Source of the DNA: Thiomicrospira pelophila DSM 1534
GTDB lineage: Bacteria; Pseudomonadota; Gammaproteobacteria; Thiomicrospirales; Thiomicrospiraceae
Length of the DNA stretch: 64,000 nt
Direction of reading: 5' to 3'
Assembly (NCBI RefSeq): GCF_000711195.1
Contig: NZ_JOMR01000001.1
Coordinates: forward strand, 558,001 to 622,000
The notes under the pieces are model-generated. The model saw nothing but the letters and a program-made list of their open reading frames with translations, was not told where the DNA came from and searched no databases. Made by a program: the position numbers and the translations under genes. This document shows, piece by piece, positions 1-64,000 of this stretch (within the stretch, counting starts at the first letter, position 1; each line of letters begins with the position of its first letter).

Positions 1-823
1 GTTCGTGGTAATAATTGGCGGTATTCTCTAGTACCTTATTAACGGTTTTAGCCATTTGCTCGAGGCCGCTGCCATCTTTAAAGTTAATTGGGCCACATTG
101 AATGGATTCGGGGGTAATTAACCAAGGATCAATATCTACCAGTTCCGCAAAGCTTTTGGCGACATCGGCATAGTGGTTGAAATGTTGTGTTTTGTAACGC
201 GTCGCCCAACCCAAATCTAATGGGGGGAGTAAGGTTTGATCAATATTTTCTAAGATCGCGGGGCGGCCAGAAGATAAGTCATTATTTAATAATACGGCAC
301 ATGGAAAAAACGATTCCACCCCAACACGCTCACCTTGACGAGTAAGCGGTTTAAGTACCAAGGTTTTACCCGATGGCAATTCAATTGGAGTGGTCTCTGT
401 CACATCTGGATTAATCGAGCCAATATGAACCTCATACCCCGCACTTTCAATGATTTCTTTGAGTGTGCACACGTTTTCCAAATAGAACATATTGCGCGTG
501 TGATTTTCCGGAATAATCAACACGCCATCGGTAATCGGGCAGGCCTGGGTAATCGCATTTTGAGTGGCTTGCACGGCTAAGGGGCGCAAGTCTGGGTGCA
601 GGTTGTTAAAACCAGCTGGAAACAGGTTGGTGTCGACGGGCGCGAGTTTGTAACCGGCGTTACGTAAGTCAACCGAGGCGTAAAAGGGCGCGGGGGTTTC
701 ACGAAATTGTTGGCGAAACCAGCTTTCGATGGCGGAGCTGTGATCAAGAAAGTGAGCCTCGAGTTCAAGCAAGGGACCTTTTAATGCGGTTTTAAGATTT
801 GGAACTTTATAAGAATGCGGCAT
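1..823 (-). CDS. gshA: Glutamate-cysteine ligase, GshA PF08886 type (3' part outside window)
   Basis: The reverse strand is open from an ATG at 821-823 to the window edge, giving the first 274 residues. It begins MPHSYKVPNLKTAL and contains blocks such as VDLRNAGYKLAPVDTNLFPAGFNNL (in part) and IIPENHTRNMFYLENV, which I recognise as the ATP-grasp-like glutamate-cysteine ligase family PF08886. That enzyme joins glutamate and cysteine in the first step of glutathione synthesis in the cytosol. The family is usually about 430 residues, so roughly a third is missing to the left. No strong ribosome site precedes the ATG. It probably ends a unit separate from rsmE, which reads the same way after a 105-bp gap. 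Confidence 0.8.
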   Translation of the reverse strand, partial: MPHSYKVPNLKTALKGPLLELEAHFLDHSSAIESWFRQQFRETPAPFYASVDLRNAGYKLAPVDTNLFPAGFNNLHPDLRPLAVQATQNAITQACPITDGVLIIPENHTRNMFYLENVCTLKEIIESAGYEVHIGSINPDVTETTPIELPSGKTLVLKPLTRQGERVGVESFFPCAVLLNNDLSSGRPAILENIDQTLLPPLDLGWATRYKTQHFNHYADVAKSFAELVDIDPWLITPESIQCGPINFKDGSGLEQMAKTVNKVLENTANYYHE

Positions 824-928
824 AGTCTAGAACTCGGTTTCAATTGTTTTATTAGAAAATAGCATTATAGCAAAGCGCTAGCCGGATAATAAATATCCGA
901 CTAAACTTGTCGGTTTTATTGAGAATAT

Positions 929-1675
929 TCAAGGCGTGTTTAGATCGCCCCACTGTGCTTGAAGCAGGCTTAATACTACTGGTGCCGCAGTTTCGGTGCG
1001 CAATACGCGTGGACCTAAGCGCACAGGGGTTAAGCCTTGAGTTTTGGCCTGTTCGACTTCGGCTTCGCTTAAACCGCCTTCGGGGCCAATTAATAAAGCC
1101 AGTGCGCTGGTTTGGGGTTGTTCAGGTGTGAATGTCATCAAGGTTTGTTGCGCATAAGGATCCAGCACCAGGCCTGGTTGTTGGGGGTGATCGGCAAACC
1201 AGTCATTTAGTGTAATAAACGGATGCACGATCGGCACTACACAGCGCCCGGACTGTTCACACGCGCTTACCACTAAGGCTTGCCATTGTTGGCGGCGTTT
1301 TTCGGCTTTTTGGGGATCTAATCGAACTTCGCATCGCTCGCTAAAAACCGGCTGAATCGCGCTTACGCCGAGTTCGACGGATTTCTGTAGGCTATAGTCC
1401 ATGCGTTCGCCGCGCGAAATACCTTGTACTAATAAGGTGTTGAGTGGCGATTCGGTTTTAGGCTGTTGAATGTCTCCCAGGGTCACTTGAGCTTCGCGTT
1501 TGTTGAGAACATGCAATTGAGCTTGTGCCTGATGCCCTTCGCCATCAAATACTTCAAGTGGATGCTCAGCTTTTAAACGCAACACAGTTAAGGCGTAGTG
1601 AACCTGCTCTTTGGTTAAATCCAATATCTGACCGGATTGATAGTCACCCGGTAAATAAAGCCTTGGAATACGCAT
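929..1675 (-). CDS. rsmE: 16S rRNA (uracil1498-N3)-methyltransferase RsmE
   Basis: This 248-residue SPOUT-fold enzyme methylates U1498 of 16S rRNA with S-adenosylmethionine. The C-terminal knot signatures LIGPEGGLS and LGPRVLRTETA are intact, and the N-terminus MRIPRLYLP is typical of the family. Length matches the usual 240-250. It follows metF on the same strand after only 11 bp, so metK, metF and rsmE may be one transcript, linking synthesis of the methyl donor with one of its users. A perfect copy of the ACCAGGCCTGGT palindrome at 1167-1178 lies inside the gene and encodes PGLV. Confidence 0.92.
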   Translation of the reverse strand: MRIPRLYLPGDYQSGQILDLTKEQVHYALTVLRLKAEHPLEVFDGEGHQAQAQLHVLNKREAQVTLGDIQQPKTESPLNTLLVQGISRGERMDYSLQKSVELGVSAIQPVFSERCEVRLDPQKAEKRRQQWQALVVSACEQSGRCVVPIVHPFITLNDWFADHPQQPGLVLDPYAQQTLMTFTPEQPQTSALALLIGPEGGLSEAEVEQAKTQGLTPVRLGPRVLRTETAAPVVLSLLQAQWGDLNTP

Positions 1676-1686
1676 GCTGGTCGAGC

Positions 1687-2556
1687 TTAAAGCTGTAAAT
1701 GATCTTGGCGCCAGTTTAAGTCGCGCACAATATCAAAGGTGGGCTGAGTTCGGTTCATGCTGTAAAAATGTAGACCTGGTGCACCTTGATCTAACAACCT
1801 TTGACACATGCGCGTGACATATTCTTGGCCAAAAGCACGCAAGCTTTCGGTATCCTCGTCAAAGCTTTCCAGGCGACATTTTAACCAACGTGGCACTTCA
1901 GCCCCACACATGGCGGAGAAACGAATTAACTGTTCGTAGTTGGTGATCGGCATGATGCCCGGTACGATGGGTAGATCAATGCCGGCCTTTTCGCAACTAT
2001 CTATAAAGTAGAAGTAACTGTCGGCGTTAAAGAAGTACTGGGTAATAGCCGCATCAGCGCCTTGCTCGACTTTGTGTTTAAAGTGTTTAATGCCTTGGTC
2101 ACAGTTACGTGCTTGTGGATGGGTTTCCGGATAGGCGGCCACTTCGAGCTTAAACTGATCGCCAGTTTCTTGACGAATGAACGCGATTAAGTCGGCCGCA
2201 TATTTAAACTCACCTGGATCCATCATGCCGGATGGCATATCGCCACGTAATGCCACAATACGTTTGATGCCTAGGTCTTGATAGGTTTTTAAAAGGGCAC
2301 GAATGCTATCTTGGCTGGCGCCAATACAAGTCAGGTGTGGAACGGCATCAAACGCGGTATTGGTTTGAATGTGTTTAACCGTTTCTAGTGTCTTGTCTTG
2401 AGTGGTACCGCCGGCGCCGTAAGTGACCGAGATATATTCCGGGTTAATCGGTGCCAGCTCATCAATCACCTGATTCAGTTTTAATGAACCTTCCGGCGTG
2501 CGGGGCGGGAAGCACTCTAGGCTTAAACCCTGAGGGTATTTTTGTTGTGATTTCAT
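1687..2556 (-). CDS. metF: 5,10-methylenetetrahydrofolate reductase MetF
   Basis: This 289-residue flavoprotein reduces 5,10-methylene-THF to 5-methyl-THF for methionine synthesis. It shows the N-terminal LECFPPRTPEG block, whose Glu is the catalytic acid, then VTYGAGGTTQDKT, and the RIVALRGDMP motif near the middle. Length and motif order are normal. It lies 108 bp downstream of metK and 11 bp upstream of rsmE on the same strand, so the three probably form a methyl-cycle unit. The metK-metF gap holds a short inverted repeat (2601-2638). Confidence 0.95.
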   Translation of the reverse strand: MKSQQKYPQGLSLECFPPRTPEGSLKLNQVIDELAPINPEYISVTYGAGGTTQDKTLETVKHIQTNTAFDAVPHLTCIGASQDSIRALLKTYQDLGIKRIVALRGDMPSGMMDPGEFKYAADLIAFIRQETGDQFKLEVAAYPETHPQARNCDQGIKHFKHKVEQGADAAITQYFFNADSYFYFIDSCEKAGIDLPIVPGIMPITNYEQLIRFSAMCGAEVPRWLKCRLESFDEDTESLRAFGQEYVTRMCQRLLDQGAPGLHFYSMNRTQPTFDIVRDLNWRQDHLQL

Positions 2557-2600
2557 TCTAAAATCCTTATTGCGTGCGTTCCACCACAGAGATATGAAGT

Positions 2601-2638
2601 CACGAAGTGGGTGATGACATCCTGGTTTTTACTTCGTG
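2601..2638. repeat. Short inverted repeat in metK-metF gap
   Basis: CACGAAGT at 2601-2608 is matched by ACTTCGTG at 2631-2638 with a 22-base loop. The outer flanks (CCACAGAGATA on the left, TCTTGGTGTG on the right) are only partly complementary. The same CACGAAG / GAGACAC vocabulary recurs at 4654-4714 and 39919-39936, so this looks like a decayed copy of a dispersed intergenic repeat. A transcript could fold it, but there is no U-run to make it a clear terminator. Confidence 0.5.
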
Positions 2639-2664
2639 TCTTGGTGTGTTTATGGTTCAAAAAT

Positions 2665-3822
2665 TTACAAACCCGCGTCAGCGCGTAACGCCGCGGCTTT
2701 GTCGGTTTTTTCCCAAGTAAATTCAGGCAATTCGCGACCAAAATGACCGTAAGAGGCGGTTTTTTGGTAAATCGGGCGGTATAAGTCCAACATCGCAATT
2801 AAGCCTTTGGGACGCAAATCAAAATGCTCACGTACCAATTGTTCAATACGCTCAATGTTGATTTTTTCAGTGCCAAAGGTGTCAATGCTAATTGACGTGG
2901 GTTGCGCCACACCTATCGCATAAGAAACTTGAATTTCACACTTGTCCGCTAAGCCGGCGGCGACAATGTTTTTGGCGACATAACGACCAGCATAAGCGGC
3001 TGAACGGTCAACTTTGGATGGATCTTTACCTGAGAAAGCACCGCCGCCATGGCGCGCCATGCCTCCGTATGTATCGACAATGATTTTACGTCCAGTTAAA
3101 CCCGCATCCCCCACGGGTCCACCAATCACAAAACGCCCAGTTGGGTTGATGTGAAATTGGGTGTCTTTGTGCAACCATTCGGATGGTAAGGTAGGCTTGA
3201 TAATGCAATCCATCACCGCTTCACGCAAAGCCGTGTTTTCAATGTCCGGCGCATGCTGGGTGGATAAAACAACCGCGTCAATCGCTACCGGTTGGCCGTT
3301 TTCATAACGTAAGGTCACCTGACTTTTCGCATCTGGGCGTAACCAAGGCAACTCACCGGATTTGCGTACTTGTGCTTGGCGTTCCATCAAACGGTGCGCA
3401 TAATAAATTGGTGCCGGCATGAGGACATCGGTTTCATTGCTGGCGTAACCAAACATTAAACCTTGGTCGCCCGCGCCTTGTTCGTGATCGTCAAACTCAT
3501 CAACCCCCATCGCAATTTCGGCAGATTGTTTACCGATGGCGGTTAGCACGGCACAGGTGTCGCCATCAAAACCTAGGTCGGCGCTATCATAGCCAATGTC
3601 TTTGACGACCTTGCGCACGAGCTCTTCTTGGTCAACCCAAGCACTGGTGGTGATCTCACCACCGATTAATACCATGCCAGTTTTAACGAAGGTTTCGCAA
3701 GCAACACGCGCACGCGGGTCTTGTTGCATAATCGCATCCAACATGGCGTCAGAAATTTGGTCGGCAATTTTATCTGGATGGCCTTCGGAAACAGATTCAG
3801 AAGTAAAGACAGTGGTAGTCAT
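2665..3822 (-). CDS. metK: S-adenosylmethionine synthetase MetK
   Basis: This 385-residue enzyme makes S-adenosylmethionine from methionine and ATP. Diagnostic motifs are [13 protein letters not shown] near the N-terminus, [12 protein letters not shown] (ATP-binding) and the [19 protein letters not shown] block. I place the start at the ATG 3820-3822 ([18 protein letters not shown]), which has GAGG upstream; an open extension of 19 residues upstream lacks family similarity. It is the first gene of metK-metF-rsmE. The 260-bp leader can form a GTACGG/CCGTAC stem about 60-90 bases before the start codon. I could not match that to a known SAM riboswitch, so regulation is open. Confidence 0.97.
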
Positions 3823-3987
3823 GTGTGCAACCTCGCATTCAAAAAAACAAAAGAGAGGTACGGAAAGAGGCGGGAACACTCCTCGCTTTAGCCGTACTTA
3901 TTTAACGCGCCCGCAAGCTGATAATCAAATCGGCGCAAGTCAATATTATGGCAGAAATTTTAGACCTGTCAAATTAATGCCACGCAG

Positions 3988-3999
3988 ACCAGGCCTGGT
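3988..3999. repeat. ACCAGGCCTGGT palindrome, intergenic copy
   Basis: This exact copy sits between divergent metK and the thioredoxin-like gene, just upstream of the likely promoter of the latter. The flanks AGACC (left) and GGTCT (right) are complementary but offset. This is the pattern left if one ACC had been lost from a longer 20-bp palindrome like those at 10369-10386 and 38142-38165. Confidence 0.85.
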
Positions 4000-4020
4000 G
4001 GTCTTGACCACTGAAGCGCT

Positions 4021-4048
4021 TTAGTCTAATTTGGTGGCTATTTATAAT
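4021..4048 (+). promoter_or_regulatory. Probable sigma70 promoter for thioredoxin-like gene
   Basis: TTAGTC at 4021-4026 and a consensus TATAAT at 4043-4048 are separated by 16 bases. The predicted start of transcription falls about 30 bases before the ATG at 4085, which has an AGGAGAG ribosome site. Confidence 0.55.
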
Positions 4049-4084
4049 GAAAAGAATTGAGACTTCAAATACTAGGAGAGAATA

Positions 4085-4639
4085 ATGGTGAGTTTAACGA
4101 CACCGGTATGTGATTTTGATCAACAGGCGGTCGACTTTGCTTTGCCGGGTGTGGATGGTCAGACTTGGACGTTGGAAAAAGCTAAAGGGCCAAATGGATT
4201 GTTGATTATGTTTATTTGTAATCATTGTCCTTATGTCAAAGCGATTCAAGCGCGTTTGGTGCGAGATTGTGCCGAACTGAAAGCCTTGGGTGTTAACAGT
4301 ATTGCGATTATGTCGAATGACCCAAATGAGTACGCCGAAGATTCTTTTGAAAACATGAAAGCAGTTTCGGAAAAATGGCAGTTTCCTTTTCCGTATGTAT
4401 TGGATGAAACTCAAGCCATTGCTAAGGCTTACGGCGCGGTTTGTACGCCTGATTTCTTTGGCTACAATTCGGATTTGAAGCTGCAATATCGGGGTCGTTT
4501 GGATGAATCGCGTAAAGAGGCTGCCGCCGAGAATGTACGACGTGATTTGTTTGAGGCCATGAAACAAGTTGCCCAAACCGGTCAAGGACCATTAGAGCAA
4601 ATCCCAAGTATGGGTTGCTCGATTAAGTGGAAAGAGTAG
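4085..4639 (+). CDS. Thioredoxin-like family protein (peroxiredoxin-like fold, CxxC)
   Basis: This 184-residue protein has a thioredoxin fold. FICNHCPYVK gives a CNHC redox pair at residues 45-48, followed by a central VLDETQAIAKAYGAVCTPDFF block typical of the PRX-like/TlpA-like family. The CTPDFF segment supplies the cis-proline region. There is no signal peptide, so it is probably a cytosolic thiol-disulphide protein. Its substrate is unknown. The start has a good AGGAGAG site 4 bases upstream. It stands alone, divergent from metK and convergent with purK, with an inverted repeat between it and purK. Confidence 0.85.
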   Translation: MVSLTTPVCDFDQQAVDFALPGVDGQTWTLEKAKGPNGLLIMFICNHCPYVKAIQARLVRDCAELKALGVNSIAIMSNDPNEYAEDSFENMKAVSEKWQFPFPYVLDETQAIAKAYGAVCTPDFFGYNSDLKLQYRGRLDESRKEAAAENVRRDLFEAMKQVAQTGQGPLEQIPSMGCSIKWKE

Positions 4640-4653
4640 GTTTGAGTTTGCCG

Positions 4654-4714
4654 CTGAGACACCGAGTAGTAATTGCATATAAATCAATTAATAAAAACTT
4701 CGTGTCTCGGTAGT
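4654..4714. repeat. Inverted repeat of GAGACACCGAG type between convergent genes
   Basis: The left arm CTGAGACACCGAGTAGT (4654-4670) is largely complementary to the right arm AACTTCGTGTCTCGGTAGT (4697-4714), with an AT-rich 26-base loop. It sits between the convergent thioredoxin-like gene and purK, where a bidirectional terminator would be expected. Its arms resemble the sequences at 2601-2638 and 39919-39936, which suggests a dispersed element. Confidence 0.6.
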
Positions 4715-4721
4715 TTAAGAG

Positions 4722-5825
4722 CTAAGGCATCCAAGCTTTAAGTTGGTCCAAGCGGGTCTGCAGTTCGGCTTGTGTGTTGGCGACCACATTAATATGGCCG
4801 AGCTTGCGGCCGGGGCGTTCGGCTTTGTCATACAAATGCAAAAATGCGTTTGGCATATTCAAGACGGTTTTAATATCGCCATGTTGACCAATAATATTGA
4901 CCATCGCGGCAAAAGATTGACGTGGCGTGGTTGCGCCGAGTGGTAAGTTTGTAATGGCGCGAATATGGTTTTCAAATTGTGAGGTTTGCGCACCGTCCAT
5001 TGTCCAGTGACCCGAGTTATGAACACGTGGCGCCATTTCATTCACCACCAGACCGGTTTCAGTTTCAAAAAGCTCTAACGTTAACACACCAACATGGTCC
5101 ATTTTATTCAGTAAGGCTTGCATGTAGTCTTCAGCCTGTTGTTGAATCGCTGGGCTGATTTGCCGAGCGGGGGCGATTGTTAAGCGCAAAATGCCATCGT
5201 GATGTTGGTTTTCAACCAGCGGATAATAAACCTGTTGGTTGTCGGCATTACGTACGGCGATAATCGACAACTCACGTTTAAATTCGACAAAGCCTTCTAA
5301 GATAGCTTCGCGTTCGCCAATTGATGACCAGGCCTGTTCAATTTGATCTGTCTGTGTAATTACAAACTGACCTTTGCCATCATAGCCTTCGGTGCTGGTT
5401 TTAAGGATAGCGGGTAAGCCAACCATATCCACGGCTTGATGGAGTTCAGTTAGGTCGCTGACGAGTGTGTAGGGTGCGCAGGGAATGTTTAGCTCGGTGA
5501 ATAAACTTTTTTCACGGCCACGGTGTTGCGAGTAATAAAGAGAAGTGGCGCTGGGATATACCGGAGTGGTTTGGCTGATTTTTTCAACCAGCTCAACAGA
5601 CGTGTTTTCACTTTCATAAGTAATAACATCAGCAAAATCGATCAATTGACTCAGGCTATGCGCTTCGTCGGATTGAACGTGCATGTGACCCAGCATAGCA
5701 GCGGGTTCGTCGTGGTTTAAGCCGTAAAAGCCAAATTTGTGCCCGAGCGGATAACCAGCGATAGCCAGCATGCGACCCAACTGGCCCGCGCCTAAAATCC
5801 CTACTCGACGGCTAAACGGTGTCAT
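4722..5825 (-). CDS. purK: N5-carboxyaminoimidazole ribonucleotide synthase PurK
   Basis: This ATP-grasp enzyme of 367 residues carboxylates AIR to N5-CAIR in purine synthesis. The N-terminal VGILGAGQLGRMLAIAG nucleotide motif, KTSTEGYDGKGQ and the NEMAPRVHNSGHWT block near residue 260 are diagnostic. I chose the ATG at 5823-5825 rather than the TTG six codons upstream, because AGGGATTGG precedes the ATG at ribosome-site distance and the family starts here. It follows purE after 68 bp; the two enzymes act consecutively. A near-copy of the palindrome (ACCAGGCCTGTT, 5327-5338) encodes QAW. Confidence 0.95.
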   Translation of the reverse strand: MTPFSRRVGILGAGQLGRMLAIAGYPLGHKFGFYGLNHDEPAAMLGHMHVQSDEAHSLSQLIDFADVITYESENTSVELVEKISQTTPVYPSATSLYYSQHRGREKSLFTELNIPCAPYTLVSDLTELHQAVDMVGLPAILKTSTEGYDGKGQFVITQTDQIEQAWSSIGEREAILEGFVEFKRELSIIAVRNADNQQVYYPLVENQHHDGILRLTIAPARQISPAIQQQAEDYMQALLNKMDHVGVLTLELFETETGLVVNEMAPRVHNSGHWTMDGAQTSQFENHIRAITNLPLGATTPRQSFAAMVNIIGQHGDIKTVLNMPNAFLHLYDKAERPGRKLGHINVVANTQAELQTRLDQLKAWMP

Positions 5826-5893
5826 AAATCCAATCCCTAGCAATAATTTAATACAGGTATTTTACCCTGAATCAAGCCTATTTGTGATTCGAC

Positions 5894-6400
5894 TTATTCA
5901 GCGTGGCGTGGATCGGAGTTGGCCAGCACATCCTCGGTTTGAGCTTGACGCCAAGCACGCACCGCGTTGCGAATCTCAGGGCGTTGTGTACCAACGATTT
6001 GTGCCGCCAGAATGCCAGCATTTTTGGCACCAGCTTCGCCAATTGCTAAGGTGCCGACTGGAATACCGCCGGGCATTTGAACGATCGATAATAACGAGTC
6101 TTGACCGTTTAAGGCTTTGGATTTAATAGGCACGCCTAGTACCGGAACAAGGGTTTTTGCTGCGACCATGCCAGGTAAATGTGCGGCACCGCCCGCGCCA
6201 GCAATAATAACTTCTAAGCCACGAGATTCGGCTTGCGCGGCGTATTCAAACATTAAATCTGGAGTGCGGTGTGCTGACACGACTTTGACTTCGTGCGGAA
6301 CATTGAACAATGTCAGCATATCGACGGCGTGTTGCATCGTCGGCCAATCGGTTTTGGAACCCATAATGACGCCCACTAATGGCTGGTTTGATGCTGGCAT
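5894..6400 (-). CDS. purE: N5-carboxyaminoimidazole ribonucleotide mutase PurE
   Basis: This 168-residue class I PurE converts N5-CAIR to CAIR, the step after PurK. It has the canonical [14 protein letters not shown] start, the SAHRTPD motif with the active-site His, and [16 protein letters not shown]. The ATG has a GAGAGGG ribosome site. It is first in purE-purK and lies directly behind a strong promoter at 6434-6461. Confidence 0.97.
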
Positions 6401-6433
6401 AGTTTTGCCCTCTCAGATTTGAAAAAACCGTGA

Positions 6434-6461
6434 ATTATACCTCAGGGTTCTGAACTGTCAA
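6434..6461 (-). promoter_or_regulatory. Near-consensus sigma70 promoter of purEK
   Basis: On the reverse strand TTGACA (6456-6461) and TATAAT (6434-6439) are separated by 16 bases; both hexamers are perfect. Transcription would start about 25-30 bases before purE. I see no obvious PurR-type palindrome overlapping it. Confidence 0.8.
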
Positions 6462-6514
6462 GTAAAGGCTTATTTGCTGGCTTGGCTAGCGAGCTTGATT
6501 TGGCTTTAGCTCAT

Positions 6515-7909
6515 TTAACAGGGAATAAAGTTGGATGTGTCATTCGGGTCACGGCATTTAATTGAGCCCGCATTAATTTGGTTAAATTCATCGTTTGTAA
6601 CTTGCGCTGGGATTTTGCCTAAGTACACTGTATTGTCAACGGACACCGGTCCAAGTACGTTGTTACCAATGTAAACAGTGTTACTGTCTTTTTTTCGTTG
6701 CATTATTATTGAGCCAGAGCCATTAATATTGCCGTGAACGATGAGTTGGTTTATGCCATTACTATTTAACTCAATGGTGGCATTAACATTGCCGCCCACT
6801 TCAATACTGTTTCCTTGATTACCATCCAAAATAATATCGGCATTTACGTCACCTTCGATGTAAATTGTTTTGTACTGTTGATCTCCAGTCAAAGGTGCAT
6901 TTAGGTCTCCGCCATTACCAGCGTCATCTTTTACAAGATATAGGGTATCGTTACCATTACCTAGGTTAATTGATGCATTGATATCGCCGATAATTAGGAC
7001 TTCATCACCATTGCTATTGTTTGTAATGATATCTAAATTGGTGCCGTCATAATCTCCCTCTAATGTACTTTCGGGTTTAAACTCAATATCTTCTGGTGGA
7101 GGTGGTGCAATCAGGTCAGATGGTAAGGACGGCGGTGTAACAGGAGCTTCAGTCGGGTCGGATGCAAAGATACTTAAATTGGTGCGTTTGATTTCGAGCG
7201 ACGATAACCAAATCAACACATCATCAAAAGCGTTGGTACCTTCGCGGTTTTGCGGAGCTTGGAAGTAAGTGGTGGCGCTGTCGGAACAGTTTTGTTGCTC
7301 ATATCCGTTGACATTGGTGCATTTATTCTGACCGTGCGATATGACTAATAAGGGTATATTGTCGGCCAATACTTGGCTCGTACCGTTTGTAATTCGAAAG
7401 TTTCCTGAGCCAGTGTCCGCCGCAGTAGGCGGCGTATCTTTATAGAAGCATGGCGGTGAGCCGGCATTGATATTGCAATTAGCGGCGCCGAAATAGCTGG
7501 CACTGTGTGCTTCATTGCTGGTGTTTGTTGTTAGGTTGGCCTGTTGGTTAACAACATAGCTAAAAGGAACACCATAGGCGTTTACCGCATGTGTGCCGAG
7601 GTCGGCATAAGGTAAATAGCCATAAGTAACATCACAACTACCATCTGTCGTCGCCCGATTTTCAGGCGGGGATTGTAAGCCAGTATTACCATCAATAGTG
7701 TTAGTTGGGCAAGGTAGATAATGATTAACGGCCACATAACTTAAAAGTGCGGCCTTAATATCTTGTAATTTTTGTTGGTCTTCTTTGAACTTGGCGGTTT
7801 CGCGCAGGGCGCTGGTGCCGGCAAAAAGTCCGCCCAATACAATGCCCAGAATGGCCAGTACAATCGCGATTTCAACAAGGGTAAAACCAGTTTGCTGTTT
7901 GCGTTTCAT
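6515..7909 (-). CDS. Pilin-like protein with C-terminal glycine/asparagine-rich repeat domain
   Basis: This 464-residue protein starts with a class III type IV pilin signal, QTGFTLVEIAIVLAILGIVLGG, with Gly at -1 and Glu at +5. Residues about 60-240 are a globular region with YLPCPTNTIDGNTG, YGYLPYADLG and paired cysteines, also seen in the two genes upstream. From about residue 290 it has valine/isoleucine-alternating repeats such as GDINASINLGNGNDTLY and GDVNADIILDGNQGNSIEV, which look like a beta-solenoid or polymer-like stalk domain. The tail has two cysteines (CRDPND and a final FIPC). It is third in a probable operon of three pilin-like genes; 24 bp separate it from the one before. Role in adhesion or in a pilus tip is inference. 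Confidence 0.7.
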   Translation of the reverse strand: MKRKQQTGFTLVEIAIVLAILGIVLGGLFAGTSALRETAKFKEDQQKLQDIKAALLSYVAVNHYLPCPTNTIDGNTGLQSPPENRATTDGSCDVTYGYLPYADLGTHAVNAYGVPFSYVVNQQANLTTNTSNEAHSASYFGAANCNINAGSPPCFYKDTPPTAADTGSGNFRITNGTSQVLADNIPLLVISHGQNKCTNVNGYEQQNCSDSATTYFQAPQNREGTNAFDDVLIWLSSLEIKRTNLSIFASDPTEAPVTPPSLPSDLIAPPPPEDIEFKPESTLEGDYDGTNLDIITNNSNGDEVLIIGDINASINLGNGNDTLYLVKDDAGNGGDLNAPLTGDQQYKTIYIEGDVNADIILDGNQGNSIEVGGNVNATIELNSNGINQLIVHGNINGSGSIIMQRKKDSNTVYIGNNVLGPVSVDNTVYLGKIPAQVTNDEFNQINAGSIKCRDPNDTSNFIPC

Positions 7910-7933
7910 CTTTTATACCTTAGTGGGTTTAGC

Positions 7934-8821
7934 TTATTCATTATGCCAATTAATCTGTTGGCTGAGCAAAGCTTTAACTTCATACATGGTGATCCAGGTC
8001 AGTTGGTCGTCGAAGTCTTGGGTAATGGGTTGTTGTTGAAAATAACGATCGCCATCACAATTCTCTTGTTCTCGGTTCGAGGATTGGTTGCAATCCTGCC
8101 AGGTCTGCGCGCCGTTTTGGCCAAAGCTAATCACTGTCAGCGGAATAATATTGGCGGCAAGTAAGCTAAGCCCAGTATCACCATCACATTCTAATGGTTG
8201 ATCATAGCAAATACGTAGTGCGCCAAGAAATGAATCGCTCGTGCCTAGTGGGTTGGTGATTTGATTGAAATAAGGTGGGGTGGAACGCTCACGCTCAACC
8301 AAATCACAACTAGTACCACAATGACTATTACACTGGCTAGATAGGCAGTGCATGGTTAAATCATCAGGGCATTGATAAAACTCATTCGTAATATCGCCAG
8401 CGTTGGCAAACACACTCGCCGAACGGCAAGCAAGACGCAAATTGTTGGCGGTCGTGGTGCTGGTGCTATTAGTGTTAGTGGCATAAAAATATGGATTGCC
8501 AAATTCATCTTGATGACCCACGCCACCAAATTCTAAATAAGGAAAAGCCCCTTGATCCGCACTGCAATCGCCGCCTGTTTCGCGGTTTTCTAGGCCATCG
8601 CCATTGGTATCCGGGCAGGGTAAATATTGATTGATTTGCAGATAACTAAGCAGCGCCAGCTTGATAGTTTGCAGTTCCTGTTCGGTTTGTTTATAGGTTT
8701 GGCGTTGCTGATTTTGACTCAACATGGAGGTAACGGATTGAATCAGAATGCCGACCAATAATAAAGCCAGCGCCATTTCTAATAAGCTAAAGCCTTTTTG
8801 GTTGGATTGGGTTAAGGACAT
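7934..8821 (-). CDS. Pilin-like protein, YLPCP family
   Basis: This 295-residue protein has the prepilin signal QKGFSLLEMALALLLVGIL (Gly -1, Glu +5). It then shows LLSYLQINQYLPCPDTNGDGLENRETGGDC and FPYLEFGG. The DTNGDG stretch resembles a calcium-binding loop. Several CxxC-like cysteine pairs follow (CLSSQCNSHCGTSC). I set the start at the ATG 8819-8821, which overlaps the stop of the upstream pilin gene by 10 bp and has GAG upstream; an upstream extension of 21 codons would lie inside that gene. The overlap suggests translational coupling. No specific function can be assigned beyond a pilus or pseudopilus part. Confidence 0.75.
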   Translation of the reverse strand: MSLTQSNQKGFSLLEMALALLLVGILIQSVTSMLSQNQQRQTYKQTEQELQTIKLALLSYLQINQYLPCPDTNGDGLENRETGGDCSADQGAFPYLEFGGVGHQDEFGNPYFYATNTNSTSTTTANNLRLACRSASVFANAGDITNEFYQCPDDLTMHCLSSQCNSHCGTSCDLVERERSTPPYFNQITNPLGTSDSFLGALRICYDQPLECDGDTGLSLLAANIIPLTVISFGQNGAQTWQDCNQSSNREQENCDGDRYFQQQPITQDFDDQLTWITMYEVKALLSQQINWHNE

Positions 8822-9684
8822 AGTATAGCTCGCCAATTTGACCCCACTGGATTGGGTTCGTGACCGGTTAGGCTGGCCGGACATGATGGACTTCCGCTTT
8901 CGGGGTTATTACATTCGTTGAACCAATGCGCAATTTGTGTATCTAACTGGCAAAGTGCGGTTCGTTGGTTTTGTATGCGAGTTTGTACCTGAGATCGCCA
9001 TTCTTGATGACTAATCGTCACCGCACGCGTACTTTGGCGCGTAAAGCGATTCAGTGTTGGATTGGTTAAGTTATCTAGTGAAATAGCACTTAAATCTGTA
9101 CCCGATGGCGGCTTTTGGTCGGATATAAAAAGAAGTGCAACTAGATCGGTTTGGTTGTCTAAGTGAATGCGTCCTTCTCCGGGTTGATTACGATTAAGTG
9201 GTGCATAACGCTGGATGGGCGGATTGTTATAATCGGAATTTTGAATCACATAGCGACTATCCACCGCATACCAAATAAAGACCGGTGATGAACGGTTATC
9301 AATAAAGCGAAAATGACGTGTCGCCAAACCGTTTGGCAATCGACCAATTACGATTTCTTCGCCTTGACCACAAGGGGTGTTGGACGTGCCATTATTATTT
9401 ATATCCGGGCAGGGCAAATAGCCGGGAGACGGAATACGATTGCCGGCATAAAAGTTACCGTTGCTGTCGGTGGTATAGAGTTCGGGTGTGGACACCGCAT
9501 GCAGTAATAGGTTTGTCTTCGCTTGCTCTAAAATATCCATTTGTTTTTGGCTGGCTTGGTGTTTAAGTTTGTTGGCTTGCGGCCCCATGGTGCTGTATAG
9601 CATCGCGGAACCCGCCATAAAGAGCATTAACACCAGTAGAAGCAAGGCATAACCTTGTTGATTGTTAGCCGGAAAGCGGGGCAT
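8812..9684 (-). CDS. PilX/pilin-like membrane-anchored protein, YLPCP family
   Basis: This 290-residue protein begins NNQQGYALLLLVLMLFMAGSAMLYSTM, a pilin-type N-terminal helix that lacks Glu at +5, as in PilX-like minor pilins. Residues about 40-70 look coiled-coil (KLKHQASQKQMDILEQAK). PGYLPCPDINNNGTSNTPCGQGEE repeats the motif found in the other two genes, again with a DxNxN calcium-like loop. Later residues TRAVTISHQEW and three tail cysteines follow. It is first in the cluster, with an AAGGACG ribosome site. No pilus assembly ATPase or prepilin peptidase is in the window, so assembly must depend on genes elsewhere. Confidence 0.7.
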   Translation of the reverse strand: MPRFPANNQQGYALLLLVLMLFMAGSAMLYSTMGPQANKLKHQASQKQMDILEQAKTNLLLHAVSTPELYTTDSNGNFYAGNRIPSPGYLPCPDINNNGTSNTPCGQGEEIVIGRLPNGLATRHFRFIDNRSSPVFIWYAVDSRYVIQNSDYNNPPIQRYAPLNRNQPGEGRIHLDNQTDLVALLFISDQKPPSGTDLSAISLDNLTNPTLNRFTRQSTRAVTISHQEWRSQVQTRIQNQRTALCQLDTQIAHWFNECNNPESGSPSCPASLTGHEPNPVGSNWRAILCP

Positions 9685-9764
9685 GATCGTCCTTGGGGCG
9701 TTTAATTCGGAATGCTTAAAAAAGCCGATATATAACAGATAGGTTCTAAATTAAGCGATTTTAA

Positions 9765-11039
9765 CTAAATTGGCAATTGTTCAATTAGGCGTTGTAATGC
9801 GCCGGTCTGTTGAGCAAAGCAATCTTTAGCACGTTGACCGGCTTTTTCACGTAGCTCAGGCGATTGACTTAGTTGGATGAGCTGCTGACTTAATTGCTCG
9901 ACATCTTGTGCAATCAGCAGGCCATCGCCTTGTTTAAAAGAATCATACAAGGCTTGTAGATTTTGGTGATATTGTCCCGAAATAACCGGTTTGCCTAATG
10001 CTGCGGGTTCCAAAATATTGTGTCCACCAAATGGCACTAAGCTGCCACCAATAAAGGCGACATCACTCACTGCAAACCAAAGCATTAACTCGCCAATCGT
10101 GTCAGCAAAATAGACCGATGTGTTGGTATTAATGGTTTGGTTTTGGCTGCGGCGCGCAAAGCTAACCGAGGCCTGTTGAAGTTCCTGAGCTACTTGCTCA
10201 AAACGATCCGCATGGCGTGGAACCAGGATTAATAAAGCACCAGGCCTGGTTTTAAGTAGCTGATTATGTGCTTGAAGCATTAAGGCCTCTTCACCGGCGT
10301 GGGTGCTGGCGGCGACCCAAATAAAGCGATCATTGAGCTGGTTTTGTTGACGCCACTTTTGCGCATCGACCACCAGGCCTGGTGGTATTTCAATATCAAA
10401 TTTTAAGTTGCCGAGAGTTTTGACTCGGGCCGGTTCGGCACCGAGCTGGATGAAATGTTGGCGATCAATATCAAATTGAGTCGCAATCAGGTGGGTTTGG
10501 TTTAGCGCATTTTTAACCAATTCACCGCCCCATTTTTGATAGGACTCAAACGAATCTTGTTTTAAGCGTGCATTGGCTAAAATGAGCGGAATGCCGCGCT
10601 CATAGCAGGCCTGGTACAAGTTGGGCCAAATTTCGGTTTCGATCATAATCACCAGCTTGGGTTGGATTTGATCCAGAAAACGATGAACCGCAAACGAATA
10701 GTCATACGGAATCATTTGGTGTTGAATCGGCACGGGCGAAAACTTTAAAGCTTGTAAAGCACCTTGAGTTGAGCCGTTAGTGACCGTGAGTGCATCATTG
10801 GGGTATTGCTGATGCAATTGCTTGAGTAAAGGGAAGATGGAGCGGGTTTCGCCCACTGAGACCGCATGAATCCAGATGCCGCCAGTTTGATAATTAGCAC
10901 GCTTTAAACCAAATCGAGCCCGAAAACAGTCGATGATCGGTGTATCTGGGTCAGTCGACTTACGACAACGTTTCCAACCAGAATAAACAATGAATGGAAA
11001 CGCGAGCCAAATTAGGGTTCGATAAAGCCAAAGGGTCAT
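9765..11039 (-). CDS. waaA: 3-deoxy-D-manno-octulosonic acid transferase (Kdo transferase)
   Basis: This 424-residue GT30 enzyme attaches Kdo to lipid A on the inner face of the cytoplasmic membrane. It has an N-terminal membrane anchor (LYRTLIWLAFPFIVYSGW), WIHAVSVGET with the catalytic Glu region, IETEIWPNL, and the C-terminal FIGGSLVPFGGHNILEPAALGKPV. I prefer the ATG at 11037-11039 over the adjoining GTG. It lies 12 bp after kdsD, and that gap is itself an imperfect palindrome copy (ACCAGGCCTAGT, 11041-11052). Two exact palindrome copies lie within (10239-10250 encoding TRPG; 10372-10383 encoding PGLV). Confidence 0.95.
   Translation of the reverse strand: MTLWLYRTLIWLAFPFIVYSGWKRCRKSTDPDTPIIDCFRARFGLKRANYQTGGIWIHAVSVGETRSIFPLLKQLHQQYPNDALTVTNGSTQGALQALKFSPVPIQHQMIPYDYSFAVHRFLDQIQPKLVIMIETEIWPNLYQACYERGIPLILANARLKQDSFESYQKWGGELVKNALNQTHLIATQFDIDRQHFIQLGAEPARVKTLGNLKFDIEIPPGLVVDAQKWRQQNQLNDRFIWVAASTHAGEEALMLQAHNQLLKTRPGALLILVPRHADRFEQVAQELQQASVSFARRSQNQTINTNTSVYFADTIGELMLWFAVSDVAFIGGSLVPFGGHNILEPAALGKPVISGQYHQNLQALYDSFKQGDGLLIAQDVEQLSQQLIQLSQSPELREKAGQRAKDCFAQQTGALQRLIEQLPI
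10369..10386. repeat. 18-bp extended palindrome in waaA
   Basis: The ACCAGGCCTGGT core (10372-10383) is extended by ACC and GGT to a perfect 18-bp palindrome. A second exact core lies 122 bp away at 10239-10250. Both are in frame in waaA but in different reading phases. Confidence 0.9.
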
Positions 11040-11051
11040 CACCAGGCCTAG

Positions 11052-11990
11052 TTACTTGTTTAGGTCGTAAATTTGAATCACGCCGACCAGTTTTTCCTGA
11101 TCCTTGACAACCAATGAGGTAATTTTGAGCTTATTCATTAACTCTTCCGCCTCTGATAGTTTGGCTTCGGCCTGAATGGTTTTTGGGTTGGCGGTCATGA
11201 TATCACGTGCACTTAATTTCATTAGGTCTGTTGGATTGATATCCAAATGACGGCGTAAATCTCCATCGGTAATGATGCCTTCCGATTCGCCGACAATGCA
11301 TAAACCTAATCGACCTTCGCTCATTGTGTGAATCACGTCTTTCATCGACGCATCCGCGGCCACGGTTGGTAAAGGTTGAGTACGCATATCATGCTTAACT
11401 TTGGTCAATAATTTACGGCCTAAACTGCCACCTGGATGAAAACGCGCAAAATCATGCGGTTTAAAATCACGTGCCTGCATTAAAGCAATGGCTAAGGCAT
11501 CGCCCATTACCAAGGTAGCGGTTGTCGAAGAGGTGGGAGCTAGTTGCAGTGGACAAGCTTCTTTTGGCACCGCAATATTTAAATGATGGTCGGAGTTTTT
11601 GGCTAGGGTTGACTCTGGACGACCAGTCATGGAAATAATCACGTTTTTGTTGTCTTTTAGAAACGGCAATAAGCGGATTACCTCTTCGGTTTCGCCGGAG
11701 TTAGATAGGGCTACAAACACATCTTGAGGAGAGACCATTCCCAAGTCACCGTGAAACGCCTCGCCCGGATGCATAAAAAAGCAAGGTGTGCCAGTGCTGG
11801 CCAAAGTGGCGACGATTTTTGCGCCAATTAGCCCCGACTTACCCATGCCACAAACTACAACGCGACCTTTTGATTGCAGAATTGCATCCACGCTGAGCTC
11901 GAACTGCTCATCCAATAACAGCGACAAATTTTCGATAGCTTGGGCTTCAATTTCAAAAACCTGCTTGGCGGTTTCTAGATGTTTACTCAT
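11052..11990 (-). CDS. kdsD: Arabinose-5-phosphate isomerase KdsD (KpsF/GutQ family)
   Basis: This 312-residue enzyme isomerises ribulose-5-phosphate to arabinose-5-phosphate, the first step to Kdo. An N-terminal SIS domain (residues about 40-180) carries VVCGMGKSGLIGAKIVATLASTGTP and ALSNSGETEEV; two CBS domains follow (about 205-312), with DVIHTMSEGRLGLC and DIMTANPKT. Length and architecture are standard. It precedes waaA, the enzyme that uses the Kdo made through this pathway. Confidence 0.95.
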   Translation of the reverse strand: MSKHLETAKQVFEIEAQAIENLSLLLDEQFELSVDAILQSKGRVVVCGMGKSGLIGAKIVATLASTGTPCFFMHPGEAFHGDLGMVSPQDVFVALSNSGETEEVIRLLPFLKDNKNVIISMTGRPESTLAKNSDHHLNIAVPKEACPLQLAPTSSTTATLVMGDALAIALMQARDFKPHDFARFHPGGSLGRKLLTKVKHDMRTQPLPTVAADASMKDVIHTMSEGRLGLCIVGESEGIITDGDLRRHLDINPTDLMKLSARDIMTANPKTIQAEAKLSEAEELMNKLKITSLVVKDQEKLVGVIQIYDLNK

Positions 11991-12051
11991 AAAATATTTT
12001 GCTCCATTGCTGATCAGTAAATTCTATCGGAAAAAGTATTGAGATTAAAAG

Positions 12052-13683
12052 TTAAGGCTGACTTTTCACTAAAAACACGCGATCTACGACTTGATTACGG
12101 GTTTCAGGTTTTACAAACTCCGGACTCAAACGCGTAACAGGGTAGTCGTAAAACTCAGCAAGCTTCATGTTGTTAGGGCAAACCTGGCTAAAATCATCCC
12201 ATTTGGACTCATTCACTAAAATGAGTATTGGTTGGCTTTGGCACAACTCGATAGGTTGAAGATTTCGATTGAGATTGAATTCTATGGCTCGTGGCGAGAC
12301 GCCAATACTCGCTATAGGCAAATCTTTTAAGTTCGGATGGTTTTCAATATAGCGTGCCGCTGTAGTTGAAGTCTGATATTCCAACAATTTAGGGTAAAAC
12401 TCGATGTTGATCATAAGGTTGACGAGTAGAGATACGCTGATAAAGATCCAAACAGTAAAGTGTCGGAAGTTAATAAATTGAATTGAAAAGAGCAAAATAA
12501 TGCCCGCCAGAATTAGATAACCTATCAATGAAAGCTGAAAGTTATTAAAAATAAGCGGAATCGCTAATAGTAACCCGGCGGCCAGCCAGAAATAGCCTAA
12601 GTGTAACCAGCGTAACGGTTTGGACCACTCAAAAAAACGCACCAAATAGGCCGCGCTCATAATCGCCATAAATGGAAACAGAATATTTAGATAGTGCGGC
12701 AGTTGAAAGCTCGATAGAGAAAACACCAAAAACATAGGCAGTGTTGCAAATAATGTATAGAACTCAGCCGTAGGTTGTTTTTTGGCAAGCTTGTATAGGT
12801 AATGGCCGGTAGCAAAGTAGATCAATAGTCCCCAAGGCCAAAATGCCCAGAGTAAGGAGTGGAAGTAAAAGTCGAAACGGCCTTCACCTTGGATTGGACC
12901 GGTATTAAAAAAACGCCCAAATTGACTGTCCCAAAAGAAAAACCTGATGCCTGATACTTCGGTTTGAACGCCCCATTCTCGTAAATCGACGGCTTTTAAG
13001 GGTTGAGCGTCGAACTGAAGGTAGTAACTGATGATGACCGGTGAGGTGAAGGCTAAGGTAATAAGGATCCAGAAGTACCAGCGAATTCTTAGCAGTTCGT
13101 TGAATTGTTTTTTTAATAAAATGGCACCAAAAATAGCCGTGAATAAAGGAATGAGTACAAAAACCCCTTTAGTCATAATCATTAGGCCAGCCCCTAAAGC
13201 CGATAGCCAAAAGTCTCGCGGTTTATTGTCTTCAAAAAAAACGATTAAGTGGTAAAAAGCCATAGCCATAAAGCCCATTAAAAAAGGCTCTGCCCGGACA
13301 TCGTTGAGAGATAGTAAAAAATGTTCGGCACTGATCAGCACACCAACGGCAAGCAACGCAACCCGCAGATCATAATATCGAAGTGCAAATTTATAGGTGT
13401 AATACAGCCCGAGTAATGAAGCTAGGATCGCTGGAAGCTTATAGCCAAATAAAGTAACGCCAAAAACTGAATAGGCGAGCGCACTCAACCAAAATGGAAG
13501 GTGCGGCTTATCAAGCCAATCATCACCTTGATAAGTTATTTCATAGCTGTGGTTGGCGAACATTTCACGCGCAATTTCCGCATAGATTGCAGCATCCGGC
13601 TCCATTATCGGAATACCAATAGCCGAATAGATGACGGCAACAAATAACAGAAAAATAAGGCCTAAGCCAATTTTTTGCGCCAT
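12052..13683 (-). CDS. ArnT/PMT-type membrane glycosyltransferase (GT39/GT83-like)
   Basis: This 543-residue polytopic protein has an N-terminal hydrophobic helix, then EPDAAIYAEIAREM, matching the first periplasmic loop with the catalytic acidic pair of lipid-linked sugar transferases, and DDWLDKPHLPFWLSALAYSVFG. About eleven to twelve hydrophobic segments follow, with a soluble C-terminal tail of about 90 residues. Relatives such as ArnT move a sugar from an undecaprenyl or dolichyl carrier onto lipid A or proteins on the periplasmic side. Surrounding LPS genes favour lipid A or core modification, but the donor is unknown. It overlaps the end of the upstream membrane gene by 22 bp, suggesting coupled translation. 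Confidence 0.8.
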   Translation of the reverse strand: MAQKIGLGLIFLLFVAVIYSAIGIPIMEPDAAIYAEIAREMFANHSYEITYQGDDWLDKPHLPFWLSALAYSVFGVTLFGYKLPAILASLLGLYYTYKFALRYYDLRVALLAVGVLISAEHFLLSLNDVRAEPFLMGFMAMAFYHLIVFFEDNKPRDFWLSALGAGLMIMTKGVFVLIPLFTAIFGAILLKKQFNELLRIRWYFWILITLAFTSPVIISYYLQFDAQPLKAVDLREWGVQTEVSGIRFFFWDSQFGRFFNTGPIQGEGRFDFYFHSLLWAFWPWGLLIYFATGHYLYKLAKKQPTAEFYTLFATLPMFLVFSLSSFQLPHYLNILFPFMAIMSAAYLVRFFEWSKPLRWLHLGYFWLAAGLLLAIPLIFNNFQLSLIGYLILAGIILLFSIQFINFRHFTVWIFISVSLLVNLMINIEFYPKLLEYQTSTTAARYIENHPNLKDLPIASIGVSPRAIEFNLNRNLQPIELCQSQPILILVNESKWDDFSQVCPNNMKLAEFYDYPVTRLSPEFVKPETRNQVVDRVFLVKSQP

Positions 13684-14264
13684 GAAGCTACTCCTTTAAA
13701 TATAAAGGTGATCATAAATACGGCGGCCCATAGAAATAGCCAGAAATCCAATAGATAGTCATATCCGTTTGGTGAGTGGTTGGCCTCTAGTAACCAGGCT
13801 AGCCAAATGGCTAAGTACATAAATCCTAGACGTTTCAGCCCTTGATAAAAGGTAACAAAAACTAATAATGCCAAGAACAGGCTAAATGGATAGCTGAAGC
13901 CTGTTTCGTAGAGATCAAAGCTCATAAATCCGGTTGCGCTAGGATAAAGCACTAAACCTATTAAAAAGGTAGTGGCGGCGAGTAAGATTTTTTCTTTTGG
14001 AAGGAGTTTAGCTTGTGGAATGCCTTGTGCACGCAAAGCAAATAATGCAAGGAGCAGCACGCTTGGAAGGCTTAAGAAGGTTATAACACCATACAAAAAG
14101 TTAAAGAGGGAAATTCCTGAAAACGGCAACAGTGACAAGCCAATGAATAATGCAATCAAAAGATTGCGACACCATACAGAACAACCCAACTGATGAAAAG
14201 GCAGTCGAGAAAGTAGGCCGATCATGAGTAGGCCGATTCCTAAGGGGGTAAGAATATCAATCAT
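13662..14264 (-). CDS. Uncharacterised polytopic membrane protein
   Basis: This 200-residue protein is almost all hydrophobic, with five or six membrane segments (for example IGLLMIGLLSRLPF, LLIALFIGLSLLPF, VLLLALFALRAQG and FSLFLALLVFVTFY) and a basic tail ASWRKKLA. I do not recognise a catalytic motif. The start is the ATG 14262-14264, with GGAGG seven bases upstream; an open extension of 12 codons contains the degenerate palindrome. It overlaps the sialidase-like gene before it by 8 bp and the GT39-like gene after it by 22 bp. It may work with the transferase, as small membrane partners do, but this is inference. Confidence 0.65.
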   Translation of the reverse strand: MIDILTPLGIGLLMIGLLSRLPFHQLGCSVWCRNLLIALFIGLSLLPFSGISLFNFLYGVITFLSLPSVLLLALFALRAQGIPQAKLLPKEKILLAATTFLIGLVLYPSATGFMSFDLYETGFSYPFSLFLALLVFVTFYQGLKRLGFMYLAIWLAWLLEANHSPNGYDYLLDFWLFLWAAVFMITFIFKGVASWRKKLA

Positions 14265-15363
14265 TTTTAGCCTCCAGCCAGGCCTGGTTGAAACGGACAT
14301 GTCTAAATTGTTTTCTATCTACGGTGTAGAAAAGATGAATCAAACCATCATCGGTTCTAGTGATAGCAGGATAACCTAAAGATTGATCAGGTAAGTGCTC
14401 TATGTTTTTTGGGACAGACCATTCTTGGTTTGCGCGCTTTATGCTGAGATCAATCCGTTCGCGCCCTTGCTCAGCGTGATTGTAGGCTAATAGCCAAAAA
14501 TTTTCGTCAAGGGTAAGTCCCGCCATTGCACTGTCGGAATTGGGTAGTGTTTCAATGATTGGTGTTTGCCATTTCATTTTATGCTCAGTAGCCTGGCGAC
14601 TGATGACGCGGGGTAACTGTAAATCCATCGAGCGGTGTAAGACGCTGACTTGATTGTGCGTCGCAAAAATAACGGGTTGGATGGCATGAAAACCGGTTAG
14701 TACCCTTGTTTTAGTTAGCACTTCGCCTTGAGGAGTAATCCAGAGAATTTCACTAAACTCATTGATAGATTCATGATAAGCCGGAATGGCAATTATGTCT
14801 TCCTTAAGCCAAATGGGCGGGTTGCGAACCAGCGTGCTGATATTCAAAAAAGGTCAAGTTATGAGACGTTTCGGTTGACTCCAAGTGTTTCCCAGGTCAT
14901 CCGATACCATCATGTTTAAACTGCTGGCCGCCCAGCCTCCGGCACCAACCGAAACAAAAAACAATGCGAGTTTGTCGTCGCGTTTAGCGAGGGTCGCGTT
15001 GCCAATTAGAATGGTCATGCGTCCAGTGGCTTTTGTTAACTGTGGACTCGACATAATCACTTGCGGCGATGTCCATTCTTTAGTGCTCTGTTGATACCGC
15101 GATAAGTATAATGAGACATCGGGTTTTGCTTCTTTAGTGCCGCCATACCAGGTGGCAATTAGGTCATTGCCGTGCTTCTGGACATCAAATGCATGTACCG
15201 TTCGCGTTGGCGGTTCAGGCAGAGTGTCCATTTCAAAAAAAGCAGATTCCGCTGAAGGATGCAGAGGCGCGAGTTGATTATTCAACTCTGGTAAAGAGGG
15301 AATTGGTTTTAACCAGAAGCTTAAAACCAATAGCAGAACAATGGCGGCAGTAATGGATTTCAT
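14257..15363 (-). pseudogene. Sialidase/neuraminidase-like (BNR) protein interrupted by one in-frame TGA
   Basis: The reverse strand encodes one continuous frame of about 368 codons with a single TGA at 14854-14856. The first part (169 aa) has an N-terminal membrane or signal helix, the RTVHAFDVQKHGNDLIATWYGGTKE start of the sialidase propeller and an Asp-box VSDDLGNTW. It ends KRLIT. The frame continues PFLNISTLVRNPPIWLKED and ends in LGYPAITRTDDGLIHLFYTVDR, normal for this family. A Ser (TCA) in place of TGA would restore a typical ITSPFLNISTLV junction, so one C-to-G change explains the break. It lies between the pagL-like gene (11 bp gap) and a membrane gene (8 bp overlap). It may be a fresh pseudogene, a readthrough gene or a sequencing error. 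Confidence 0.75.
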
Positions 15364-15374
15364 TAAGTGCCTAC

Positions 15375-16046
15375 TTAGTAGTTATAGCCGAATGTTAAGT
15401 TATAAAACTCGATACCGTTGTTTTTTTCGTAGATGTTATGGTTCGAGTGATGCTGGATACCAAGTTGCCACTCCCAAGCTTTAGCATCAGAGAAATAGCC
15501 ACCGATGGCAAACTGTTCGGAAAAGGTGAAGTTTCCACCGAATTCACGAACCGAGCCATCCTTATTTTCCAGTTTGGTCGGAGCCAAAAGGCTAATGCCA
15601 GCGCGTACGTCGATAAAATCGAATACGAATAACACTGTTGGCCATTCAAACCGAAAACCAGGAGCAATCCCAAATGCATTTCCTTTATTGGTCAGGGAAA
15701 TAGTATCTCCTTCGCCTGTGGTCATTTGCCAAGACGAATAGTTGACATCCAAAAAAGGTTTGATGCTGATATTTTTTGTTATATCAAGTGCTTCATCTAA
15801 GTCGTAACGAAAGTTGGCTTCGATTTGGAAGGCATCATGTTCGGTGTAGCCACCAAATGACAAGCGAAATGAGTCGGTTCTAAACGCATTGGTGTAGCCT
15901 AAACCCGCTAGTGTGGCATAGGTCGCTCCACGCCATAGAACACCACCAAGATCAGCAGCTGATACGGATACAGTTTGCAGGGATAGGAAAAAAGCCAGAA
16001 TACTTGAAAGAATCAAGGGCTTACGAAATTGAATATTCATTGTCAT
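15375..16046 (-). CDS. PagL-like lipid A 3-O-deacylase (acyloxyacyl hydrolase family)
   Basis: This 223-residue protein has a signal peptide (PLILSSILAFFLSLQTVSVSA then ADLGG) and alternating aromatic beta-barrel strands. It ends in LGIQHHSNHNIYEKNNGIEFYNLTFGYNY. The HHSN...NNGIE pattern matches the catalytic His-x-Ser and Glu of PagL outer-membrane enzymes (PF09411), which remove the 3-O acyl chain of lipid A. The terminal aromatic residue fits barrel insertion by the Bam machinery. It heads a leftward LPS-related gene string and is divergent from hldE. Two ATGs, two codons apart, could both serve as start. Confidence 0.8.
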   Translation of the reverse strand: MTMNIQFRKPLILSSILAFFLSLQTVSVSAADLGGVLWRGATYATLAGLGYTNAFRTDSFRLSFGGYTEHDAFQIEANFRYDLDEALDITKNISIKPFLDVNYSSWQMTTGEGDTISLTNKGNAFGIAPGFRFEWPTVLFVFDFIDVRAGISLLAPTKLENKDGSVREFGGNFTFSEQFAIGGYFSDAKAWEWQLGIQHHSNHNIYEKNNGIEFYNLTFGYNY

Positions 16047-16254
16047 TAAAGGCTTCTCTACAAAAGTATTAGCTTAAAATTAAACAGAGCATTATATGGT
16101 AAAAGTGGGTGTAATTTTATTAAATTACTTTTTAGTCCACTTGGAAGCAAACAGCGTAACACTAATAGTTGGAATTTTTTGGTACGGAAGGCCTGCCTTG
16201 GCGGTGAATTCCTGTTAAACTTTCTTGCGGATTTCCATGTGAGAAAGTGAATCA

Positions 16255-17682
16255 ATGACACGAGATTTTTCGAATGCAAAACTACTGGTCGTAGGTGACG
16301 TTATGCTTGACCAGTACTGGACTGGACAAGCTCAGCGTATTTCGCCGGAGGCCCCCGTGCCGGTAGTGAAGGTGTCCGGTAACGAAATGCGTGCCGGTGG
16401 GGCCGCCAACGTCGCCCTTAATATCGCTGCTCTGGGTGCTCAGGTTCATTTAATGGGTATTGTCGGGAAGGATGTTTCCGCAGAGCAGCTAAATCAGGTA
16501 CTTGAGCGCGCTGAAGTTAGTCGTGATTGGGTTTACAGTGATAGCGGAACAATCTGTAAATTGCGAGTATTGAGTCATCACCAGCAGTTGATCCGTATGG
16601 ATTTTGAAAAGCCTGTTGAAGCTCAATGTGCACGTGAGCTGGCAACGCAAGTGGGATTAAAAGTAGGTGAATTTGACGCCCTAGTGTTATCAGACTATGC
16701 CAAAGGCGCGTTGCAATTTATTGAACCGATGATTCAAGCCGCTCGCGAAGCGGGCGTTCCGGTTTTGATTGATCCAAAAGGTGATGACTTTTCACGATAT
16801 CGTGGTGCGACCTTGGTGAAGCCTAATCAGGGCGAGTTCGAACGAATTGTGGGGGTTTGCTCAGATGAATCCAACCTGTTGATGAAGGCTGAGCAACTGA
16901 TTCAAGATTTAGATTTAGAGGCGTTGCTTGTGACACGAAGTGAACATGGCATGGCCTTGGTTACAAAGCAGTCGAAGCCTTACATGCTTAAATCACAGGC
17001 GCAAGAAGTATTCGATGTGACGGGTGCTGGTGATACAGTTATGGCGACCTTGGCTACGGCTAAAGCTGCAGGGTTAAGTTGGCAGAATGCCACCCAGTTA
17101 GCTAATGCGGCGGCGAGTATTGTTGTTCGCAAAGTGGGCACATCAACGGTTTCAAAAGCTGAACTCGACAATTACTTGCAGAGCACTTTGCGTCATAAAG
17201 GTTATGTAGCACCTAGTGAAGATGAACTGCTTTCTTTGGTTCAAGCCGCTCAAGATCAAGGTGAGAAGGTAGTGTTTACTAACGGTTGTTTTGATATTTT
17301 GCACTCTGGTCATGTGCGCTATTTAAACGAAGCCGCTAGGCTCGGTGAGCGTTTAATTGTTGCCGTGAATTCAGATGAGTCAGTCAGTGAACTTAAAGGC
17401 CCGTCTCGCCCTATTGTGCCATTAGACAGTCGGATGGAGTTACTGGCCGCATTGAGTTGTGTCGATTGGGTATTACCATTTTCTGAAGATACGCCTGAGC
17501 GATTGATTTGTAAGCTTAAACCTGATGTTTTAGTGAAAGGTGGCGATTATCAGCCTGAACAAATAGCCGGTGCTCAATGTGTTTGGGACGCAGGGGGGCA
17601 GGTTGAGGTTTTATCCTTTTGGGATGGCTTTTCGACCAGTAATATTGTTGAGCGTATTGCACAATCTGAGGATACGAAGTGA
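16255..17682 (+). CDS. hldE: Bifunctional heptose-7-phosphate kinase / heptose-1-phosphate adenylyltransferase HldE
   Basis: This 475-residue fusion makes ADP-heptose for the LPS inner core. Residues about 1-315 are a PfkB-type kinase with GGAANVALNIAALGA and the DVTGAGDTVMA active-site motif near residue 254. Residues about 335-475 are a nucleotidyltransferase with TNGCFDILHSGH (HxGH near residue 347). Length is normal. It overlaps gmhA by 4 bp (GTGA), so both enzymes of the pathway are coupled. It is divergent from the pagL-like unit. Confidence 0.97.
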   Translation: MTRDFSNAKLLVVGDVMLDQYWTGQAQRISPEAPVPVVKVSGNEMRAGGAANVALNIAALGAQVHLMGIVGKDVSAEQLNQVLERAEVSRDWVYSDSGTICKLRVLSHHQQLIRMDFEKPVEAQCARELATQVGLKVGEFDALVLSDYAKGALQFIEPMIQAAREAGVPVLIDPKGDDFSRYRGATLVKPNQGEFERIVGVCSDESNLLMKAEQLIQDLDLEALLVTRSEHGMALVTKQSKPYMLKSQAQEVFDVTGAGDTVMATLATAKAAGLSWQNATQLANAAASIVVRKVGTSTVSKAELDNYLQSTLRHKGYVAPSEDELLSLVQAAQDQGEKVVFTNGCFDILHSGHVRYLNEAARLGERLIVAVNSDESVSELKGPSRPIVPLDSRMELLAALSCVDWVLPFSEDTPERLICKLKPDVLVKGGDYQPEQIAGAQCVWDAGGQVEVLSFWDGFSTSNIVERIAQSEDTK

Positions 17683-18239
17683 TAGATTATCAGCACGTCA
17701 AACTAACACACCAGCAAGCAATTGACTCGGTTTTTGATCAGCAAGCAAAGATTGATCAACTGGTAGAAAGTGTTGTGAACAGTCTGAAAAATGGCGGCAA
17801 GGTACTTTGGTGTGGAAATGGAGGGAGTGCCGCCGACGCACAACATATGGCGGCAGAGTTTATGGTGCGATATGTCAAAAACCGTCGCCCTTTGGCTTCA
17901 ATTGCATTAACCACCGACAGCTCAATATTGACCGCACATGCGAATGACTTTGAATTCGAAAGTGTCTTTGCACGTCAAGTTGAGGCACTTGCCAAGCCGG
18001 GTGATGTGTTAATGAGTTTATCGACTTCCGGCAATAGCCGCAATGTTGTGCTGGCTCAGCAACAAGCCAAAAAAATGGGGGTGTTTTGTGCCGCCTTAAC
18101 GGGTGCAAACCCCAGTGTACTTTCTGCTGAAGCGGACCTGGCTTTCCAGGTTAACTCAAGCGAAACAGCACGTATTCAAGAAGCGCATAGCTTAATTAGT
18201 CACTTGTTGTGTGAGGGCCTAGACCAGGTTTTTTCATAG
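17679..18239 (+). CDS. gmhA: Sedoheptulose-7-phosphate isomerase GmhA
   Basis: This 186-residue SIS-domain enzyme makes heptose-7-phosphate, the substrate of HldE. Motifs CGNGGSAADAQHMAAEFMVRY and SLSTSGNSRNV are diagnostic for GmhA. The GTG start at 17679 overlaps the hldE stop. The gene ends 47 bp before glk. Confidence 0.95.
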   Translation: MIDYQHVKLTHQQAIDSVFDQQAKIDQLVESVVNSLKNGGKVLWCGNGGSAADAQHMAAEFMVRYVKNRRPLASIALTTDSSILTAHANDFEFESVFARQVEALAKPGDVLMSLSTSGNSRNVVLAQQQAKKMGVFCAALTGANPSVLSAEADLAFQVNSSETARIQEAHSLISHLLCEGLDQVFS

Positions 18240-18286
18240 ACGATTATTCTATGTGTTAACAAGCGATTGGAATCGATGGGGGTGGG

Positions 18287-19264
18287 ATGTTGATTCTAGC
18301 AGGTGATATAGGCGGTACTCGATCACGGCTGCAAGCGTTTGATGCCTCGAGCTCTTCTTATTGGTTTGAGGCGGTTTACGACAGCGCGTCTTTTGCGTCC
18401 TTAACGGACATTATTCTCCATTTCTCTCAAAAACATCAGATTCATCAGTATGAGTATGCCTGCTTAGGTTTGCCCGGTCCAATTCAACAGCGTCGAGTAA
18501 ATTTAACTAACTTGCCTTGGCAGGTTGATGCGGATCAACTGCAATCCGATTGTTCGATTCAGACGGTTCAATTTATTAATGATTTCCAAGCAGCGGCCTA
18601 TGGCATTGATACGTTGTCTAGCGATCAGTTAGTGAGTTTGCAAACCGGTCAATTTAGCCCGCGCGCGCATCGCTTAGTTGTTGGAGCCGGGACCGGATTA
18701 GGGGTGTCGCCTGTGGTCTTCGAAGACGGGCTTTATCATCCGCAAGCTAGTGAGGCGGGGCACATGGATTTTGCCCCCATGAATGCCGACCAGCTTGAAC
18801 TGCTTAAGTGGCTGTGGCCAATTTGGCCACATGTGTCTTATGAGCGCATCTTATCCGGAGCCGGTTTGGAAACCTTATATGCGTTTTATGCGGGTTTGTC
18901 GCATCATAACCACCAGGCCTGGTTGAAGGCAGAAGCCATTCAACAGCTGGCTGAACAGAGTGATTTGATTGCGCAAAAAACAATTGAAAGCTTTGTTGAG
19001 GTTTATGGTGCTTATATAGGAAATTTGATTTTATTGTGGCCGTCTTATGGCGGTGTGTATATTGCGGGGGGAATTGCGAGTAAGATAGAGGTGTGGATGA
19101 AACAAAATGGTTTTTTAGACGCGATGCATCATAAAGGTCGAATGCGTGACTTTGTGCAGAAAACTCCTGTCTATCTCGTAACGGATGAGTCACTGGGTTT
19201 ACAAGGCGCATCAAATTATGCGCGTACCTTATGTGGTCAACGCAATCTAAAAGCAACCAATTAA
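18287..19264 (+). CDS. glk: Glucokinase (Glk family)
   Basis: This 325-residue kinase phosphorylates glucose with ATP. It has the LAGDIGGTRSRL phosphate-binding start, FINDFQAAAYG, VVGAGTGLGVS, SEAGHMDFAP and a C-terminal GGVYIAGGIAS, all typical of the PF02685 family. It begins the glycogen cluster, where it can return glucose released by MalQ or by debranching to the hexose-phosphate pool. The exact palindrome at 18912-18923 encodes HQAW in a variable loop. Confidence 0.93.
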   Translation: MLILAGDIGGTRSRLQAFDASSSSYWFEAVYDSASFASLTDIILHFSQKHQIHQYEYACLGLPGPIQQRRVNLTNLPWQVDADQLQSDCSIQTVQFINDFQAAAYGIDTLSSDQLVSLQTGQFSPRAHRLVVGAGTGLGVSPVVFEDGLYHPQASEAGHMDFAPMNADQLELLKWLWPIWPHVSYERILSGAGLETLYAFYAGLSHHNHQAWLKAEAIQQLAEQSDLIAQKTIESFVEVYGAYIGNLILLWPSYGGVYIAGGIASKIEVWMKQNGFLDAMHHKGRMRDFVQKTPVYLVTDESLGLQGASNYARTLCGQRNLKATN

Positions 19265-19334
19265 GTATAAATTATTCTGAATCAGTTAAATAACGCAACA
19301 CACATAATCATTTTTAGATTGGCATGAGGCTGTT

Positions 19335-20600
19335 ATGAAGAACTATACTGAAACAAAATCTGCTACCGACTTAACCCGTAAAACATTGGCACTGGTTTTA
19401 GCTGGAGGCGAAGGCAGCCGCCTAAAAGACCTAACTCGCTGGCGCGCCAAACCCGCGGTGCCGTTTGGCGGAAAGTACCGTATTATTGATTTTGTGTTGT
19501 CTAATTGTGTGAACTCCGGAATTCGCAAAATCGGTGTTCTCACCCAATATAAAGCCCATTCTTTAATCCGTCATGTTCAAAGAGCATGGAGTTTTATGCG
19601 TTATGAAGTAGGCGAGTTTGTTGAATTATTGCCGGCACAACAGCGTATCGATAAAGAATGGTACAAAGGCACGGCGGATGCGCTTTATCAAAACTTAGAT
19701 ATTTTGCGCCGCCATACACCGGAATATGTGATGGTGTTGGGGGGGGACCATATTTACTCAATGGACTACAGCAAAATGCTGGTCGAACACGCCGCTTCCG
19801 GTGCGGATGTGACGATTGGATGTATTGAAGTGCCGCGTATGGAAGCCGGTGGGTTTGGGGTGATGTCGGTGGATGAATGTTATCGAATTACTAAGTTTAC
19901 TGAAAAACCCAAAGATCCAGAAGCCATGCCTGGCAAACCTGACAAAGCTTTGGCCTCAATGGGTATTTATATTTTCTCAACCGATTTTTTATTCCAAAAA
20001 CTGATTGAAGATCATGATAATCCTGATTCTTCGAATGATTTTGGTAAAGATATTATCCCTTCAATTATTGATGATTGGCATGCGCGCGCGTATCCATTCG
20101 TCGATGAATCTGGCGAACCGGTTTATTGGCGAGATGTTGGAACACTAGAATCCTACTGGAAAGCCAGTCTGGATTTATGTTCGATCACGCCAGATTTAAA
20201 TCTTTACAACCGTGATTGGCCAATATGGACCTATCAAGCCCAGTTGCCGCCAGCAAAATTCACCTTCGATGATGAAGGACGACGTGGTGAAGCGATTGAT
20301 TCGATGGTGTCCGCCGGTTGTATCTTATCGGGTGCACGCGTTAAACGTTCGGTGATTTCGAGCGGTTGTTTTTTACACAGCTACAGCTTAGTTAAAGATT
20401 CGGTGTTACTGCCTAGAGTCGAAGTTGGGCGCAACTGTCGAATTCAAAACGCGATTATAGATAAGGGCTGTGTAATTGCCTCCGGCACCGTGATTGGTGA
20501 AAACCGAGAGGATGATGCCAAGCGATTTTATGTGGATGAGCATGGCTTAGTGTTGATTACACCTGATATGCTGGGTCAGTCTGAACATTTTATACGTTAA
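19335..20600 (+). CDS. glgC: Glucose-1-phosphate adenylyltransferase GlgC
   Basis: This 421-residue enzyme makes ADP-glucose, the committed step of glycogen synthesis. It shows [30 protein letters not shown] at the N-terminus, [23 protein letters not shown] and a C-terminal left-handed beta-helix ([19 protein letters not shown]). Length matches the proteobacterial form, which is allosterically regulated. The start has GAGG five bases upstream. glgC and the following GH57 gene are 34 bp apart. Confidence 0.97.
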
Positions 20601-20634
20601 GTAAATTTTAAAATTACCAAAAGGTCAGGCTGTT

Positions 20635-22356
20635 TTGGAACATACTAAAAAAATCAAAGTCGTACTTTGTTGGCATATGCACCAACCGCACTATCGAGAT
20701 GGCCTTGACGGGCGTTATCGATTGCCTTGGGTGTATTTGCATGCCATGAAAGACTACACCGACATGGTTGCATATTTAGAAACCAACTCTGAAGCCAAGG
20801 TGGTGGTGAATTTTGCGCCGGTGTTGCTCGAACAAATTGATGACTATGCCGCCAAAATGCAGGCCTGGTTGGCGAATGCAAACCCTATGCCGGATGATTT
20901 TTTAAATTTGCTCGCCGGAGTCGAACCTATTCCACAAGACTTAGAGCAACGTAAAATCTTGGTGGAAGCTTGTCAGCGTGCATTTGCGCCTACCATGATT
21001 GAGCCCTTACCGGCATATCGACATTTAATCGATATGATTCGCCCGTTCGATGTTGATAGCGAAGTTTATGAAAACACCTTAATGTACTTAAACGATGGGT
21101 TTTATGTCGATTTGTTAGTCTGGTATCACCTAGCTTGGACAGGCGTGAGTGTCCGACAGCAGGATGAACGGATTCAATACTTGTTAGATAAGCAAAAAGG
21201 GTTTGATTTAAAAGACCAGCGTTTGTTAATTGAGGCCATAGCGGATAATTTGCAGACCGTGATCCCGCGTTATCGCCGCCTGATGGAACGAAATCAAATT
21301 GAACTATCAATGACGCCTTATGGTCATCCGATTGTACCGTTATTAATTGACTTTGATTCGATGCGTGACGCCTTGCCAAGCGCACCCGCACCCCAATCTC
21401 CAGTTTATCCAGGTGGTTATGAACGCGCTTGTTGGCATATGGAGCATGGGCTGGAAGTGTTTGAAAACCATTTTGACTGCAAACCACAAGGTGTGTGGTT
21501 GTCGGAAGGTGCAGTGAGCAGCGCGGCCATTGGACTATTGGATCATTATGGTATTAAGTGGACGGCTTCTGGCGAAGGGGTGTGGCGACATTCATGCGAA
21601 GCCTCGCATTTAGATCCACACGACATTGCGTCTAAGCGTGCGTTGTATCAACCTTTGCAGCATGCGACCCAGAATTGTGCGCTGTTTTGTCGTGACGATG
21701 GCTTATCAGATTTAATCGGTTTTCAATATAAAGACTGGAACCCAGGTGATGCGGCTAACGACTTCGCCCAGCATCTCAATAATATTGCCAACTTTTTGGG
21801 CGATAAGGTCGAAGAGCATGTGGTGAGCGTCATACTCGATGGTGAAAATGCCTGGGAGTATTATCCAGACAATGCGTTTCATTTTTTAACGGCCTTATAT
21901 GAACGTTTAACCCATCATCCGACTATCCAAATGACCACCTTTAGTGACGCATTGGAGCAGGGTGTGCCAGTACGCCATTTACCGACTTTAAAATCCGGTA
22001 GTTGGGTTTACGGCTCGTTTTCAACCTGGATTGGTGATCCGGAAAAAAATCGCGCTTGGGATTTATTGGTCGAAGCTAAGCAGGCTTATGATCGAGTCGT
22101 ACAGGGTGGTGAATTGAGTCAATCACAACTCAAACAGGCTACCGAACAGCTTGCGGTTTGTGAAGGGTCGGATTGGTTTTGGTGGTTTGGTGATTACAAT
22201 CCGAGTGATAGCGTAAAAGATTTTGATCAGCTCTATCGCCGTCATATAGAGAAACTTTATGATTTGCTTAATGAGCCTGTGCCCGAGGATTTAACAACGC
22301 CGATTTCGCAAGGGGGTGGTGTGATGGAAAATGCGGGCACTATGCGGCGTAACTGA
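20635..22356 (+). CDS. Glycoside hydrolase family 57 protein
   Basis: This 573-residue GH57 protein starts KVVLCWHMHQPHYRDG, the family's first conserved block. A second block has GVWLSEGAVSSAAIGLLDHYGI, with a candidate nucleophile Glu at residue 291, and a third has VILDGENAWEYYPDN, with a candidate acid Asp at about 402. These active-site regions look intact. The family includes alpha-amylases, amylopullulanases, 4-alpha-glucanotransferases and branching enzymes, and I cannot pick one from sequence alone. A TTG start at 20635 with AGGTCAGG upstream is the best available. Its place between glgC and malQ links it to glycogen turnover. A near-palindrome (20858-20869) encodes QAW. Confidence 0.85.
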   Translation: MEHTKKIKVVLCWHMHQPHYRDGLDGRYRLPWVYLHAMKDYTDMVAYLETNSEAKVVVNFAPVLLEQIDDYAAKMQAWLANANPMPDDFLNLLAGVEPIPQDLEQRKILVEACQRAFAPTMIEPLPAYRHLIDMIRPFDVDSEVYENTLMYLNDGFYVDLLVWYHLAWTGVSVRQQDERIQYLLDKQKGFDLKDQRLLIEAIADNLQTVIPRYRRLMERNQIELSMTPYGHPIVPLLIDFDSMRDALPSAPAPQSPVYPGGYERACWHMEHGLEVFENHFDCKPQGVWLSEGAVSSAAIGLLDHYGIKWTASGEGVWRHSCEASHLDPHDIASKRALYQPLQHATQNCALFCRDDGLSDLIGFQYKDWNPGDAANDFAQHLNNIANFLGDKVEEHVVSVILDGENAWEYYPDNAFHFLTALYERLTHHPTIQMTTFSDALEQGVPVRHLPTLKSGSWVYGSFSTWIGDPEKNRAWDLLVEAKQAYDRVVQGGELSQSQLKQATEQLAVCEGSDWFWWFGDYNPSDSVKDFDQLYRRHIEKLYDLLNEPVPEDLTTPISQGGGVMENAGTMRRN

Positions 22357-22406
22357 GTTTGGGTAATTCGATGTTACGCAAATGTAATGAATAGAAGAGA
22401 GCACTT

Positions 22407-23768
22407 ATGACAAGAACTGTCGGAGTATTATTGCATCCCACCTCCTTGCCTAGTGGGGTACTCGACTACCAGGCCTGGTTGTTTTTGGAGTGGATGCAAA
22501 AAGCCGGTTTATCTATTTGGCAAGTGCTGCCTTTAACCGCGCCGCATGATGATGGTTCGCCATATCAAGCGCTATCGGCTTTTGCATTAAATCCTAAGCT
22601 TTTGCCTAAAAACTGGCAAAAACAAGTCGATAATAAAGCGTTTGAAGCCTATCTTAAAACCCCGCCTCACTGGCTGGAAAACTATGCTTTGTTTATGTTG
22701 TTGCGAGAAGAGTTTAACCACCAGGCCTGGTCGGCCTGGCCGGAAGCTTATCGGTTTCGAGATCCACAAGCATTAAGTCAGTTTGCAGGCCAGCATGTTG
22801 ACGCGATGCGTAAGATCAAAAAACAGCAGTTTTATCTCGACTATTTATGGCAAAAATTGAAATGCGATGCGAATGATAAAGGCATAGAAATGTTTGGTGA
22901 TATGCCCATTTTTGTGGCTTACGATAGTGTGGACGTTTGGGCGAATCCAGGCCAATTTAAATTAGATGAAAATCTGCAACCCTATGTGGTTACCGGCGTA
23001 CCTCCCGATTATTTCTCGCAAACCGGTCAGCGTTGGGGTAATCCACATTACAACTGGCCGGCGATGCAACAAGATGGCTTCAGTTGGTGGCGACAGCGGA
23101 TTGAACACGCGTTGAGCCAATTTGATCTATTAAGAATTGACCATTTTCGTGGCTTGGAGTCCAGCTGGGAAATTGATGCAAACGAACCGACGGCCATCAA
23201 TGGCAACTGGGTAAAAGCGCCGGGTGAGGCTTTATTAGCTTTTTTACAGCGAGAATTTAATCCTTTGCCGCTAGTAGCGGAAGATTTAGGTATTATCACA
23301 CCCGAAGTGGTGGCCTTAAAACAGCGTTTCGGTTTGCCGGGTATGTCGGTATTGCAGTTTGGGTTTAGCGGTTTGCCGGATAATCCGCATGCGCCGGATA
23401 GTCTGGTTGCGCATTCGGTGGTTTATACTGGCACACATGATAATGACACCAGTTTGGGTTGGTTTAAAAGCCTGGACCCTGGCGCGCAAAACTGGGTGTT
23501 ATCCCAACTGCCAGTTCAGGTCGGTGATATGCCTTGGCCATTAATGGTGGCAGCGATGCAATCTGTTGCCGAGCGCGTGGTGGTGCCGATGCAAGATTGG
23601 TTGGGATTGGACTCAGAGTATCGTATGAATGTTCCCGGCACTACTGAAAAAAACTGGGGTTGGCAGTTTGATTGGGATGAGATTCCTGACGGCCTCGAAA
23701 AACGCATCTATCAATGGGTTAAAAAAACTCAACGTTTAAATGAAACCCAAAGAGCCTTAAAACAATGA
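22407..23768 (+). CDS. malQ: 4-alpha-glucanotransferase (amylomaltase) MalQ
   Basis: This 453-residue GH77 enzyme transfers glucan segments between oligosaccharides and releases glucose. It has [36 protein letters not shown] with the nucleophile Asp, [13 protein letters not shown] with the acid/base Glu, and [13 protein letters not shown]. It lacks the long N-terminal extension of E. coli MalQ, as in plant D-enzyme-like forms. It overlaps glgB by 4 bp. Two exact palindromes (22468-22479 and 22720-22731) encode YQAW and HQAW. Confidence 0.95.
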
Positions 23769-25936
23769 ACTCAATTTCTGCATTAATAGGTCGACTAGAG
23801 CAAGGTCGTTTGCACGATCCTTTTCAACTTTTAGGTCGTCATAAAGATGGCTCAAGTTGGGTCGTACGAAGCTGGTTACCGACCGCTACTCAGGTCACGC
23901 TGGCTGGCCAATATTCAATGCAAGCCCTAACCGAGAGCGGTTTGTTTGAAGTTCGCCTAAGCGAATCTGAATACCAAAGTTTAGCTTTGCACTATCAGCT
24001 TGAATGGTGTGAAGCGGATGATCGAACGCATACTTTAGTCTGCCCCTATAGCTTTACGCCGCAGTTAGGTGAGCTGGATTTACACTTATTTGCCGAAGGC
24101 CGCCATTGGCAAATTTACGAACACATGGGCGCGCACCCTAAAAGTGTCGATGGCATTCAAGGGGTTCAGTTTGCTGTGTGGGCACCGTCTGCAGAACGTG
24201 TATCGGTGGTAGGGGACTTTAATGCATGGCACGGTTTGCGTCATCCCATGCGTTCACGAGGAGATTCTGGTGTTTGGGAGTTATTTGTCCCAGGATTAAT
24301 GCCTGGAGATCATTATAAGTTTGAAATTCGCAATGCCACCAGCGGCGCGGTGGTTACCAAGGCTGATCCTTACGCGCGTGCCATGCAAATGCGCCCCGAT
24401 ACCGCTTGTTATATTGATCAACCTAGCCATCAGTGGAAAGACCAGGCCTGGTTGGAAAAGCGCGCTGGTTTTGATTGGGCGCATCAACCTATCAATGTAT
24501 ACGAAGTGCATTTGGGGTCTTGGCAGCGAGACGACGCCGGCGGGTTTTTAAACTATCGAGACTTGGCGTATCGCCTGGTCGATTATGTAAACTGGATGGG
24601 CTATACCCATATCGAGCTCTTGCCGATTACTGAACATCCTTATGACGCGTCTTGGGGTTATCAAACCACGGGCTATTATGCCCCCACGAGTCGGTTTGGC
24701 TCACCGGACGACTTTCGGTTTTTTGTTGATCATTGTCACCAAAATGGCATCGGTGTGTTTTTGGATTGGGTGCCAGCGCACTTCCCTAAAGACAGCTTTG
24801 CACTGGCGCGCTTTGATGGCACGGCTTTATATGAACACGAAGATCCCCGCCTGGGCGAGCATGCCGACTGGGGAACATATATTTTTAATTTTGGTCGTAA
24901 TGAAGTCCGAAACTTTCTAATCGCCAACGCTTTATTTTGGCTTAAAGAATTTCATTTAGATGGGTTACGAGTCGATGCGGTGGCTTCGATGTTGTATTTG
25001 GACTATTCGCGCGAACCGGGTGAATGGCTACCTAACATACATGGCGGTCGCGAGAATTTAGACGCGATGGCATTTATCCAGCAGCTTAATGCCGAAGTCC
25101 ACGCCCGAAATCCAGGTGCTTTAATGATGGCCGAAGAGTCAACTTCTTGGCCGATGGTGTCGCGCCCAACCTGGATGGGTGGGCTAGGCTTTTCGATGAA
25201 GTGGAATATGGGGTGGATGAACGATACGCTGGACTACTTTCAAAGAGATCCAATTTATCGCCCCTATCATCATAACCAGCTAACCTTTAGTCAGGTTTAT
25301 GCTTATACCGAAAACTTTGTGTTGCCGCTTTCGCATGATGAAGTGGTGCATCTGAAAGGTTCAATGGCCGCCAAAATGCCAGGCGATGATTGGCAGAAAA
25401 TGGCGAATTTACGTTTGTTATTAGGTTATCAAATATTGCATCCGGGTAAAAAACTGTTGTTTATGGGGTCGGAGTTTGGACCTTGGACAGAATGGTCAGA
25501 AGCAGAGGCCTTGCCTTGGCATTTATGCGATTTCCCAAACCACCGTGGTGTCCAGTTAATGGTGAGAGATTTAAATCATTTATATCGAAACCATGCCGCC
25601 TTGCATCAGTATGATTTCGAAGCTCAAGGTTTTGAATGGATTGATTGCGACAATAATGAACATTCGATTTTGAGCTTTGAGCGTCGTTCAGATCAACAGT
25701 GTTTGGTTTGTGTGTTTAATTTTTCGCCGGTGCCGCGTGAGGCTTACCGAATTGGTTTGCCACAGGCGGGGTCTTATCAGGAGATCGCCAACTCTGATTC
25801 AGCGACCTACGGTGGCAGCAACATGGGCAACCAAGGTTGGGTTGAAGCCAGTTCCAATCCTTGGATGAATCGACCCGCTTCGGCTGAGCTGGTTTTGCCT
25901 CCATTGGGCTTTATCGTGTTAAAACACCAGCCTTAA
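23765..25936 (+). CDS. glgB: 1,4-alpha-glucan branching enzyme GlgB
   Basis: This 723-residue GH13 enzyme creates alpha-1,6 branches. An N-terminal region and CBM48 ([18 protein letters not shown], from about residue 137) precede the catalytic barrel. The active residues fall at D404 (DGLRVDAV), E457 (MMAEESTSW) and D525 (LSHDEVVH), almost the same numbering as E. coli D405/E458/D526. It overlaps malQ by 4 bp (ATGA). The palindrome at 24441-24452 encodes DQAW in a variable stretch before the barrel. Confidence 0.97.
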
Positions 25937-25958
25937 CTCCAGGTTTGATAACGAATCC

Positions 25959-25984
25959 AACAAGTACCAGGCCTGGTGCTTGTT
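25959..25984. repeat. 26-bp extended palindrome between glgB and glgA
   Basis: The ACCAGGCCTGGT core (25966-25977) has T and G at its edges (a T-G wobble) and then AACAAG and CTTGTT arms, giving 26 bp with one imperfect pair. It fills much of the 82-bp gap between glgB and glgA. As RNA it would make a strong hairpin, but only a weak AT stretch follows, so full termination is unlikely. It may instead dampen expression or separate mRNA segments. Confidence 0.85.
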
Positions 25985-26018
25985 GAAAGCATTTAATTAG
26001 GTAGAGAATTCACAGAGT

Positions 26019-27491
26019 ATGAAGTTAGTTTTTGCCACTTCCGAAGCCCATCCTTTAATCAAAACCGGTGGTTTGGCCGATGTGTCCGGTGGTTTAACAA
26101 GTGCATTGGTCGAACTTGGTCATCAAGTGAAACTGGTGTTGCCAGCCTATCAAGCGGTGTTGGATAAGGTGAATAAGGTCAGTGTGTTATCGCAGTTTGA
26201 ATTAGACGGGGTCGGTAAACGTTTAAAGGTGCGTTTGTTAAGTGCCAAGGTGGCCGAACTAAAAGCGAATGTTATTTTGGTTGATATTCCAGAACTGTTT
26301 AATCGTCCGGGTAATCCTTATATGGCGGCCGACGCTAAAGATTGGTGGGACAACGGTGAACGGTTTGGTGTGTTTTCAAAAGCGGTGGTCGAAATCGCGA
26401 TGGACCGGGTCGGCTTAAACTGGAAAGCCGATGTGGTTCACGCAAATGATTGGCAAACTGGATTGATCCCAGCTCTGTTAACCCTCGAAAAATCAAAGCC
26501 TCGCAGCCTGTTTACGATTCATAATATGGCCTATGCGGGTTACTTTCCCAAAAGCTTATTTGAAGGTTTAAAACTACCGTGGAAATGGTGGACGATAGAG
26601 GGCATGGAGTTTTACGATCAAATGTCAATGTTAAAGGCCGGTATTCAAATGGCTGATTGGGTGACGACGGTGAGTCCATCTTACGCCAAAGAAATCTGTT
26701 ACCCAGAGTATGCTTATGGCTTTGAAGGTGTGTTAAATCAGCGCCAAAAACAGGGGCGTTTAGTCGGCATCATTAATGGCATTGACGACCAAGAATGGAA
26801 CCCGGCTACTGATCGTTATATTTCATATAACTACTCAGCTGAAAAAGGTCGTATTGCCAGCAAAAAACGCAATAAAGAGCTGCTGCTTACCTTATTAGGC
26901 GACAGCGATCCGCAAGCGCACCTCACAATCCCGTTAATTGGTTTTGTAGGGCGCTTGGTCGAACAAAAAGGGATCGACTTAATTTTACAAGCCTTGCCTG
27001 ATATTTTAGAAACTGAATCGGTGCAATTTGTATTTGTTGGTTCGGGATCAGAGTATTATGAAAAGCAATTAATGCGTTTGGCTGGCCGTTACCCAGGTCG
27101 TGTGTTTGTGCATATTGGCTATTCAGAAACCCTCGCCCACCAAGTTGAAGCGGGTGCGGATATGTTTTTGATGCCTTCACGTTTTGAGCCTTGCGGTTTA
27201 AATCAAATGTACAGTTTAGCTTACGGTACGCCACCCATTGTGCACCATACAGGCGGCTTAATTGATACGGTGGTGAACACGACTAAACAAACCTTAGCGG
27301 ACAAAACCGCGACCGGCTTTATGTTTTATGATCCAAATCCACACGCATTACGCGCCACGATTTTACAAGCACTGAACTTATACAAAAAGCCGCGTAGTTG
27401 GCAGCAAATACAAAAAACGGGGATGCAGCGGGCGTTTAGTTGGAAAAAAAGCGCTCAGAACTATATCAAATTGTACGCTAAGGAGATTTAG
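26019..27491 (+). CDS. glgA: Glycogen synthase GlgA
   Basis: This 490-residue GT5 enzyme extends glucan chains from ADP-glucose. The N-terminal PLIKTGGLADVSGGL binds ADP-glucose, HANDWQTGLIPALL follows, and the C-terminal domain has SRFEPCGLNQMYSLAYGTPPIVHHTGGLIDTV with the E-x7-E signature. It abuts glgP with no gap: the stop TAG is immediately followed by the glgP ATG. It carries no palindrome copy. Confidence 0.97.
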   Translation: MKLVFATSEAHPLIKTGGLADVSGGLTSALVELGHQVKLVLPAYQAVLDKVNKVSVLSQFELDGVGKRLKVRLLSAKVAELKANVILVDIPELFNRPGNPYMAADAKDWWDNGERFGVFSKAVVEIAMDRVGLNWKADVVHANDWQTGLIPALLTLEKSKPRSLFTIHNMAYAGYFPKSLFEGLKLPWKWWTIEGMEFYDQMSMLKAGIQMADWVTTVSPSYAKEICYPEYAYGFEGVLNQRQKQGRLVGIINGIDDQEWNPATDRYISYNYSAEKGRIASKKRNKELLLTLLGDSDPQAHLTIPLIGFVGRLVEQKGIDLILQALPDILETESVQFVFVGSGSEYYEKQLMRLAGRYPGRVFVHIGYSETLAHQVEAGADMFLMPSRFEPCGLNQMYSLAYGTPPIVHHTGGLIDTVVNTTKQTLADKTATGFMFYDPNPHALRATILQALNLYKKPRSWQQIQKTGMQRAFSWKKSAQNYIKLYAKEI

Positions 27492-29990
27492 ATGAGCACC
27501 CAAGATCAAACCAGTTTGGACGTAATAAACCACCGGGTTAGCAAACGTTTAACGAATGATAAAGCGGGTTTAGAAACCGACTTTTTACATTATTTACAAA
27601 ATAACCTAGGCCGTGAATTGACCTCCGAGGTTGACTATAAACTCAAAGCTTTGGCTTATACCGTTCGTGATCGTTTAATGGGCAATTGGAAGCAAACCTG
27701 GTTAAGTTACCGCGAAAACACCAATAAACGCGCCTATTATTTATCAATGGAGTTTTTGATTGGTCGATCGTTGGTTAATAACATGCTTAATTTAGGCATC
27801 GAAAATCAAGCCACTGAGGCTTTGCGAGAGTTAGGCTTATCCATCGAAGAAATCGAAGAAGCTGAAATTGATGCCGGTTTAGGTAACGGCGGTTTGGGGC
27901 GTTTGGCCGCCTGTTTTATGGACAGTTGCGCCACTTTACAATTGCCGGTTATGGGTTATGGGCTACGTTATGAATATGGCATGTTTCGTCAGCGCATTCA
28001 AAATGGCTTTCAGGTTGAAGAGCCCGATCATTGGTTAGGGTTTGGCTATTATCCTTGGGAAGTGCAGCGTCGAGAATATACGCGCAGAGTTAAATTTGGG
28101 GGTTATTGCCGACCTTATACCGATCCGCATACCGGGCATTTGATCGTGCACTGGGAAAACGATGAAGAGGTGTTAGCGGTGCCGTTTGATGTGCCGATTC
28201 CTGGTTACAAAAATCACACAGTCAACACCCTGCGTTTATGGGATGCGGCTGCGGATGAAGCCTTTAAGTTATCTGAATTTAATGCCGGTTCCTACTTTGA
28301 AGCGGTCGCGGCCAAAAATGAAGCTGAAAATATTACGATGGTGTTGTATCCCAACGATTCGAGTGAAAACGGTAAAGAGTTGCGTCTGCGCCAGCAATAC
28401 TTTTTGGTGTCAGCGAGCCTGCAGGATGTGGTTGAGCAGTGGGTCAAACATCATAATGCCGATTTCACACGTTTTGCCGAGTCGAATGTTTTCCAACTCA
28501 ACGACACTCATCCTAGCTTAGCCGTCGCCGAATTAATGCGGATTCTGGTCGACGAACAACATCTAGGCTGGGATGAAGCCTGGCATATTGTCACTCATAC
28601 TATGGCTTACACCAATCACACGCTGTTGCCAGAAGCGCTCGAAAAATGGTCCGGCGATTTGATGCGCAAATTACTCCCTCGTCCACTCGACATAATAGAA
28701 GAAATTAACCATCGCTTCTTAGCCCAAGTGGCGCAAAAGTGGCCGGGTGATATGGAGCGTCAGCGCCGTTTGTCTATTTTTGACGAGCACGGCATGGTGC
28801 GTATGGCCTACTTGGCGATAGTGGGGAGTTTTTCGGTAAATGGCGTGGCGGCATTGCATTCGCAATTATTAAAGGACGGCTTGTTTAACGACTTCTATCA
28901 GCTCTGGCCGGAACGTTTTAATAATAAAACCAACGGTGTGACGCAACGTCGTTGGATGGCCGGTTGCAACCCAGGCTTGCGTGATTTATTAAATACCAAC
29001 ATTGGTGAGGATTGGGTGACGGATTTAAGCCAACTCAGCCAATTAGAAACTTATTTACAGGATTCTGATTTCCGCCAAAAATGGGCGCAAGTGAAGTTGC
29101 AGAACAAACAGCGTTTGGCAGACTTAATCAAAAAAGATACCGGCTTAACGGTTAATCCAACATCAATGTTTGATGTGCAGGTCAAACGCATACACGAATA
29201 CAAACGTCAGCTGTTAAATGCGTTGCACGTAGTGCATTTATACGCGCGTATTAAACGTGGCGCCACCCAAAATATGACGCCGCGTGTGGTGGTTTTTGGT
29301 GGCAAAGCGGCGCCGGGTTATCACATGGCGAAGGCGATTATTAAGCTCATTAATAATGTGGCCCAGGTGGTCAATAATGATCCGGGCGTCGGTGATTTAC
29401 TCAAAGTGGTGTTTATTCCAAACTACCGAGTGTCGGCGATGGAGGTGATTTGTCCAGGAACGGATTTATCCGAACAGATTTCCACCGCGGGTAAAGAAGC
29501 CTCAGGCACGGGTAATATGAAATTTATGATGAATGGGGCGGTGACAATCGGCACTTTAGATGGTGCCAATGTCGAAATCAGAGAAGCGGTGGGTGACGAG
29601 CATTTCTTCTTGTTTGGCTTGCAAACCGAACAAGTTCAGGACTTGATTGGACGTTATCAGCCGCAATCTTATATTGATAACGATGTCGATTTACAAGCCG
29701 TATTGAATCTACTGGAGGTTGGTCATTTTAACCAATTTGAGCCGGGTATTTTTGATGACATTTTAGCCTCAATTAAAAGTCCGCAAGATGAATGGATGAC
29801 CTTGGCCGATTTCCGCAGTTATGTAGAGGTACAAGAGCAAGTTGCACAAGCCTATCAAGATGCTGAGCGTTGGGTCACGATGAGTATTATGAATTCGGCG
29901 CGCAGTGGCATGTTTTCAACTGATCGAACCATGAGTGAATACAATCGGGATATTTGGCACTTAAAGCCGATTCAGGTGCAAACAGATTGA
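27492..29990 (+). CDS. glgP: Glycogen phosphorylase GlgP
   Basis: This 832-residue PLP enzyme releases glucose-1-phosphate from glycogen ends. It has AYYLSMEFLIGRSLVNNM, DAGLGNGGLGRLAACFMDS, KRIHEYKRQLLN and EASGTGNMKFMMNGAVTIGTLDGANVEI (in part), with the PLP lysine at about residue 677. Length is normal. It is the last gene of the glycogen cluster and directly precedes the SRP RNA. Despite being the second longest glycogen gene it contains no palindrome copy. Confidence 0.98.
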   Translation: MSTQDQTSLDVINHRVSKRLTNDKAGLETDFLHYLQNNLGRELTSEVDYKLKALAYTVRDRLMGNWKQTWLSYRENTNKRAYYLSMEFLIGRSLVNNMLNLGIENQATEALRELGLSIEEIEEAEIDAGLGNGGLGRLAACFMDSCATLQLPVMGYGLRYEYGMFRQRIQNGFQVEEPDHWLGFGYYPWEVQRREYTRRVKFGGYCRPYTDPHTGHLIVHWENDEEVLAVPFDVPIPGYKNHTVNTLRLWDAAADEAFKLSEFNAGSYFEAVAAKNEAENITMVLYPNDSSENGKELRLRQQYFLVSASLQDVVEQWVKHHNADFTRFAESNVFQLNDTHPSLAVAELMRILVDEQHLGWDEAWHIVTHTMAYTNHTLLPEALEKWSGDLMRKLLPRPLDIIEEINHRFLAQVAQKWPGDMERQRRLSIFDEHGMVRMAYLAIVGSFSVNGVAALHSQLLKDGLFNDFYQLWPERFNNKTNGVTQRRWMAGCNPGLRDLLNTNIGEDWVTDLSQLSQLETYLQDSDFRQKWAQVKLQNKQRLADLIKKDTGLTVNPTSMFDVQVKRIHEYKRQLLNALHVVHLYARIKRGATQNMTPRVVVFGGKAAPGYHMAKAIIKLINNVAQVVNNDPGVGDLLKVVFIPNYRVSAMEVICPGTDLSEQISTAGKEASGTGNMKFMMNGAVTIGTLDGANVEIREAVGDEHFFLFGLQTEQVQDLIGRYQPQSYIDNDVDLQAVLNLLEVGHFNQFEPGIFDDILASIKSPQDEWMTLADFRSYVEVQEQVAQAYQDAERWVTMSIMNSARSGMFSTDRTMSEYNRDIWHLKPIQVQTD

Positions 29991-30019
29991 TTGTCACTGT
30001 TTTTCAGTTGGCTTTCTGA

Positions 30020-30025
30020 TACAAT
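30020..30025 (+). promoter_or_regulatory. Candidate -10 element upstream of ffs
   Basis: TACAAT lies about 45 bases before the mature 5' end of the SRP RNA, just after glgP. The -35 region at proper distance is poor (CTGTTT). A stable RNA needs its own promoter here, and this is the best candidate. Confidence 0.35.
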
Positions 30026-30069
30026 AAGCCCACTTTTTAGCTGGTCCTGCTGGTTAAAAAGTTTTCAAT

Positions 30070-30184
30070 ATGGTGACGCTATTCGTCCCCTCGCGACGCT
30101 AAGTTGGGAACTCCGCCAGGTCCGGAAGGAAGCAACGGTACCTTCTGATGCGTGCGCCGAGGTAAGGCGGGTAGCGTTGCCTCC
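30070..30184 (+). ncRNA. ffs: 4.5S signal recognition particle RNA
   Basis: The conserved domain IV loop AGGTCCGGAAGGAAGCAA is present at about 30118-30135. The ends GGTGACGCTA (from 30072) and TAGCGTTGCC (30172-30181) are complementary, closing the long hairpin of a small bacterial SRP RNA of about 113 nt. It binds Ffh to target membrane proteins. As in many gammaproteobacteria it lies directly upstream of dnaX. End positions are approximate. Confidence 0.93.
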
Positions 30185-30250
30185 ATAATTTCCTCCCGCC
30201 CAAGTTTAAAGCACGTTAAAATAGTCCAAATTCTGATTCTGGATGCCTTC

Positions 30251-32293
30251 ATGAGTTATACCGTATTAGCACGTAAGTGGCGCCCAAAAAACTTTAGTGA
30301 ACTGGTGGGTCAAACCCACGTAATGCAGGCGTTAGCGAACGCGCTAGACCAGCAGCGTTTGCATCATGCTTATCTGTTCACCGGAACACGTGGGGTGGGT
30401 AAAACCACGATTGCGCGTATCTTTGCGAAAGCCCTCAATTGCGAGCAAGGCATTTCTTCGACACCTTGCGGTCAATGTTCGGTATGTCAATCGATTGACG
30501 AAGGGCGTTTTGTCGATCTGATTGAAGTCGATGCCGCATCGCGTACTAAGGTCGAAGATACGCGTGAGATTCTGGATAACGTGCAATACGCGCCTACCCA
30601 AGGTCGTTATAAAGTTTATTTGGTTGACGAAGTTCACATGCTCTCCAAAAGTAGTTTTAACGCTTTGTTAAAAACCTTGGAAGAACCACCGGAACATGTT
30701 AAGTTCTTGCTTGCGACTACCGACCCGCATAAGTTACCTATTACGGTTTTATCGCGTTGTTTACAGTTTAACTTGTTACGGTTAACCAGTACTCAAATTC
30801 AAAATCATCTCGCCCAAATCCTGCAACAAGAGCAGATCAGTTTTGAGCCGACGGCATTGGCACTAATTGCAAAAAGTGCGGATGGTTCAGCGCGTGATTC
30901 ATTGAGTCTGCTCGATCAGGCGATTGCCTATTGTGGCGCTCAAATCCAGTTTGAAGCAGTGCGCTCGATGTTAGGCTTGGTTGATCAAGGCGTGGTGCAG
31001 GCCATTTTACAAGCACTAAGCGATGATTCGGCGGAGCAGGTTAAACAAATATTGCAAACCCTGGCGAGTTTGGGGGTGGATTATGTGGCCTTACTTAATC
31101 AGTTGTTAGAAGTCCTGCATCAAACCGCCCAGACCCAAATTTTGGGTGAAGCGCTTGAAGACGGCCTTTTGCCAACCGACATCCTAGCGGGTTTTGCCCA
31201 AAGCTTAAGCCCAGAAAAAGTACAACTCTTATATCAAATCGGTTTGATGGCACGTCAAGACATGAAGCTTGCGCCGGATGTGAGAATCGGCTTTGAAATG
31301 ACCTTGTTACGGATGCTAGCCTTTGATCCGAGTGGACCGCGTTCGCCTTCATCAGACGGCCAGCCAGGCTTGCAAAGCGCCACGTCTTCTACGGCCGCCA
31401 AGACAGCGCCAAGCTCAACCAGCGCACGCCAAAGCGTGGCCGAACTACTCAAGGCGGCGCAAGTAAACGAACCTCAACCAGCTTTTCAGACTCAAGAGCG
31501 GGTGACGCAAGCTAACGAAACGCTTAGCCCGAAGCCGCCTGAACCAAGCCCAGCTGAACCGGTAGCGGATTTAAGTTTATTTCCCGATCTGCATGCGCGC
31601 GTAAAAGCTCCGAGTGCGTCTAAGCCTAATAACGTTAATCCGCCGCTCGAAACATCTTCAGTAGCGGAGCCTGAAACCAATACACAAATACCTCAATCGA
31701 TGAAGTTGGCATCCGATTTTGTGCCGCCAATTTCTGAAACATTCGAAGCGGCGCCGACGCAAATGCAGGCGCCCCAAGTCAACCAACAATCCGCTTGGGC
31801 ACCAGCGGCTGAAAACTTCGCTGAATCCGCTTCAAACCCAGTGGCCCCTGTCACCGCCCCTGAATTGATGTCAACCATCAGGCCTGGTGGTTCGCAAACG
31901 GGGCCTCAGTCTGAGTCGGTTCAAGCTTGGATGGCGTTGATTGCACAGTTAGGTGTGGATGGCATGGCCTTGGAATTGGCCAGACATTGCGTATTAGTTG
32001 ACGCTAACCCCCAGGCTTGGTGGTTAAGTGTGCACCCAGACGAGTTACACGCCAAAACGGATTTGGCAGTGACTCGTTTAAGAGAAGCGGCTCAACGTCA
32101 ATTTGGTGAAGGTTTTCAGGTAAATTTTGTTGAGTTTTCAGGTGAATTTTACACGCCGAATCTTTATGATAAAGCTCAACAAACTCTGTCACAAGAACAG
32201 GCAACTCAATCGATTCATGCAGACGCAAACGTACAAATGTTGCAAACGCGTCTAGGTATGCAGGTGTTGGAAAAATCGATCCAACCCTTATGA
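30251..32293 (+). CDS. dnaX: DNA polymerase III subunit tau/gamma
   Basis: This 680-residue clamp-loader subunit starts MSYTVLARKWRPKNFSELVGQ. It shows Walker A GTRGVGKTTIARIFAKALNC, four zinc cysteines (CEQ...CGQCSVC), VDEVHMLSKSSFNALLKTLEEPP and LSRCLQF. Domains I-III end near residue 360; a proline/alanine/serine-rich linker (about 365-555) leads to the tau C-terminal part. I chose the ATG at 30251; the open frame extends upstream into ffs. I see no A AAA AAG slippery site like that of E. coli, so gamma may not be made by frameshifting. A near-palindrome lies in the linker (31877-31888). Confidence 0.96.
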   Translation: MSYTVLARKWRPKNFSELVGQTHVMQALANALDQQRLHHAYLFTGTRGVGKTTIARIFAKALNCEQGISSTPCGQCSVCQSIDEGRFVDLIEVDAASRTKVEDTREILDNVQYAPTQGRYKVYLVDEVHMLSKSSFNALLKTLEEPPEHVKFLLATTDPHKLPITVLSRCLQFNLLRLTSTQIQNHLAQILQQEQISFEPTALALIAKSADGSARDSLSLLDQAIAYCGAQIQFEAVRSMLGLVDQGVVQAILQALSDDSAEQVKQILQTLASLGVDYVALLNQLLEVLHQTAQTQILGEALEDGLLPTDILAGFAQSLSPEKVQLLYQIGLMARQDMKLAPDVRIGFEMTLLRMLAFDPSGPRSPSSDGQPGLQSATSSTAAKTAPSSTSARQSVAELLKAAQVNEPQPAFQTQERVTQANETLSPKPPEPSPAEPVADLSLFPDLHARVKAPSASKPNNVNPPLETSSVAEPETNTQIPQSMKLASDFVPPISETFEAAPTQMQAPQVNQQSAWAPAAENFAESASNPVAPVTAPELMSTIRPGGSQTGPQSESVQAWMALIAQLGVDGMALELARHCVLVDANPQAWWLSVHPDELHAKTDLAVTRLREAAQRQFGEGFQVNFVEFSGEFYTPNLYDKAQQTLSQEQATQSIHADANVQMLQTRLGMQVLEKSIQPL

Positions 32294-32342
32294 TGTTTGA
32301 AATAGTTAACACGATAATAATTTTTTAAATAAAGGAATGACT

Positions 32343-32672
32343 ATGTTTGGTGGAAAAGCCGGTCTCGGTGGCTTGATGAAACAAGCACAAGAAATGCAAA
32401 AAAACATGGAAAAAGCACAAGCGGAAATCGCAGAAATGGAAGTCACCGGCGAAGCGGGTGGAGGATTAGTTAAAGTTACAATGACAGGTAAGCATGAACT
32501 GGTTAAAGTTGAGTTAGATGATAGCTTAATGGACGACAAAGAAATGCTGGAAGATTTAGTGGCGGCAGCAGTTAATAGTGCAGTGCGTCGAGTTGAAGAC
32601 ACCACCCAAGAAAGAATGGGCGGTTTAACTCAGGGTATGAATTTACCCGGTGGTATGAAGTTCCCTTTTTAA
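32343..32672 (+). CDS. ybaB: Nucleoid-associated protein YbaB/EbfC
   Basis: This 109-residue protein ([26 protein letters not shown]) has the alpha-helical N-terminus and the [26 protein letters not shown] strand region of YbaB dimers, which bind DNA. I use the second ATG (32343) because AAGGA is six bases before it and directly abuts the first ATG. It lies between dnaX and recR, the usual order. Confidence 0.95.
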
Positions 32673-32692
32673 AATCGTTAAATTAGGCGACC

Positions 32693-33289
32693 ATGTCCTC
32701 TCCACTGATTCAGCAATTAATTGATGCGTTTCGTATTTTGCCCGGCGTCGGTCCAAAGTCGGCACAACGTATGGCGTATTTTTTATTGGAGCGTCAACGT
32801 GACGGCGCCAATCGATTGGCTCATACAATCCAGCAAGCGTTGGAAAAAGTGGGTCATTGTGAAGAATGCCGCACCTTAAGCGAAACGGCGGTGTGCGGTA
32901 TTTGTGCGTCTAATAAACGTGATAACGGACTGTTGTGTGTGGTCGAAACCCCGGCCGATGTATTATCAATTGAACAGGCGGGCATCTATCAGGGCAAGTA
33001 TTTTGTGTTGATGGGACATTTGTCTCCGATTGATGGCATTGGCCCGCAACAATTAGGTTTGGATCGTTTACACGAACGTTTAAAACAGCCGGGCATTACC
33101 GAGTTAATTCTGGCGACGAATCCAACGGTTGAAGGTGAAGCGACCGCGCATTATATTTATCAGCTCGCACAGCAAGAAGGCGTTTCGGTGACACGACTGG
33201 CGCAAGGTTTGCCGATGGGTGGTGAGTTGGAATATATCGACAGTGCGACCTTGTCGTATGCGTTTAGTGGCCGTCGAGCGGTCGATTAA
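32693..33289 (+). CDS. recR: Recombination mediator RecR
   Basis: This 198-residue protein acts with RecO/RecF in gap repair. It has an N-terminal helix-hairpin-helix ([20 protein letters not shown]), a zinc finger [16 protein letters not shown] and a Toprim domain ([14 protein letters not shown]...[15 protein letters not shown]). Length is standard. Its last 26 bp overlap the 3' end of the convergent antiporter gene. Confidence 0.97.
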
Positions 33290-34463
33290 TCTCTCTGGCA
33301 CGTACCAAAATATGCCGGGTTAGAGGCGGGCCAATCAATTCAAATATAATTGTACAACCCAGAACCACCGCGAGAATAGTGTCTTTGTGCTCCGGGACTT
33401 GTTGAACCGCTAACAACGCCATACCAATTGGAATACCGGCGTGAGGTAACATTGCCAGTCCGAGTGATTTATAAGAGCTACCTTGGCAACCCGCCCATGT
33501 TGCGCCTAGGTAGGAGCCGGTGATACGTCCTAAAACTCGAAATACGATATAGCCTAGTCCAATCAATCCGGCAGCCCATAGGGCATCCAACTCAAGTGCA
33601 GAACCAGCTAATAGAAAGAATAAAATCAATAAAGGCCATTGTAATGCTTCAATTTCATCAAATGGTCGTTCAGGATGTTGGCGAGCTAAATTGGCAACTA
33701 ATGTGCCCATCACCATCGCCGAAAGGATATAAGAAACACCTAACCATTCGGCTAAACCTGCGCATAATAAAACAAGCCCCAACACTTCCGCTTGTGTTGA
33801 TTTACCAGGGTAAATGTACCGAGTTAAATAGGCCATGGGTAATCCAAGAAGGATGCCCAAGCCAACGGCACCACCAACTTCCCATAAACCATGCACTAAA
33901 TTATTAACCGCTTCGCTGGTTCCCGCCCAAATTGTGGCTAACATTAACAGTAAACTAAAAACCAGCATGCCCCAGGCGTCATCAATTGCAACAATGCCTA
34001 ATAGCATGTCGGTCACCGGGCCCTGCGCATTAAACTCTTTGGTAACATCAACGACTGGTGCGGGGGCGGTTGCGGGGGCAATGCCGGCTAATATCAGTGC
34101 GATTTCAACCGGTACACCCATCAACCATAAGCCGAAGAATACCAGCAATGCCGTCATAAACATTACGCTGAGAGAAATGCCGATAATGCCGCGACCCATG
34201 GTCTGAAGTTTGGTTTTTGTGAGGTTTTGGCCAAGCATAAAGCCAATCATTGCGAGTGCAACTTCCGATAATACCGGAAACCATTCTCGGGTAAACTCCG
34301 GTAACCAGTCAAGAACGGCCGGCCCCATTAAAAAGCCAGTCAAAATTAAAAGAGTGACTCTTGGAAGTGGGGTATGGCGGCCAAGCAGGTCTGCGATCAA
34401 ACCAATGATAAACAGCCCACCAAATGTAATTAGAATTTCAGCAACGGATTCAGATTGAAACAT
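33264..34463 (-). CDS. Cation:proton antiporter, CPA2 family (KefB/NapA-like membrane domain)
   Basis: This 399-residue protein has about twelve hydrophobic segments. Features include an early [18 protein letters not shown] segment, [17 protein letters not shown] and [17 protein letters not shown]; the IDDA-type acidic pair is the ion-binding centre of CPA2 exchangers. No C-terminal TrkA domain follows, so it is the transport domain only, unlike KefB/C. It likely exchanges Na+ or K+ for protons at the cytoplasmic membrane. Its 3' end overlaps recR by 26 bp in the opposite direction. Confidence 0.85.
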
Positions 34464-34543
34464 AATTGACTATTTTTAGTTTCGTTTACTATAACTGAAA
34501 GTCTCTAGACAATAAAAGGCGCTTGAAGCGATTGTTTGCTGCT

Positions 34544-35452
34544 TTAGTTGCGAGTCATTAAAAATTCAAGTAGCGCTTTTTGCGCATGCAAACGGTTTTC
34601 GGCTTCATCCCACACTACACTTTGGTGACCGTCAATGACTTCAGCCGTGACTTCTTCGCCACGATGCGCAGGTAGGCAGTGCATAAATAAAGCATTCGAA
34701 TCAGCTTGGTCCATAATGGCACGACTTACGCGATATTTCGATAAGGCTTGAATGCGCAAACGTTGTTCGTCTTCTTGTCCCATGCTGGCCCAAACATCGG
34801 TTACCAATAAGTCTGCGCCTTGTGCGGCTTCCATCGGGTCGCGTACAATTTCAACACGATCTTTCGCCATCTCGATTAAATCTGCACGTGGTTCAAAGCC
34901 TTTTGGACAAGCTACGCGTAATTTAAAGTCATAGATTTGCGCCGCATTAATATATGACTGGCACATATTATTACCATCCCCAATCCAGACCACCGTTTTA
35001 CCCTGAATCGAGCCTCGATGCTCATAGTAGGTTTGCATGTCAGCTAGCAACTGGCAAGGGTGAAAATCATCGGTTAAAGCGTTTATTACTGGCACCGATG
35101 AAAATTCGGCCATGGTTTCAACAATGCTGTGTTCGAACGTGCGCACCATAATGCCATCCACCATGCTGGAAATAACGCGTGCGCTATCTTCAATCGGTTC
35201 GCCACGGCCAAGTTGGGTATCGCGGGGCGATAAAAACAACGCGTGGCCGCCTAGCTGAGTCATGCCGACTTCAAACGAAATGCGGGTGCGAGTAGACGCC
35301 TTTTCAAAAATCATTGCAAGGGTTTGGTTTTTGAGCGGCTCGTAAATTTCACCGGCGTGTTGCATTTTTTTGAGCTCAATCCCACGCTGCAAAATATGTT
35401 GCAGTTGTTGCGGGGTGAGGCTTTTAAGGGTTAAAAAGTGATTATTTGTCAT
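34544..35452 (-). CDS. argF: Ornithine carbamoyltransferase ArgF
   Basis: This 302-residue enzyme makes citrulline from ornithine and carbamoyl phosphate. The [22 protein letters not shown] carbamoyl-phosphate site, [11 protein letters not shown] and [12 protein letters not shown] motifs are all intact. It follows argD by 4 bp on the same strand, so the two are cotranscribed. The convergent stretch to the antiporter gene has no clear terminator. Confidence 0.96.
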
Positions 35453-35456
35453 GGGA

Positions 35457-36635
35457 TTAAGATTTTTTTAAAAATTCGGTTATTAATTGGCTCAAATCAG
35501 TCACCAGTTGGCTCGTTTGGGCTTCGGAAATTACAAATGGCGGCAATAAACGAACGGTGTCGCCACGCGTTACGTTGATCAGTAGGCCTTTATCAAGCGC
35601 TAGTTTGACCAGCTCGCTACACGGACGATCCAACTGAATACCGATCATATAACCTTTGCCACGCACTTCTACCACGCCTTTTTGGTCGGCTAATGCGTTT
35701 CTAAAGGCGGTCATGATTTGTTTGCCTTGTTTGGCGACCTGTGAGATATAGTCGTGCTGCTCAAGCGTATTAATGACCGCTAAACCGGCCGCACACGCGA
35801 GCGGATTGCCACCAAACGTGGTGCCGTGGTTGCCTGGACCAAAAGTGCTGGCCGCTTTACCACGGGCTAAACATGCACCAATCGGCACACCGTTGCCCAA
35901 GGCTTTCGCTAAGGTTAATACATCTGGCAAAATGTCTTCGTGTTGGTAGGCAAACCATTTGCCGGTACGGCCCACGCCAGTTTGGATTTCATCCATCATC
36001 AGTAACAAATTATGCTGGTCGCACAATTGACGTAAGGTTTTTAAATAACCGGCATCGGGTACAAATACACCACCTTCACCTTGAACTGGCTCAACCAAAA
36101 TGGCGACGAGGTTAGGGTGATCAGCAATGGCTTTTTCAACCGCCTCTACTTGGTTGTAAGGCACGCGCACAAAGCCCTGCACTAAAGGGCCAAAACCTTC
36201 TTGAACTTTTTTGTTGCCGGTCGCACTTAAGGTCGCCATGGTGCGGCCGTGGAAGCTGTTTTCCATTACGAGGATTTCGGGGTTTTCAATCCCGCGATCA
36301 GCCCCCGTTTTACGCGCAATCTTAATCGCCGCCTCGTTGGCTTCTGCACCCGAGTTACCAAAAAATACGCGATCCATACCCGATAGGCGAATTAAGTCTT
36401 CACCTAATTTTTCTTGGTTTTCGACGCGATATAGGTTCGAGGTATGAATGAGGCGTTTGCTCTGTTCACACAAGGCTTGCGAAATCGCAGGGTGAGCGTG
36501 GCCTAAACTGCAAACGGCAATACCACTCACGGCGTCTAAATAGGCCTTTCCTTGATCATCGTACAAGGTTGCGCCTTCGCCTTCTGTAAACATGACAGGC
36601 AAACGAGCATAGGTATTCATTAAACTTTCGGACAT
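35457..36635 (-). CDS. argD: Acetylornithine aminotransferase ArgD
   Basis: This 392-residue class III PLP aminotransferase starts [26 protein letters not shown]. Motifs [30 protein letters not shown] and the PLP-lysine segment [14 protein letters not shown] are present. I choose the ATG at 36633-36635, with AGAAGGTG upstream; an open extension of 43 codons runs through the leader hairpin and is not coding. It heads argD-argF. Its promoter (36737-36764) is followed almost at once by a terminator-type hairpin (36692-36721), so expression may be attenuated. Confidence 0.95.
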
Positions 36636-36691
36636 GGACTTCACCTTCTTGCCAACGCAACAGCGCCTAGGCGGCTTGATAATTACAAACA

Positions 36692-36721
36692 AAAAAGAGC
36701 AATCCGAAGATTGCTCTTTTT
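36692..36721 (-). terminator. Strong hairpin plus U-run in argD leader
   Basis: Perfect 13-bp arms (AAAAAGAGCAATC, 36692-36704, and GATTGCTCTTTTT, 36709-36721) enclose a four-base loop. Read leftwards the loop is UUCG closed by C-G, an extra-stable tetraloop, and a run of six U follows. It is a textbook intrinsic terminator, but it lies 57 bases upstream of argD and only about ten bases after the predicted transcription start. Confidence 0.85.
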
Positions 36722-36736
36722 GAAAGACAAACGATG

Positions 36737-36764
36737 ATTTTAGCTGAATCAAGAATAAATTCAA
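36737..36764 (-). promoter_or_regulatory. argD promoter
   Basis: On the reverse strand TTGAAT (36759-36764) and TAAAAT (36737-36742) are 16 bases apart. The -35 region overlaps a TTGAATTTATTC stretch that resembles part of an ArgR box (TGAAT...ATTCA), though with shortened spacing. Repression by ArgR is plausible but unproven. Confidence 0.6.
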
Positions 36765-36930
36765 GTTGATAGAGTGAATAAAGCTCAGAGCTAGATTGAA
36801 ATTAAGCGTGCAGACTCTCTGTTATTCGTGGGTTCATTCGGCTAAAATACATCTTTTATTTTTTGTAAAAACGGCTTTGGCCGGTTTTATACCGAATTTG
36901 TAGCGATTTATATTTCTGAGGAGCTTCTCA

Positions 36931-37857
36931 ATGCGAACGATGTCGGATCGTGATGGCCTGATTTGGATGGACGGTCAAATGGTGCCTTGGCGCGAAGCCA
37001 ACACGCATGTTTTAACTCACACCTTACATTATGGTATGGGTGTTTTTGAAGGTGTGCGTGCGTATGATGCCGAGCAAGGCACCGCGATTTTTCGCTTAGA
37101 AGCGCATACCGATCGCCTGTTTAATTCAGCGAAAATTATGAATATGCCGATGCCGTTTGATAAAACCACGCTTAACGAAGCGCAGCGTGCCGCGGTGCGT
37201 GAGAATGGTTTGAAATCGGCTTATATTCGTCCGATGGTGTATTACGGCTCAGAAGGCATGGGTTTACGTGCCGATAATTTGAAAACTCACGTGATTATCG
37301 CAGCCTGGGAATGGGGTGCGTATATGGGTGAAGAAAACCTAACCCGTGGTATCAAGGTCGCGACTTCGTCCTACACACGTCATCACGTTAACATTACCAT
37401 GACCAAGGCGAAAGCGAACGGTGCGTACATGAACTCAATGTTAGCTTTGCAAGAAGCGGTATCGCACGGTTGTGATGAAGCGCTATTGTTAGACACTGAA
37501 GGTTATGTGTGTGAAGGTAGTGGCGAAAACTTCTTTATGATTCGTGACGGCGTGATTTATACCCCAGAATTGACGGCGGCCTTGGATGGTATTACGCGTA
37601 AAACCGTGATGCAATTAGCGCGAGAATGTGGTTATGAAGTGGTGGAAAAACGCATTACACGTGACGAAGTTTACATCGCAGATGAAGCCTTCTTCACTGG
37701 CACGGCGGCTGAAGTAACGCCGATTCGTGAATTGGACAATCGTCCGATTGGTCAAGGTTCACGAGGCCCCATTACCGAGCGTTTACAAAGCCTGTATTTT
37801 GACGTGGTTCATGGACGCTCAGCCGCTCATTTAGACTGGTTAGCCACCGTTAAATAA
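36931..37857 (+). CDS. ilvE: Branched-chain amino acid aminotransferase IlvE
   Basis: This 308-residue class IV PLP aminotransferase performs the last step of valine, leucine and isoleucine synthesis. It shows LTHTLHYGMGVFEGVRAYD, SAYIRPMVYYGSEGMGL, MTKAKANGAYMNSMLAL and a C-terminal FFTGTAAEVTPIRELD. The ATG has GAGGAG upstream. It is divergent from argD, and the 295-bp gap holds the argD promoter, its terminator, and an imperfect GGC-rich inverted repeat at 36867-36888 near the likely ilvE promoter. Confidence 0.97.
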   Translation: MRTMSDRDGLIWMDGQMVPWREANTHVLTHTLHYGMGVFEGVRAYDAEQGTAIFRLEAHTDRLFNSAKIMNMPMPFDKTTLNEAQRAAVRENGLKSAYIRPMVYYGSEGMGLRADNLKTHVIIAAWEWGAYMGEENLTRGIKVATSSYTRHHVNITMTKAKANGAYMNSMLALQEAVSHGCDEALLLDTEGYVCEGSGENFFMIRDGVIYTPELTAALDGITRKTVMQLARECGYEVVEKRITRDEVYIADEAFFTGTAAEVTPIRELDNRPIGQGSRGPITERLQSLYFDVVHGRSAAHLDWLATVK

Positions 37858-37865
37858 GATTTCGT

Positions 37866-37887
37866 ACGGCGGCAAATTGCCCGCCGT
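37866..37887 (+). terminator. GC-rich hairpin after ilvE, weak U-run
   Basis: ACGGCGG (37866-37872) pairs with CCGCCGT (37881-37887) around a short loop that can add a GGCAA/TTGCC alternative. Only GTTT follows. It may partly stop ilvE transcription before the zinc-protein gene 25 bp downstream, or stabilise the mRNA end. Confidence 0.45.
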
Positions 37888-37911
37888 GTTTACACGCTTT
37901 AAGGAGTGACA

Positions 37912-38124
37912 ATGAGTTCAAAAGCAACCGATTCATGTGCGCAAACGCACGTTGAAGTAACCTACGACGATTTGCCATTGTATTGCCCAACCAATAATCA
38001 GTCGGTATGGGACGCACATCCGCGCGTATTTTTGCCGATTGAAGAGACCGGCGAAGCTAAATGCCCCTACTGTGGTACGGAATACGTTTTAAAAGACTGG
38101 GATCCGAATCGTTCGGCGCACTAA
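37912..38124 (+). CDS. Small zinc-finger protein, zf-CHCC family
   Basis: This 70-residue protein carries LPLYCP, then FLPIEETGEAKCPYCGTEYVLKDW, matching the zf-CHCC family (PF10276) related to mitochondrial NDUFS6-like zinc domains. The zinc ligands are Cys in LYCP, His in DAHPRV and the CPYC pair. The ATG at 37912 has AAGGAG at ideal distance; a GTG two codons earlier overlaps that site. It overlaps the next gene by TAATG. Such proteins commonly sit next to ilvE in gammaproteobacteria; their role is not known to me. Confidence 0.85.
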   Translation: MSSKATDSCAQTHVEVTYDDLPLYCPTNNQSVWDAHPRVFLPIEETGEAKCPYCGTEYVLKDWDPNRSAH

Positions 38125-39032
38125 TGATTCGAGATTCAAACCCGACCACCAGGCCTGGTGGTCGGTCTCCCTACCAAGGCTTAAATATCGAGCCTAAGCA
38201 ATTACCTAATATTCTCTCTGCGCAACCCCAACCGACCTTATATCACGACAGTACGCATCAGCTTTTCTATCTGCAAACCGAGCAGGGCGACAAGGTCTTA
38301 AAAACGTTGAACCCCAATGCCCAACAACAAGATTTTTGGCGTAATGTACGTGTGCTATTTGGTTTAGATCTGCAACAACATCTCCAGCACCAGGCCTGGT
38401 GCTCGCGTCAATTGGCAGACTTAACCGATTTGGCGATTCCGCAGATTGAATGGGCAGTGAATCCTTCTGAAAGTTTGCAGGGATTTGTCTTAGCCTCAAA
38501 ACTCGCGGGTGAAACCGGTCAAGCAAAATGGATGAATCAGACCAATGTTGAACGCTTCGCGCGACATTTAAGTTCGTTGCATCAGGTTCAATATTCCAGC
38601 TGGGGGGTTTGGCATCAGCCGCAATATCCACTTAACGATTGGTCAACCAGACTCGCGCAGCGTTTAAAAAGCTGGATGAATTCGACCGACCACCAGGCCT
38701 GGTGGTCGGCGATAGAGCAGGCTGAGGCGCTGCATATTGATTCAGCCGTGCCCACCATGTTGGATTGTCGTTGGGATCAGTTTTTATTTGAGCAGAAGCA
38801 ATTGTCTGCCTTGGTAGATTTGGACGCGTTTGTGCTCGCGCCGGTCGAATTAACCTGGGTGATATTGGAATATCTTTTGGACGAACACCAGGCCTGGTGG
38901 TTTAAGCAAGCCTATGGCGATTTGCCCGATTTAACACAGGTGCGTGCCCCTTATCGCTTGTGGTTGTTTGGTTTGAACTTGCTAGGCGAAACCGATTTGG
39001 CGCACTGGATGGCCGCGCCCACACGGTTTTAA
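38124..39032 (+). CDS. APH-fold phosphotransferase-like protein, rich in palindrome copies
   Basis: This 302-residue protein looks like a divergent aminoglycoside-phosphotransferase/choline-kinase fold: YLQTEQGDKVLKTLN (a possible ATP-lysine strand), IPQIEWAV, then MLDCRWDQFLFEQKQLSALVDLDAF, where D-x-D could be the metal site. The classical HGDxxxxN loop is replaced by LDCRWDQF. It starts by TAATG overlap with the zinc gene. It converges on pnuT with a 4-bp overlap, so a thiamine- or sugar-kinase role is possible but only by neighbourhood. It carries four exact palindromes, including a 24-bp one 18 bases after the start codon and another inside. Confidence 0.55.
   Translation: MIRDSNPTTRPGGRSPYQGLNIEPKQLPNILSAQPQPTLYHDSTHQLFYLQTEQGDKVLKTLNPNAQQQDFWRNVRVLFGLDLQQHLQHQAWCSRQLADLTDLAIPQIEWAVNPSESLQGFVLASKLAGETGQAKWMNQTNVERFARHLSSLHQVQYSSWGVWHQPQYPLNDWSTRLAQRLKSWMNSTDHQAWWSAIEQAEALHIDSAVPTMLDCRWDQFLFEQKQLSALVDLDAFVLAPVELTWVILEYLLDEHQAWWFKQAYGDLPDLTQVRAPYRLWLFGLNLLGETDLAHWMAAPTRF
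38142..38165. repeat. 24-bp perfect palindrome near a start codon
   Basis: The ACCAGGCCTGGT core (38148-38159) is flanked by CCGACC and GGTCGG, making a perfect 24-bp palindrome. It lies 18 bases after the ATG of the APH-like gene and encodes PTTRPGGR. The identical 24-mer recurs at 38686-38709. A hairpin this close to the start codon could affect translation. Confidence 0.95.
38386..38403. repeat. 18-bp extended palindrome
   Basis: The core 38389-38400 with AGC and GCT arms is a perfect 18-bp palindrome. It encodes HQAWC in the APH-like protein. Confidence 0.9.
38686..38709. repeat. 24-bp perfect palindrome, second copy
   Basis: Same 24 bases as 38142-38165, 544 bp downstream, but in another reading phase: here it encodes DHQAWWS. 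A further exact core lies at 38887-38898 (HQAWW). The same DNA read in two phases argues that selection or copying acts on DNA, not on the peptide. Confidence 0.95.
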
Positions 39033-39640
39033 AGAGAGGCACTTTGGTGCTGTGCGCGATAAAGTTTTAACCAATTAACAAACCCATAAACCGCGAGACC
39101 AAGATAAAGCACAAACATCGCTGCAGTCAGCAAATAGCCGGTTTGCCAATAAAGCACCACCGCCGTGCTATCAATTACCAACCAATAGAGCCAGTTTTCC
39201 AATACCTTGCGTGCCATCATATAAGTGGTGAGCATGGAAAACACCATCACAAACCCGTCTAAATAGGGTTTTTGGCTAGCCTCAAACAAGGTTAATAAAC
39301 CGCCGAGTGAAAAAGTCAGCAACACGCCTAAACTAATAAAAACAGCGTGATAACCCCAGCGCCAACGATGAATGTGTAACTCAGGTTGGCTAATGCTGCC
39401 TCGGGTCCAGACATAAAAACCGTACACCGCCATGGACATGTAAAAGAAGTGTAAGAAAGATTGCATCGGCAGCATGCCGTTCCAAAACAGCAGGGTATAA
39501 ATCGCGGTGCTTACAAAAGCCGCTGGCCAACACCAAACCGATTCGCGCGCGGCTAGAATCACATAAGCGATGCCCAGCGCAACCGCAATCGCCTCCCAAA
39601 TAGATTGCTGGCTAAATTGCGCCCAAATCTCAGCAAGCAT
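39029..39640 (-). CDS. pnuT: PnuC-family permease, probably thiamine transporter PnuT
   Basis: This 203-residue protein has seven hydrophobic segments and the PnuC signature ESVWCWPAAFVSTAIYTLLFWNGMLPMQSFLHFFYMSMAVYGFYVW. PnuC proteins carry nicotinamide riboside; the PnuT branch carries thiamine and is typically found after TPP riboswitches. Here the TPP riboswitch, TonB receptor and YkoF-like protein lie upstream on the same strand, so PnuT is the better call. The start ATG (39638-39640) overlaps the end of the YkoF-like gene by 11 bp. Its 3' end overlaps the APH-like gene by 4 bp. Confidence 0.8.
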   Translation of the reverse strand: MLAEIWAQFSQQSIWEAIAVALGIAYVILAARESVWCWPAAFVSTAIYTLLFWNGMLPMQSFLHFFYMSMAVYGFYVWTRGSISQPELHIHRWRWGYHAVFISLGVLLTFSLGGLLTLFEASQKPYLDGFVMVFSMLTTYMMARKVLENWLYWLVIDSTAVVLYWQTGYLLTAAMFVLYLGLAVYGFVNWLKLYRAQHQSASL

Positions 39641-39896
39641 CAATTTTGGCCTTGGAGCGATTGACCCCGACCATTTTCATTACAAAAATGGTGTGTGGGT
39701 TTTGTTCAAATACGGTTTCAAGCTCTTTGGTCATCAAGTTCATAATCGTGCGATAGTCACCAAACACCTGAGTGCTGAGGCTATTGCGCTCAAGCACCAG
39801 GCCTGGTGCTTGTTCTAAACGCTCGATAAAGTCAATAATCGGTTGGCAAAATTCGTCTTGTAACGGGTACATACTGATATCAAGTGAAATATTCAT
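39630..39896 (-). CDS. YkoF-like thiamine/HMP-binding protein
   Basis: This 88-residue protein has the pattern MNISLDISMYPLQDEF, NSLSTQVFGDYRTIMNLMTKELE and TIFVMKMVGVN, which resembles the single YkoF domain (thiamine or hydroxymethylpyrimidine binding). Its position between a riboswitch-controlled TonB receptor and pnuT supports binding of thiamine or a precursor in the cytosol. An AAGGA site precedes the ATG. The perfect 22-bp palindrome at 39791-39812 writes APGLVLE into it. Family assignment is from memory of the motif and needs a profile search. Confidence 0.65.
   Translation of the reverse strand: MNISLDISMYPLQDEFCQPIIDFIERLEQAPGLVLERNSLSTQVFGDYRTIMNLMTKELETVFEQNPHTIFVMKMVGVNRSKAKIDAC
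39791..39812. repeat. 22-bp perfect palindrome in YkoF-like gene
   Basis: The core 39796-39807 is flanked by CAAGC and GCTTG, a perfect 22-bp palindrome. The CAAGC arms resemble those at 25959-25984 (AACAAG) and 46571-46582 (AAGC on the left). Confidence 0.95.
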
Positions 39897-39918
39897 AGGG
39901 TTATTCCTTTGTTCTTTT

Positions 39919-39983
39919 ACTGCGAAGACACGGAGTTGTTAAGCGTTAGCTTTTCACCCTCTCCCTGGGTGGGTGAGGGTGAA
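39919..39983. repeat. Intergenic repeat remnants and a CCCTC/GAGGG hairpin
   Basis: ACTGCGAAGACACGGAGT (39919-39936) resembles one arm of the 4654-4714 inverted repeat. It is followed by TTCACCCTC (39953-39961) and GAGGGTGAA (39975-39983), a 9-bp perfect stem around a GC-rich loop. Both lie in the 100-bp gap between the TonB receptor and the YkoF-like gene. The hairpin may reduce transcription into the downstream pair. Confidence 0.5.
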
Positions 39984-39996
39984 GTGTCACCTTTGG

Positions 39997-42156
39997 TTAA
40001 AACCGCACTCTCGTGGTCAAACCAACTTGGCGCGGATCGCCAAGGGCGATATATTGGTGTTCGCCGTCACCATCAAAGTGGTCAAAAAAGTAACCTCTTG
40101 TAGCATAACGCTCATCTGTTAGGTTTTTGCCCCAGAAATAGACTTCCCAGTCCTTGGCCTCATAGCCTATTCGCGCATTAGCGATGGTATAGGCTTTAGA
40201 TTTTTCATTATGTACATTGTCGAAATAAAATGCATCCATGCCTTGAACTTCGACTCGACCAAACCAGCCTTGGTCATGTCGATATTGACCACCGATTAAA
40301 TATTGATAGTTGGGCGCATGCGCTGCACCGCGATCGGCCATATCAAATTCTTCATTAATCGGCGTGCCTTTAACTTGAGTTTGTAATAATCCCAAATTAG
40401 CAAAAACCAGCCAGCGGCTATTGACCTGCCAGTCGATTTCGGTTTCTAGTCCATAGTGTTGTGCTGAATCTAAGTTTTCAGTAAAGAATACCCATTCATA
40501 ACCGCCAGGTTCATAGCTGTAACCATCAAACTGTGGATTTTGACGATCCATATAAAATAAGGTCGTCGCTGTTTTGATTGCACCGTAGTTGGAGCGTAAG
40601 CCAATTTCATAGTTATAAAGAGTTTCGGCTTCGAAGGTTAAATTTTGTTCAGTACTTTGTCCGGTATTAAAGCCGCTCGCTTTAAAACCTCGGTTAAATC
40701 CGGCAAAGGCGGTATGGCGTTCGTTGTATTTATGCGTGTAAGTTATTGAACCGCCCCAAAGGGTTTCTACTGGTTCATGTTCATCCAGTAGGGTGTAATC
40801 AAAATCAGCGTGCGGACCAACGACATTTCCACTTGCATCGTACTCAAAAGCGGATCCGAAGTTACGTTTGGTTTGCGTGAAATCTTTGCGATTATGTTCA
40901 GCCCTTATGCTGTAACTCAGCGTTTTTTGATTTGATATTGCTTGATCAAGTTGACCATATAGAGCCAATTTCTCATTGGTGAAATCACTGCTAATATCGT
41001 TGTTATAAATATCTGGACCTTCCGTTGGGCAGGTAAATCCGTAACAACTTTGAAAGCGTTCTGCGCGATCATTTGTTTCAGTTAAATGTGACGCATAAAG
41101 CCCGACGAGCCAATCGGTTGATTGATTAAAGAGTTTGCTAGAATCAGTTGATTTCCAGCGAAAATCTTGGCTAAAGTTCTGGCGTGTTTGTGTGCTTTGA
41201 TAGGTACCGTTACTCTTTTCTTCATCAAAGGCTTGCCAGTCTAAATCATAGTCGTAGTGACTTGTGTTGTCCGCAAAGCTGGTAGTGGAAGTGAGTTGAT
41301 AGTTTGAATTGCCATCATATTGGACTTTCAAAGAACTGGCATTGGCTTTTTGAGTGTCTTTACCTGGCTCATCAGAAAGACTGGTAAAGCTATTATCACG
41401 CGTAAACACATCATAGCCGTTATTAATATCAGCGTGCATGAGGCTTAAATCAAATTGAGTATCGTCACCGGCCCACCAGCGTAGTTTAGCTCGCGCGGTG
41501 AGCTCGTTTTTTTGGTTGGTATCGGTGCGGTCTAGGGTGTCGTTATCACGGAAGCCATCGCTGTTATGTTTGAACAGGCTGACACGGTATTGCGGACTTT
41601 TGTCTTCGGATGTGAAAGCGCCACTGGTCATGACGCCAAGTTCTTTCAGGTTATCCGTGCCCACGCTCGCTTCAATTAAACTTTCTTTATAAGGCGTTGG
41701 GTCGTTAGTTTGGATGTTTACCAAGCCGGCGAGGGCGCTGGCTCCATAACGTGTGCTTTGTGGGCCGCGTAATACTTCGACTTGTTTGACGTCAAATAAA
41801 TTGCCGACCATGCCGATGCCGCTGAAATCAATTTCATCGACCGCAAACCCCACACTGGCGTTGGGTGCGCCGGTGTATTCGTCACGTTCGCCCATACCGC
41901 GAATTTGGATATGACGCGGACGCGATGATTGCCCGGAAAAATTGACATTGGGGGTTTGTAATAACACATCGCCAAAATGGGTGGCGCCGCGATCTTGCAA
42001 TTCAGCTTCATCCATAATATCGACGCTGGCAGCGATATCCGTTTCGCTGGTTTCGCGTAAATCGGCATTCACGGTAATGGTAGATAAGTTGTTTTCAGCT
42101 AGTACCAGGCCTGGTATAAGGGCGATTAAAGCAAATGGAAGTGGTTTGAGTTTCAT
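39997..42156 (-). CDS. TonB-dependent outer membrane receptor, probably for thiamine
   Basis: This 719-residue protein has a signal peptide (FALIALIPGLVLA, cleaved before ENNLS), a possible TonB box STITVNA, a plug domain (VDIMDEAELQDRGATHFGDVLLQTPNVNF, then VEVLRGPQSTRYGASALAGLVNIQT) and a 22-strand barrel ending GLTTRVRF with C-terminal Phe. The last segments KNLTDERYATRGYFF are typical. A TPP riboswitch directly upstream predicts repression by thiamine pyrophosphate, so thiamine or a derivative is the likely ligand. The exact palindrome 42104-42115 lies in the signal peptide and encodes PGLV. Confidence 0.9.
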   Translation of the reverse strand: MKLKPLPFALIALIPGLVLAENNLSTITVNADLRETSETDIAASVDIMDEAELQDRGATHFGDVLLQTPNVNFSGQSSRPRHIQIRGMGERDEYTGAPNASVGFAVDEIDFSGIGMVGNLFDVKQVEVLRGPQSTRYGASALAGLVNIQTNDPTPYKESLIEASVGTDNLKELGVMTSGAFTSEDKSPQYRVSLFKHNSDGFRDNDTLDRTDTNQKNELTARAKLRWWAGDDTQFDLSLMHADINNGYDVFTRDNSFTSLSDEPGKDTQKANASSLKVQYDGNSNYQLTSTTSFADNTSHYDYDLDWQAFDEEKSNGTYQSTQTRQNFSQDFRWKSTDSSKLFNQSTDWLVGLYASHLTETNDRAERFQSCYGFTCPTEGPDIYNNDISSDFTNEKLALYGQLDQAISNQKTLSYSIRAEHNRKDFTQTKRNFGSAFEYDASGNVVGPHADFDYTLLDEHEPVETLWGGSITYTHKYNERHTAFAGFNRGFKASGFNTGQSTEQNLTFEAETLYNYEIGLRSNYGAIKTATTLFYMDRQNPQFDGYSYEPGGYEWVFFTENLDSAQHYGLETEIDWQVNSRWLVFANLGLLQTQVKGTPINEEFDMADRGAAHAPNYQYLIGGQYRHDQGWFGRVEVQGMDAFYFDNVHNEKSKAYTIANARIGYEAKDWEVYFWGKNLTDERYATRGYFFDHFDGDGEHQYIALGDPRQVGLTTRVRF

Positions 42157-42242
42157 GGTTTTCCTTTTACATATTTATGTGTGTAAAAGGACAGGAAGAC
42201 CGCGAGTTGCGTCAAGAGTTTTTGACTAAAATGGCGTGTCAT

Positions 42243-42330
42243 GCCTGTCCCTACGCTGGTATTAACCAGATCAGGTTCTTAGGGTTTCGATTTTCTGCAA
42301 TCGATCTCAGGCCGAATAGACCACCCCTTG
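42243..42330 (-). promoter_or_regulatory. TPP riboswitch (THI element)
   Basis: Read leftwards the sequence has GGGGTGGTC, the conserved GGCCTGAGA block (42305-42313), and ACCTGATCTGG followed by TTAATACCAGCGTAGGGA (42248-42276). These are the pyrimidine- and pyrophosphate-sensing helices of the TPP riboswitch in correct order. It ends about 90 bases before the TonB receptor ATG. In gammaproteobacteria such elements usually block translation or cause termination when TPP is bound. Confidence 0.97.
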
Positions 42331-42389
42331 GCAAATTTGAGCGCAAATTGTAACACAAGCACCATTTAAGCCTATGTAAAATCATTGGC

Positions 42390-42422
42390 AAACTAATACA
42401 GTAAAGCTACTAAACTAATACA
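42390..42422 (+). repeat. Direct repeat AAACTAATACA, possible operator
   Basis: AAACTAATACA occurs at 42390-42400 and again at 42412-42422, 22 bp centre to centre, i.e. two helical turns. It lies between the TPP riboswitch and the STAS gene, in their shared upstream region. The spacing suits paired binding of one regulator, but no protein can be named. Confidence 0.5.
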
Positions 42423-42551
42423 ATCGCCGATTTAAGAAGTGCTAGAATATTGATTAATGTCAATTATGATATTGTTGCGCTTAATGTTCACTTCATTCTA
42501 ATTAGGCGACTATTATTAAATCAGTCAGAAAAAAATAAAGAGGGTTCAAAT

Positions 42552-42857
42552 ATGTCATCGGTATCCGCAAAAATGAATCAAGATTGTCTCGAAATCGCCG
42601 TGGATGGCGTATTTGATATTGAGCTTTATCATGATTTTAACAACGCATATAAAGACTATATTGGCAAAGCTAATCGTTATGTTATTGACTTTGATCGCAC
42701 TGACCGTATTGATAGTGCCGCGTTGGGTTTGATGTTATTGATGCGCCAAAAAGTGGGAACGGAAAACAGGGTAATTAAGTTAATTAACGCCAACGACAAG
42801 GTGATGCGCAGTTTAGAAACCGCCCAGTTTGGTAAATTGTTTGATATGGATGCTTAA
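42552..42857 (+). CDS. STAS-domain anti-sigma factor antagonist
   Basis: This 101-residue protein has the SpoIIAA-like STAS fold. The VIDFDRTDRIDSAALGLMLLMRQKVG segment carries Ser55 after Asp54, the expected phosphorylation site. The ATG at 42552 has AGAGGG upstream; a longer open frame begins about 100 bases earlier without support. It is first of three signalling genes. It likely cycles between free and Ser-phosphorylated forms under the next gene's kinase-like domain. Confidence 0.85.
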   Translation: MSSVSAKMNQDCLEIAVDGVFDIELYHDFNNAYKDYIGKANRYVIDFDRTDRIDSAALGLMLLMRQKVGTENRVIKLINANDKVMRSLETAQFGKLFDMDA

Positions 42858-42904
42858 TCGTTAATCAGTTGTGTTATACAAACTAAGGTTGCAAAGGAAA
42901 ACGA

Positions 42905-43828
42905 ATGTCCGTTAATCAAACTCGATTATTATTGATAGATGATACGCCAGCATCGCTAAAATTGTTAAGCATGATGGTGGCTAACGCGGGTTGGGAATTT
43001 GATACCGCCGTGGATGGCGAAGACGCGTTGAATAAAATCAAGGCACGAACCCCGGACTATTATAGTGTGGTGGTCTCGGACTGGTTGATGCCTAAAATGG
43101 ATGGCATCGCATTACTGAAAGCCTTAAAAAAAGATTCAGAACGTCGCCAGATACCGGTTATTCTGCAAACGGCACTGGCGGATAAAGAGTCGGTTCAACA
43201 GGGTTTAAGAGAAGGTGCATTTTATTATTTAGCCAAGCCGCTCGATATGGAGTTGGTGCAATCGGTTATTCGTTCCGCTTTACGTGATTATAAAACCCAC
43301 CAAAACTTGCGCGCGGAAATCAATAAAATTACCGCGTCTTTTGCTACCGCTAAACACGCCGAATTTGAATATAAAACCCTTGAAGAAGCTCGTGGTTTAT
43401 CATCCTTGCTAGCCAGCTTGTGCGCAGAGCCGGATGAAGCGGTTGTAGGCTTGTTTGAGTTAATGGTGAATGCGGTTGAGCATGGTAATTTGGCCATTAC
43501 TTACGATGAAAAAACTCAATTGATCAACGAAGGCCGTTTAATTGACGAAGTTCAACAACGTCTGGCCGATGACACCTATCGCGATAAAGTCGTGGCATTA
43601 ACATTAGACGTGCGTGCGGCCGAAATAGACGTCACCATTCGAGATATGGGGGAGGGGTTTGATTTTGAACAATATCTCAACTTCTCTTTGGAGCGCATGT
43701 TAGACAATCACGGGCGTGGTATTATGATGGCCAACCAGGCCGGATTTAAAAAGCTCGAATATTCTGATGGTGGTCGTCAAGTCAGTTGTTGCATTGATCG
43801 CGCCGCATTCACTCACTTATCAAGTTAG
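42905..43828 (+). CDS. Receiver domain fused to RsbW-type HATPase
   Basis: This 307-residue protein has an N-terminal receiver domain (RLLLIDDTPAS, phospho-acceptor D59 in VVSDWLMPKMDG, conserved Lys in YLAKPLD). From about residue 160 it has an HATPase_c region (FELMVNAVEHGNL, IRDMGEGFDF, NHGRGIMMANQAG) resembling serine-kinase/anti-sigma RsbW. It probably phosphorylates the adjacent STAS protein under control of its receiver. No sigma factor gene is in the window, so the final target is unknown. Confidence 0.85.
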   Translation: MSVNQTRLLLIDDTPASLKLLSMMVANAGWEFDTAVDGEDALNKIKARTPDYYSVVVSDWLMPKMDGIALLKALKKDSERRQIPVILQTALADKESVQQGLREGAFYYLAKPLDMELVQSVIRSALRDYKTHQNLRAEINKITASFATAKHAEFEYKTLEEARGLSSLLASLCAEPDEAVVGLFELMVNAVEHGNLAITYDEKTQLINEGRLIDEVQQRLADDTYRDKVVALTLDVRAAEIDVTIRDMGEGFDFEQYLNFSLERMLDNHGRGIMMANQAGFKKLEYSDGGRQVSCCIDRAAFTHLSS

Positions 43829-43837
43829 ACCTCAATT

Positions 43838-46234
43838 ATGCAAGCCCCTTGGATTCCAGACTATGAAGAGGAGCGTTTAGTCGCGCTCTATAACTTGGGG
43901 TTATTAGACTCTGAGCCCGAAGAACGCTTTGATCGCATTACCCGCCTGGCTCAATCTTACTTTGACTTCCCAGTTGCTATGATCAGTTTGGTCGATAGAG
44001 ATCGGCAATGGTTTAAATCCATTGTCGGTGTAGAAGCGGAAGAGTTGCCACGCAATACCTCGTTTTGTGGGCATGCGATTTTGCAAGAAGAAGTGTTTAG
44101 CATTCCGGATACTAGGCTCGATCCGCGTTTCGCAGATAACCCGCTGGTAATAGGCGAGCCCTACATTCGAGCTTATTATGGTATTCCGTTGCGCGCACCG
44201 GATGGGTATCGAGTTGGCACATTATGTTTGATCGATCATAAACCACGCGAGTTATCCGCTGAGCACCTAGATACTTTGCGTGATATGGCTAAGATGGTCG
44301 AAGACAAACTCGCGCTTAACAATATTTTGCGCCAAGCCAAACTGGCGGACAATCGTCAAAGACGGCTAAATGCGATTTTGCAAACCGAGATGGATGCCAT
44401 CGTTTCGATTAAATCCGATGGTTCAATTGTCGGAGCGAATCCCGCGACTCAAACCTTATTTGGTTATGAGGTTGATCAACTGATTGGACAAAGCGTTGAC
44501 CAGCTTTTAGTTAAACCGTTTTTTGATCCACTTAATCGTACTTCTGATTCAAAATTGGAGCAAAAGATTACCCAATCCGCTAGTCTGAGAGAGGAGCGTA
44601 TGGGTGTACGCATGAGTGGTGAAATCTTTCCTCTCGAGCTTAGCTTAAGTCAGGTAGATATAGACGACGAGCCACAAAAAATCTTGATTATGCGCGATGT
44701 CTCAGAGCGCAAGGCTTACGAAAACCAACTCGGCACCTTACTGGAACGCTTGCGCCGCAGCCAAGAGTTTGCGCATATCGGCTCTTGGGAATGGGACATA
44801 CAAACTGAGAATTTGTTTTGGTCAAATGGCGCCGCAGATATTTTTGGTTTTTCGCCTGAGAGTATGCAGTTGACGATAGATGAATTTACTCAACGAATTC
44901 ATCCCGACGATCAAAATAAAGTGGCTGAAGCCATCAAACAGTGTATCGAACAGCGCAAAACCTATGATATTGAACACCGAATTATCCGTGCCGATGGTCA
45001 AGAATATTGGGTGCAAGAGCGTGGTGACGTGGTTTACAACGACCAGGGTCAGCCTGAACGCATGTTGGGGGTAGTGATTGATATTGATGCCAAAAAACGC
45101 GCTGAAGTGGAATTACATGAACACCGCCGCCAGCTTAAGCAGGCACAAAAACGCGCGCGCTTAGGTCATTGGCGTGCGAACTTGCAAACTGGTGAACTAA
45201 CTTGGTCGAAGGTTATTTATGAGATTTTTGGAATCGACCCGGAGATAGCACCTAATGTTGATTTGTTCATGCAAGCGGTACATCCGGGCGACCGCGTTTT
45301 AATTGATGAGAGTCATGAAGCCATGCGCAAAACTGGAGTGCATGATGTCGTGCATCGTATAGTGCGACCTGATGGTGAGGTTCGAATTGTACATGAGTTA
45401 GCCGAAATGCATATGGATAGTCAGGGCGAGCCACTGTATTTGATCGGTACAGTGCAGGATGTGACTGAATTGAAGCAAGCCGAGCAAGACTTGTTGTTGC
45501 AGCAAACGCAATTACGCAAGGCGATTGATAAAGCCGAGCATGCGAGCCAGGCCAAAACCGAGTTTTTGTCCAGCATGAGTCACGAGCTTCGCACACCGTT
45601 GAATTCTATTTTGGGTTTTGCACAGCTATTGCATAAAGATCAACACCTTAATGAATTACAAAAAGACAGCTTGAACGAAATTATCCAAGCGGGTAAACAT
45701 CTATTAGAGCTTATTAACCAAATTTTGGATTTTGCCAGTATTGAGTCCGGCCAAGTCGAACTTAATTTTGAAAGCGTGTCGCTGAATAAAATCCTGAACG
45801 AATGTTTAAGTTTGCTAAAACCGCAGGCGGTAAATAAAAAGCTGGAATTGATTCTTGATCTGCCAGAAGAATTTAAAGTCAAAGCTGACCGTTTACGCCT
45901 TAAACAAGTGATTCTCAACCTGATGTCGAACGGGATTAAATATAATCAGTTGGCCGGTAAATTAAAGCTCCAAGCCAAGCCGAACGCCGAGTTTGTGCGC
46001 CTTAGTGTCACGGATAGTGGCCTGGGTATCCCAAGTGAAAAAATAAAAGAACTCTTTACGCCTTTTGAACGTTTAGACAAACAGGGTAGTGCGATAGAGG
46101 GTTCGGGCATAGGTTTATCCATCAGCAAAACCCTGGTTGAACAAATGGCGGGCGAAATAGGGGTCGAGTCCTCTACTCAAGCCGGTTCGAGCGGCACTAC
46201 TTTTTGGATAGATATCCCGCGCGTTAAGCCATAA
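43838..46234 (+). CDS. GAF-PAS-PAS-PAS sensor histidine kinase
   Basis: This 798-residue kinase has a GAF domain (about 25-165, FDFPVAMISLVDRDRQWFKS and FCGHAIL), three PAS domains (about 178-298, 305-428 and 430-545; the last two are PAS_3-like with FGF/EIFGIDPE motifs), a coiled stretch, HisKA with H582 (MSHELRTPLNSI) and an HATPase with VTDSGLGIPSEKI and GSGIGLSISKTL. There is no membrane segment, so it senses a cytosolic signal. It starts 9 bp after the receiver-HATPase gene and probably phosphorylates that receiver. Confidence 0.93.
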   Translation: MQAPWIPDYEEERLVALYNLGLLDSEPEERFDRITRLAQSYFDFPVAMISLVDRDRQWFKSIVGVEAEELPRNTSFCGHAILQEEVFSIPDTRLDPRFADNPLVIGEPYIRAYYGIPLRAPDGYRVGTLCLIDHKPRELSAEHLDTLRDMAKMVEDKLALNNILRQAKLADNRQRRLNAILQTEMDAIVSIKSDGSIVGANPATQTLFGYEVDQLIGQSVDQLLVKPFFDPLNRTSDSKLEQKITQSASLREERMGVRMSGEIFPLELSLSQVDIDDEPQKILIMRDVSERKAYENQLGTLLERLRRSQEFAHIGSWEWDIQTENLFWSNGAADIFGFSPESMQLTIDEFTQRIHPDDQNKVAEAIKQCIEQRKTYDIEHRIIRADGQEYWVQERGDVVYNDQGQPERMLGVVIDIDAKKRAEVELHEHRRQLKQAQKRARLGHWRANLQTGELTWSKVIYEIFGIDPEIAPNVDLFMQAVHPGDRVLIDESHEAMRKTGVHDVVHRIVRPDGEVRIVHELAEMHMDSQGEPLYLIGTVQDVTELKQAEQDLLLQQTQLRKAIDKAEHASQAKTEFLSSMSHELRTPLNSILGFAQLLHKDQHLNELQKDSLNEIIQAGKHLLELINQILDFASIESGQVELNFESVSLNKILNECLSLLKPQAVNKKLELILDLPEEFKVKADRLRLKQVILNLMSNGIKYNQLAGKLKLQAKPNAEFVRLSVTDSGLGIPSEKIKELFTPFERLDKQGSAIEGSGIGLSISKTLVEQMAGEIGVESSTQAGSSGTTFWIDIPRVKP

Positions 46235-46255
46235 ATATTAAGCAGACAATTCATC

Positions 46256-46267
46256 ACCAGGCCTGGT
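46256..46267. repeat. ACCAGGCCTGGT palindrome, intergenic copy
   Basis: This exact core lies 22 bp after the histidine kinase stop, in the gap before the EamA gene. The flanking bases are not symmetric. No U-run follows. Confidence 0.9.
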
Positions 46268-46369
46268 ACTTGGCTTGAGTTAGTTTAGCTCTTTATAAAA
46301 TATCAGCGAGTGATCGGTTAGAATAAGCCGCTTTGATTCGACTATCGACCTTTTTAGGAATTCCCGATT

Positions 46370-47281
46370 GTGACCCCTGTGTTGTTTTTTCAAACGGCTT
46401 TACTCACGCTGGCTGCTTTAGTCGCTTTTGCCGCCAATGCCGTCATTTGTCGTTGGGCGTTAGAGGCGGGCTGGATTGACCCCGTTAGTTTCACCAGTTT
46501 ACGTTTAGCATCGGGTGCGATGATGTTATTTATGGTCATGAGCTTAGTATGGTGGCGCAAGCGCCCAAGCACCAGGCCTGGTGCTGAAACAATTAAAGTA
46601 TCAAAAGGCAGTTGGAAAGCGGCACTTATCTTATTTATCTACGCGATTACTTTTTCGTACGGTTATATCGAAATCAGCACCGCGACGGGTGCGTTATTGC
46701 TAGCGGCGATTGTGCAACTAACGATGCTGGGTTATGCGTTACGCGCGGGTGATCGTTTACATGGCGCAGAATGGATTGGGGTGGCGCTGGCGTTAATTGG
46801 TCTGTTGTACTTGGTTTATCCCAAATTAACCACGCCTTCTTGGTGGGGGTTGGTGGTAATCTGTATTTCGGCTTACACTTGGGCGCTTTATAGTCTAAAC
46901 GGCCGACGCTCTAAAAACCCGCTTAGCGATACCGCCTATAATTTTTACCGAACCTTGCCCTTGGTTGCGCTATCAAGTTTATTGTTTATTCCGTTTATGA
47001 ACTTAACCACCGAAGGCGTCTTGTTAGCGGTATTTTCCGGCGCAATCACCTCCGGTTTAGGCTACATTTTATGGTACAAGGCTTTGCCAGGAATCTCCTC
47101 AAGCCTTGCCTCCGCCAGCCAACTATTAGTCCCCTTAATGGCCGCGTTTGGAGCCGCTTGGTTGATTGATGAACCGATTACGCTACACTTTATGTTGGCC
47201 GCGCTTTTAATGCTTGGCGGATTGGGTTTGGTTTTATGGGGGCGACATCGTCACCGCCGATTGATTCCAACCAACCTCTAA
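46370..47281 (+). CDS. EamA/DMT family transporter
   Basis: This 303-residue protein has ten hydrophobic segments in two EamA repeats (ALVAFAANAVICRWAL ... FTSLRLASGAMML and ISAYTWALYSLNGRR ... LWYKALPGISSS). It likely exports or imports a metabolite across the inner membrane; the substrate is unknown. The best start is GTG at 46370, with TAGGAA upstream. The palindrome at 46571-46582, extended to 18 bp by AGC/GCT, encodes STRPGA in the loop between segments 2 and 3. Confidence 0.85.
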   Translation: MTPVLFFQTALLTLAALVAFAANAVICRWALEAGWIDPVSFTSLRLASGAMMLFMVMSLVWWRKRPSTRPGAETIKVSKGSWKAALILFIYAITFSYGYIEISTATGALLLAAIVQLTMLGYALRAGDRLHGAEWIGVALALIGLLYLVYPKLTTPSWWGLVVICISAYTWALYSLNGRRSKNPLSDTAYNFYRTLPLVALSSLLFIPFMNLTTEGVLLAVFSGAITSGLGYILWYKALPGISSSLASASQLLVPLMAAFGAAWLIDEPITLHFMLAALLMLGGLGLVLWGRHRHRRLIPTNL

Positions 47282-47307
47282 TCCGAAACCAATTTTGAGG
47301 AATTTAT

Positions 47308-47727
47308 ATGTCTGTGTATCAAACCCAACTTCAAATTCAAACCAGCCAGCGCGGCACTCAAAATATCACTGCAAAAATTAATCAAGTGCTGAGTCAGTCG
47401 GGTATTAAAACTGGGACTTGTCATGTGTTTATTCAACATACTTCCGCCTCGCTCATCATCACCGAAAACGCCGATCCAACCGTAAGAGATGATATTGAAT
47501 ACTGGCTTGCCTCGCGTATTACGGATGGCGATCCGCAATACCGACACAACTACGAAGGTGACGATGACATGAGCGGCCATATTCGTACCATTATGACTGA
47601 TACCAGCCACACCATACCGGTTACAAATGGACAGCTAAATTTGGGCATCTGGCAGGGTTTGTTTTTATATGAACATCGAACAGGGCGTTTTCAACGTCAA
47701 CTAGTGGTGACGATACAAGGCGAATAG
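47308..47727 (+). CDS. yjbQ: YjbQ (UPF0047) family protein
   Basis: This 139-residue protein has FIQHTSASLIITENADPTVRDD, the DGDPQYRHNYEGDDDMSGHIRTIM block and NLGIWQGLFLYEHR, all diagnostic of YjbQ/UPF0047. Members have weak thiamine-phosphate synthase activity and are sometimes named for it; the true role is unclear. A GAGGA site precedes the ATG. It lies 26 bp after the EamA gene. Confidence 0.93.
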   Translation: MSVYQTQLQIQTSQRGTQNITAKINQVLSQSGIKTGTCHVFIQHTSASLIITENADPTVRDDIEYWLASRITDGDPQYRHNYEGDDDMSGHIRTIMTDTSHTIPVTNGQLNLGIWQGLFLYEHRTGRFQRQLVVTIQGE

Positions 47728-47783
47728 TGATAGTTTGGGAGGGCTAGCTACAATTTTCCCCACACAGGCAAAATTTGGGCATT

Positions 47784-47831
47784 AAAAAAGCCAGACTTCA
47801 ATTCACCTAAGTGGTTGAAAAATCTGGCTTT
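47784..47831 (-). terminator. Intrinsic terminator of tRNA-Asn
   Basis: AAAGCCAGA and TCTGGCTTT form the stem, with TTCAA/TTGAA and CAC/GTG pairings inside the loop. Leftwards it is followed by TTTTTTAA. It starts a few bases after the tRNA 3' end. The arm GCCAGATTT is a direct copy of the sequence at the tRNA 3' end and just beyond it. Confidence 0.85.
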
Positions 47832-47836
47832 AAATC

Positions 47837-47912
47837 TGGCTCCCGATGCTGGACTCGAACCAGCGACATACGGATTAACAGTCCGGTGTTCTACCAACTG
47901 AACTAATCGGGA
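47837..47912 (-). tRNA. tRNA-Asn (anticodon GTT)
   Basis: The reverse strand has acceptor arms TCCCGAT/ATCGGGA, D-loop AGTTGGTAGA, anticodon loop CTGTTAA with GTT, the T-loop GGTTCGAGTCC and an encoded CCA end. It folds as a 76-nt tRNA for asparagine. The gene stands alone, with its own terminator. Confidence 0.97.
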
Positions 47913-48058
47913 GTGGTAGTTCAAACGTGTCGTTTGATGAGTGCGTATTATAAAGACTCCTAAGGGCTTTGCAATAGTTTTTTGAAAATAATTTGTTGTA
48001 AAGCCCCTAGCTATAAAGGTTGCCGTTATTCGGTGAATTTAAGTTAGTGGGTGTTTGT

Positions 48059-49006
48059 CTATCCTCTGGGCTCTACGGTTAATTGATGAGTTTCCATATC
48101 AATTTTTACTTTACCTGTCCGTAAATGTAAGTCTCGCTGCGGAAAAGGTATTTCAATCCCACGTTTCGTTAGCTCTGTTTCAAGTTCCCACAAGAAAAGA
48201 GCTTGTGCTTTACCAGGCCTAGACATGAGTTCGTTATCCACCCATATGACTAGCTCAAAATCAAGACTGGAGTCTCCAAACCCTACTAACCAAACGTCTG
48301 GCTGACGAGAAGCGTGATCAATAACCGCACCTTTAACGCGTTTTGCGGCGGTTAAAGCGGCTTCCTTAACCAGGTCTTTGTTACTCCCGTATGCGATAGA
48401 AAATGGAATATGGATGCGGCGATTTTTTTCGTTATAACTCCAGTTAGTTACTTGTCCGTTAATAAATTCTGAATTGGGTACGATAATATCAACATTGTCA
48501 CGGGTTGTGATTCGAGTAAATCGCAACCCAATTTCAGCCACAACGCCTGTTGTGACTGAGTTTAGCTCTACAAAGTCACCAATTTTTAAAGTTTTTTCAG
48601 AAATAATAATGATTCCTGAAATAAAGTTACTAAAGATATTCTTTAGACCAAAGCCTATACCTATGCCTATAGCACCGCCTAAAAAAGCTAAACCACTCAA
48701 GTTCAAACCCATGTAGGATAAACCCATTAAGGTAGCAATAAACCAAATAAAATAACGTAATAATCGACTTAATAAATACAAAGTGGATTCGTCCACATGT
48801 TTATAGGCTTTGCCTTTTGTGAAACGTTGAATAATGTTTTCTATTTTTGCCGATATCCACCAAGCTAAAACTATAATCAAGAAAAATCCAAGAATAGTGG
48901 CTAGTGAAAAAGAAACCGTGGCAGTCTGAATGAGTGGCGATGTTATCCAATTGATAACCGTATCAAAAAACGACCAAGGGTTTATTTGTGTGTTTGAGCC
49001 TTCCAT
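48059..49006 (-). CDS. Mechanosensitive channel, MscS family
   Basis: This 315-residue protein has three membrane segments; the third, pore-lining helix reads LAFLGGAIGIGIGFGLKNIFSNFISG. The beta domain follows with IGDFVELNSVTTGVVAEIGLRFTRITTRDNVDIIVPNSEFI. It opens under membrane tension to release solutes. It follows the Kv-type channel gene by 12 bp, so they are probably cotranscribed. A near-palindrome (48212-48223) encodes SRPG. Confidence 0.92.
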   Translation of the reverse strand: MEGSNTQINPWSFFDTVINWITSPLIQTATVSFSLATILGFFLIIVLAWWISAKIENIIQRFTKGKAYKHVDESTLYLLSRLLRYFIWFIATLMGLSYMGLNLSGLAFLGGAIGIGIGFGLKNIFSNFISGIIIISEKTLKIGDFVELNSVTTGVVAEIGLRFTRITTRDNVDIIVPNSEFINGQVTNWSYNEKNRRIHIPFSIAYGSNKDLVKEAALTAAKRVKGAVIDHASRQPDVWLVGFGDSSLDFELVIWVDNELMSRPGKAQALFLWELETELTKRGIEIPFPQRDLHLRTGKVKIDMETHQLTVEPRG

Positions 49007-49018
49007 AAAAACCCCTTA

Positions 49019-49897
49019 TTAAACTTGTTTGGTTTTATCTTTCGATGTTTCATGGTGACTAATATCTTTAAGCTCATATCCGCATCGGCGACAAAATTTT
49101 GCATCGGCGTCATGCCCTCTCAAACTACATTCTTGACAGGCGCGACCATCTTTTTGTTTACTTAGAGATTGGTAAACTTGGGCTGAATAAATGCCGGTTG
49201 GAACCGCAATAATGCCATAACCAATTAAAACTAGAATAGAGGCGATAAACTGGCCGAAAGGCGTAGCAGGGGATATGTCACCATAGCCAACCGTGGATAC
49301 GCTAATGAGCGCCCAATACATGGAGGTAGGGATGTTGGTAAAGCCATATTCAGGCCCCTCGATGATATATAAAAAAGTACCAAAAATAATAATGATGGTG
49401 ATAACGCCGACCAAAAAAACCAAAACTTTACGCCAACAATTTGAAAAAGCATCAATTAAAATACTGGTTTCACGTTGATAACGGTGCATGTGTAGCACAT
49501 CAAACACCCTTAATATTCTTAGGATTCGGATTACCGCGAGGTATTGGATACCACTTTCAGGAAAAAGCAAAGCAATGTAAGTAGGTAAAATAGCGAGGAG
49601 GTCGATGACGCCATAAAAACTTCGCGCGTAGCGCATAGGATCGCGTACGACCCAAAGTCGGGTAATGTATTCAATGGTAAACAGTAGCGTAAAAAACCAA
49701 TCTAGCCTAAAAAGAAGACTGTTATAGTCTTGATTTAGTGAGTCGACCATTAAAACAGCAACGCTTAACAATATTGCTATGACTAGGGACATATCAAAAA
49801 TAATCGAGTTACGCTGCTGGTAGCCAAAAATTATATGAAATAATTTATGGCGAATCCCTTCAGTGTTTCGGCTATCAGGATAGTAGAATTGGCGCAT
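49019..49897 (-). CDS. Kv-type potassium channel with C-terminal zinc ribbon
   Basis: This 292-residue protein has six membrane segments. S4 reads IRILRILRVFDVLHMHRYQRE with spaced arginines, and the selectivity filter is STVGYGD after a pore helix. An S2/S3-region acidic and arginine set (FTIEYITRLWVVRDPMRYA) is typical of voltage sensors. The cytosolic tail ends in CQECSLRGHDADAKFCRRCGYEL, a four-cysteine zinc ribbon. Paired with MscS it suggests ion or osmotic homeostasis. Confidence 0.92.
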   Translation of the reverse strand: MRQFYYPDSRNTEGIRHKLFHIIFGYQQRNSIIFDMSLVIAILLSVAVLMVDSLNQDYNSLLFRLDWFFTLLFTIEYITRLWVVRDPMRYARSFYGVIDLLAILPTYIALLFPESGIQYLAVIRILRILRVFDVLHMHRYQRETSILIDAFSNCWRKVLVFLVGVITIIIIFGTFLYIIEGPEYGFTNIPTSMYWALISVSTVGYGDISPATPFGQFIASILVLIGYGIIAVPTGIYSAQVYQSLSKQKDGRACQECSLRGHDADAKFCRRCGYELKDISHHETSKDKTKQV

Positions 49898-50139
49898 AGT
49901 AATTTTTCTTCTGAGACAGTTTTAAATTATATTTGATTACACAACTTAACTTAGATTTCTCAATTTGTCGATTTAACAAATAAATTCTGGAGAACCGTAA
50001 TAATCATTGGAAGCAATTCAAAGCCATTATTAATCTTGCCAATAGTTTAATTTTTAGCCGTTAGGGATGTCGAGCTGTTATGTTGTTTTTAGAAGCCTAG
50101 ATAAATTAGCTGAGTCGGTATTATAGGAAAAGGAGATTT

Positions 50140-51186
50140 ATGAAGTATTCAACACTAGGTCAATCCAATATTAAAGTCAGTCGTATTTGTTTGGGCACCA
50201 TGACCTGGGGTGAGCAGAACACTCAGGCGGAAGCTTTTGAGCAGATGGATTATGCGTTAGACCAGGGGGTCAACTTCTGGGATGCAGCTGAGCTTTATTC
50301 GGTGCCACCTAAAGCAGAAACCTATGGTTCGACAGAGAAAATTATCGGTGAGTGGCTGGCGAAAAATGCACGTCGTAGCGAGATCGTTTTAGCCTCAAAA
50401 ATGGCGGGCCCCGGTGAGTTTGTAGAGCATATTCGTGGTGGTCAAACACGTTTTAATGCACACATGGTGCCGCAAGCATTGGACGCCTCATTGCAACGTC
50501 TGCAAACCGATTATGTTGATTTGTATCAGTTGCATTGGCCGGAACGTTCGACTAACTTTTTTGGTCAGTTGGGGTTTGAATATCCGTCTAATAAACCGAG
50601 TGATTTAACGCCCATGGCGGAAACCTTACAAGCTTTAAGTAAGCAAGTAGAAGCCGGTAAAATCTGCAGCATTGGTCTGTCCAACGAAACCGCTTGGGGC
50701 ACGATGAAGTTTTTGCAACTGGCAGAACAGTTGGGGTTAGAAAAAATCGTTAGCGTGCAAAACCCTTACAATTTGTTAAACCGTAGTTACGAAGTCGGCT
50801 TGGCTGAAGTGGCTTATCAAGAGCAGGTTGGTTTGCTGGCTTATTCACCACTAGCGTTTGGTTGTTTAGCGGGTAAGTATTTAAATAATGCTCGACCAGA
50901 AGGTGCACGCATCAGCTTATTTCCGCGTTTCGACCGATACTTGAACGATCAGGCACAAGCGGCTACAAAAGCTTATGTTGAACTTGCCCAGCGTCATGGG
51001 TTAGATCCGGCACAAATGGCGTTAAGTTATGTGAACAGTCGTCCATTTTTAACCGCCAATATTATTGGTGCCACTAATATGGCGCAGTTAAGAGACAATA
51101 TTGCTTCGATTGATTTGGATTTGAGTGCCGAAGTGTTAGCGGAAATTGAAGCGATTCACCAGCGTTATACCTATCCAAGCCCTTAA
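50140..51186 (+). CDS. tas: Aldo/keto reductase, Tas-like
   Basis: This 348-residue NADPH-dependent reductase has LGTMTWGEQNTQAEAFEQMDYALDQGVNFWDAAELY with the catalytic Asp/Tyr, GSTEKIIGEWL, DLYQLHWPER with the active-site His, and IIGATNMAQLRDNI. It matches the Tas (YghZ-related) subgroup in length and motifs. An AAGGAGAT ribosome site precedes the ATG. It is a single gene; the physiological substrate is unknown. Confidence 0.92.
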   Translation: MKYSTLGQSNIKVSRICLGTMTWGEQNTQAEAFEQMDYALDQGVNFWDAAELYSVPPKAETYGSTEKIIGEWLAKNARRSEIVLASKMAGPGEFVEHIRGGQTRFNAHMVPQALDASLQRLQTDYVDLYQLHWPERSTNFFGQLGFEYPSNKPSDLTPMAETLQALSKQVEAGKICSIGLSNETAWGTMKFLQLAEQLGLEKIVSVQNPYNLLNRSYEVGLAEVAYQEQVGLLAYSPLAFGCLAGKYLNNARPEGARISLFPRFDRYLNDQAQAATKAYVELAQRHGLDPAQMALSYVNSRPFLTANIIGATNMAQLRDNIASIDLDLSAEVLAEIEAIHQRYTYPSP

Positions 51187-51227
51187 CGCTCGCTATGCAA
51201 ACACTGGGCTGGTTGTACGGTGACGCA

Positions 51228-51839
51228 TTAAAACGAATGCATCACCGTGGTGACCACGCCCCAAATCACTAAGTTGGATTCTTCTTTTACCAGAATTGGG
51301 GTGTAATCGTCATTTTCGGGTACTAGCCAAGTGCCGGTAGATTTTACTGACAGACGTTTGACGGTCAGTTCAGAGTCAATCGCCGCAATTACAATTTTAC
51401 CATCCACTGGATTGATGCTGCGATCCACCACCAATATATCGCCATGGTGTATGCCGCTTTTTTTCATTGAGTCGCCCTGCACCTTAACTAAGAAGGTGGT
51501 TTCTGGGTTGCGAATATAGTGTTCGTTTAGGTCCAGACGAGCTTCAATATTGTCGTCGGCCGGCGATGGAAATCCGGCCACGACCTTATGCGAAAACAAT
51601 GGCAGATCAACATGGCTGGATGCATCTGGTCGTAAGGTTTCGGCATTGTTAGCCTTAGGCAAAGGTAACTCGGGGGCGTGAGTGGGTGATTTAGCACGCG
51701 CTTTCAGCCACTCTTTAATCACCGGAACTTGGGATTCGGGCAAGCGCACGACCTTGGTCGGCTCATTATAAAGTCCTGAGCCTTTTTTGCGTCCTGCGCC
51801 TGGGCGCTTGCCACCGTGTGTTTTAGGTGTATCTGACAT
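51228..51839 (-). CDS. umuD: UmuD-like S24 peptidase with extended N-terminus
   Basis: This 203-residue protein has a UmuD core: cleavage site AG|FPSPADD (A88-G89), nucleophile S124 (VQGDSMKKSG) and general base K161 (SELTVKRLS). The spacing matches E. coli UmuD (C24-G25, S60, K97). It carries about 64 extra N-terminal residues beginning THGGKRPGAGRKKGSGLYNEPTKVVRLPE, basic and possibly DNA-binding. I chose the ATG at 51837-51839 with AAGGGG upstream. It lies downstream of umuC, the reverse of the usual order, with its own promoter region and an inverted repeat (51864-51880). Confidence 0.9.
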   Translation of the reverse strand: MSDTPKTHGGKRPGAGRKKGSGLYNEPTKVVRLPESQVPVIKEWLKARAKSPTHAPELPLPKANNAETLRPDASSHVDLPLFSHKVVAGFPSPADDNIEARLDLNEHYIRNPETTFLVKVQGDSMKKSGIHHGDILVVDRSINPVDGKIVIAAIDSELTVKRLSVKSTGTWLVPENDDYTPILVKEESNLVIWGVVTTVMHSF

Positions 51840-51863
51840 CACTAACCCCTTCTTGATTATTGA

Positions 51864-51904
51864 TACAAGTTCATATTGTACATTAAATACATTAAGAGCA
51901 TTAA
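51864..51904 (-). promoter_or_regulatory. umuD promoter with inverted repeat and three 9-bp direct repeats
   Basis: On the reverse strand three TTAATG boxes spaced exactly 9 bp (51881-51904) lead into TACAAT, a candidate -10 (51875-51880). That -10 is part of TACAA-N7-TTGTA (51864-51880), an inverted repeat that fits a LexA- or UmuD-like operator, although it is not the E. coli CTG-N10-CAG box. Confidence 0.5.
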
Positions 51905-51969
51905 GTTCATTGTTTGTTTTGACTGGTTTTACTTATTATTTTCATCTGATTAGCGAGTTCTAATTAACG

Positions 51970-53304
51970 CTAGTGAACGCTTAATAATTCATCCCAGCGC
52001 GTGGTGTAACGGGGCGAACAATAATCGCGACGCATGCGCCAATCTTGCTTGTTGGTTAGGCCTTCTGCAGCTAAATGGAGTTTGCCACGTCCCATTTTTT
52101 GATTTACTTCATCTAATACCCTCATCAGATTGTCCGACTTGGGATTGGCAGAATATTTAGGATTGGGTGCAAACACATCCAGTTGTAGCGCACCTTTAGG
52201 ACTGATTTCGGAGAGGGTGATGCCGGTTTTTTGATACGCCAGGCCTGGTTGCCAAATACGTTTTAAGGCGCGCTTGGTCATTTGGATTAATAGCGATGTA
52301 TTGTCGCTCGGATATACCAGTCCAAGTGTTTGATGATTGGTGTAACTGGGTGTTTTAAATGGATCCGTACGAATGTATACACTCACGGTTTGGCAAACCG
52401 AAGCTTGGCTACGTAACTTTTCTGCCGCGCGGGCGGTGTAGCTGGCGACGGCTTGTTCCATTTCTTGATATTCGCTCACTGGCCGGCCGAAAGAACGCGA
52501 GGATAGGATTTGTTGTTTGGCTGGCGCGACTTCTTTTAGTTGAATACAGGCGATGCCATTTAGCTCCATAATAATGCGCTCGATAATGCTGGAGCGGCGT
52601 TTTAATAAGGTTGGGCTGGCGAGTTTTAGGTCTAATGCGGTATGAATTCCGCCAGCTTCGAGTTGGGCAGCGAGCTGTTTGCCAATTCCCCACACCTCCC
52701 CGACAGACAGGTTTTTAAGTAACAGATTTACACTAACATCGGATAAGGCACTTAAGTCTAATACACCATCGTAATCCTTGTGTTTTTTGGCTAAATGGTT
52801 AGCCAGCTTAGCGAGGGTTTTTGATGGCGCGATGCCGATGTCAACCGGTAAGCCGAGTCCTTGTTTAACACGCTGTTTAATCTGCTGACCGTAAGCGGTT
52901 AAATTCCATTGTGTCATGCCGGATAAATCTAAAAAGGATTCATCAATCGAATAGATTTCCTGAGATGAACCAAACCCAGCGATTAAACGGTGCATGCGTG
53001 TGCTCATATCGGCATAAAGTTCATAGTTAGAGCTGAATATCGCCGCGTTATGGTGCGCTAAAAATCCTTTAACTTTAAAGTAGGGTTGAAACATCATGCT
53101 GGTGGGCTTGGCCGCGCGATAGCCGCCAGAGCCATAGTTAATGCTTTGTTGGCGGGCTAAATCTTTGGCGATTTTGTTGGCTGCGACGATACAGCCGTCA
53201 TTATTCGACAAAACCACCACCGGCCGATTTTCCAGAGCCGGTTGAAAAGCGATTTCGCAGGACGCATAAAAACTGTTGGCGTCCACTAGGGCAAATAAGG
53301 GCAT
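51970..53304 (-). CDS. umuC: DNA polymerase V catalytic subunit UmuC (Y-family)
   Basis: This 444-residue Y-family polymerase starts MPLFALVDANSFYASCEIAFQP. Catalytic acidic residues lie in ALVDANSFYASCE and IYSIDESFLDLSG; the thumb HhH reads VGEVWGIGKQLAAQLEAGG. It copies past DNA lesions with UmuD'. I chose the ATG at 53302-53304; ten further codons upstream lack similarity. Transcribed before umuD rather than after it, with a 130-bp gap. A near-palindrome (52248-52259) encodes QPGLA. Confidence 0.94.
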   Translation of the reverse strand: MPLFALVDANSFYASCEIAFQPALENRPVVVLSNNDGCIVAANKIAKDLARQQSINYGSGGYRAAKPTSMMFQPYFKVKGFLAHHNAAIFSSNYELYADMSTRMHRLIAGFGSSQEIYSIDESFLDLSGMTQWNLTAYGQQIKQRVKQGLGLPVDIGIAPSKTLAKLANHLAKKHKDYDGVLDLSALSDVSVNLLLKNLSVGEVWGIGKQLAAQLEAGGIHTALDLKLASPTLLKRRSSIIERIIMELNGIACIQLKEVAPAKQQILSSRSFGRPVSEYQEMEQAVASYTARAAEKLRSQASVCQTVSVYIRTDPFKTPSYTNHQTLGLVYPSDNTSLLIQMTKRALKRIWQPGLAYQKTGITLSEISPKGALQLDVFAPNPKYSANPKSDNLMRVLDEVNQKMGRGKLHLAAEGLTNKQDWRMRRDYCSPRYTTRWDELLSVH

Positions 53305-53421
53305 AATATTGACTCGGCTATGAATTATAAACAAGTTGGGTAGCAGGGTGGTCTATCATAATTGTTTTGTTACATTATTCAAGTGACATAAAGTGAATTC
53401 ATTTAATTTAGTGAGGCTGAA

Positions 53422-53949
53422 ATGAATACAGGAGTTGGAATGAGTTGGCTGTTAGCCGGCGCGTTATTGTTAAGTGGTTGTACCAGTTTGCCTGATAAAG
53501 TTGAGCCGGTGACGTCGTTTGAGTTGGATAGATATCTGGGTGAATGGCACGAGTTGGCGCGCTTGGATCATTCGTTTGAACGAGGTTTAACCCAGGTCAG
53601 TGCGCATTATTCGATGCGTGAAGATGGCGGTGTCAGAGTTGTGAATCGAGGCTTTGACACTGAAAAACAGGCTTGGAAAGAAGCCGTCGGCAAAGCTTAC
53701 TTTGTCGATTCAGAAGACATTGGGCGTTTAAAGGTCTCGTTTTTTGGCCCATTTTATGGCGCCTATAATATCGCCAAACTGGATGAAGGTTACACTATGG
53801 CCTTAGTGATTGGGCCGAATTTAGATTACGCTTGGTTGTTGGCGCGCGACCCTCAACCCAGTCAAGGTCAGTGCGAAGCTTATTTAGCTGAAGCGGATCG
53901 GATAGGGGTAAATCGTGAGGATTGGATCTGGCTAAAGCGTTGCGATTAA
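53422..53949 (+). CDS. blc: Outer membrane lipocalin lipoprotein Blc
   Basis: This 175-residue protein has a short lipoprotein signal (LLAGALLLSGC) and the lipocalin motif YLGEWHELARLDHSFERGL, then GRLKVSFFGPFYGAYNIAKLD. Blc binds lysophospholipids at the outer membrane. Two starts are possible: ATG 53422 (GAGG upstream) and ATG 53440 (AGGAG upstream); the first gives a more normal signal length. It is divergent from umuC and ends before a strong terminator shared with hupB. Confidence 0.92.
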   Translation: MNTGVGMSWLLAGALLLSGCTSLPDKVEPVTSFELDRYLGEWHELARLDHSFERGLTQVSAHYSMREDGGVRVVNRGFDTEKQAWKEAVGKAYFVDSEDIGRLKVSFFGPFYGAYNIAKLDEGYTMALVIGPNLDYAWLLARDPQPSQGQCEAYLAEADRIGVNREDWIWLKRCD

Positions 53950-53984
53950 TTGGGGCACAATCCTAAACGCAAAAATCAGACAAT

Positions 53985-54010
53985 AAAAAACCGGCTAAGC
54001 CGGTTTTTTA
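53985..54010. terminator. Bidirectional terminator between blc and hupB
   Basis: AAAAAACCGGC and GCCGGTTTTTT form a near-perfect hairpin with a TAA loop, flanked by A- and T-runs on both sides. It serves blc rightwards and hupB leftwards. Confidence 0.93.
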
Positions 54011-54082
54011 TTGAACTTAGAGCGATAAGCTCCAAGTTGCTGCCATCTATATAGGTTGCCGAAAAGCAATCAGGACGATTTA

Positions 54083-54355
54083 TTAATTAACCGCGTCTTT
54101 TAAACCTTTGCCTGGTGTGAACTTAGCTTGCTTTCTTGCAGAAATCTGGATAGTGGCGCCAGTAGATGGGTTACGACCAGTACGAGCTGGTACATCTTTA
54201 ACACTGAATTTACCAAAACCGATTAGGCTGACTTCTTGGCCTTTAACCATTAGTTCAGTTACACCTTGAGTCACAGCATTCACGGCTGCCGTGGCATCTT
54301 TCTTTGTCATACCGGTGTTTTGTACAATTTGTTCTACTAGGGCTTCTTTAGACAT
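54083..54355 (-). CDS. hupB: DNA-binding protein HU
   Basis: This 90-residue histone-like protein starts MSKEALVEQIVQNTGMTKKDATAAVNAV and contains GFGKFSVKDVPARTGRNPSTGATI, the DNA-bending beta arm. The start is the ATG at 54353-54355 with GGAGAG upstream; the longer open frame is leader. It bends and compacts DNA. The 261-bp region upstream, shared with yaiI, is AT-rich and holds a TATACAT candidate -10 for hupB and TTACAAT for yaiI. Confidence 0.97.
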   Translation of the reverse strand: MSKEALVEQIVQNTGMTKKDATAAVNAVTQGVTELMVKGQEVSLIGFGKFSVKDVPARTGRNPSTGATIQISARKQAKFTPGKGLKDAVN

Positions 54356-54616
54356 GCTGACTCTCCATTCGTTGGATAATTGTGTAAAAAAAATGTATAG
54401 CAATTCTTGAGTCTCAAACTTTAGCAGAAAAAAAGCGTTTGAACAGCGAAAAATTAACCAAAACCCGCTATTTATAAGCTTTTGATTTGATTTTGAGCAT
54501 TTTTTAGGCAAATTGAGCCAAAAGTGCGTATTTATCCTGGTGTTTTAACCTAGTGGCAGTGGTGTAAAAACGTTACAATTCGGCTCAAACATTAAAAAGA
54601 TTAAATAGAACGGTCT

Positions 54617-55084
54617 ATGAAAATTTGGGTTGATGCGGATGCCTGTCCGGTGGTGATTAAAGAAATCTTATTTAAAGCGGCGTTACGAACACAAGTGCAA
54701 ACCACCCTGGTCGCTAACCACGCGATGCGAATTCCGCCGTCGCGGTTTGTGGACTTTTTGCAGGTCAGCAGTGGTTTTGATGTGGCGGATAATGAGATTG
54801 TAAAACGTCTGAAACCGGGTGACTTGGTGGTGACGGCCGATATTCCATTGGCCGCGGAAGTGATTGAAGCGCAGGGGCAAGCCTTGAATCCTCGAGGCCA
54901 GCTTTATACCACTGAGAATATTCGAGCTCGGCTCAATATGCGCGATTTTATGGAATCATTGCGTTCAAGCGGGGTGCAAACCGGTGGTCCGGCGGCAATC
55001 AGCCAGGCAGATCGTCAGGCATTTGCCAATCAGTTAGATCGGATTTTAGCGAAATATTTAAAATCGAAATCCAACGAAGCTTGA
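54617..55084 (+). CDS. yaiI: YaiI/YqxD family protein (DUF188)
   Basis: This 155-residue protein has [22 protein letters not shown], the [22 protein letters not shown] block and [21 protein letters not shown], diagnostic of UPF0178. The DADACP and TADIPLA acidic residues suggest a PIN-like metal site, so a nuclease role is plausible but unproven. Confidence 0.93.
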
Positions 55085-55135
55085 GCTAGAAAGCATCAAG
55101 CCTGATCCAAACAGTCTAATAACAAGGAGTGATGC

Positions 55136-55795
55136 ATGCATATAAATTCAACCCAGTGTGGTCTAGTGCAATGGTTTCGTTACTTGGTTTTACTGGCCTT
55201 AACCTTGGGCTTGATCGCCTGCGGGCCTTATCATCCGATGGGGATCAGTGATGATGAATGGCAAACCTTAACGCCTGCACAGCGTATGCAAGCGCGTGAA
55301 CAGCAGGCCGAAGTGGATAAAGCGCGTGCCGCTGAACGAGCCGAAAAAGCTCGCATTCGTGCCGAGCAAGAAGCGCGTGAGCAAGCGATTATTGCTGAAC
55401 GTCGTGCTAATCCAAAATATGGTGAGCGAGTGCAATGCGTTTTATCTGGTGGGCAAGCTAAGTTAAGTAGCAAATGGCGCAATATTGAACCGGTCGCGGT
55501 AGATTTAGTGATTGGCGAATCGCAAGAGTTTGATGTTCTTCATCTGCGCGATGGCCGCACGCGTTATTCGCGTAATGGCCACGCGAGTTTCGATGGTCAA
55601 CGTGTAAATTTATGTTTGTATTCGAGCTCAAGACCCTCCTCTAACCAGTGCGCCAGTTTGGTGGCCACCACGCGCCAATTTGACCGAGGTGTTAGCCAAA
55701 ACATTAGTTCAAAGGACTTTGTGCGCGGTAAAATGCGTTGTGATTTGGTGTTGCCTGAGTTAAGAAGACGTTACGACAGTCGAACGAGTCGCTAG
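55136..55795 (+). CDS. Uncharacterised lipoprotein with coiled-coil stretch
   Basis: This 219-residue protein has a lipoprotein signal (LVLLALTLGLIAC, lipid on Cys29). Residues about 45-90 form a charged coiled coil (AREQQAEVDKARAAERAEKARIRAEQEAREQ, in part). A C-terminal domain has four cysteines (VQCVLSGG, NLCLYSS, NQCASL, MRCDLVL), probably two disulphides in the periplasm. I recognise no family. An AAGGAGTG site precedes the ATG. Its 3' end overlaps the convergent PAS gene by 4 bp. Confidence 0.75.
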   Translation: MHINSTQCGLVQWFRYLVLLALTLGLIACGPYHPMGISDDEWQTLTPAQRMQAREQQAEVDKARAAERAEKARIRAEQEAREQAIIAERRANPKYGERVQCVLSGGQAKLSSKWRNIEPVAVDLVIGESQEFDVLHLRDGRTRYSRNGHASFDGQRVNLCLYSSSRPSSNQCASLVATTRQFDRGVSQNISSKDFVRGKMRCDLVLPELRRRYDSRTSR

Positions 55796-56232
55796 CTTTC
55801 AATGGGGCGCGCCATGCAAATGACTTGGCGTGCATCATGTTGACCAGTAAAAGGTGCATTTAACCATTCGCACAATAGGATGTTGCCATGCTTGGTTCGG
55901 TTTCGATTCTCCGAGCGCACCGTCGTTTGTTGGTTACGAACGCTGTCTAAGATACGCTTGAGGTTCTCATGTTCTTCCGGCTCTGCTAGCAGTTCAATTA
56001 TGTTTTTCCCAAGCACTTCTTGAGTGCGCCACTTAAAGATTTGTTGGGCTTGATTATTCCATTCCACAATGCGTGCTTGCTCGTCAACCACAATGATTGC
56101 GATCGGGGCGTGACGAAACAGAGTGGTGAGCTGAGCCTGGTAACGTTGTAAGCTGCGTTGCCTTATCCAAACTAACGCAGCTAGCCCCAATATCACGATG
56201 AGGCCAATAAAGTTGATGAGGCTGAGAGACAT
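55792..56232 (-). CDS. Membrane-anchored PAS domain protein
   Basis: This 146-residue protein has one N-terminal membrane helix (LINFIGLIVILGLAALVWI) and a single PAS domain (LFRHAPIAIIVVDEQARIVEWNNQAQQIFKWRTQEVLGKNIIELL, in part). No output domain follows, so it may signal by binding another protein or be a remnant. The ATG at 56230-56232 has AAGGTG upstream. Confidence 0.8.
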   Translation of the reverse strand: MSLSLINFIGLIVILGLAALVWIRQRSLQRYQAQLTTLFRHAPIAIIVVDEQARIVEWNNQAQQIFKWRTQEVLGKNIIELLAEPEEHENLKRILDSVRNQQTTVRSENRNRTKHGNILLCEWLNAPFTGQHDARQVICMARPIES

Positions 56233-56391
56233 AAAATCACCTTTTTGATCTGTAAGTACCAGTTTGGCGAACATATATAAATAAAGCATAGCATTCAATG
56301 ATCCGGCCAATTTGCAAACACTTGGAATATTTTGAGCTGTTTTGCACATTTGGTTTTATGGTATTCTTCGACCAGTTAACGGAAACCCTTT

Positions 56392-57114
56392 ATGAGAAAG
56401 TCTAGCCCATTATCAGCTCCCACTTTAACCATCGCCGGCCACGATTTAGCGATTAAGCGTCATCCGCGTCGTCGGCGTTTATCTTTGCGTGTGCGGGCCG
56501 GTCAAGTCGAAGTCTTGGCGCCGACCAGTGTAGCCTTCGCCCAACTTAAACAGTTTGCAAACAAGCACCAGGCCTGGTGGTTAGAGGCGTTACGTAGCCA
56601 TCCGGTTGCGCAGCCGATTGCTAAACGGGTAGCTGAAGAGGGCGCGTTTTGGCCGTTATTAGGTAATGAAATCCAACTGAGTTTTCGCGTCGGGCGACGT
56701 CAGATCGAATTATGCGATCAGCAGTTAATTTGTCAGTTTCCGCAGCCCGATAATGCTCAAGTTCGCTACAAACATCTGCAGGCCTGGTGGCGAGAATACG
56801 CTTATCAACACTTATCACAGCGTACCCAGTTTTTTGCCCAGGCTTTGGGCGAAGCACCCAGTGAGATTCAAATTAAAACCTATCGAGCGCGTTGGGGTAG
56901 CTGCGATGCGCGCCGCCGAATTCAATACAATTGGAAATTGATTTGTTTACCCAGTTGGGTGGTGGATTATGTGGTGGTGCATGAGTTATGTCACCTCAAA
57001 CAAATGAACCATTCACCGGCGTTCTGGCAACTGGTGAATCGGCTTTATCCCGATACGCCGCAAGCGAAAGCTTGGTTAAAACAGCACGGACATCAATATA
57101 TTCACCAGCTTTAA
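56392..57114 (+). CDS. YgjP-like zinc metallopeptidase (M48-like, DUF45)
   Basis: This 240-residue protein ends in YKARWGSC-like TYRARWGSCDARRRIQYNWKL and VVHELCHLKQMNHSPAFW, the HELxH...H zinc motif of the YgjP/SprT-like group. The N-terminus HPRRRRLSLRVRAGQVEVLAP is also typical. Function is unproven; the family may have a role with M48-like cleavage. An exact palindrome (56567-56578) and a near-copy (56777-56788) encode HQAWW and LQAWW. Confidence 0.88.
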   Translation: MRKSSPLSAPTLTIAGHDLAIKRHPRRRRLSLRVRAGQVEVLAPTSVAFAQLKQFANKHQAWWLEALRSHPVAQPIAKRVAEEGAFWPLLGNEIQLSFRVGRRQIELCDQQLICQFPQPDNAQVRYKHLQAWWREYAYQHLSQRTQFFAQALGEAPSEIQIKTYRARWGSCDARRRIQYNWKLICLPSWVVDYVVVHELCHLKQMNHSPAFWQLVNRLYPDTPQAKAWLKQHGHQYIHQL

Positions 57115-57141
57115 TCAGCCTGAACCGCTAGAAGGATTTTT

Positions 57142-59880
57142 ATGATTTTGCATCTCAGTGCCAACTCGCGTTTAAGTGCTCACCTAAAAGTCAGCTTTGC
57201 GCATCACTCAGATGCGCCAGTTGTCGCTACACCTTTAGTGATGACTTGGTCGCAATGGTGGGCTTTTTGGCAAGATCAAGCTTTATTAAGTGGCGAGTTA
57301 AGTTGGTCTTATGATCGTGTGATTAGTGCGTTTGAAGCCACTCATCAATGGTCTTTACTGTTAGAAAAACACTCGCCTACGCCTTTACTTAACTTGGCGG
57401 ATACCGCCAAACAGCTTTACCAGGCCTGGTGCTTGTGGGTGGAGTATGGTGACTCGCAAATCTCGGCTGAATTGGAAATGGATAAAAGCCAAGAATGGCA
57501 ATTGTTTAGTCTGTGTCGTGCCGACTACCAGGCCTGGTTGTCGGCACACAATTGGTTAGATGAAACCTTATTAATGCAACAGCGCTTGACTTGGTTTAAA
57601 CAAGGGTTAGGTGAGTGTCCGAGCCAAATTAATTGGCAGGGTTTTGATAAGTTAACTCCATTTATGAATGCCTGGTGGTCGGCTTGTGAGGCGCGAGGCG
57701 CAAGTTTGACTAACCAAAGTCTTAGCTCGCTTAAGGATCAAGAAGCCGGTTTGGCGGCTGAGCCGAGCCGCCAAGTCGCGGTTTACAGCGCCGCCGATCC
57801 GCGTGATGAAGCGCAACAAGTCGCGGCTTTTTGTGTCGCGCACCTCAGTCAAGCTTTGCAACAGTTTAAGCCGTTGGATCAAGTTCGGATCGGTGTGGTC
57901 GCGCCTAATTTAGAAGACGTGAAAGCGTCCTTGAGTTATTGGTTGGACGATCAATTGTTTCAGCAGTTTGAGCCTCACCCCATTTTAGCGGAACATTCAA
58001 CCGATCGACTTTACAATATCTCGCTCGGCACCGCTTTAAGTCGTTTACCTTATATTCAGTTTATTCAACAAACGTTAAGTATGGCTTTTAATCCACATAA
58101 ATCGCTGGCATTTGAAGACTTTAGCCAATGGTTGATTTCGCCTTTTTGTGTCGGAGATCAAAGCCAACGCCATGCGTTAGACCGAAGTTTAAGACGTTTG
58201 CAATGGGCTTGGGTTAAGTGGCCGGAACTGGTCGCGCAAACTGAATCTGAGCGCTTAAACTGGCCGAAAAATTTAGCCAAGTTTCTAGAGGCTTTAACCG
58301 CCCTTAAGTTTAAGTCAACCGGCTCTTTAAATCAGTTTGTCGAGCAGGTTCAAACCTGTTTGGATAGTTTGGGCGCGTTTCGTCAAACCAGTCTGAGTTC
58401 GGATTTGTTTCAGCAACACGAAAAATTCATCGATAGTCTCGCCCAGTTTGCCAGCTTACAAGGTTTGCAAGGCCGGTTGAATATGGCGGAATGGTTGGGT
58501 TTATGGCAACGTTTTTGCAGTCAAACTTTGCACCAGGCACAAAGTACTTGGGTTCAACCGATCCAAGTAATGGGGATGTTAGAAGCTGGTGGCCAAGATT
58601 TTGATGCCTTATGGGTGATGGGCTTGGATGACGAAGCTTGGCCAAGACCCGCTCAGCCGAATGCCTTTTTGCCTTTGCGTTGGCAGCGTCAAAATCAATT
58701 GCCGCGCTGCGATGCCAGCCGCGAACTCGACTATGCTCGGCGTTTAACCACGCGCTTAGCCCAAAGTGCCGAGCAGGTGGTCATGAGTTACGCTAAACAA
58801 AAAGGCGAGGCGATGTCCATGCCCAGCCCTTTAATTAATGTGGAACATTGGCCGAGTTATCAGGCGTTAAATGTGTATTCCACTGCTCACCAGGCCTGGT
58901 GCTTGCGCCCAGCTTGCGACATGCAGGAGGATTTTAAAGCCCCGCAAATCAACGCTGGTGTGTTAGTGCCGGGTGGTTCGGGCATGTTAAGTGCGCAAAT
59001 GAAATGTCCATTAATGGCGTTTATGGATTATCGGCTGGGGGCAAAATACGGTTTGGAATCGGTCGAAGATGGTTTGGCGAGTACCGACCAGGGCTCGATT
59101 ATGCACTCAGTTTTGGAGCATTTTTGGCAACAAACCAAGACTCAGGTGTCGTTAATTTCGCTGGATGACACGGCTTTAACCGAACGGTTGAAAACCCTGT
59201 TGGATGCGGAGTTTGAACCGCTCGAAAAACGTTTTTCGCCCAGCTACGTGGCGCTCGAAAAAGCGCGGATGTTAGGTGTGCTGCAAGATTGGATGGCGTT
59301 GGAAAAAAATCGTCCCACCGCTTTTGAAGTCGTGGCCACCGAACAAGGGTTGGAGTTGGAAATTGCGCAGATTAAATTTCGCATTTCGATAGACCGGATT
59401 GATGCCACTGAAATAGGTCGAGTCTTAATCGACTACAAAACCGGCCAGGCCAGTTTGAATGATTTGTTGAAAGAACCGATTCGTGCGCCTCAGCTCGCGG
59501 TGTATTTATTGGCGGTAGCCAGTAAGGAACAAGCTGAGGTTGCGGGCTTGGGTTATGGTTTATTAAGTTCCGACAAAGGTGTGCGCTGGAGCTTGATTAG
59601 CGAAGATACCGACTTGATTGGCAAGGGTGAGCGCGCTTGGAGCCGCATTTCACAAAAGGGTGACTGGTTGGATGTGAGTTGGCCGGAATTCTTGGATTTT
59701 CTACAAAATCAAGTGACTCAGTTAGCGCAAGACGTCAAACAGGGTTTTGCGCCTATGTGGTATGAGAAAGACTCCGATTTAGTCTATTCGCCGAGTTTAC
59801 TAGCGTTACGTGTGCCTGAGGTGAAATCTCAAATCGGTGAATTGGACAACAATGGTGAAGCCGAGGAAGCCAGCGCATGA
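57142..59880 (+). CDS. PD-(D/E)XK nuclease / inactive helicase, AddB-like (TIGR03623-type DNA repair protein)
   Basis: This 912-residue protein has an AddB-like body and a C-terminal PD-(D/E)XK nuclease: STDQGSIMHSVLEHFW (H), FRISIDRIDAT (D) and VLIDYKTGQASLND (D-x-K). CPLMAFMDY contains one of the cysteines that in AddB would hold an iron-sulphur cluster, but I do not see the full set. It overlaps the next gene by 4 bp. Together they likely resect DNA ends in place of RecBCD. Three exact palindromes (57419, 57527 and 58889) encode YQAWC, YQAWL and HQAWC; the second is part of a 30-bp near-perfect palindrome. Confidence 0.85.
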   Translation: MILHLSANSRLSAHLKVSFAHHSDAPVVATPLVMTWSQWWAFWQDQALLSGELSWSYDRVISAFEATHQWSLLLEKHSPTPLLNLADTAKQLYQAWCLWVEYGDSQISAELEMDKSQEWQLFSLCRADYQAWLSAHNWLDETLLMQQRLTWFKQGLGECPSQINWQGFDKLTPFMNAWWSACEARGASLTNQSLSSLKDQEAGLAAEPSRQVAVYSAADPRDEAQQVAAFCVAHLSQALQQFKPLDQVRIGVVAPNLEDVKASLSYWLDDQLFQQFEPHPILAEHSTDRLYNISLGTALSRLPYIQFIQQTLSMAFNPHKSLAFEDFSQWLISPFCVGDQSQRHALDRSLRRLQWAWVKWPELVAQTESERLNWPKNLAKFLEALTALKFKSTGSLNQFVEQVQTCLDSLGAFRQTSLSSDLFQQHEKFIDSLAQFASLQGLQGRLNMAEWLGLWQRFCSQTLHQAQSTWVQPIQVMGMLEAGGQDFDALWVMGLDDEAWPRPAQPNAFLPLRWQRQNQLPRCDASRELDYARRLTTRLAQSAEQVVMSYAKQKGEAMSMPSPLINVEHWPSYQALNVYSTAHQAWCLRPACDMQEDFKAPQINAGVLVPGGSGMLSAQMKCPLMAFMDYRLGAKYGLESVEDGLASTDQGSIMHSVLEHFWQQTKTQVSLISLDDTALTERLKTLLDAEFEPLEKRFSPSYVALEKARMLGVLQDWMALEKNRPTAFEVVATEQGLELEIAQIKFRISIDRIDATEIGRVLIDYKTGQASLNDLLKEPIRAPQLAVYLLAVASKEQAEVAGLGYGLLSSDKGVRWSLISEDTDLIGKGERAWSRISQKGDWLDVSWPEFLDFLQNQVTQLAQDVKQGFAPMWYEKDSDLVYSPSLLALRVPEVKSQIGELDNNGEAEEASA
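57518..57547. repeat. 30-bp near-perfect palindrome
   Basis: The core 57527-57538 has one T/T mismatch on each side and then GTGCCGAC and GTCGGCAC arms. It is the longest dyad of the family here: 28 of 30 positions pair. It lies within the AddB-like gene and encodes part of CRADYQAWLSAH. Confidence 0.93.
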
Positions 59881-62800
59881 GTATTCAGAACCCGTGGAAT
59901 CCGAATTTAAAGTTGGATGCAGAATTAAGCGATGGCACTCAGCGTTTAGAAGCAATTGATCCAACACGATCATTTATTGTGCAAGCCCCGGCTGGTTCGG
60001 GCAAAACCGCCTTGTTAACCCAGCGTTTTTTATCGCTATTAAGTCGCGTCGAATCGCCTGAACAAATTGTGGCGATGACCTTTACCAAAAAGGCCGCCGC
60101 TGAGATGCGCGAACGTGTTTTGGGGGCGTTAAAAATTGGCTTACTCAATGAGCCGGTCAGTTCAGAGGCTTACGATTACAACACATGGCAACTCGCGCGT
60201 TTGGTGTTGAAACGAGATGAGCAGCAGGCCTGGCGATTGCTCGATAACCCTAATCGTCTAAGAATTCGTACGCTGGATTCAATGAATGGGTATTTGGTGC
60301 AGCAAATGCCATTTTTATCCAAGCTAGGTACGCAGCCACGTTTAAATGAAAACAACGACGCGTTATATATCGAAGCGGTGCGCGCAGTATTGAGATCCGA
60401 TGCGGTGCAACAAGAAACCGCCGCTTTGCTTAGCTTGGTCAATGGGCGCTACGCACGCGCCGAAAACCTGTTGGTTAGCATGTTAAAAAAACGCGATCAG
60501 TGGATGCGTTTAATTTTAAGTGCCGGTGGGCGAGAAGCGATGCAAGCGGCACTGGCCCAACTGGTGCAGGCCGAACTTGCTCAAGCCAGCATGAAGCTTG
60601 GCCCGCTGTTAGAAACTGGCGCAGCGTTACCGGAGCTAGCGGCTTATGCCTTATCGAATAAACCCGAACTTGAACTAAGCCAGCTAGCCAAAGCCAATTG
60701 GCCGTTAAATGCTGATTTATCCCATATTGCGGCTTGGCGTGAGCTGGCGGGTTTTGTTTTGACCAAAGACTCAAAAGTGCGCAAAACGGTAACGGTTGCA
60801 AATGGTTTCCCGACCAGCGACAAAGCTAAAAAAGAACAAATGTTGGATGTATTGGCGGATATAAGCGCGCGTTTAAATAGCGAATCCATTCAAGCCTTAG
60901 CCAGCTTAAGTCGCCTACCTGATCCTTATTATTCCGACAGCCAATGGCAAGCGTTGGAGCATGTGATTACTTTGCTCAAACATGCGGTTGCACATTTAAC
61001 CCTGGTGTTTAAAAGCGCTGGCCAGGCCGATTTTATTGAGATAGCGCAAGCCGCCGCCCAAGCCTTGGGAGACGAAGACAGCCCGACCGATTTGGCGTTG
61101 CAGTTAGACTATCAACTCCAGCATTTATTGATTGATGAATTTCAAGATACCAGTGTCGCGCAGTTTGATTTGTTAAAGAAATTACTGCGCGGCTGGCAAG
61201 TCGATGATGGTCGTACACTGTTTATTGTGGGTGACCCAATGCAATCGATTTATCGGTTTCGCGAAGCCGAAGTCGGCAACTTTTTACAAGCCTGGCAGGG
61301 CGAGGCGTTACCGGTTACTTTAAAACCGCTGAATCTGACGATTAACTTTCGTTCTAACGCGAGTTTGGTGCGCTGGTTTAATGACACTTTTAAACAGGTG
61401 TTTCCCGCGCAAAACCAATTGGTGTTGGGGGCGGTTAAATACGAACAGGCACAAGCATCACCCAAGGCGGTGAAGCACGATCAATCGCAAACGGCCGTGT
61501 TTAGTCACTGGGCCATCAACCAAACCCCACAAGCGGAAGTGGATGAGATGGTGACACTGATTCAGCAAAAGCTGAACAGTTTTGCTCAAGATGAAAATGC
61601 CAAAAGCATTGCAATTTTAGGTCGTTCGCGCTCGCATTTAGCGCGTTTGGCGCTGGGGTTAAAACAGCAAAATATCGCATTTCGTGCAGTGGAGCTAGAA
61701 TCCTTAAATGAACGCCAAGAAATTCAAGATTTGTTAGCCTTGAGTCGGGCTTTGCTGCACGCAAGCGACCGGGGGGCTTGGTTGGCCTTATTACGAGCGC
61801 CTTTTATTGGGCTGGATTTGGCCGATTTATATGCCTTATGTGGCGAAGACAAAACCAAGCTTTATGCGCCCTTAACGCAACTTCTCAGCGACCACCAGGC
61901 CTGGTCAAACTTAAGCCAAACGGGTCAAACGCGCTTGCACCAGGCCTGGTTGGTATTAAATAAAACCTTGCAACAGCTAGGTTCGCAACCTTTCTCGCGT
62001 TTGGTGCACCAGGCCTGGTTGTCGCTGGGCGGGCCTTTATCGTTAGATTCTGAGGTCGAGCTCGAAAACACACAAGCCTTTTTTGAAGGTTTGGCGCAAT
62101 GGGATGGTGAGGTGCTAAATCAAACCAAACTGGATGACTGGGTGACCAAGCTTTATGCCAGCGGTGACAGTTCCGCGCCTGCGCAACGTGTGCAGTTAAT
62201 GACTATGCACAAATCAAAAGGCTTGCAGTTTGACACGGTAATTTTGCCCTCATTAGGCAAAAAGCCGCGTTCGGATGACAAAGCGCTTGTCAGTTGGTTG
62301 GAATTTGCTTGCGATCAGTGCGATGGCCTGGTGCTTGCTCCGTTAGATCAAAAAGGTGAGGCGAGCTCGCCGCTTAATCAACTAATCGGCCAAGTGGAGC
62401 AACAAAAACAAAGCCTTGAAGATGCGCGCTTGTTGTATGTCGCGGCCACGCGCGCCGAATCGGAATTGCATTTATTTGGTTCGGTGAATTTAAGTCTGAG
62501 CCAATTTAGAAAACAACCAGAGCTCGAAACCACGGCTTTAGAAGCCCCCGACCCGCAAGCCAAAAGTTTGTTAGTGCCGTTATGGACAGTGGTGAAACCA
62601 GCCTTTACAAGCTTAGTTGAGCTAGAATTTGAGCGGCTAGAAACGCAACAAGATATTGGCGACACAGGACTGGAGACCGCTGAAAGATTGATTCCAAAAG
62701 TCAAACGTCTGCCCTTGGCCAGTGTTGATCCAGCCGCTTGGCGCGCTAAAAACTTACTGTCGTTAAACAAACATAAGGGGCGAGTCGAGTCCACCATTAC

Positions 62801-63392
62801 TGGAGTGGGGCTGGATGATAGCTCGTTAGACCCAGAATCAACGCAAGATAAAGCGAGCGCTTTTTGGGCTGGTTTAACCGCGCGTAAAGTAGGCGATTTA
62901 GTGCACGCGCTATTAGAACAAGTCGTTAAACAAGGCTTCCAGGCCTGGTCGTTACATAGAGTGAGTGAATCCGGCGCGTTGTATCGCCAAATTTTATCTC
63001 AAGCCGGTGTGCGTGATGCCGACTTGGATCATGCGGTTGAGCGAGTACAAAACTCGATGAAAAACGCACTTAATCACCCCAAAATGCAGTGGGCACTGAA
63101 TTACCAATTAGAAGAATCTGCCACCGAATTAGCCCTGACATCTAAATTTGATGTAATTGAAAATCATGTGGTCGACCGAACCTTTGTCGCCGATGGCGTG
63201 CGTTGGATTATTGATTATAAAACCAGTCGAGATTGCTCAGTGGAACGAGCAAGTTATTTGCAAACCCTGGTTGACCAATACAGACCACAACTGGCGCGAT
63301 ATGCCGCTTTGTTTAAGGCGCTTGAACAACGGCCACAAAAATGGGTGTTGTATTTTACCGACATGGATGAGTGGGTTGAGGTGGCTGAGTAA
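59877..63392 (+). CDS. UvrD/RecB-type helicase-nuclease, AddA-like
   Basis: This 1171-residue superfamily 1 helicase has Walker A QAPAGSGKTALLTQRFL (about residues 35-51), MTFTKKAAAEMRERV, HLLIDEFQDTSVAQFDLL, VGDPMQSIYRFREAEVGNF, TMHKSKGLQFDTVILP and YVAATRAESELHLFG. A C-terminal RecB-type nuclease has VGDLVHALLEQ, FVADGVRWIIDYKTSRD and QLARYAALFKAL. With the upstream gene it forms an AddAB-like end-processing complex. It carries three exact palindromes within 126 bp (61894-62019), all read as HQAW, plus a near-copy at 62938-62949. Confidence 0.92.
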   Translation: MSIQNPWNPNLKLDAELSDGTQRLEAIDPTRSFIVQAPAGSGKTALLTQRFLSLLSRVESPEQIVAMTFTKKAAAEMRERVLGALKIGLLNEPVSSEAYDYNTWQLARLVLKRDEQQAWRLLDNPNRLRIRTLDSMNGYLVQQMPFLSKLGTQPRLNENNDALYIEAVRAVLRSDAVQQETAALLSLVNGRYARAENLLVSMLKKRDQWMRLILSAGGREAMQAALAQLVQAELAQASMKLGPLLETGAALPELAAYALSNKPELELSQLAKANWPLNADLSHIAAWRELAGFVLTKDSKVRKTVTVANGFPTSDKAKKEQMLDVLADISARLNSESIQALASLSRLPDPYYSDSQWQALEHVITLLKHAVAHLTLVFKSAGQADFIEIAQAAAQALGDEDSPTDLALQLDYQLQHLLIDEFQDTSVAQFDLLKKLLRGWQVDDGRTLFIVGDPMQSIYRFREAEVGNFLQAWQGEALPVTLKPLNLTINFRSNASLVRWFNDTFKQVFPAQNQLVLGAVKYEQAQASPKAVKHDQSQTAVFSHWAINQTPQAEVDEMVTLIQQKLNSFAQDENAKSIAILGRSRSHLARLALGLKQQNIAFRAVELESLNERQEIQDLLALSRALLHASDRGAWLALLRAPFIGLDLADLYALCGEDKTKLYAPLTQLLSDHQAWSNLSQTGQTRLHQAWLVLNKTLQQLGSQPFSRLVHQAWLSLGGPLSLDSEVELENTQAFFEGLAQWDGEVLNQTKLDDWVTKLYASGDSSAPAQRVQLMTMHKSKGLQFDTVILPSLGKKPRSDDKALVSWLEFACDQCDGLVLAPLDQKGEASSPLNQLIGQVEQQKQSLEDARLLYVAATRAESELHLFGSVNLSLSQFRKQPELETTALEAPDPQAKSLLVPLWTVVKPAFTSLVELEFERLETQQDIGDTGLETAERLIPKVKRLPLASVDPAAWRAKNLLSLNKHKGRVESTITGVGLDDSSLDPESTQDKASAFWAGLTARKVGDLVHALLEQVVKQGFQAWSLHRVSESGALYRQILSQAGVRDADLDHAVERVQNSMKNALNHPKMQWALNYQLEESATELALTSKFDVIENHVVDRTFVADGVRWIIDYKTSRDCSVERASYLQTLVDQYRPQLARYAALFKALEQRPQKWVLYFTDMDEWVEVAE
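61894..62019. repeat. Cluster of three ACCAGGCCTGGT copies in one frame
   Basis: Exact cores at 61894-61905, 61939-61950 and 62008-62019 are 45 and 69 bp apart, both multiples of three. Each is read as HQAW (DHQAWSN, HQAWLVL, HQAWLSL), so the protein has a mini-repeat. Surrounding bases differ, so these are not simple tandem duplications. Confidence 0.9.
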
Positions 63393-63554
63393 GTAGAGGG
63401 CGCCGCACAGGTTCGCTTGTATAAAAATTATTATGCCTTATATCAATACTTTTATCGCATTAGTTTGGTGTTTCATCTGTTTTGTCTTATGGAAGTCTGC
63501 TAGATTAAGCAAGTTGTATTAGTATGTATAAATATTATAAAAGCAGATACCAAG

Positions 63555-64000
63555 ATGGCGCCAACCAACCGTTCAACGGAACAGACATCACAAGAGCCGC
63601 TCGGCATGCCTGAAAAGCGCAAATATCCGCGCTTTCAGCGTACCTTTACTGTTACGCTGAATGGGGTGTCATTTAGTGGTTACGATATTTCGTTAGAAGG
63701 CGTGTCTTTTAGTACCACTGAAACTATTGAGACGATTCGCAAAGGCCGGCTGTATGCCAATGTGCAAATCTTATCTCAGCAGGGGATGACCTATCGGATT
63801 GCGGCTTTAGTGATTAGCTCTGTAAGGCAGCGCGATGAAATCACTTTTTATGGTGCACGAATTGTTAACTTAGATGATGCCTTGCGTCCGATGCATGAGC
63901 AGTTGGTATTTGATAAGTTCGATGTCGATAGCCTTTTAACCCATACTTGCGTGCCCGACAAAGCCAAGATGTCGGAGCACTTAGAAAGCCGACTCAATGA
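63555..64000 (+). CDS. PilZ-domain protein (3' end outside window)
   Basis: The frame is open from the ATG at 63555 to the window end, 148 residues. EKRKYPRFQRTFTVTLNG has the RxxxR c-di-GMP motif and SGYDISLEGVSF the D/NxSxxG motif, in correct order for PilZ. The N-terminal 20 residues are polar and there is no signal. It probably binds cyclic di-GMP. The ribosome site is weak, and the 162-bp gap before it is AT-rich with possible -10 hexamers (TATAAA, TATTAT) near 63528-63538. Confidence 0.82.
   Translation, partial: MAPTNRSTEQTSQEPLGMPEKRKYPRFQRTFTVTLNGVSFSGYDISLEGVSFSTTETIETIRKGRLYANVQILSQQGMTYRIAALVISSVRQRDEITFYGARIVNLDDALRPMHEQLVFDKFDVDSLLTHTCVPDKAKMSEHLESRLN

Follow-up and report, generated by a model that had tools for sequence, protein, structure and literature searches.

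Does a single gene of Thiomicrospira pelophila act as a hot spot for a palindromic DNA word, and if not, what keeps the word there? In the 64-kb window (the whole stretch of DNA that was analysed, 64,000 nucleotides), exact matching identified five copies of the 14-mer CACCAGGCCTGGTG within 1.66 kb, with starts at 38147, 38388, 38691, 38886 and 39795. The initial annotation had reported five exact copies in about 1.7 kb, four of them in an APH-like gene, in which one 24-bp palindrome recurred identically in a second phase (PTTRPGGR and DHQAWWS), its first instance lying 18 bases past the start. All five positions, both readings, the four copies within a gene for a 302-aa product and the distance, counted from the first base of the start codon (ATG, 38124), were confirmed. 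The features are listed below with their state in the sister species Thiomicrospira sp. Kmv17 (G002; the T. pelophila query genome is G000).

38124..39032, plus strand: gene for the 302-aa kinase-like product, distantly kinase/APH-like by motifs only (K60, D.RWDQ and LVDLDA in the orthologue alignment), containing copies 1-4
38142..38165: copy 1, 24-bp perfect palindrome CCGACCACCAGGCCTGGTGGTCGG, read PTTRPGGR; same site in G002
38386..38403: copy 2, 18-bp palindrome AGCACCAGGCCTGGTGCT, read HQAWC; kept in G002
38686..38709: copy 3, the same 24-bp palindrome as copy 1, read DHQAWWS; 24-mer kept in G002
38886..38899: copy 4, 14-bp palindrome, read EHQAWW; kept in G002
39630-39896, minus strand: neighbouring gene for an 88-aa protein, containing copy 5
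39791..39812: copy 5, 22-bp palindrome CAAGCACCAGGCCTGGTGCTTG, read EQAPGLVLE in the minus-strand gene; kept in G002
10371..10384, 46570..46583, 56566..56579 and 58888..58901: further exact copies of the 14-mer in the window

The 12-mer ACCAGGCCTGGT occurred 24 times in the window and the shorter core CAGGCCTG 34 times. The APH-like label of the initial annotation is plausible but unproven: the three motifs speak for it, whereas the product had no match in Pfam or NCBIfam and its PDB matches to aminoglycoside phosphotransferases were non-significant (E 0.34 and 1.4). The minus strand of window positions 39029-42338 holds a thiamin gene cluster with a TPP riboswitch (42230-42338), a TonB-dependent receptor and a PnuC-type transporter, in which the 88-aa protein appears YkoF/thiamine-binding-like according to a sub-threshold match. 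The kinase-like gene lies convergent to this cluster and may encode a thiamine kinase.

Genome-wide abundance and spacing

The word is not confined to this locus of the sulfur-oxidising bacterium. The G000 genome (2,108,215 bp) contained 613 copies of the 12-mer and 245 of the 14-mer, while a reversed control word had none, the chance expectation being below one; an order-2 Markov model predicted about 0.09 copies of the 12-mer on both strands together (464-kb sample). The palindromic word is therefore grossly over-represented genome-wide, as in highly iterated palindromes, and near-misses were scarcer than perfect sites (86 versus 239). In a contiguous 782 kb of G000, site spacing was Poisson, with variance/mean of 0.97-1.11, and when 613 core sites were placed at random, a maximum of at least five per 1.66 kb was reached in 56% of the simulated genomes. 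Random placement of the 245 14-mers gave five per 1.66 kb in about 1% of simulations, a test that was picked after the data had been seen. Because of the Poisson spacing and the simulation, the five-copy cluster is best regarded as the tail of a random scatter and no special feature of the gene; it is approximately the maximum expected somewhere in the genome and not clearly more than chance. The hot-spot reading of the kinase-like gene, proposed in the initial annotation, was thus rejected.

Reading frames and gene positions

In the 782 kb of G000, 176 of the 239 sites (74%) were inside ORFs and were distributed over the three frames as 79/75/22, each frame being more than 4000-fold above the codon-independence expectation. 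The word was accordingly present in coding and non-coding DNA and in all frames. The use of all three frames indicates a constraint on DNA and rules out peptide selection, as the initial annotation had argued from one DNA word in two phases; the sites were also conserved far beyond their surroundings. The remaining 63 sites, at a coding fraction of 0.91, correspond to an intergenic enrichment of about three-fold, and since ORF calls were crude (longest ORFs), these location fractions are approximate.

Intergenic sites favoured convergent gene pairs (20/57 versus a background of 17%) and avoided divergent ones (7/57 versus 28%); their scarcity in divergent regions speaks against a role as promoter operator. 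Between genes, convergent ones in particular, the word lengthened into hairpin-like palindromes: arms of at least 10 were found at 19 of the 57 intergenic sites and 10 of the 176 intragenic ones. At G000 positions 244614, 396341 and 750404 the copies were perfect palindromes 36-48 bp long whose ends are A/T-rich, resembling bidirectional terminators. One-sided near-sites showed no strand bias (36 versus 35), which ruled out a Chi/KOPS-like polar site.

Conservation between species

Alignments between G000 and G002 at 82% DNA identity showed that 31 of 33 G000 sites were letter-perfect in the sister species, compared with 11.8% of random 12-mers; the differences at sites were nearly all substitutions of one or two bases, with gaps in two cases. 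The orthologous G002 locus had each of the five copies at the matching position (protein 75% identical in amino acids), and two of the four intragenic palindromes were present in the 49%-identical orthologue of G004, whose protein columns read DHQAW at copy 3 and EHQAW at copy 4. A recent gain of copies in this gene is not supported by these orthologues. The initial annotation had taken orthologues in distant species with the same palindromes at the same sites as a sign of ordinary descent that would refute its reading, and such sharing was observed for the full set in G002 and for half of the intragenic set in G004. The palindromes of this gene are inherited members of a genome-wide set.

In word-rich species of other genera, four of 24 covered in-gene sites were exact, compared with 0.8% of same-frame control words, and in word-free species none of 37 covered sites was exact. 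Sites tended toward protein columns more variable than average between genera. Outside the core, the two-fold-symmetric positions +/-1 and +/-3 were the most conserved.

Anatomy of the site and dialects among relatives

Both conservation and information content continued symmetrically past the core, and the G000 sites carried symmetric flanks with C, C/G and A at positions 7-9. Two-fold-symmetric flanks were species-specific, with AATTTACCAGGCCTGGTAAATT in G031 and A at position 9 in G000, and AT tracts were found at about positions 7-12 in G031, G067 and G029. Such a two-fold-symmetric footprint of about 18-24 bp is what one would expect of a dimeric DNA-binding protein and is far longer than a methyltransferase site.

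The 12-mer was patchily distributed across 63 Thiomicrospiraceae genomes (0-718 copies), with 181-688 copies in each of the nine Thiomicrospira genomes. Counts ranged from 0 to 718 in genus g3 (Thiomicrorhabdus) and from 0 to 515 in g6 (Hydrogenovibrio); the single g4 genome had 289, and g2, g5 and g7 had 0-3. Hydrogenovibrio halophilus (G020) is among the word-rich relatives; Thiomicrorhabdus sp. Milos-T2 (G061) is another of the related genomes. Some low-count genomes were rich in the 8-mer with other flanks, such as AGCAGGCCTGCT in G082, and likewise G019, G023, G033 and G005; a word of this kind was absent from the stretches read in G030, G032, G035, G034, G065, G016 and more. G029, of the Thiomicrorhabdus group, contained a different palindrome, ACCGGCCGGT, in 1025 copies with TTTT/AA-tract flanks, and 24 of its 31 in-gene copies in a 100-kb sample were in one frame. 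Viral contigs gave only 20 matches among 2.9 million, each single-copy, and a viral origin was therefore rejected. Several copies of TTTCACGTGAAA, a parS-type palindrome, occurred in G029 and G035, suggesting that the origin is nearby. Other repeated words had 47 copies in G011 and 38 in G067, probably CRISPR arrays, and about 19-35 in G032, probably repetitive genes.

A chromosome-wide word with a proposed dimeric reader

The reading that we prefer, tentatively and at nearly even chances, is a family-wide highly iterated palindrome with the core CAGGCCTG (here ACCAGGCCTGGT) and weaker symmetric flanks to about +/-9-12 bp, which would be read as double-stranded DNA by a putative homodimeric protein with a chromosome-wide job. 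This sequence-specific protein could act inside the cell in chromosome organisation, repair or recombination. Selection on its job, or a coupled repair or conversion bias, would restore or retain sites where the protein sequence allows, and loss of the reader in a lineage, or a change in it, would let the whole site set decay or be replaced by another dialect. The massive excess, Poisson placement, use of all frames, near-complete conservation in the sister species, symmetric flanks and dialect switch in G029 count in favour of such a reader, as do the exact sites in word-rich species of other genera, the convergent enrichment, the divergent avoidance, the absence of strand bias, the few and single-copy viral matches and the scarcity of near-misses relative to perfect sites. 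Against it, neither the number of sites (600-1000) nor their uniform spread resembles known segregation or occlusion sites, and without some drive it is difficult to see how each one among hundreds could be under strong selection. The word is missing from many relatives, so any job would be dispensable or done otherwise.

More broadly, Thiomicrospiraceae may possess a chromosome-wide DNA-marking system in which a homodimer recognises a 12-bp palindrome, or 18-24 bp including its flanks, sites are near-fixed, and the dialect is switched or wholly lost by lineage, and which involves neither cytosine methylation nor transposition nor type IV pili; we take this possibility seriously while thinking it somewhat likelier to be wrong than right.

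Alternative explanations

A drive would be supplied if the word labelled self DNA for natural transformation, with biased uptake and recombination accumulating and conserving copies in dialects, as in Neisseriaceae and Pasteurellaceae. Such a drive would explain why so many sites are conserved. Published uptake sequences resemble the word in copy number, dialects, permissive coding positions and terminator-like hairpins between convergent genes (PMC3630211, PMC1852404); in Simonsiella, DUS pairs in dyad arrangement have been reported (PMC3630211), and ComEC was found in 57 of the 63 genomes. The Thiomicrospiraceae word shows conserved copies by the hundreds and more, dialects among relatives and an association with terminator-like hairpins between genes, whereas neither a type IV competence pilus nor a ComP-type receptor was found in the word-rich genomes searched. 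A true type IV pilus PilM was identified in only one of the 63 genomes (G022, which is not word-rich), the remaining PilM matches being weak and at FtsA/MreB lengths, and the ComP_DUS family (PF16732) had zero matches above the cut-off. Uptake by a type IV pilus was rejected since a true PilM is missing from all rich genomes and ComP is missing. In addition, ComEC presence does not track the word, known uptake words are not palindromes (PMC1939737), and none of the three prepilin genes detected in G000 is in a recognisable type IV pilus set. We consider an uptake label unlikely. The N_methyl matches of G002, considered as competence pilins, turned out to be type II secretion pseudopilins. Window positions 6515-9684 contain a run of three genes. 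Prepilin N-methylation motifs and long, unusual C-terminal parts mark two of them, and the other has no Pfam match; those two are among the only three prepilin-like genes detected genome-wide in G000.

Alternatively, the word could be a by-product of the HIP1 type, in which an orphan methyltransferase and methyl-directed repair turn near-sites into the palindrome. The word is palindromic, GC-rich, highly iterated and lengthened by palindromic flanks, and in cyanobacteria, for which the HIP1 methylation model requires a cognate cytosine methyltransferase, alternate HIPs come with methyltransferases that match them (PMC4390886). However, the cytosine methyltransferase family PF00145 was absent from every Thiomicrospira genome searched, and many word-rich genomes, among them G002, G004, G020 and G067, had no PF01555, nor did the dialect genome G029. 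A cognate DNA methyltransferase of PF00145 or PF01555, the two families covered, is therefore lacking in many word-rich genomes, and a methyltransferase-driven HIP was rejected for these two because their profiles do not track the word. The 12-24 bp footprint also far exceeds the length of a methyltransferase site, and this explanation seems to us distinctly improbable.

For the kinase-like gene itself, the initial annotation had suggested that translation could be controlled by a hairpin in the mRNA shortly after the start codon. Palindrome 1 is predicted to form a stable 10-bp hairpin with a GGCC loop at +18 (z -3.65), and it is kept in G002 as a 26-bp palindrome, in which the outer C-G pairs have become T-A on both sides. 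These outer pairs shift jointly from CC..GG in G000 to TT..AA in G002 despite P to L and R to Q replacements, and the paired changes are suggestive for that one site. The first 60 nt of ORFs in the 782-kb sample contained 22 sites versus about 10 expected, which, given crude start calls, may partly be upstream sequence. Yet the conserved thing is a DNA word located anywhere in genes, the G004 orthologue lacks the N-terminal stretch, and the hairpin is one of hundreds. Because intragenic flank pairing overall was not above expectation (z 1.0), which led us to reject selection for 24-bp hairpins inside genes, the hairpin at the first site is probably incidental, and translational control by it is very improbable.

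A REP/RAYT-like mobile palindrome or other insertion element would fit the hundreds of copies and the identical 24-mers within one gene, but is hardly credible: 74% of copies are intragenic and not extragenic, the Y1 tyrosine transposase (Y1_Tnp) does not track the word and is absent from several word-rich genomes, with G001, G005, G007, G013 and G020 lacking it, and sister-species differences are nearly all substitutions of one or two bases, not insertions, so that transposition was rejected for want of clear insertions in the G000-G002 alignments.

Significance and comparison with known systems

No paper on the word ACCAGGCCTGGT was found in the open-access papers searched. Its frequency and palindromic form place it among the highly iterated palindromes, but it is longer than the cyanobacterial ones and lacks the methyltransferase association typical of them. 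The cause of such palindromes has been open since HIP1, and the Thiomicrospira word is strongly conserved in addition to being longer, while lacking the methyltransferases that the leading model needs. Close relatives with none, few or a different word constitute a natural experiment for finding the responsible gene. Uptake words are known from Neisseriaceae and Pasteurellaceae only (PMC12616744), and if the word were an uptake label after all, this would be the third bacterial family with one.

Cyanobacterial HIP1 (GCGATCGC) and the alternate HIPs share with it palindromy, hundreds to thousands of copies, palindromic extensions and alternate words in relatives (PMC4390886). They differ in that the Thiomicrospira word has a core of 12 bp within a symmetric footprint of 18-24 bp, a lower density and another phylum as host, and many word-rich Thiomicrospiraceae have no cytosine methyltransferase family. 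The DUS of Neisseriaceae and the USS of Pasteurellaceae are alike in copy number, dialects, permissive coding positions and intergenic hairpins (PMC3630211, PMC1852404), whereas the Thiomicrospira word is a perfect palindrome, and neither ComP nor the PilM of a type IV pilus was found with it. REP elements with RAYT transposases are likewise iterated palindromes, while the present word is not extragenic, its transposase association is inconsistent and insertions were not seen. The palindromic chromosome sites of the Noc/SlmA/ParB type, which are 12-16 bp long and read by dimers, resemble it in two-fold symmetry and length. In contrast to them, the Thiomicrospira word has hundreds more sites, which occur in the stretch sampled near 1.2 Mb, the probable terminus side, as they do elsewhere.
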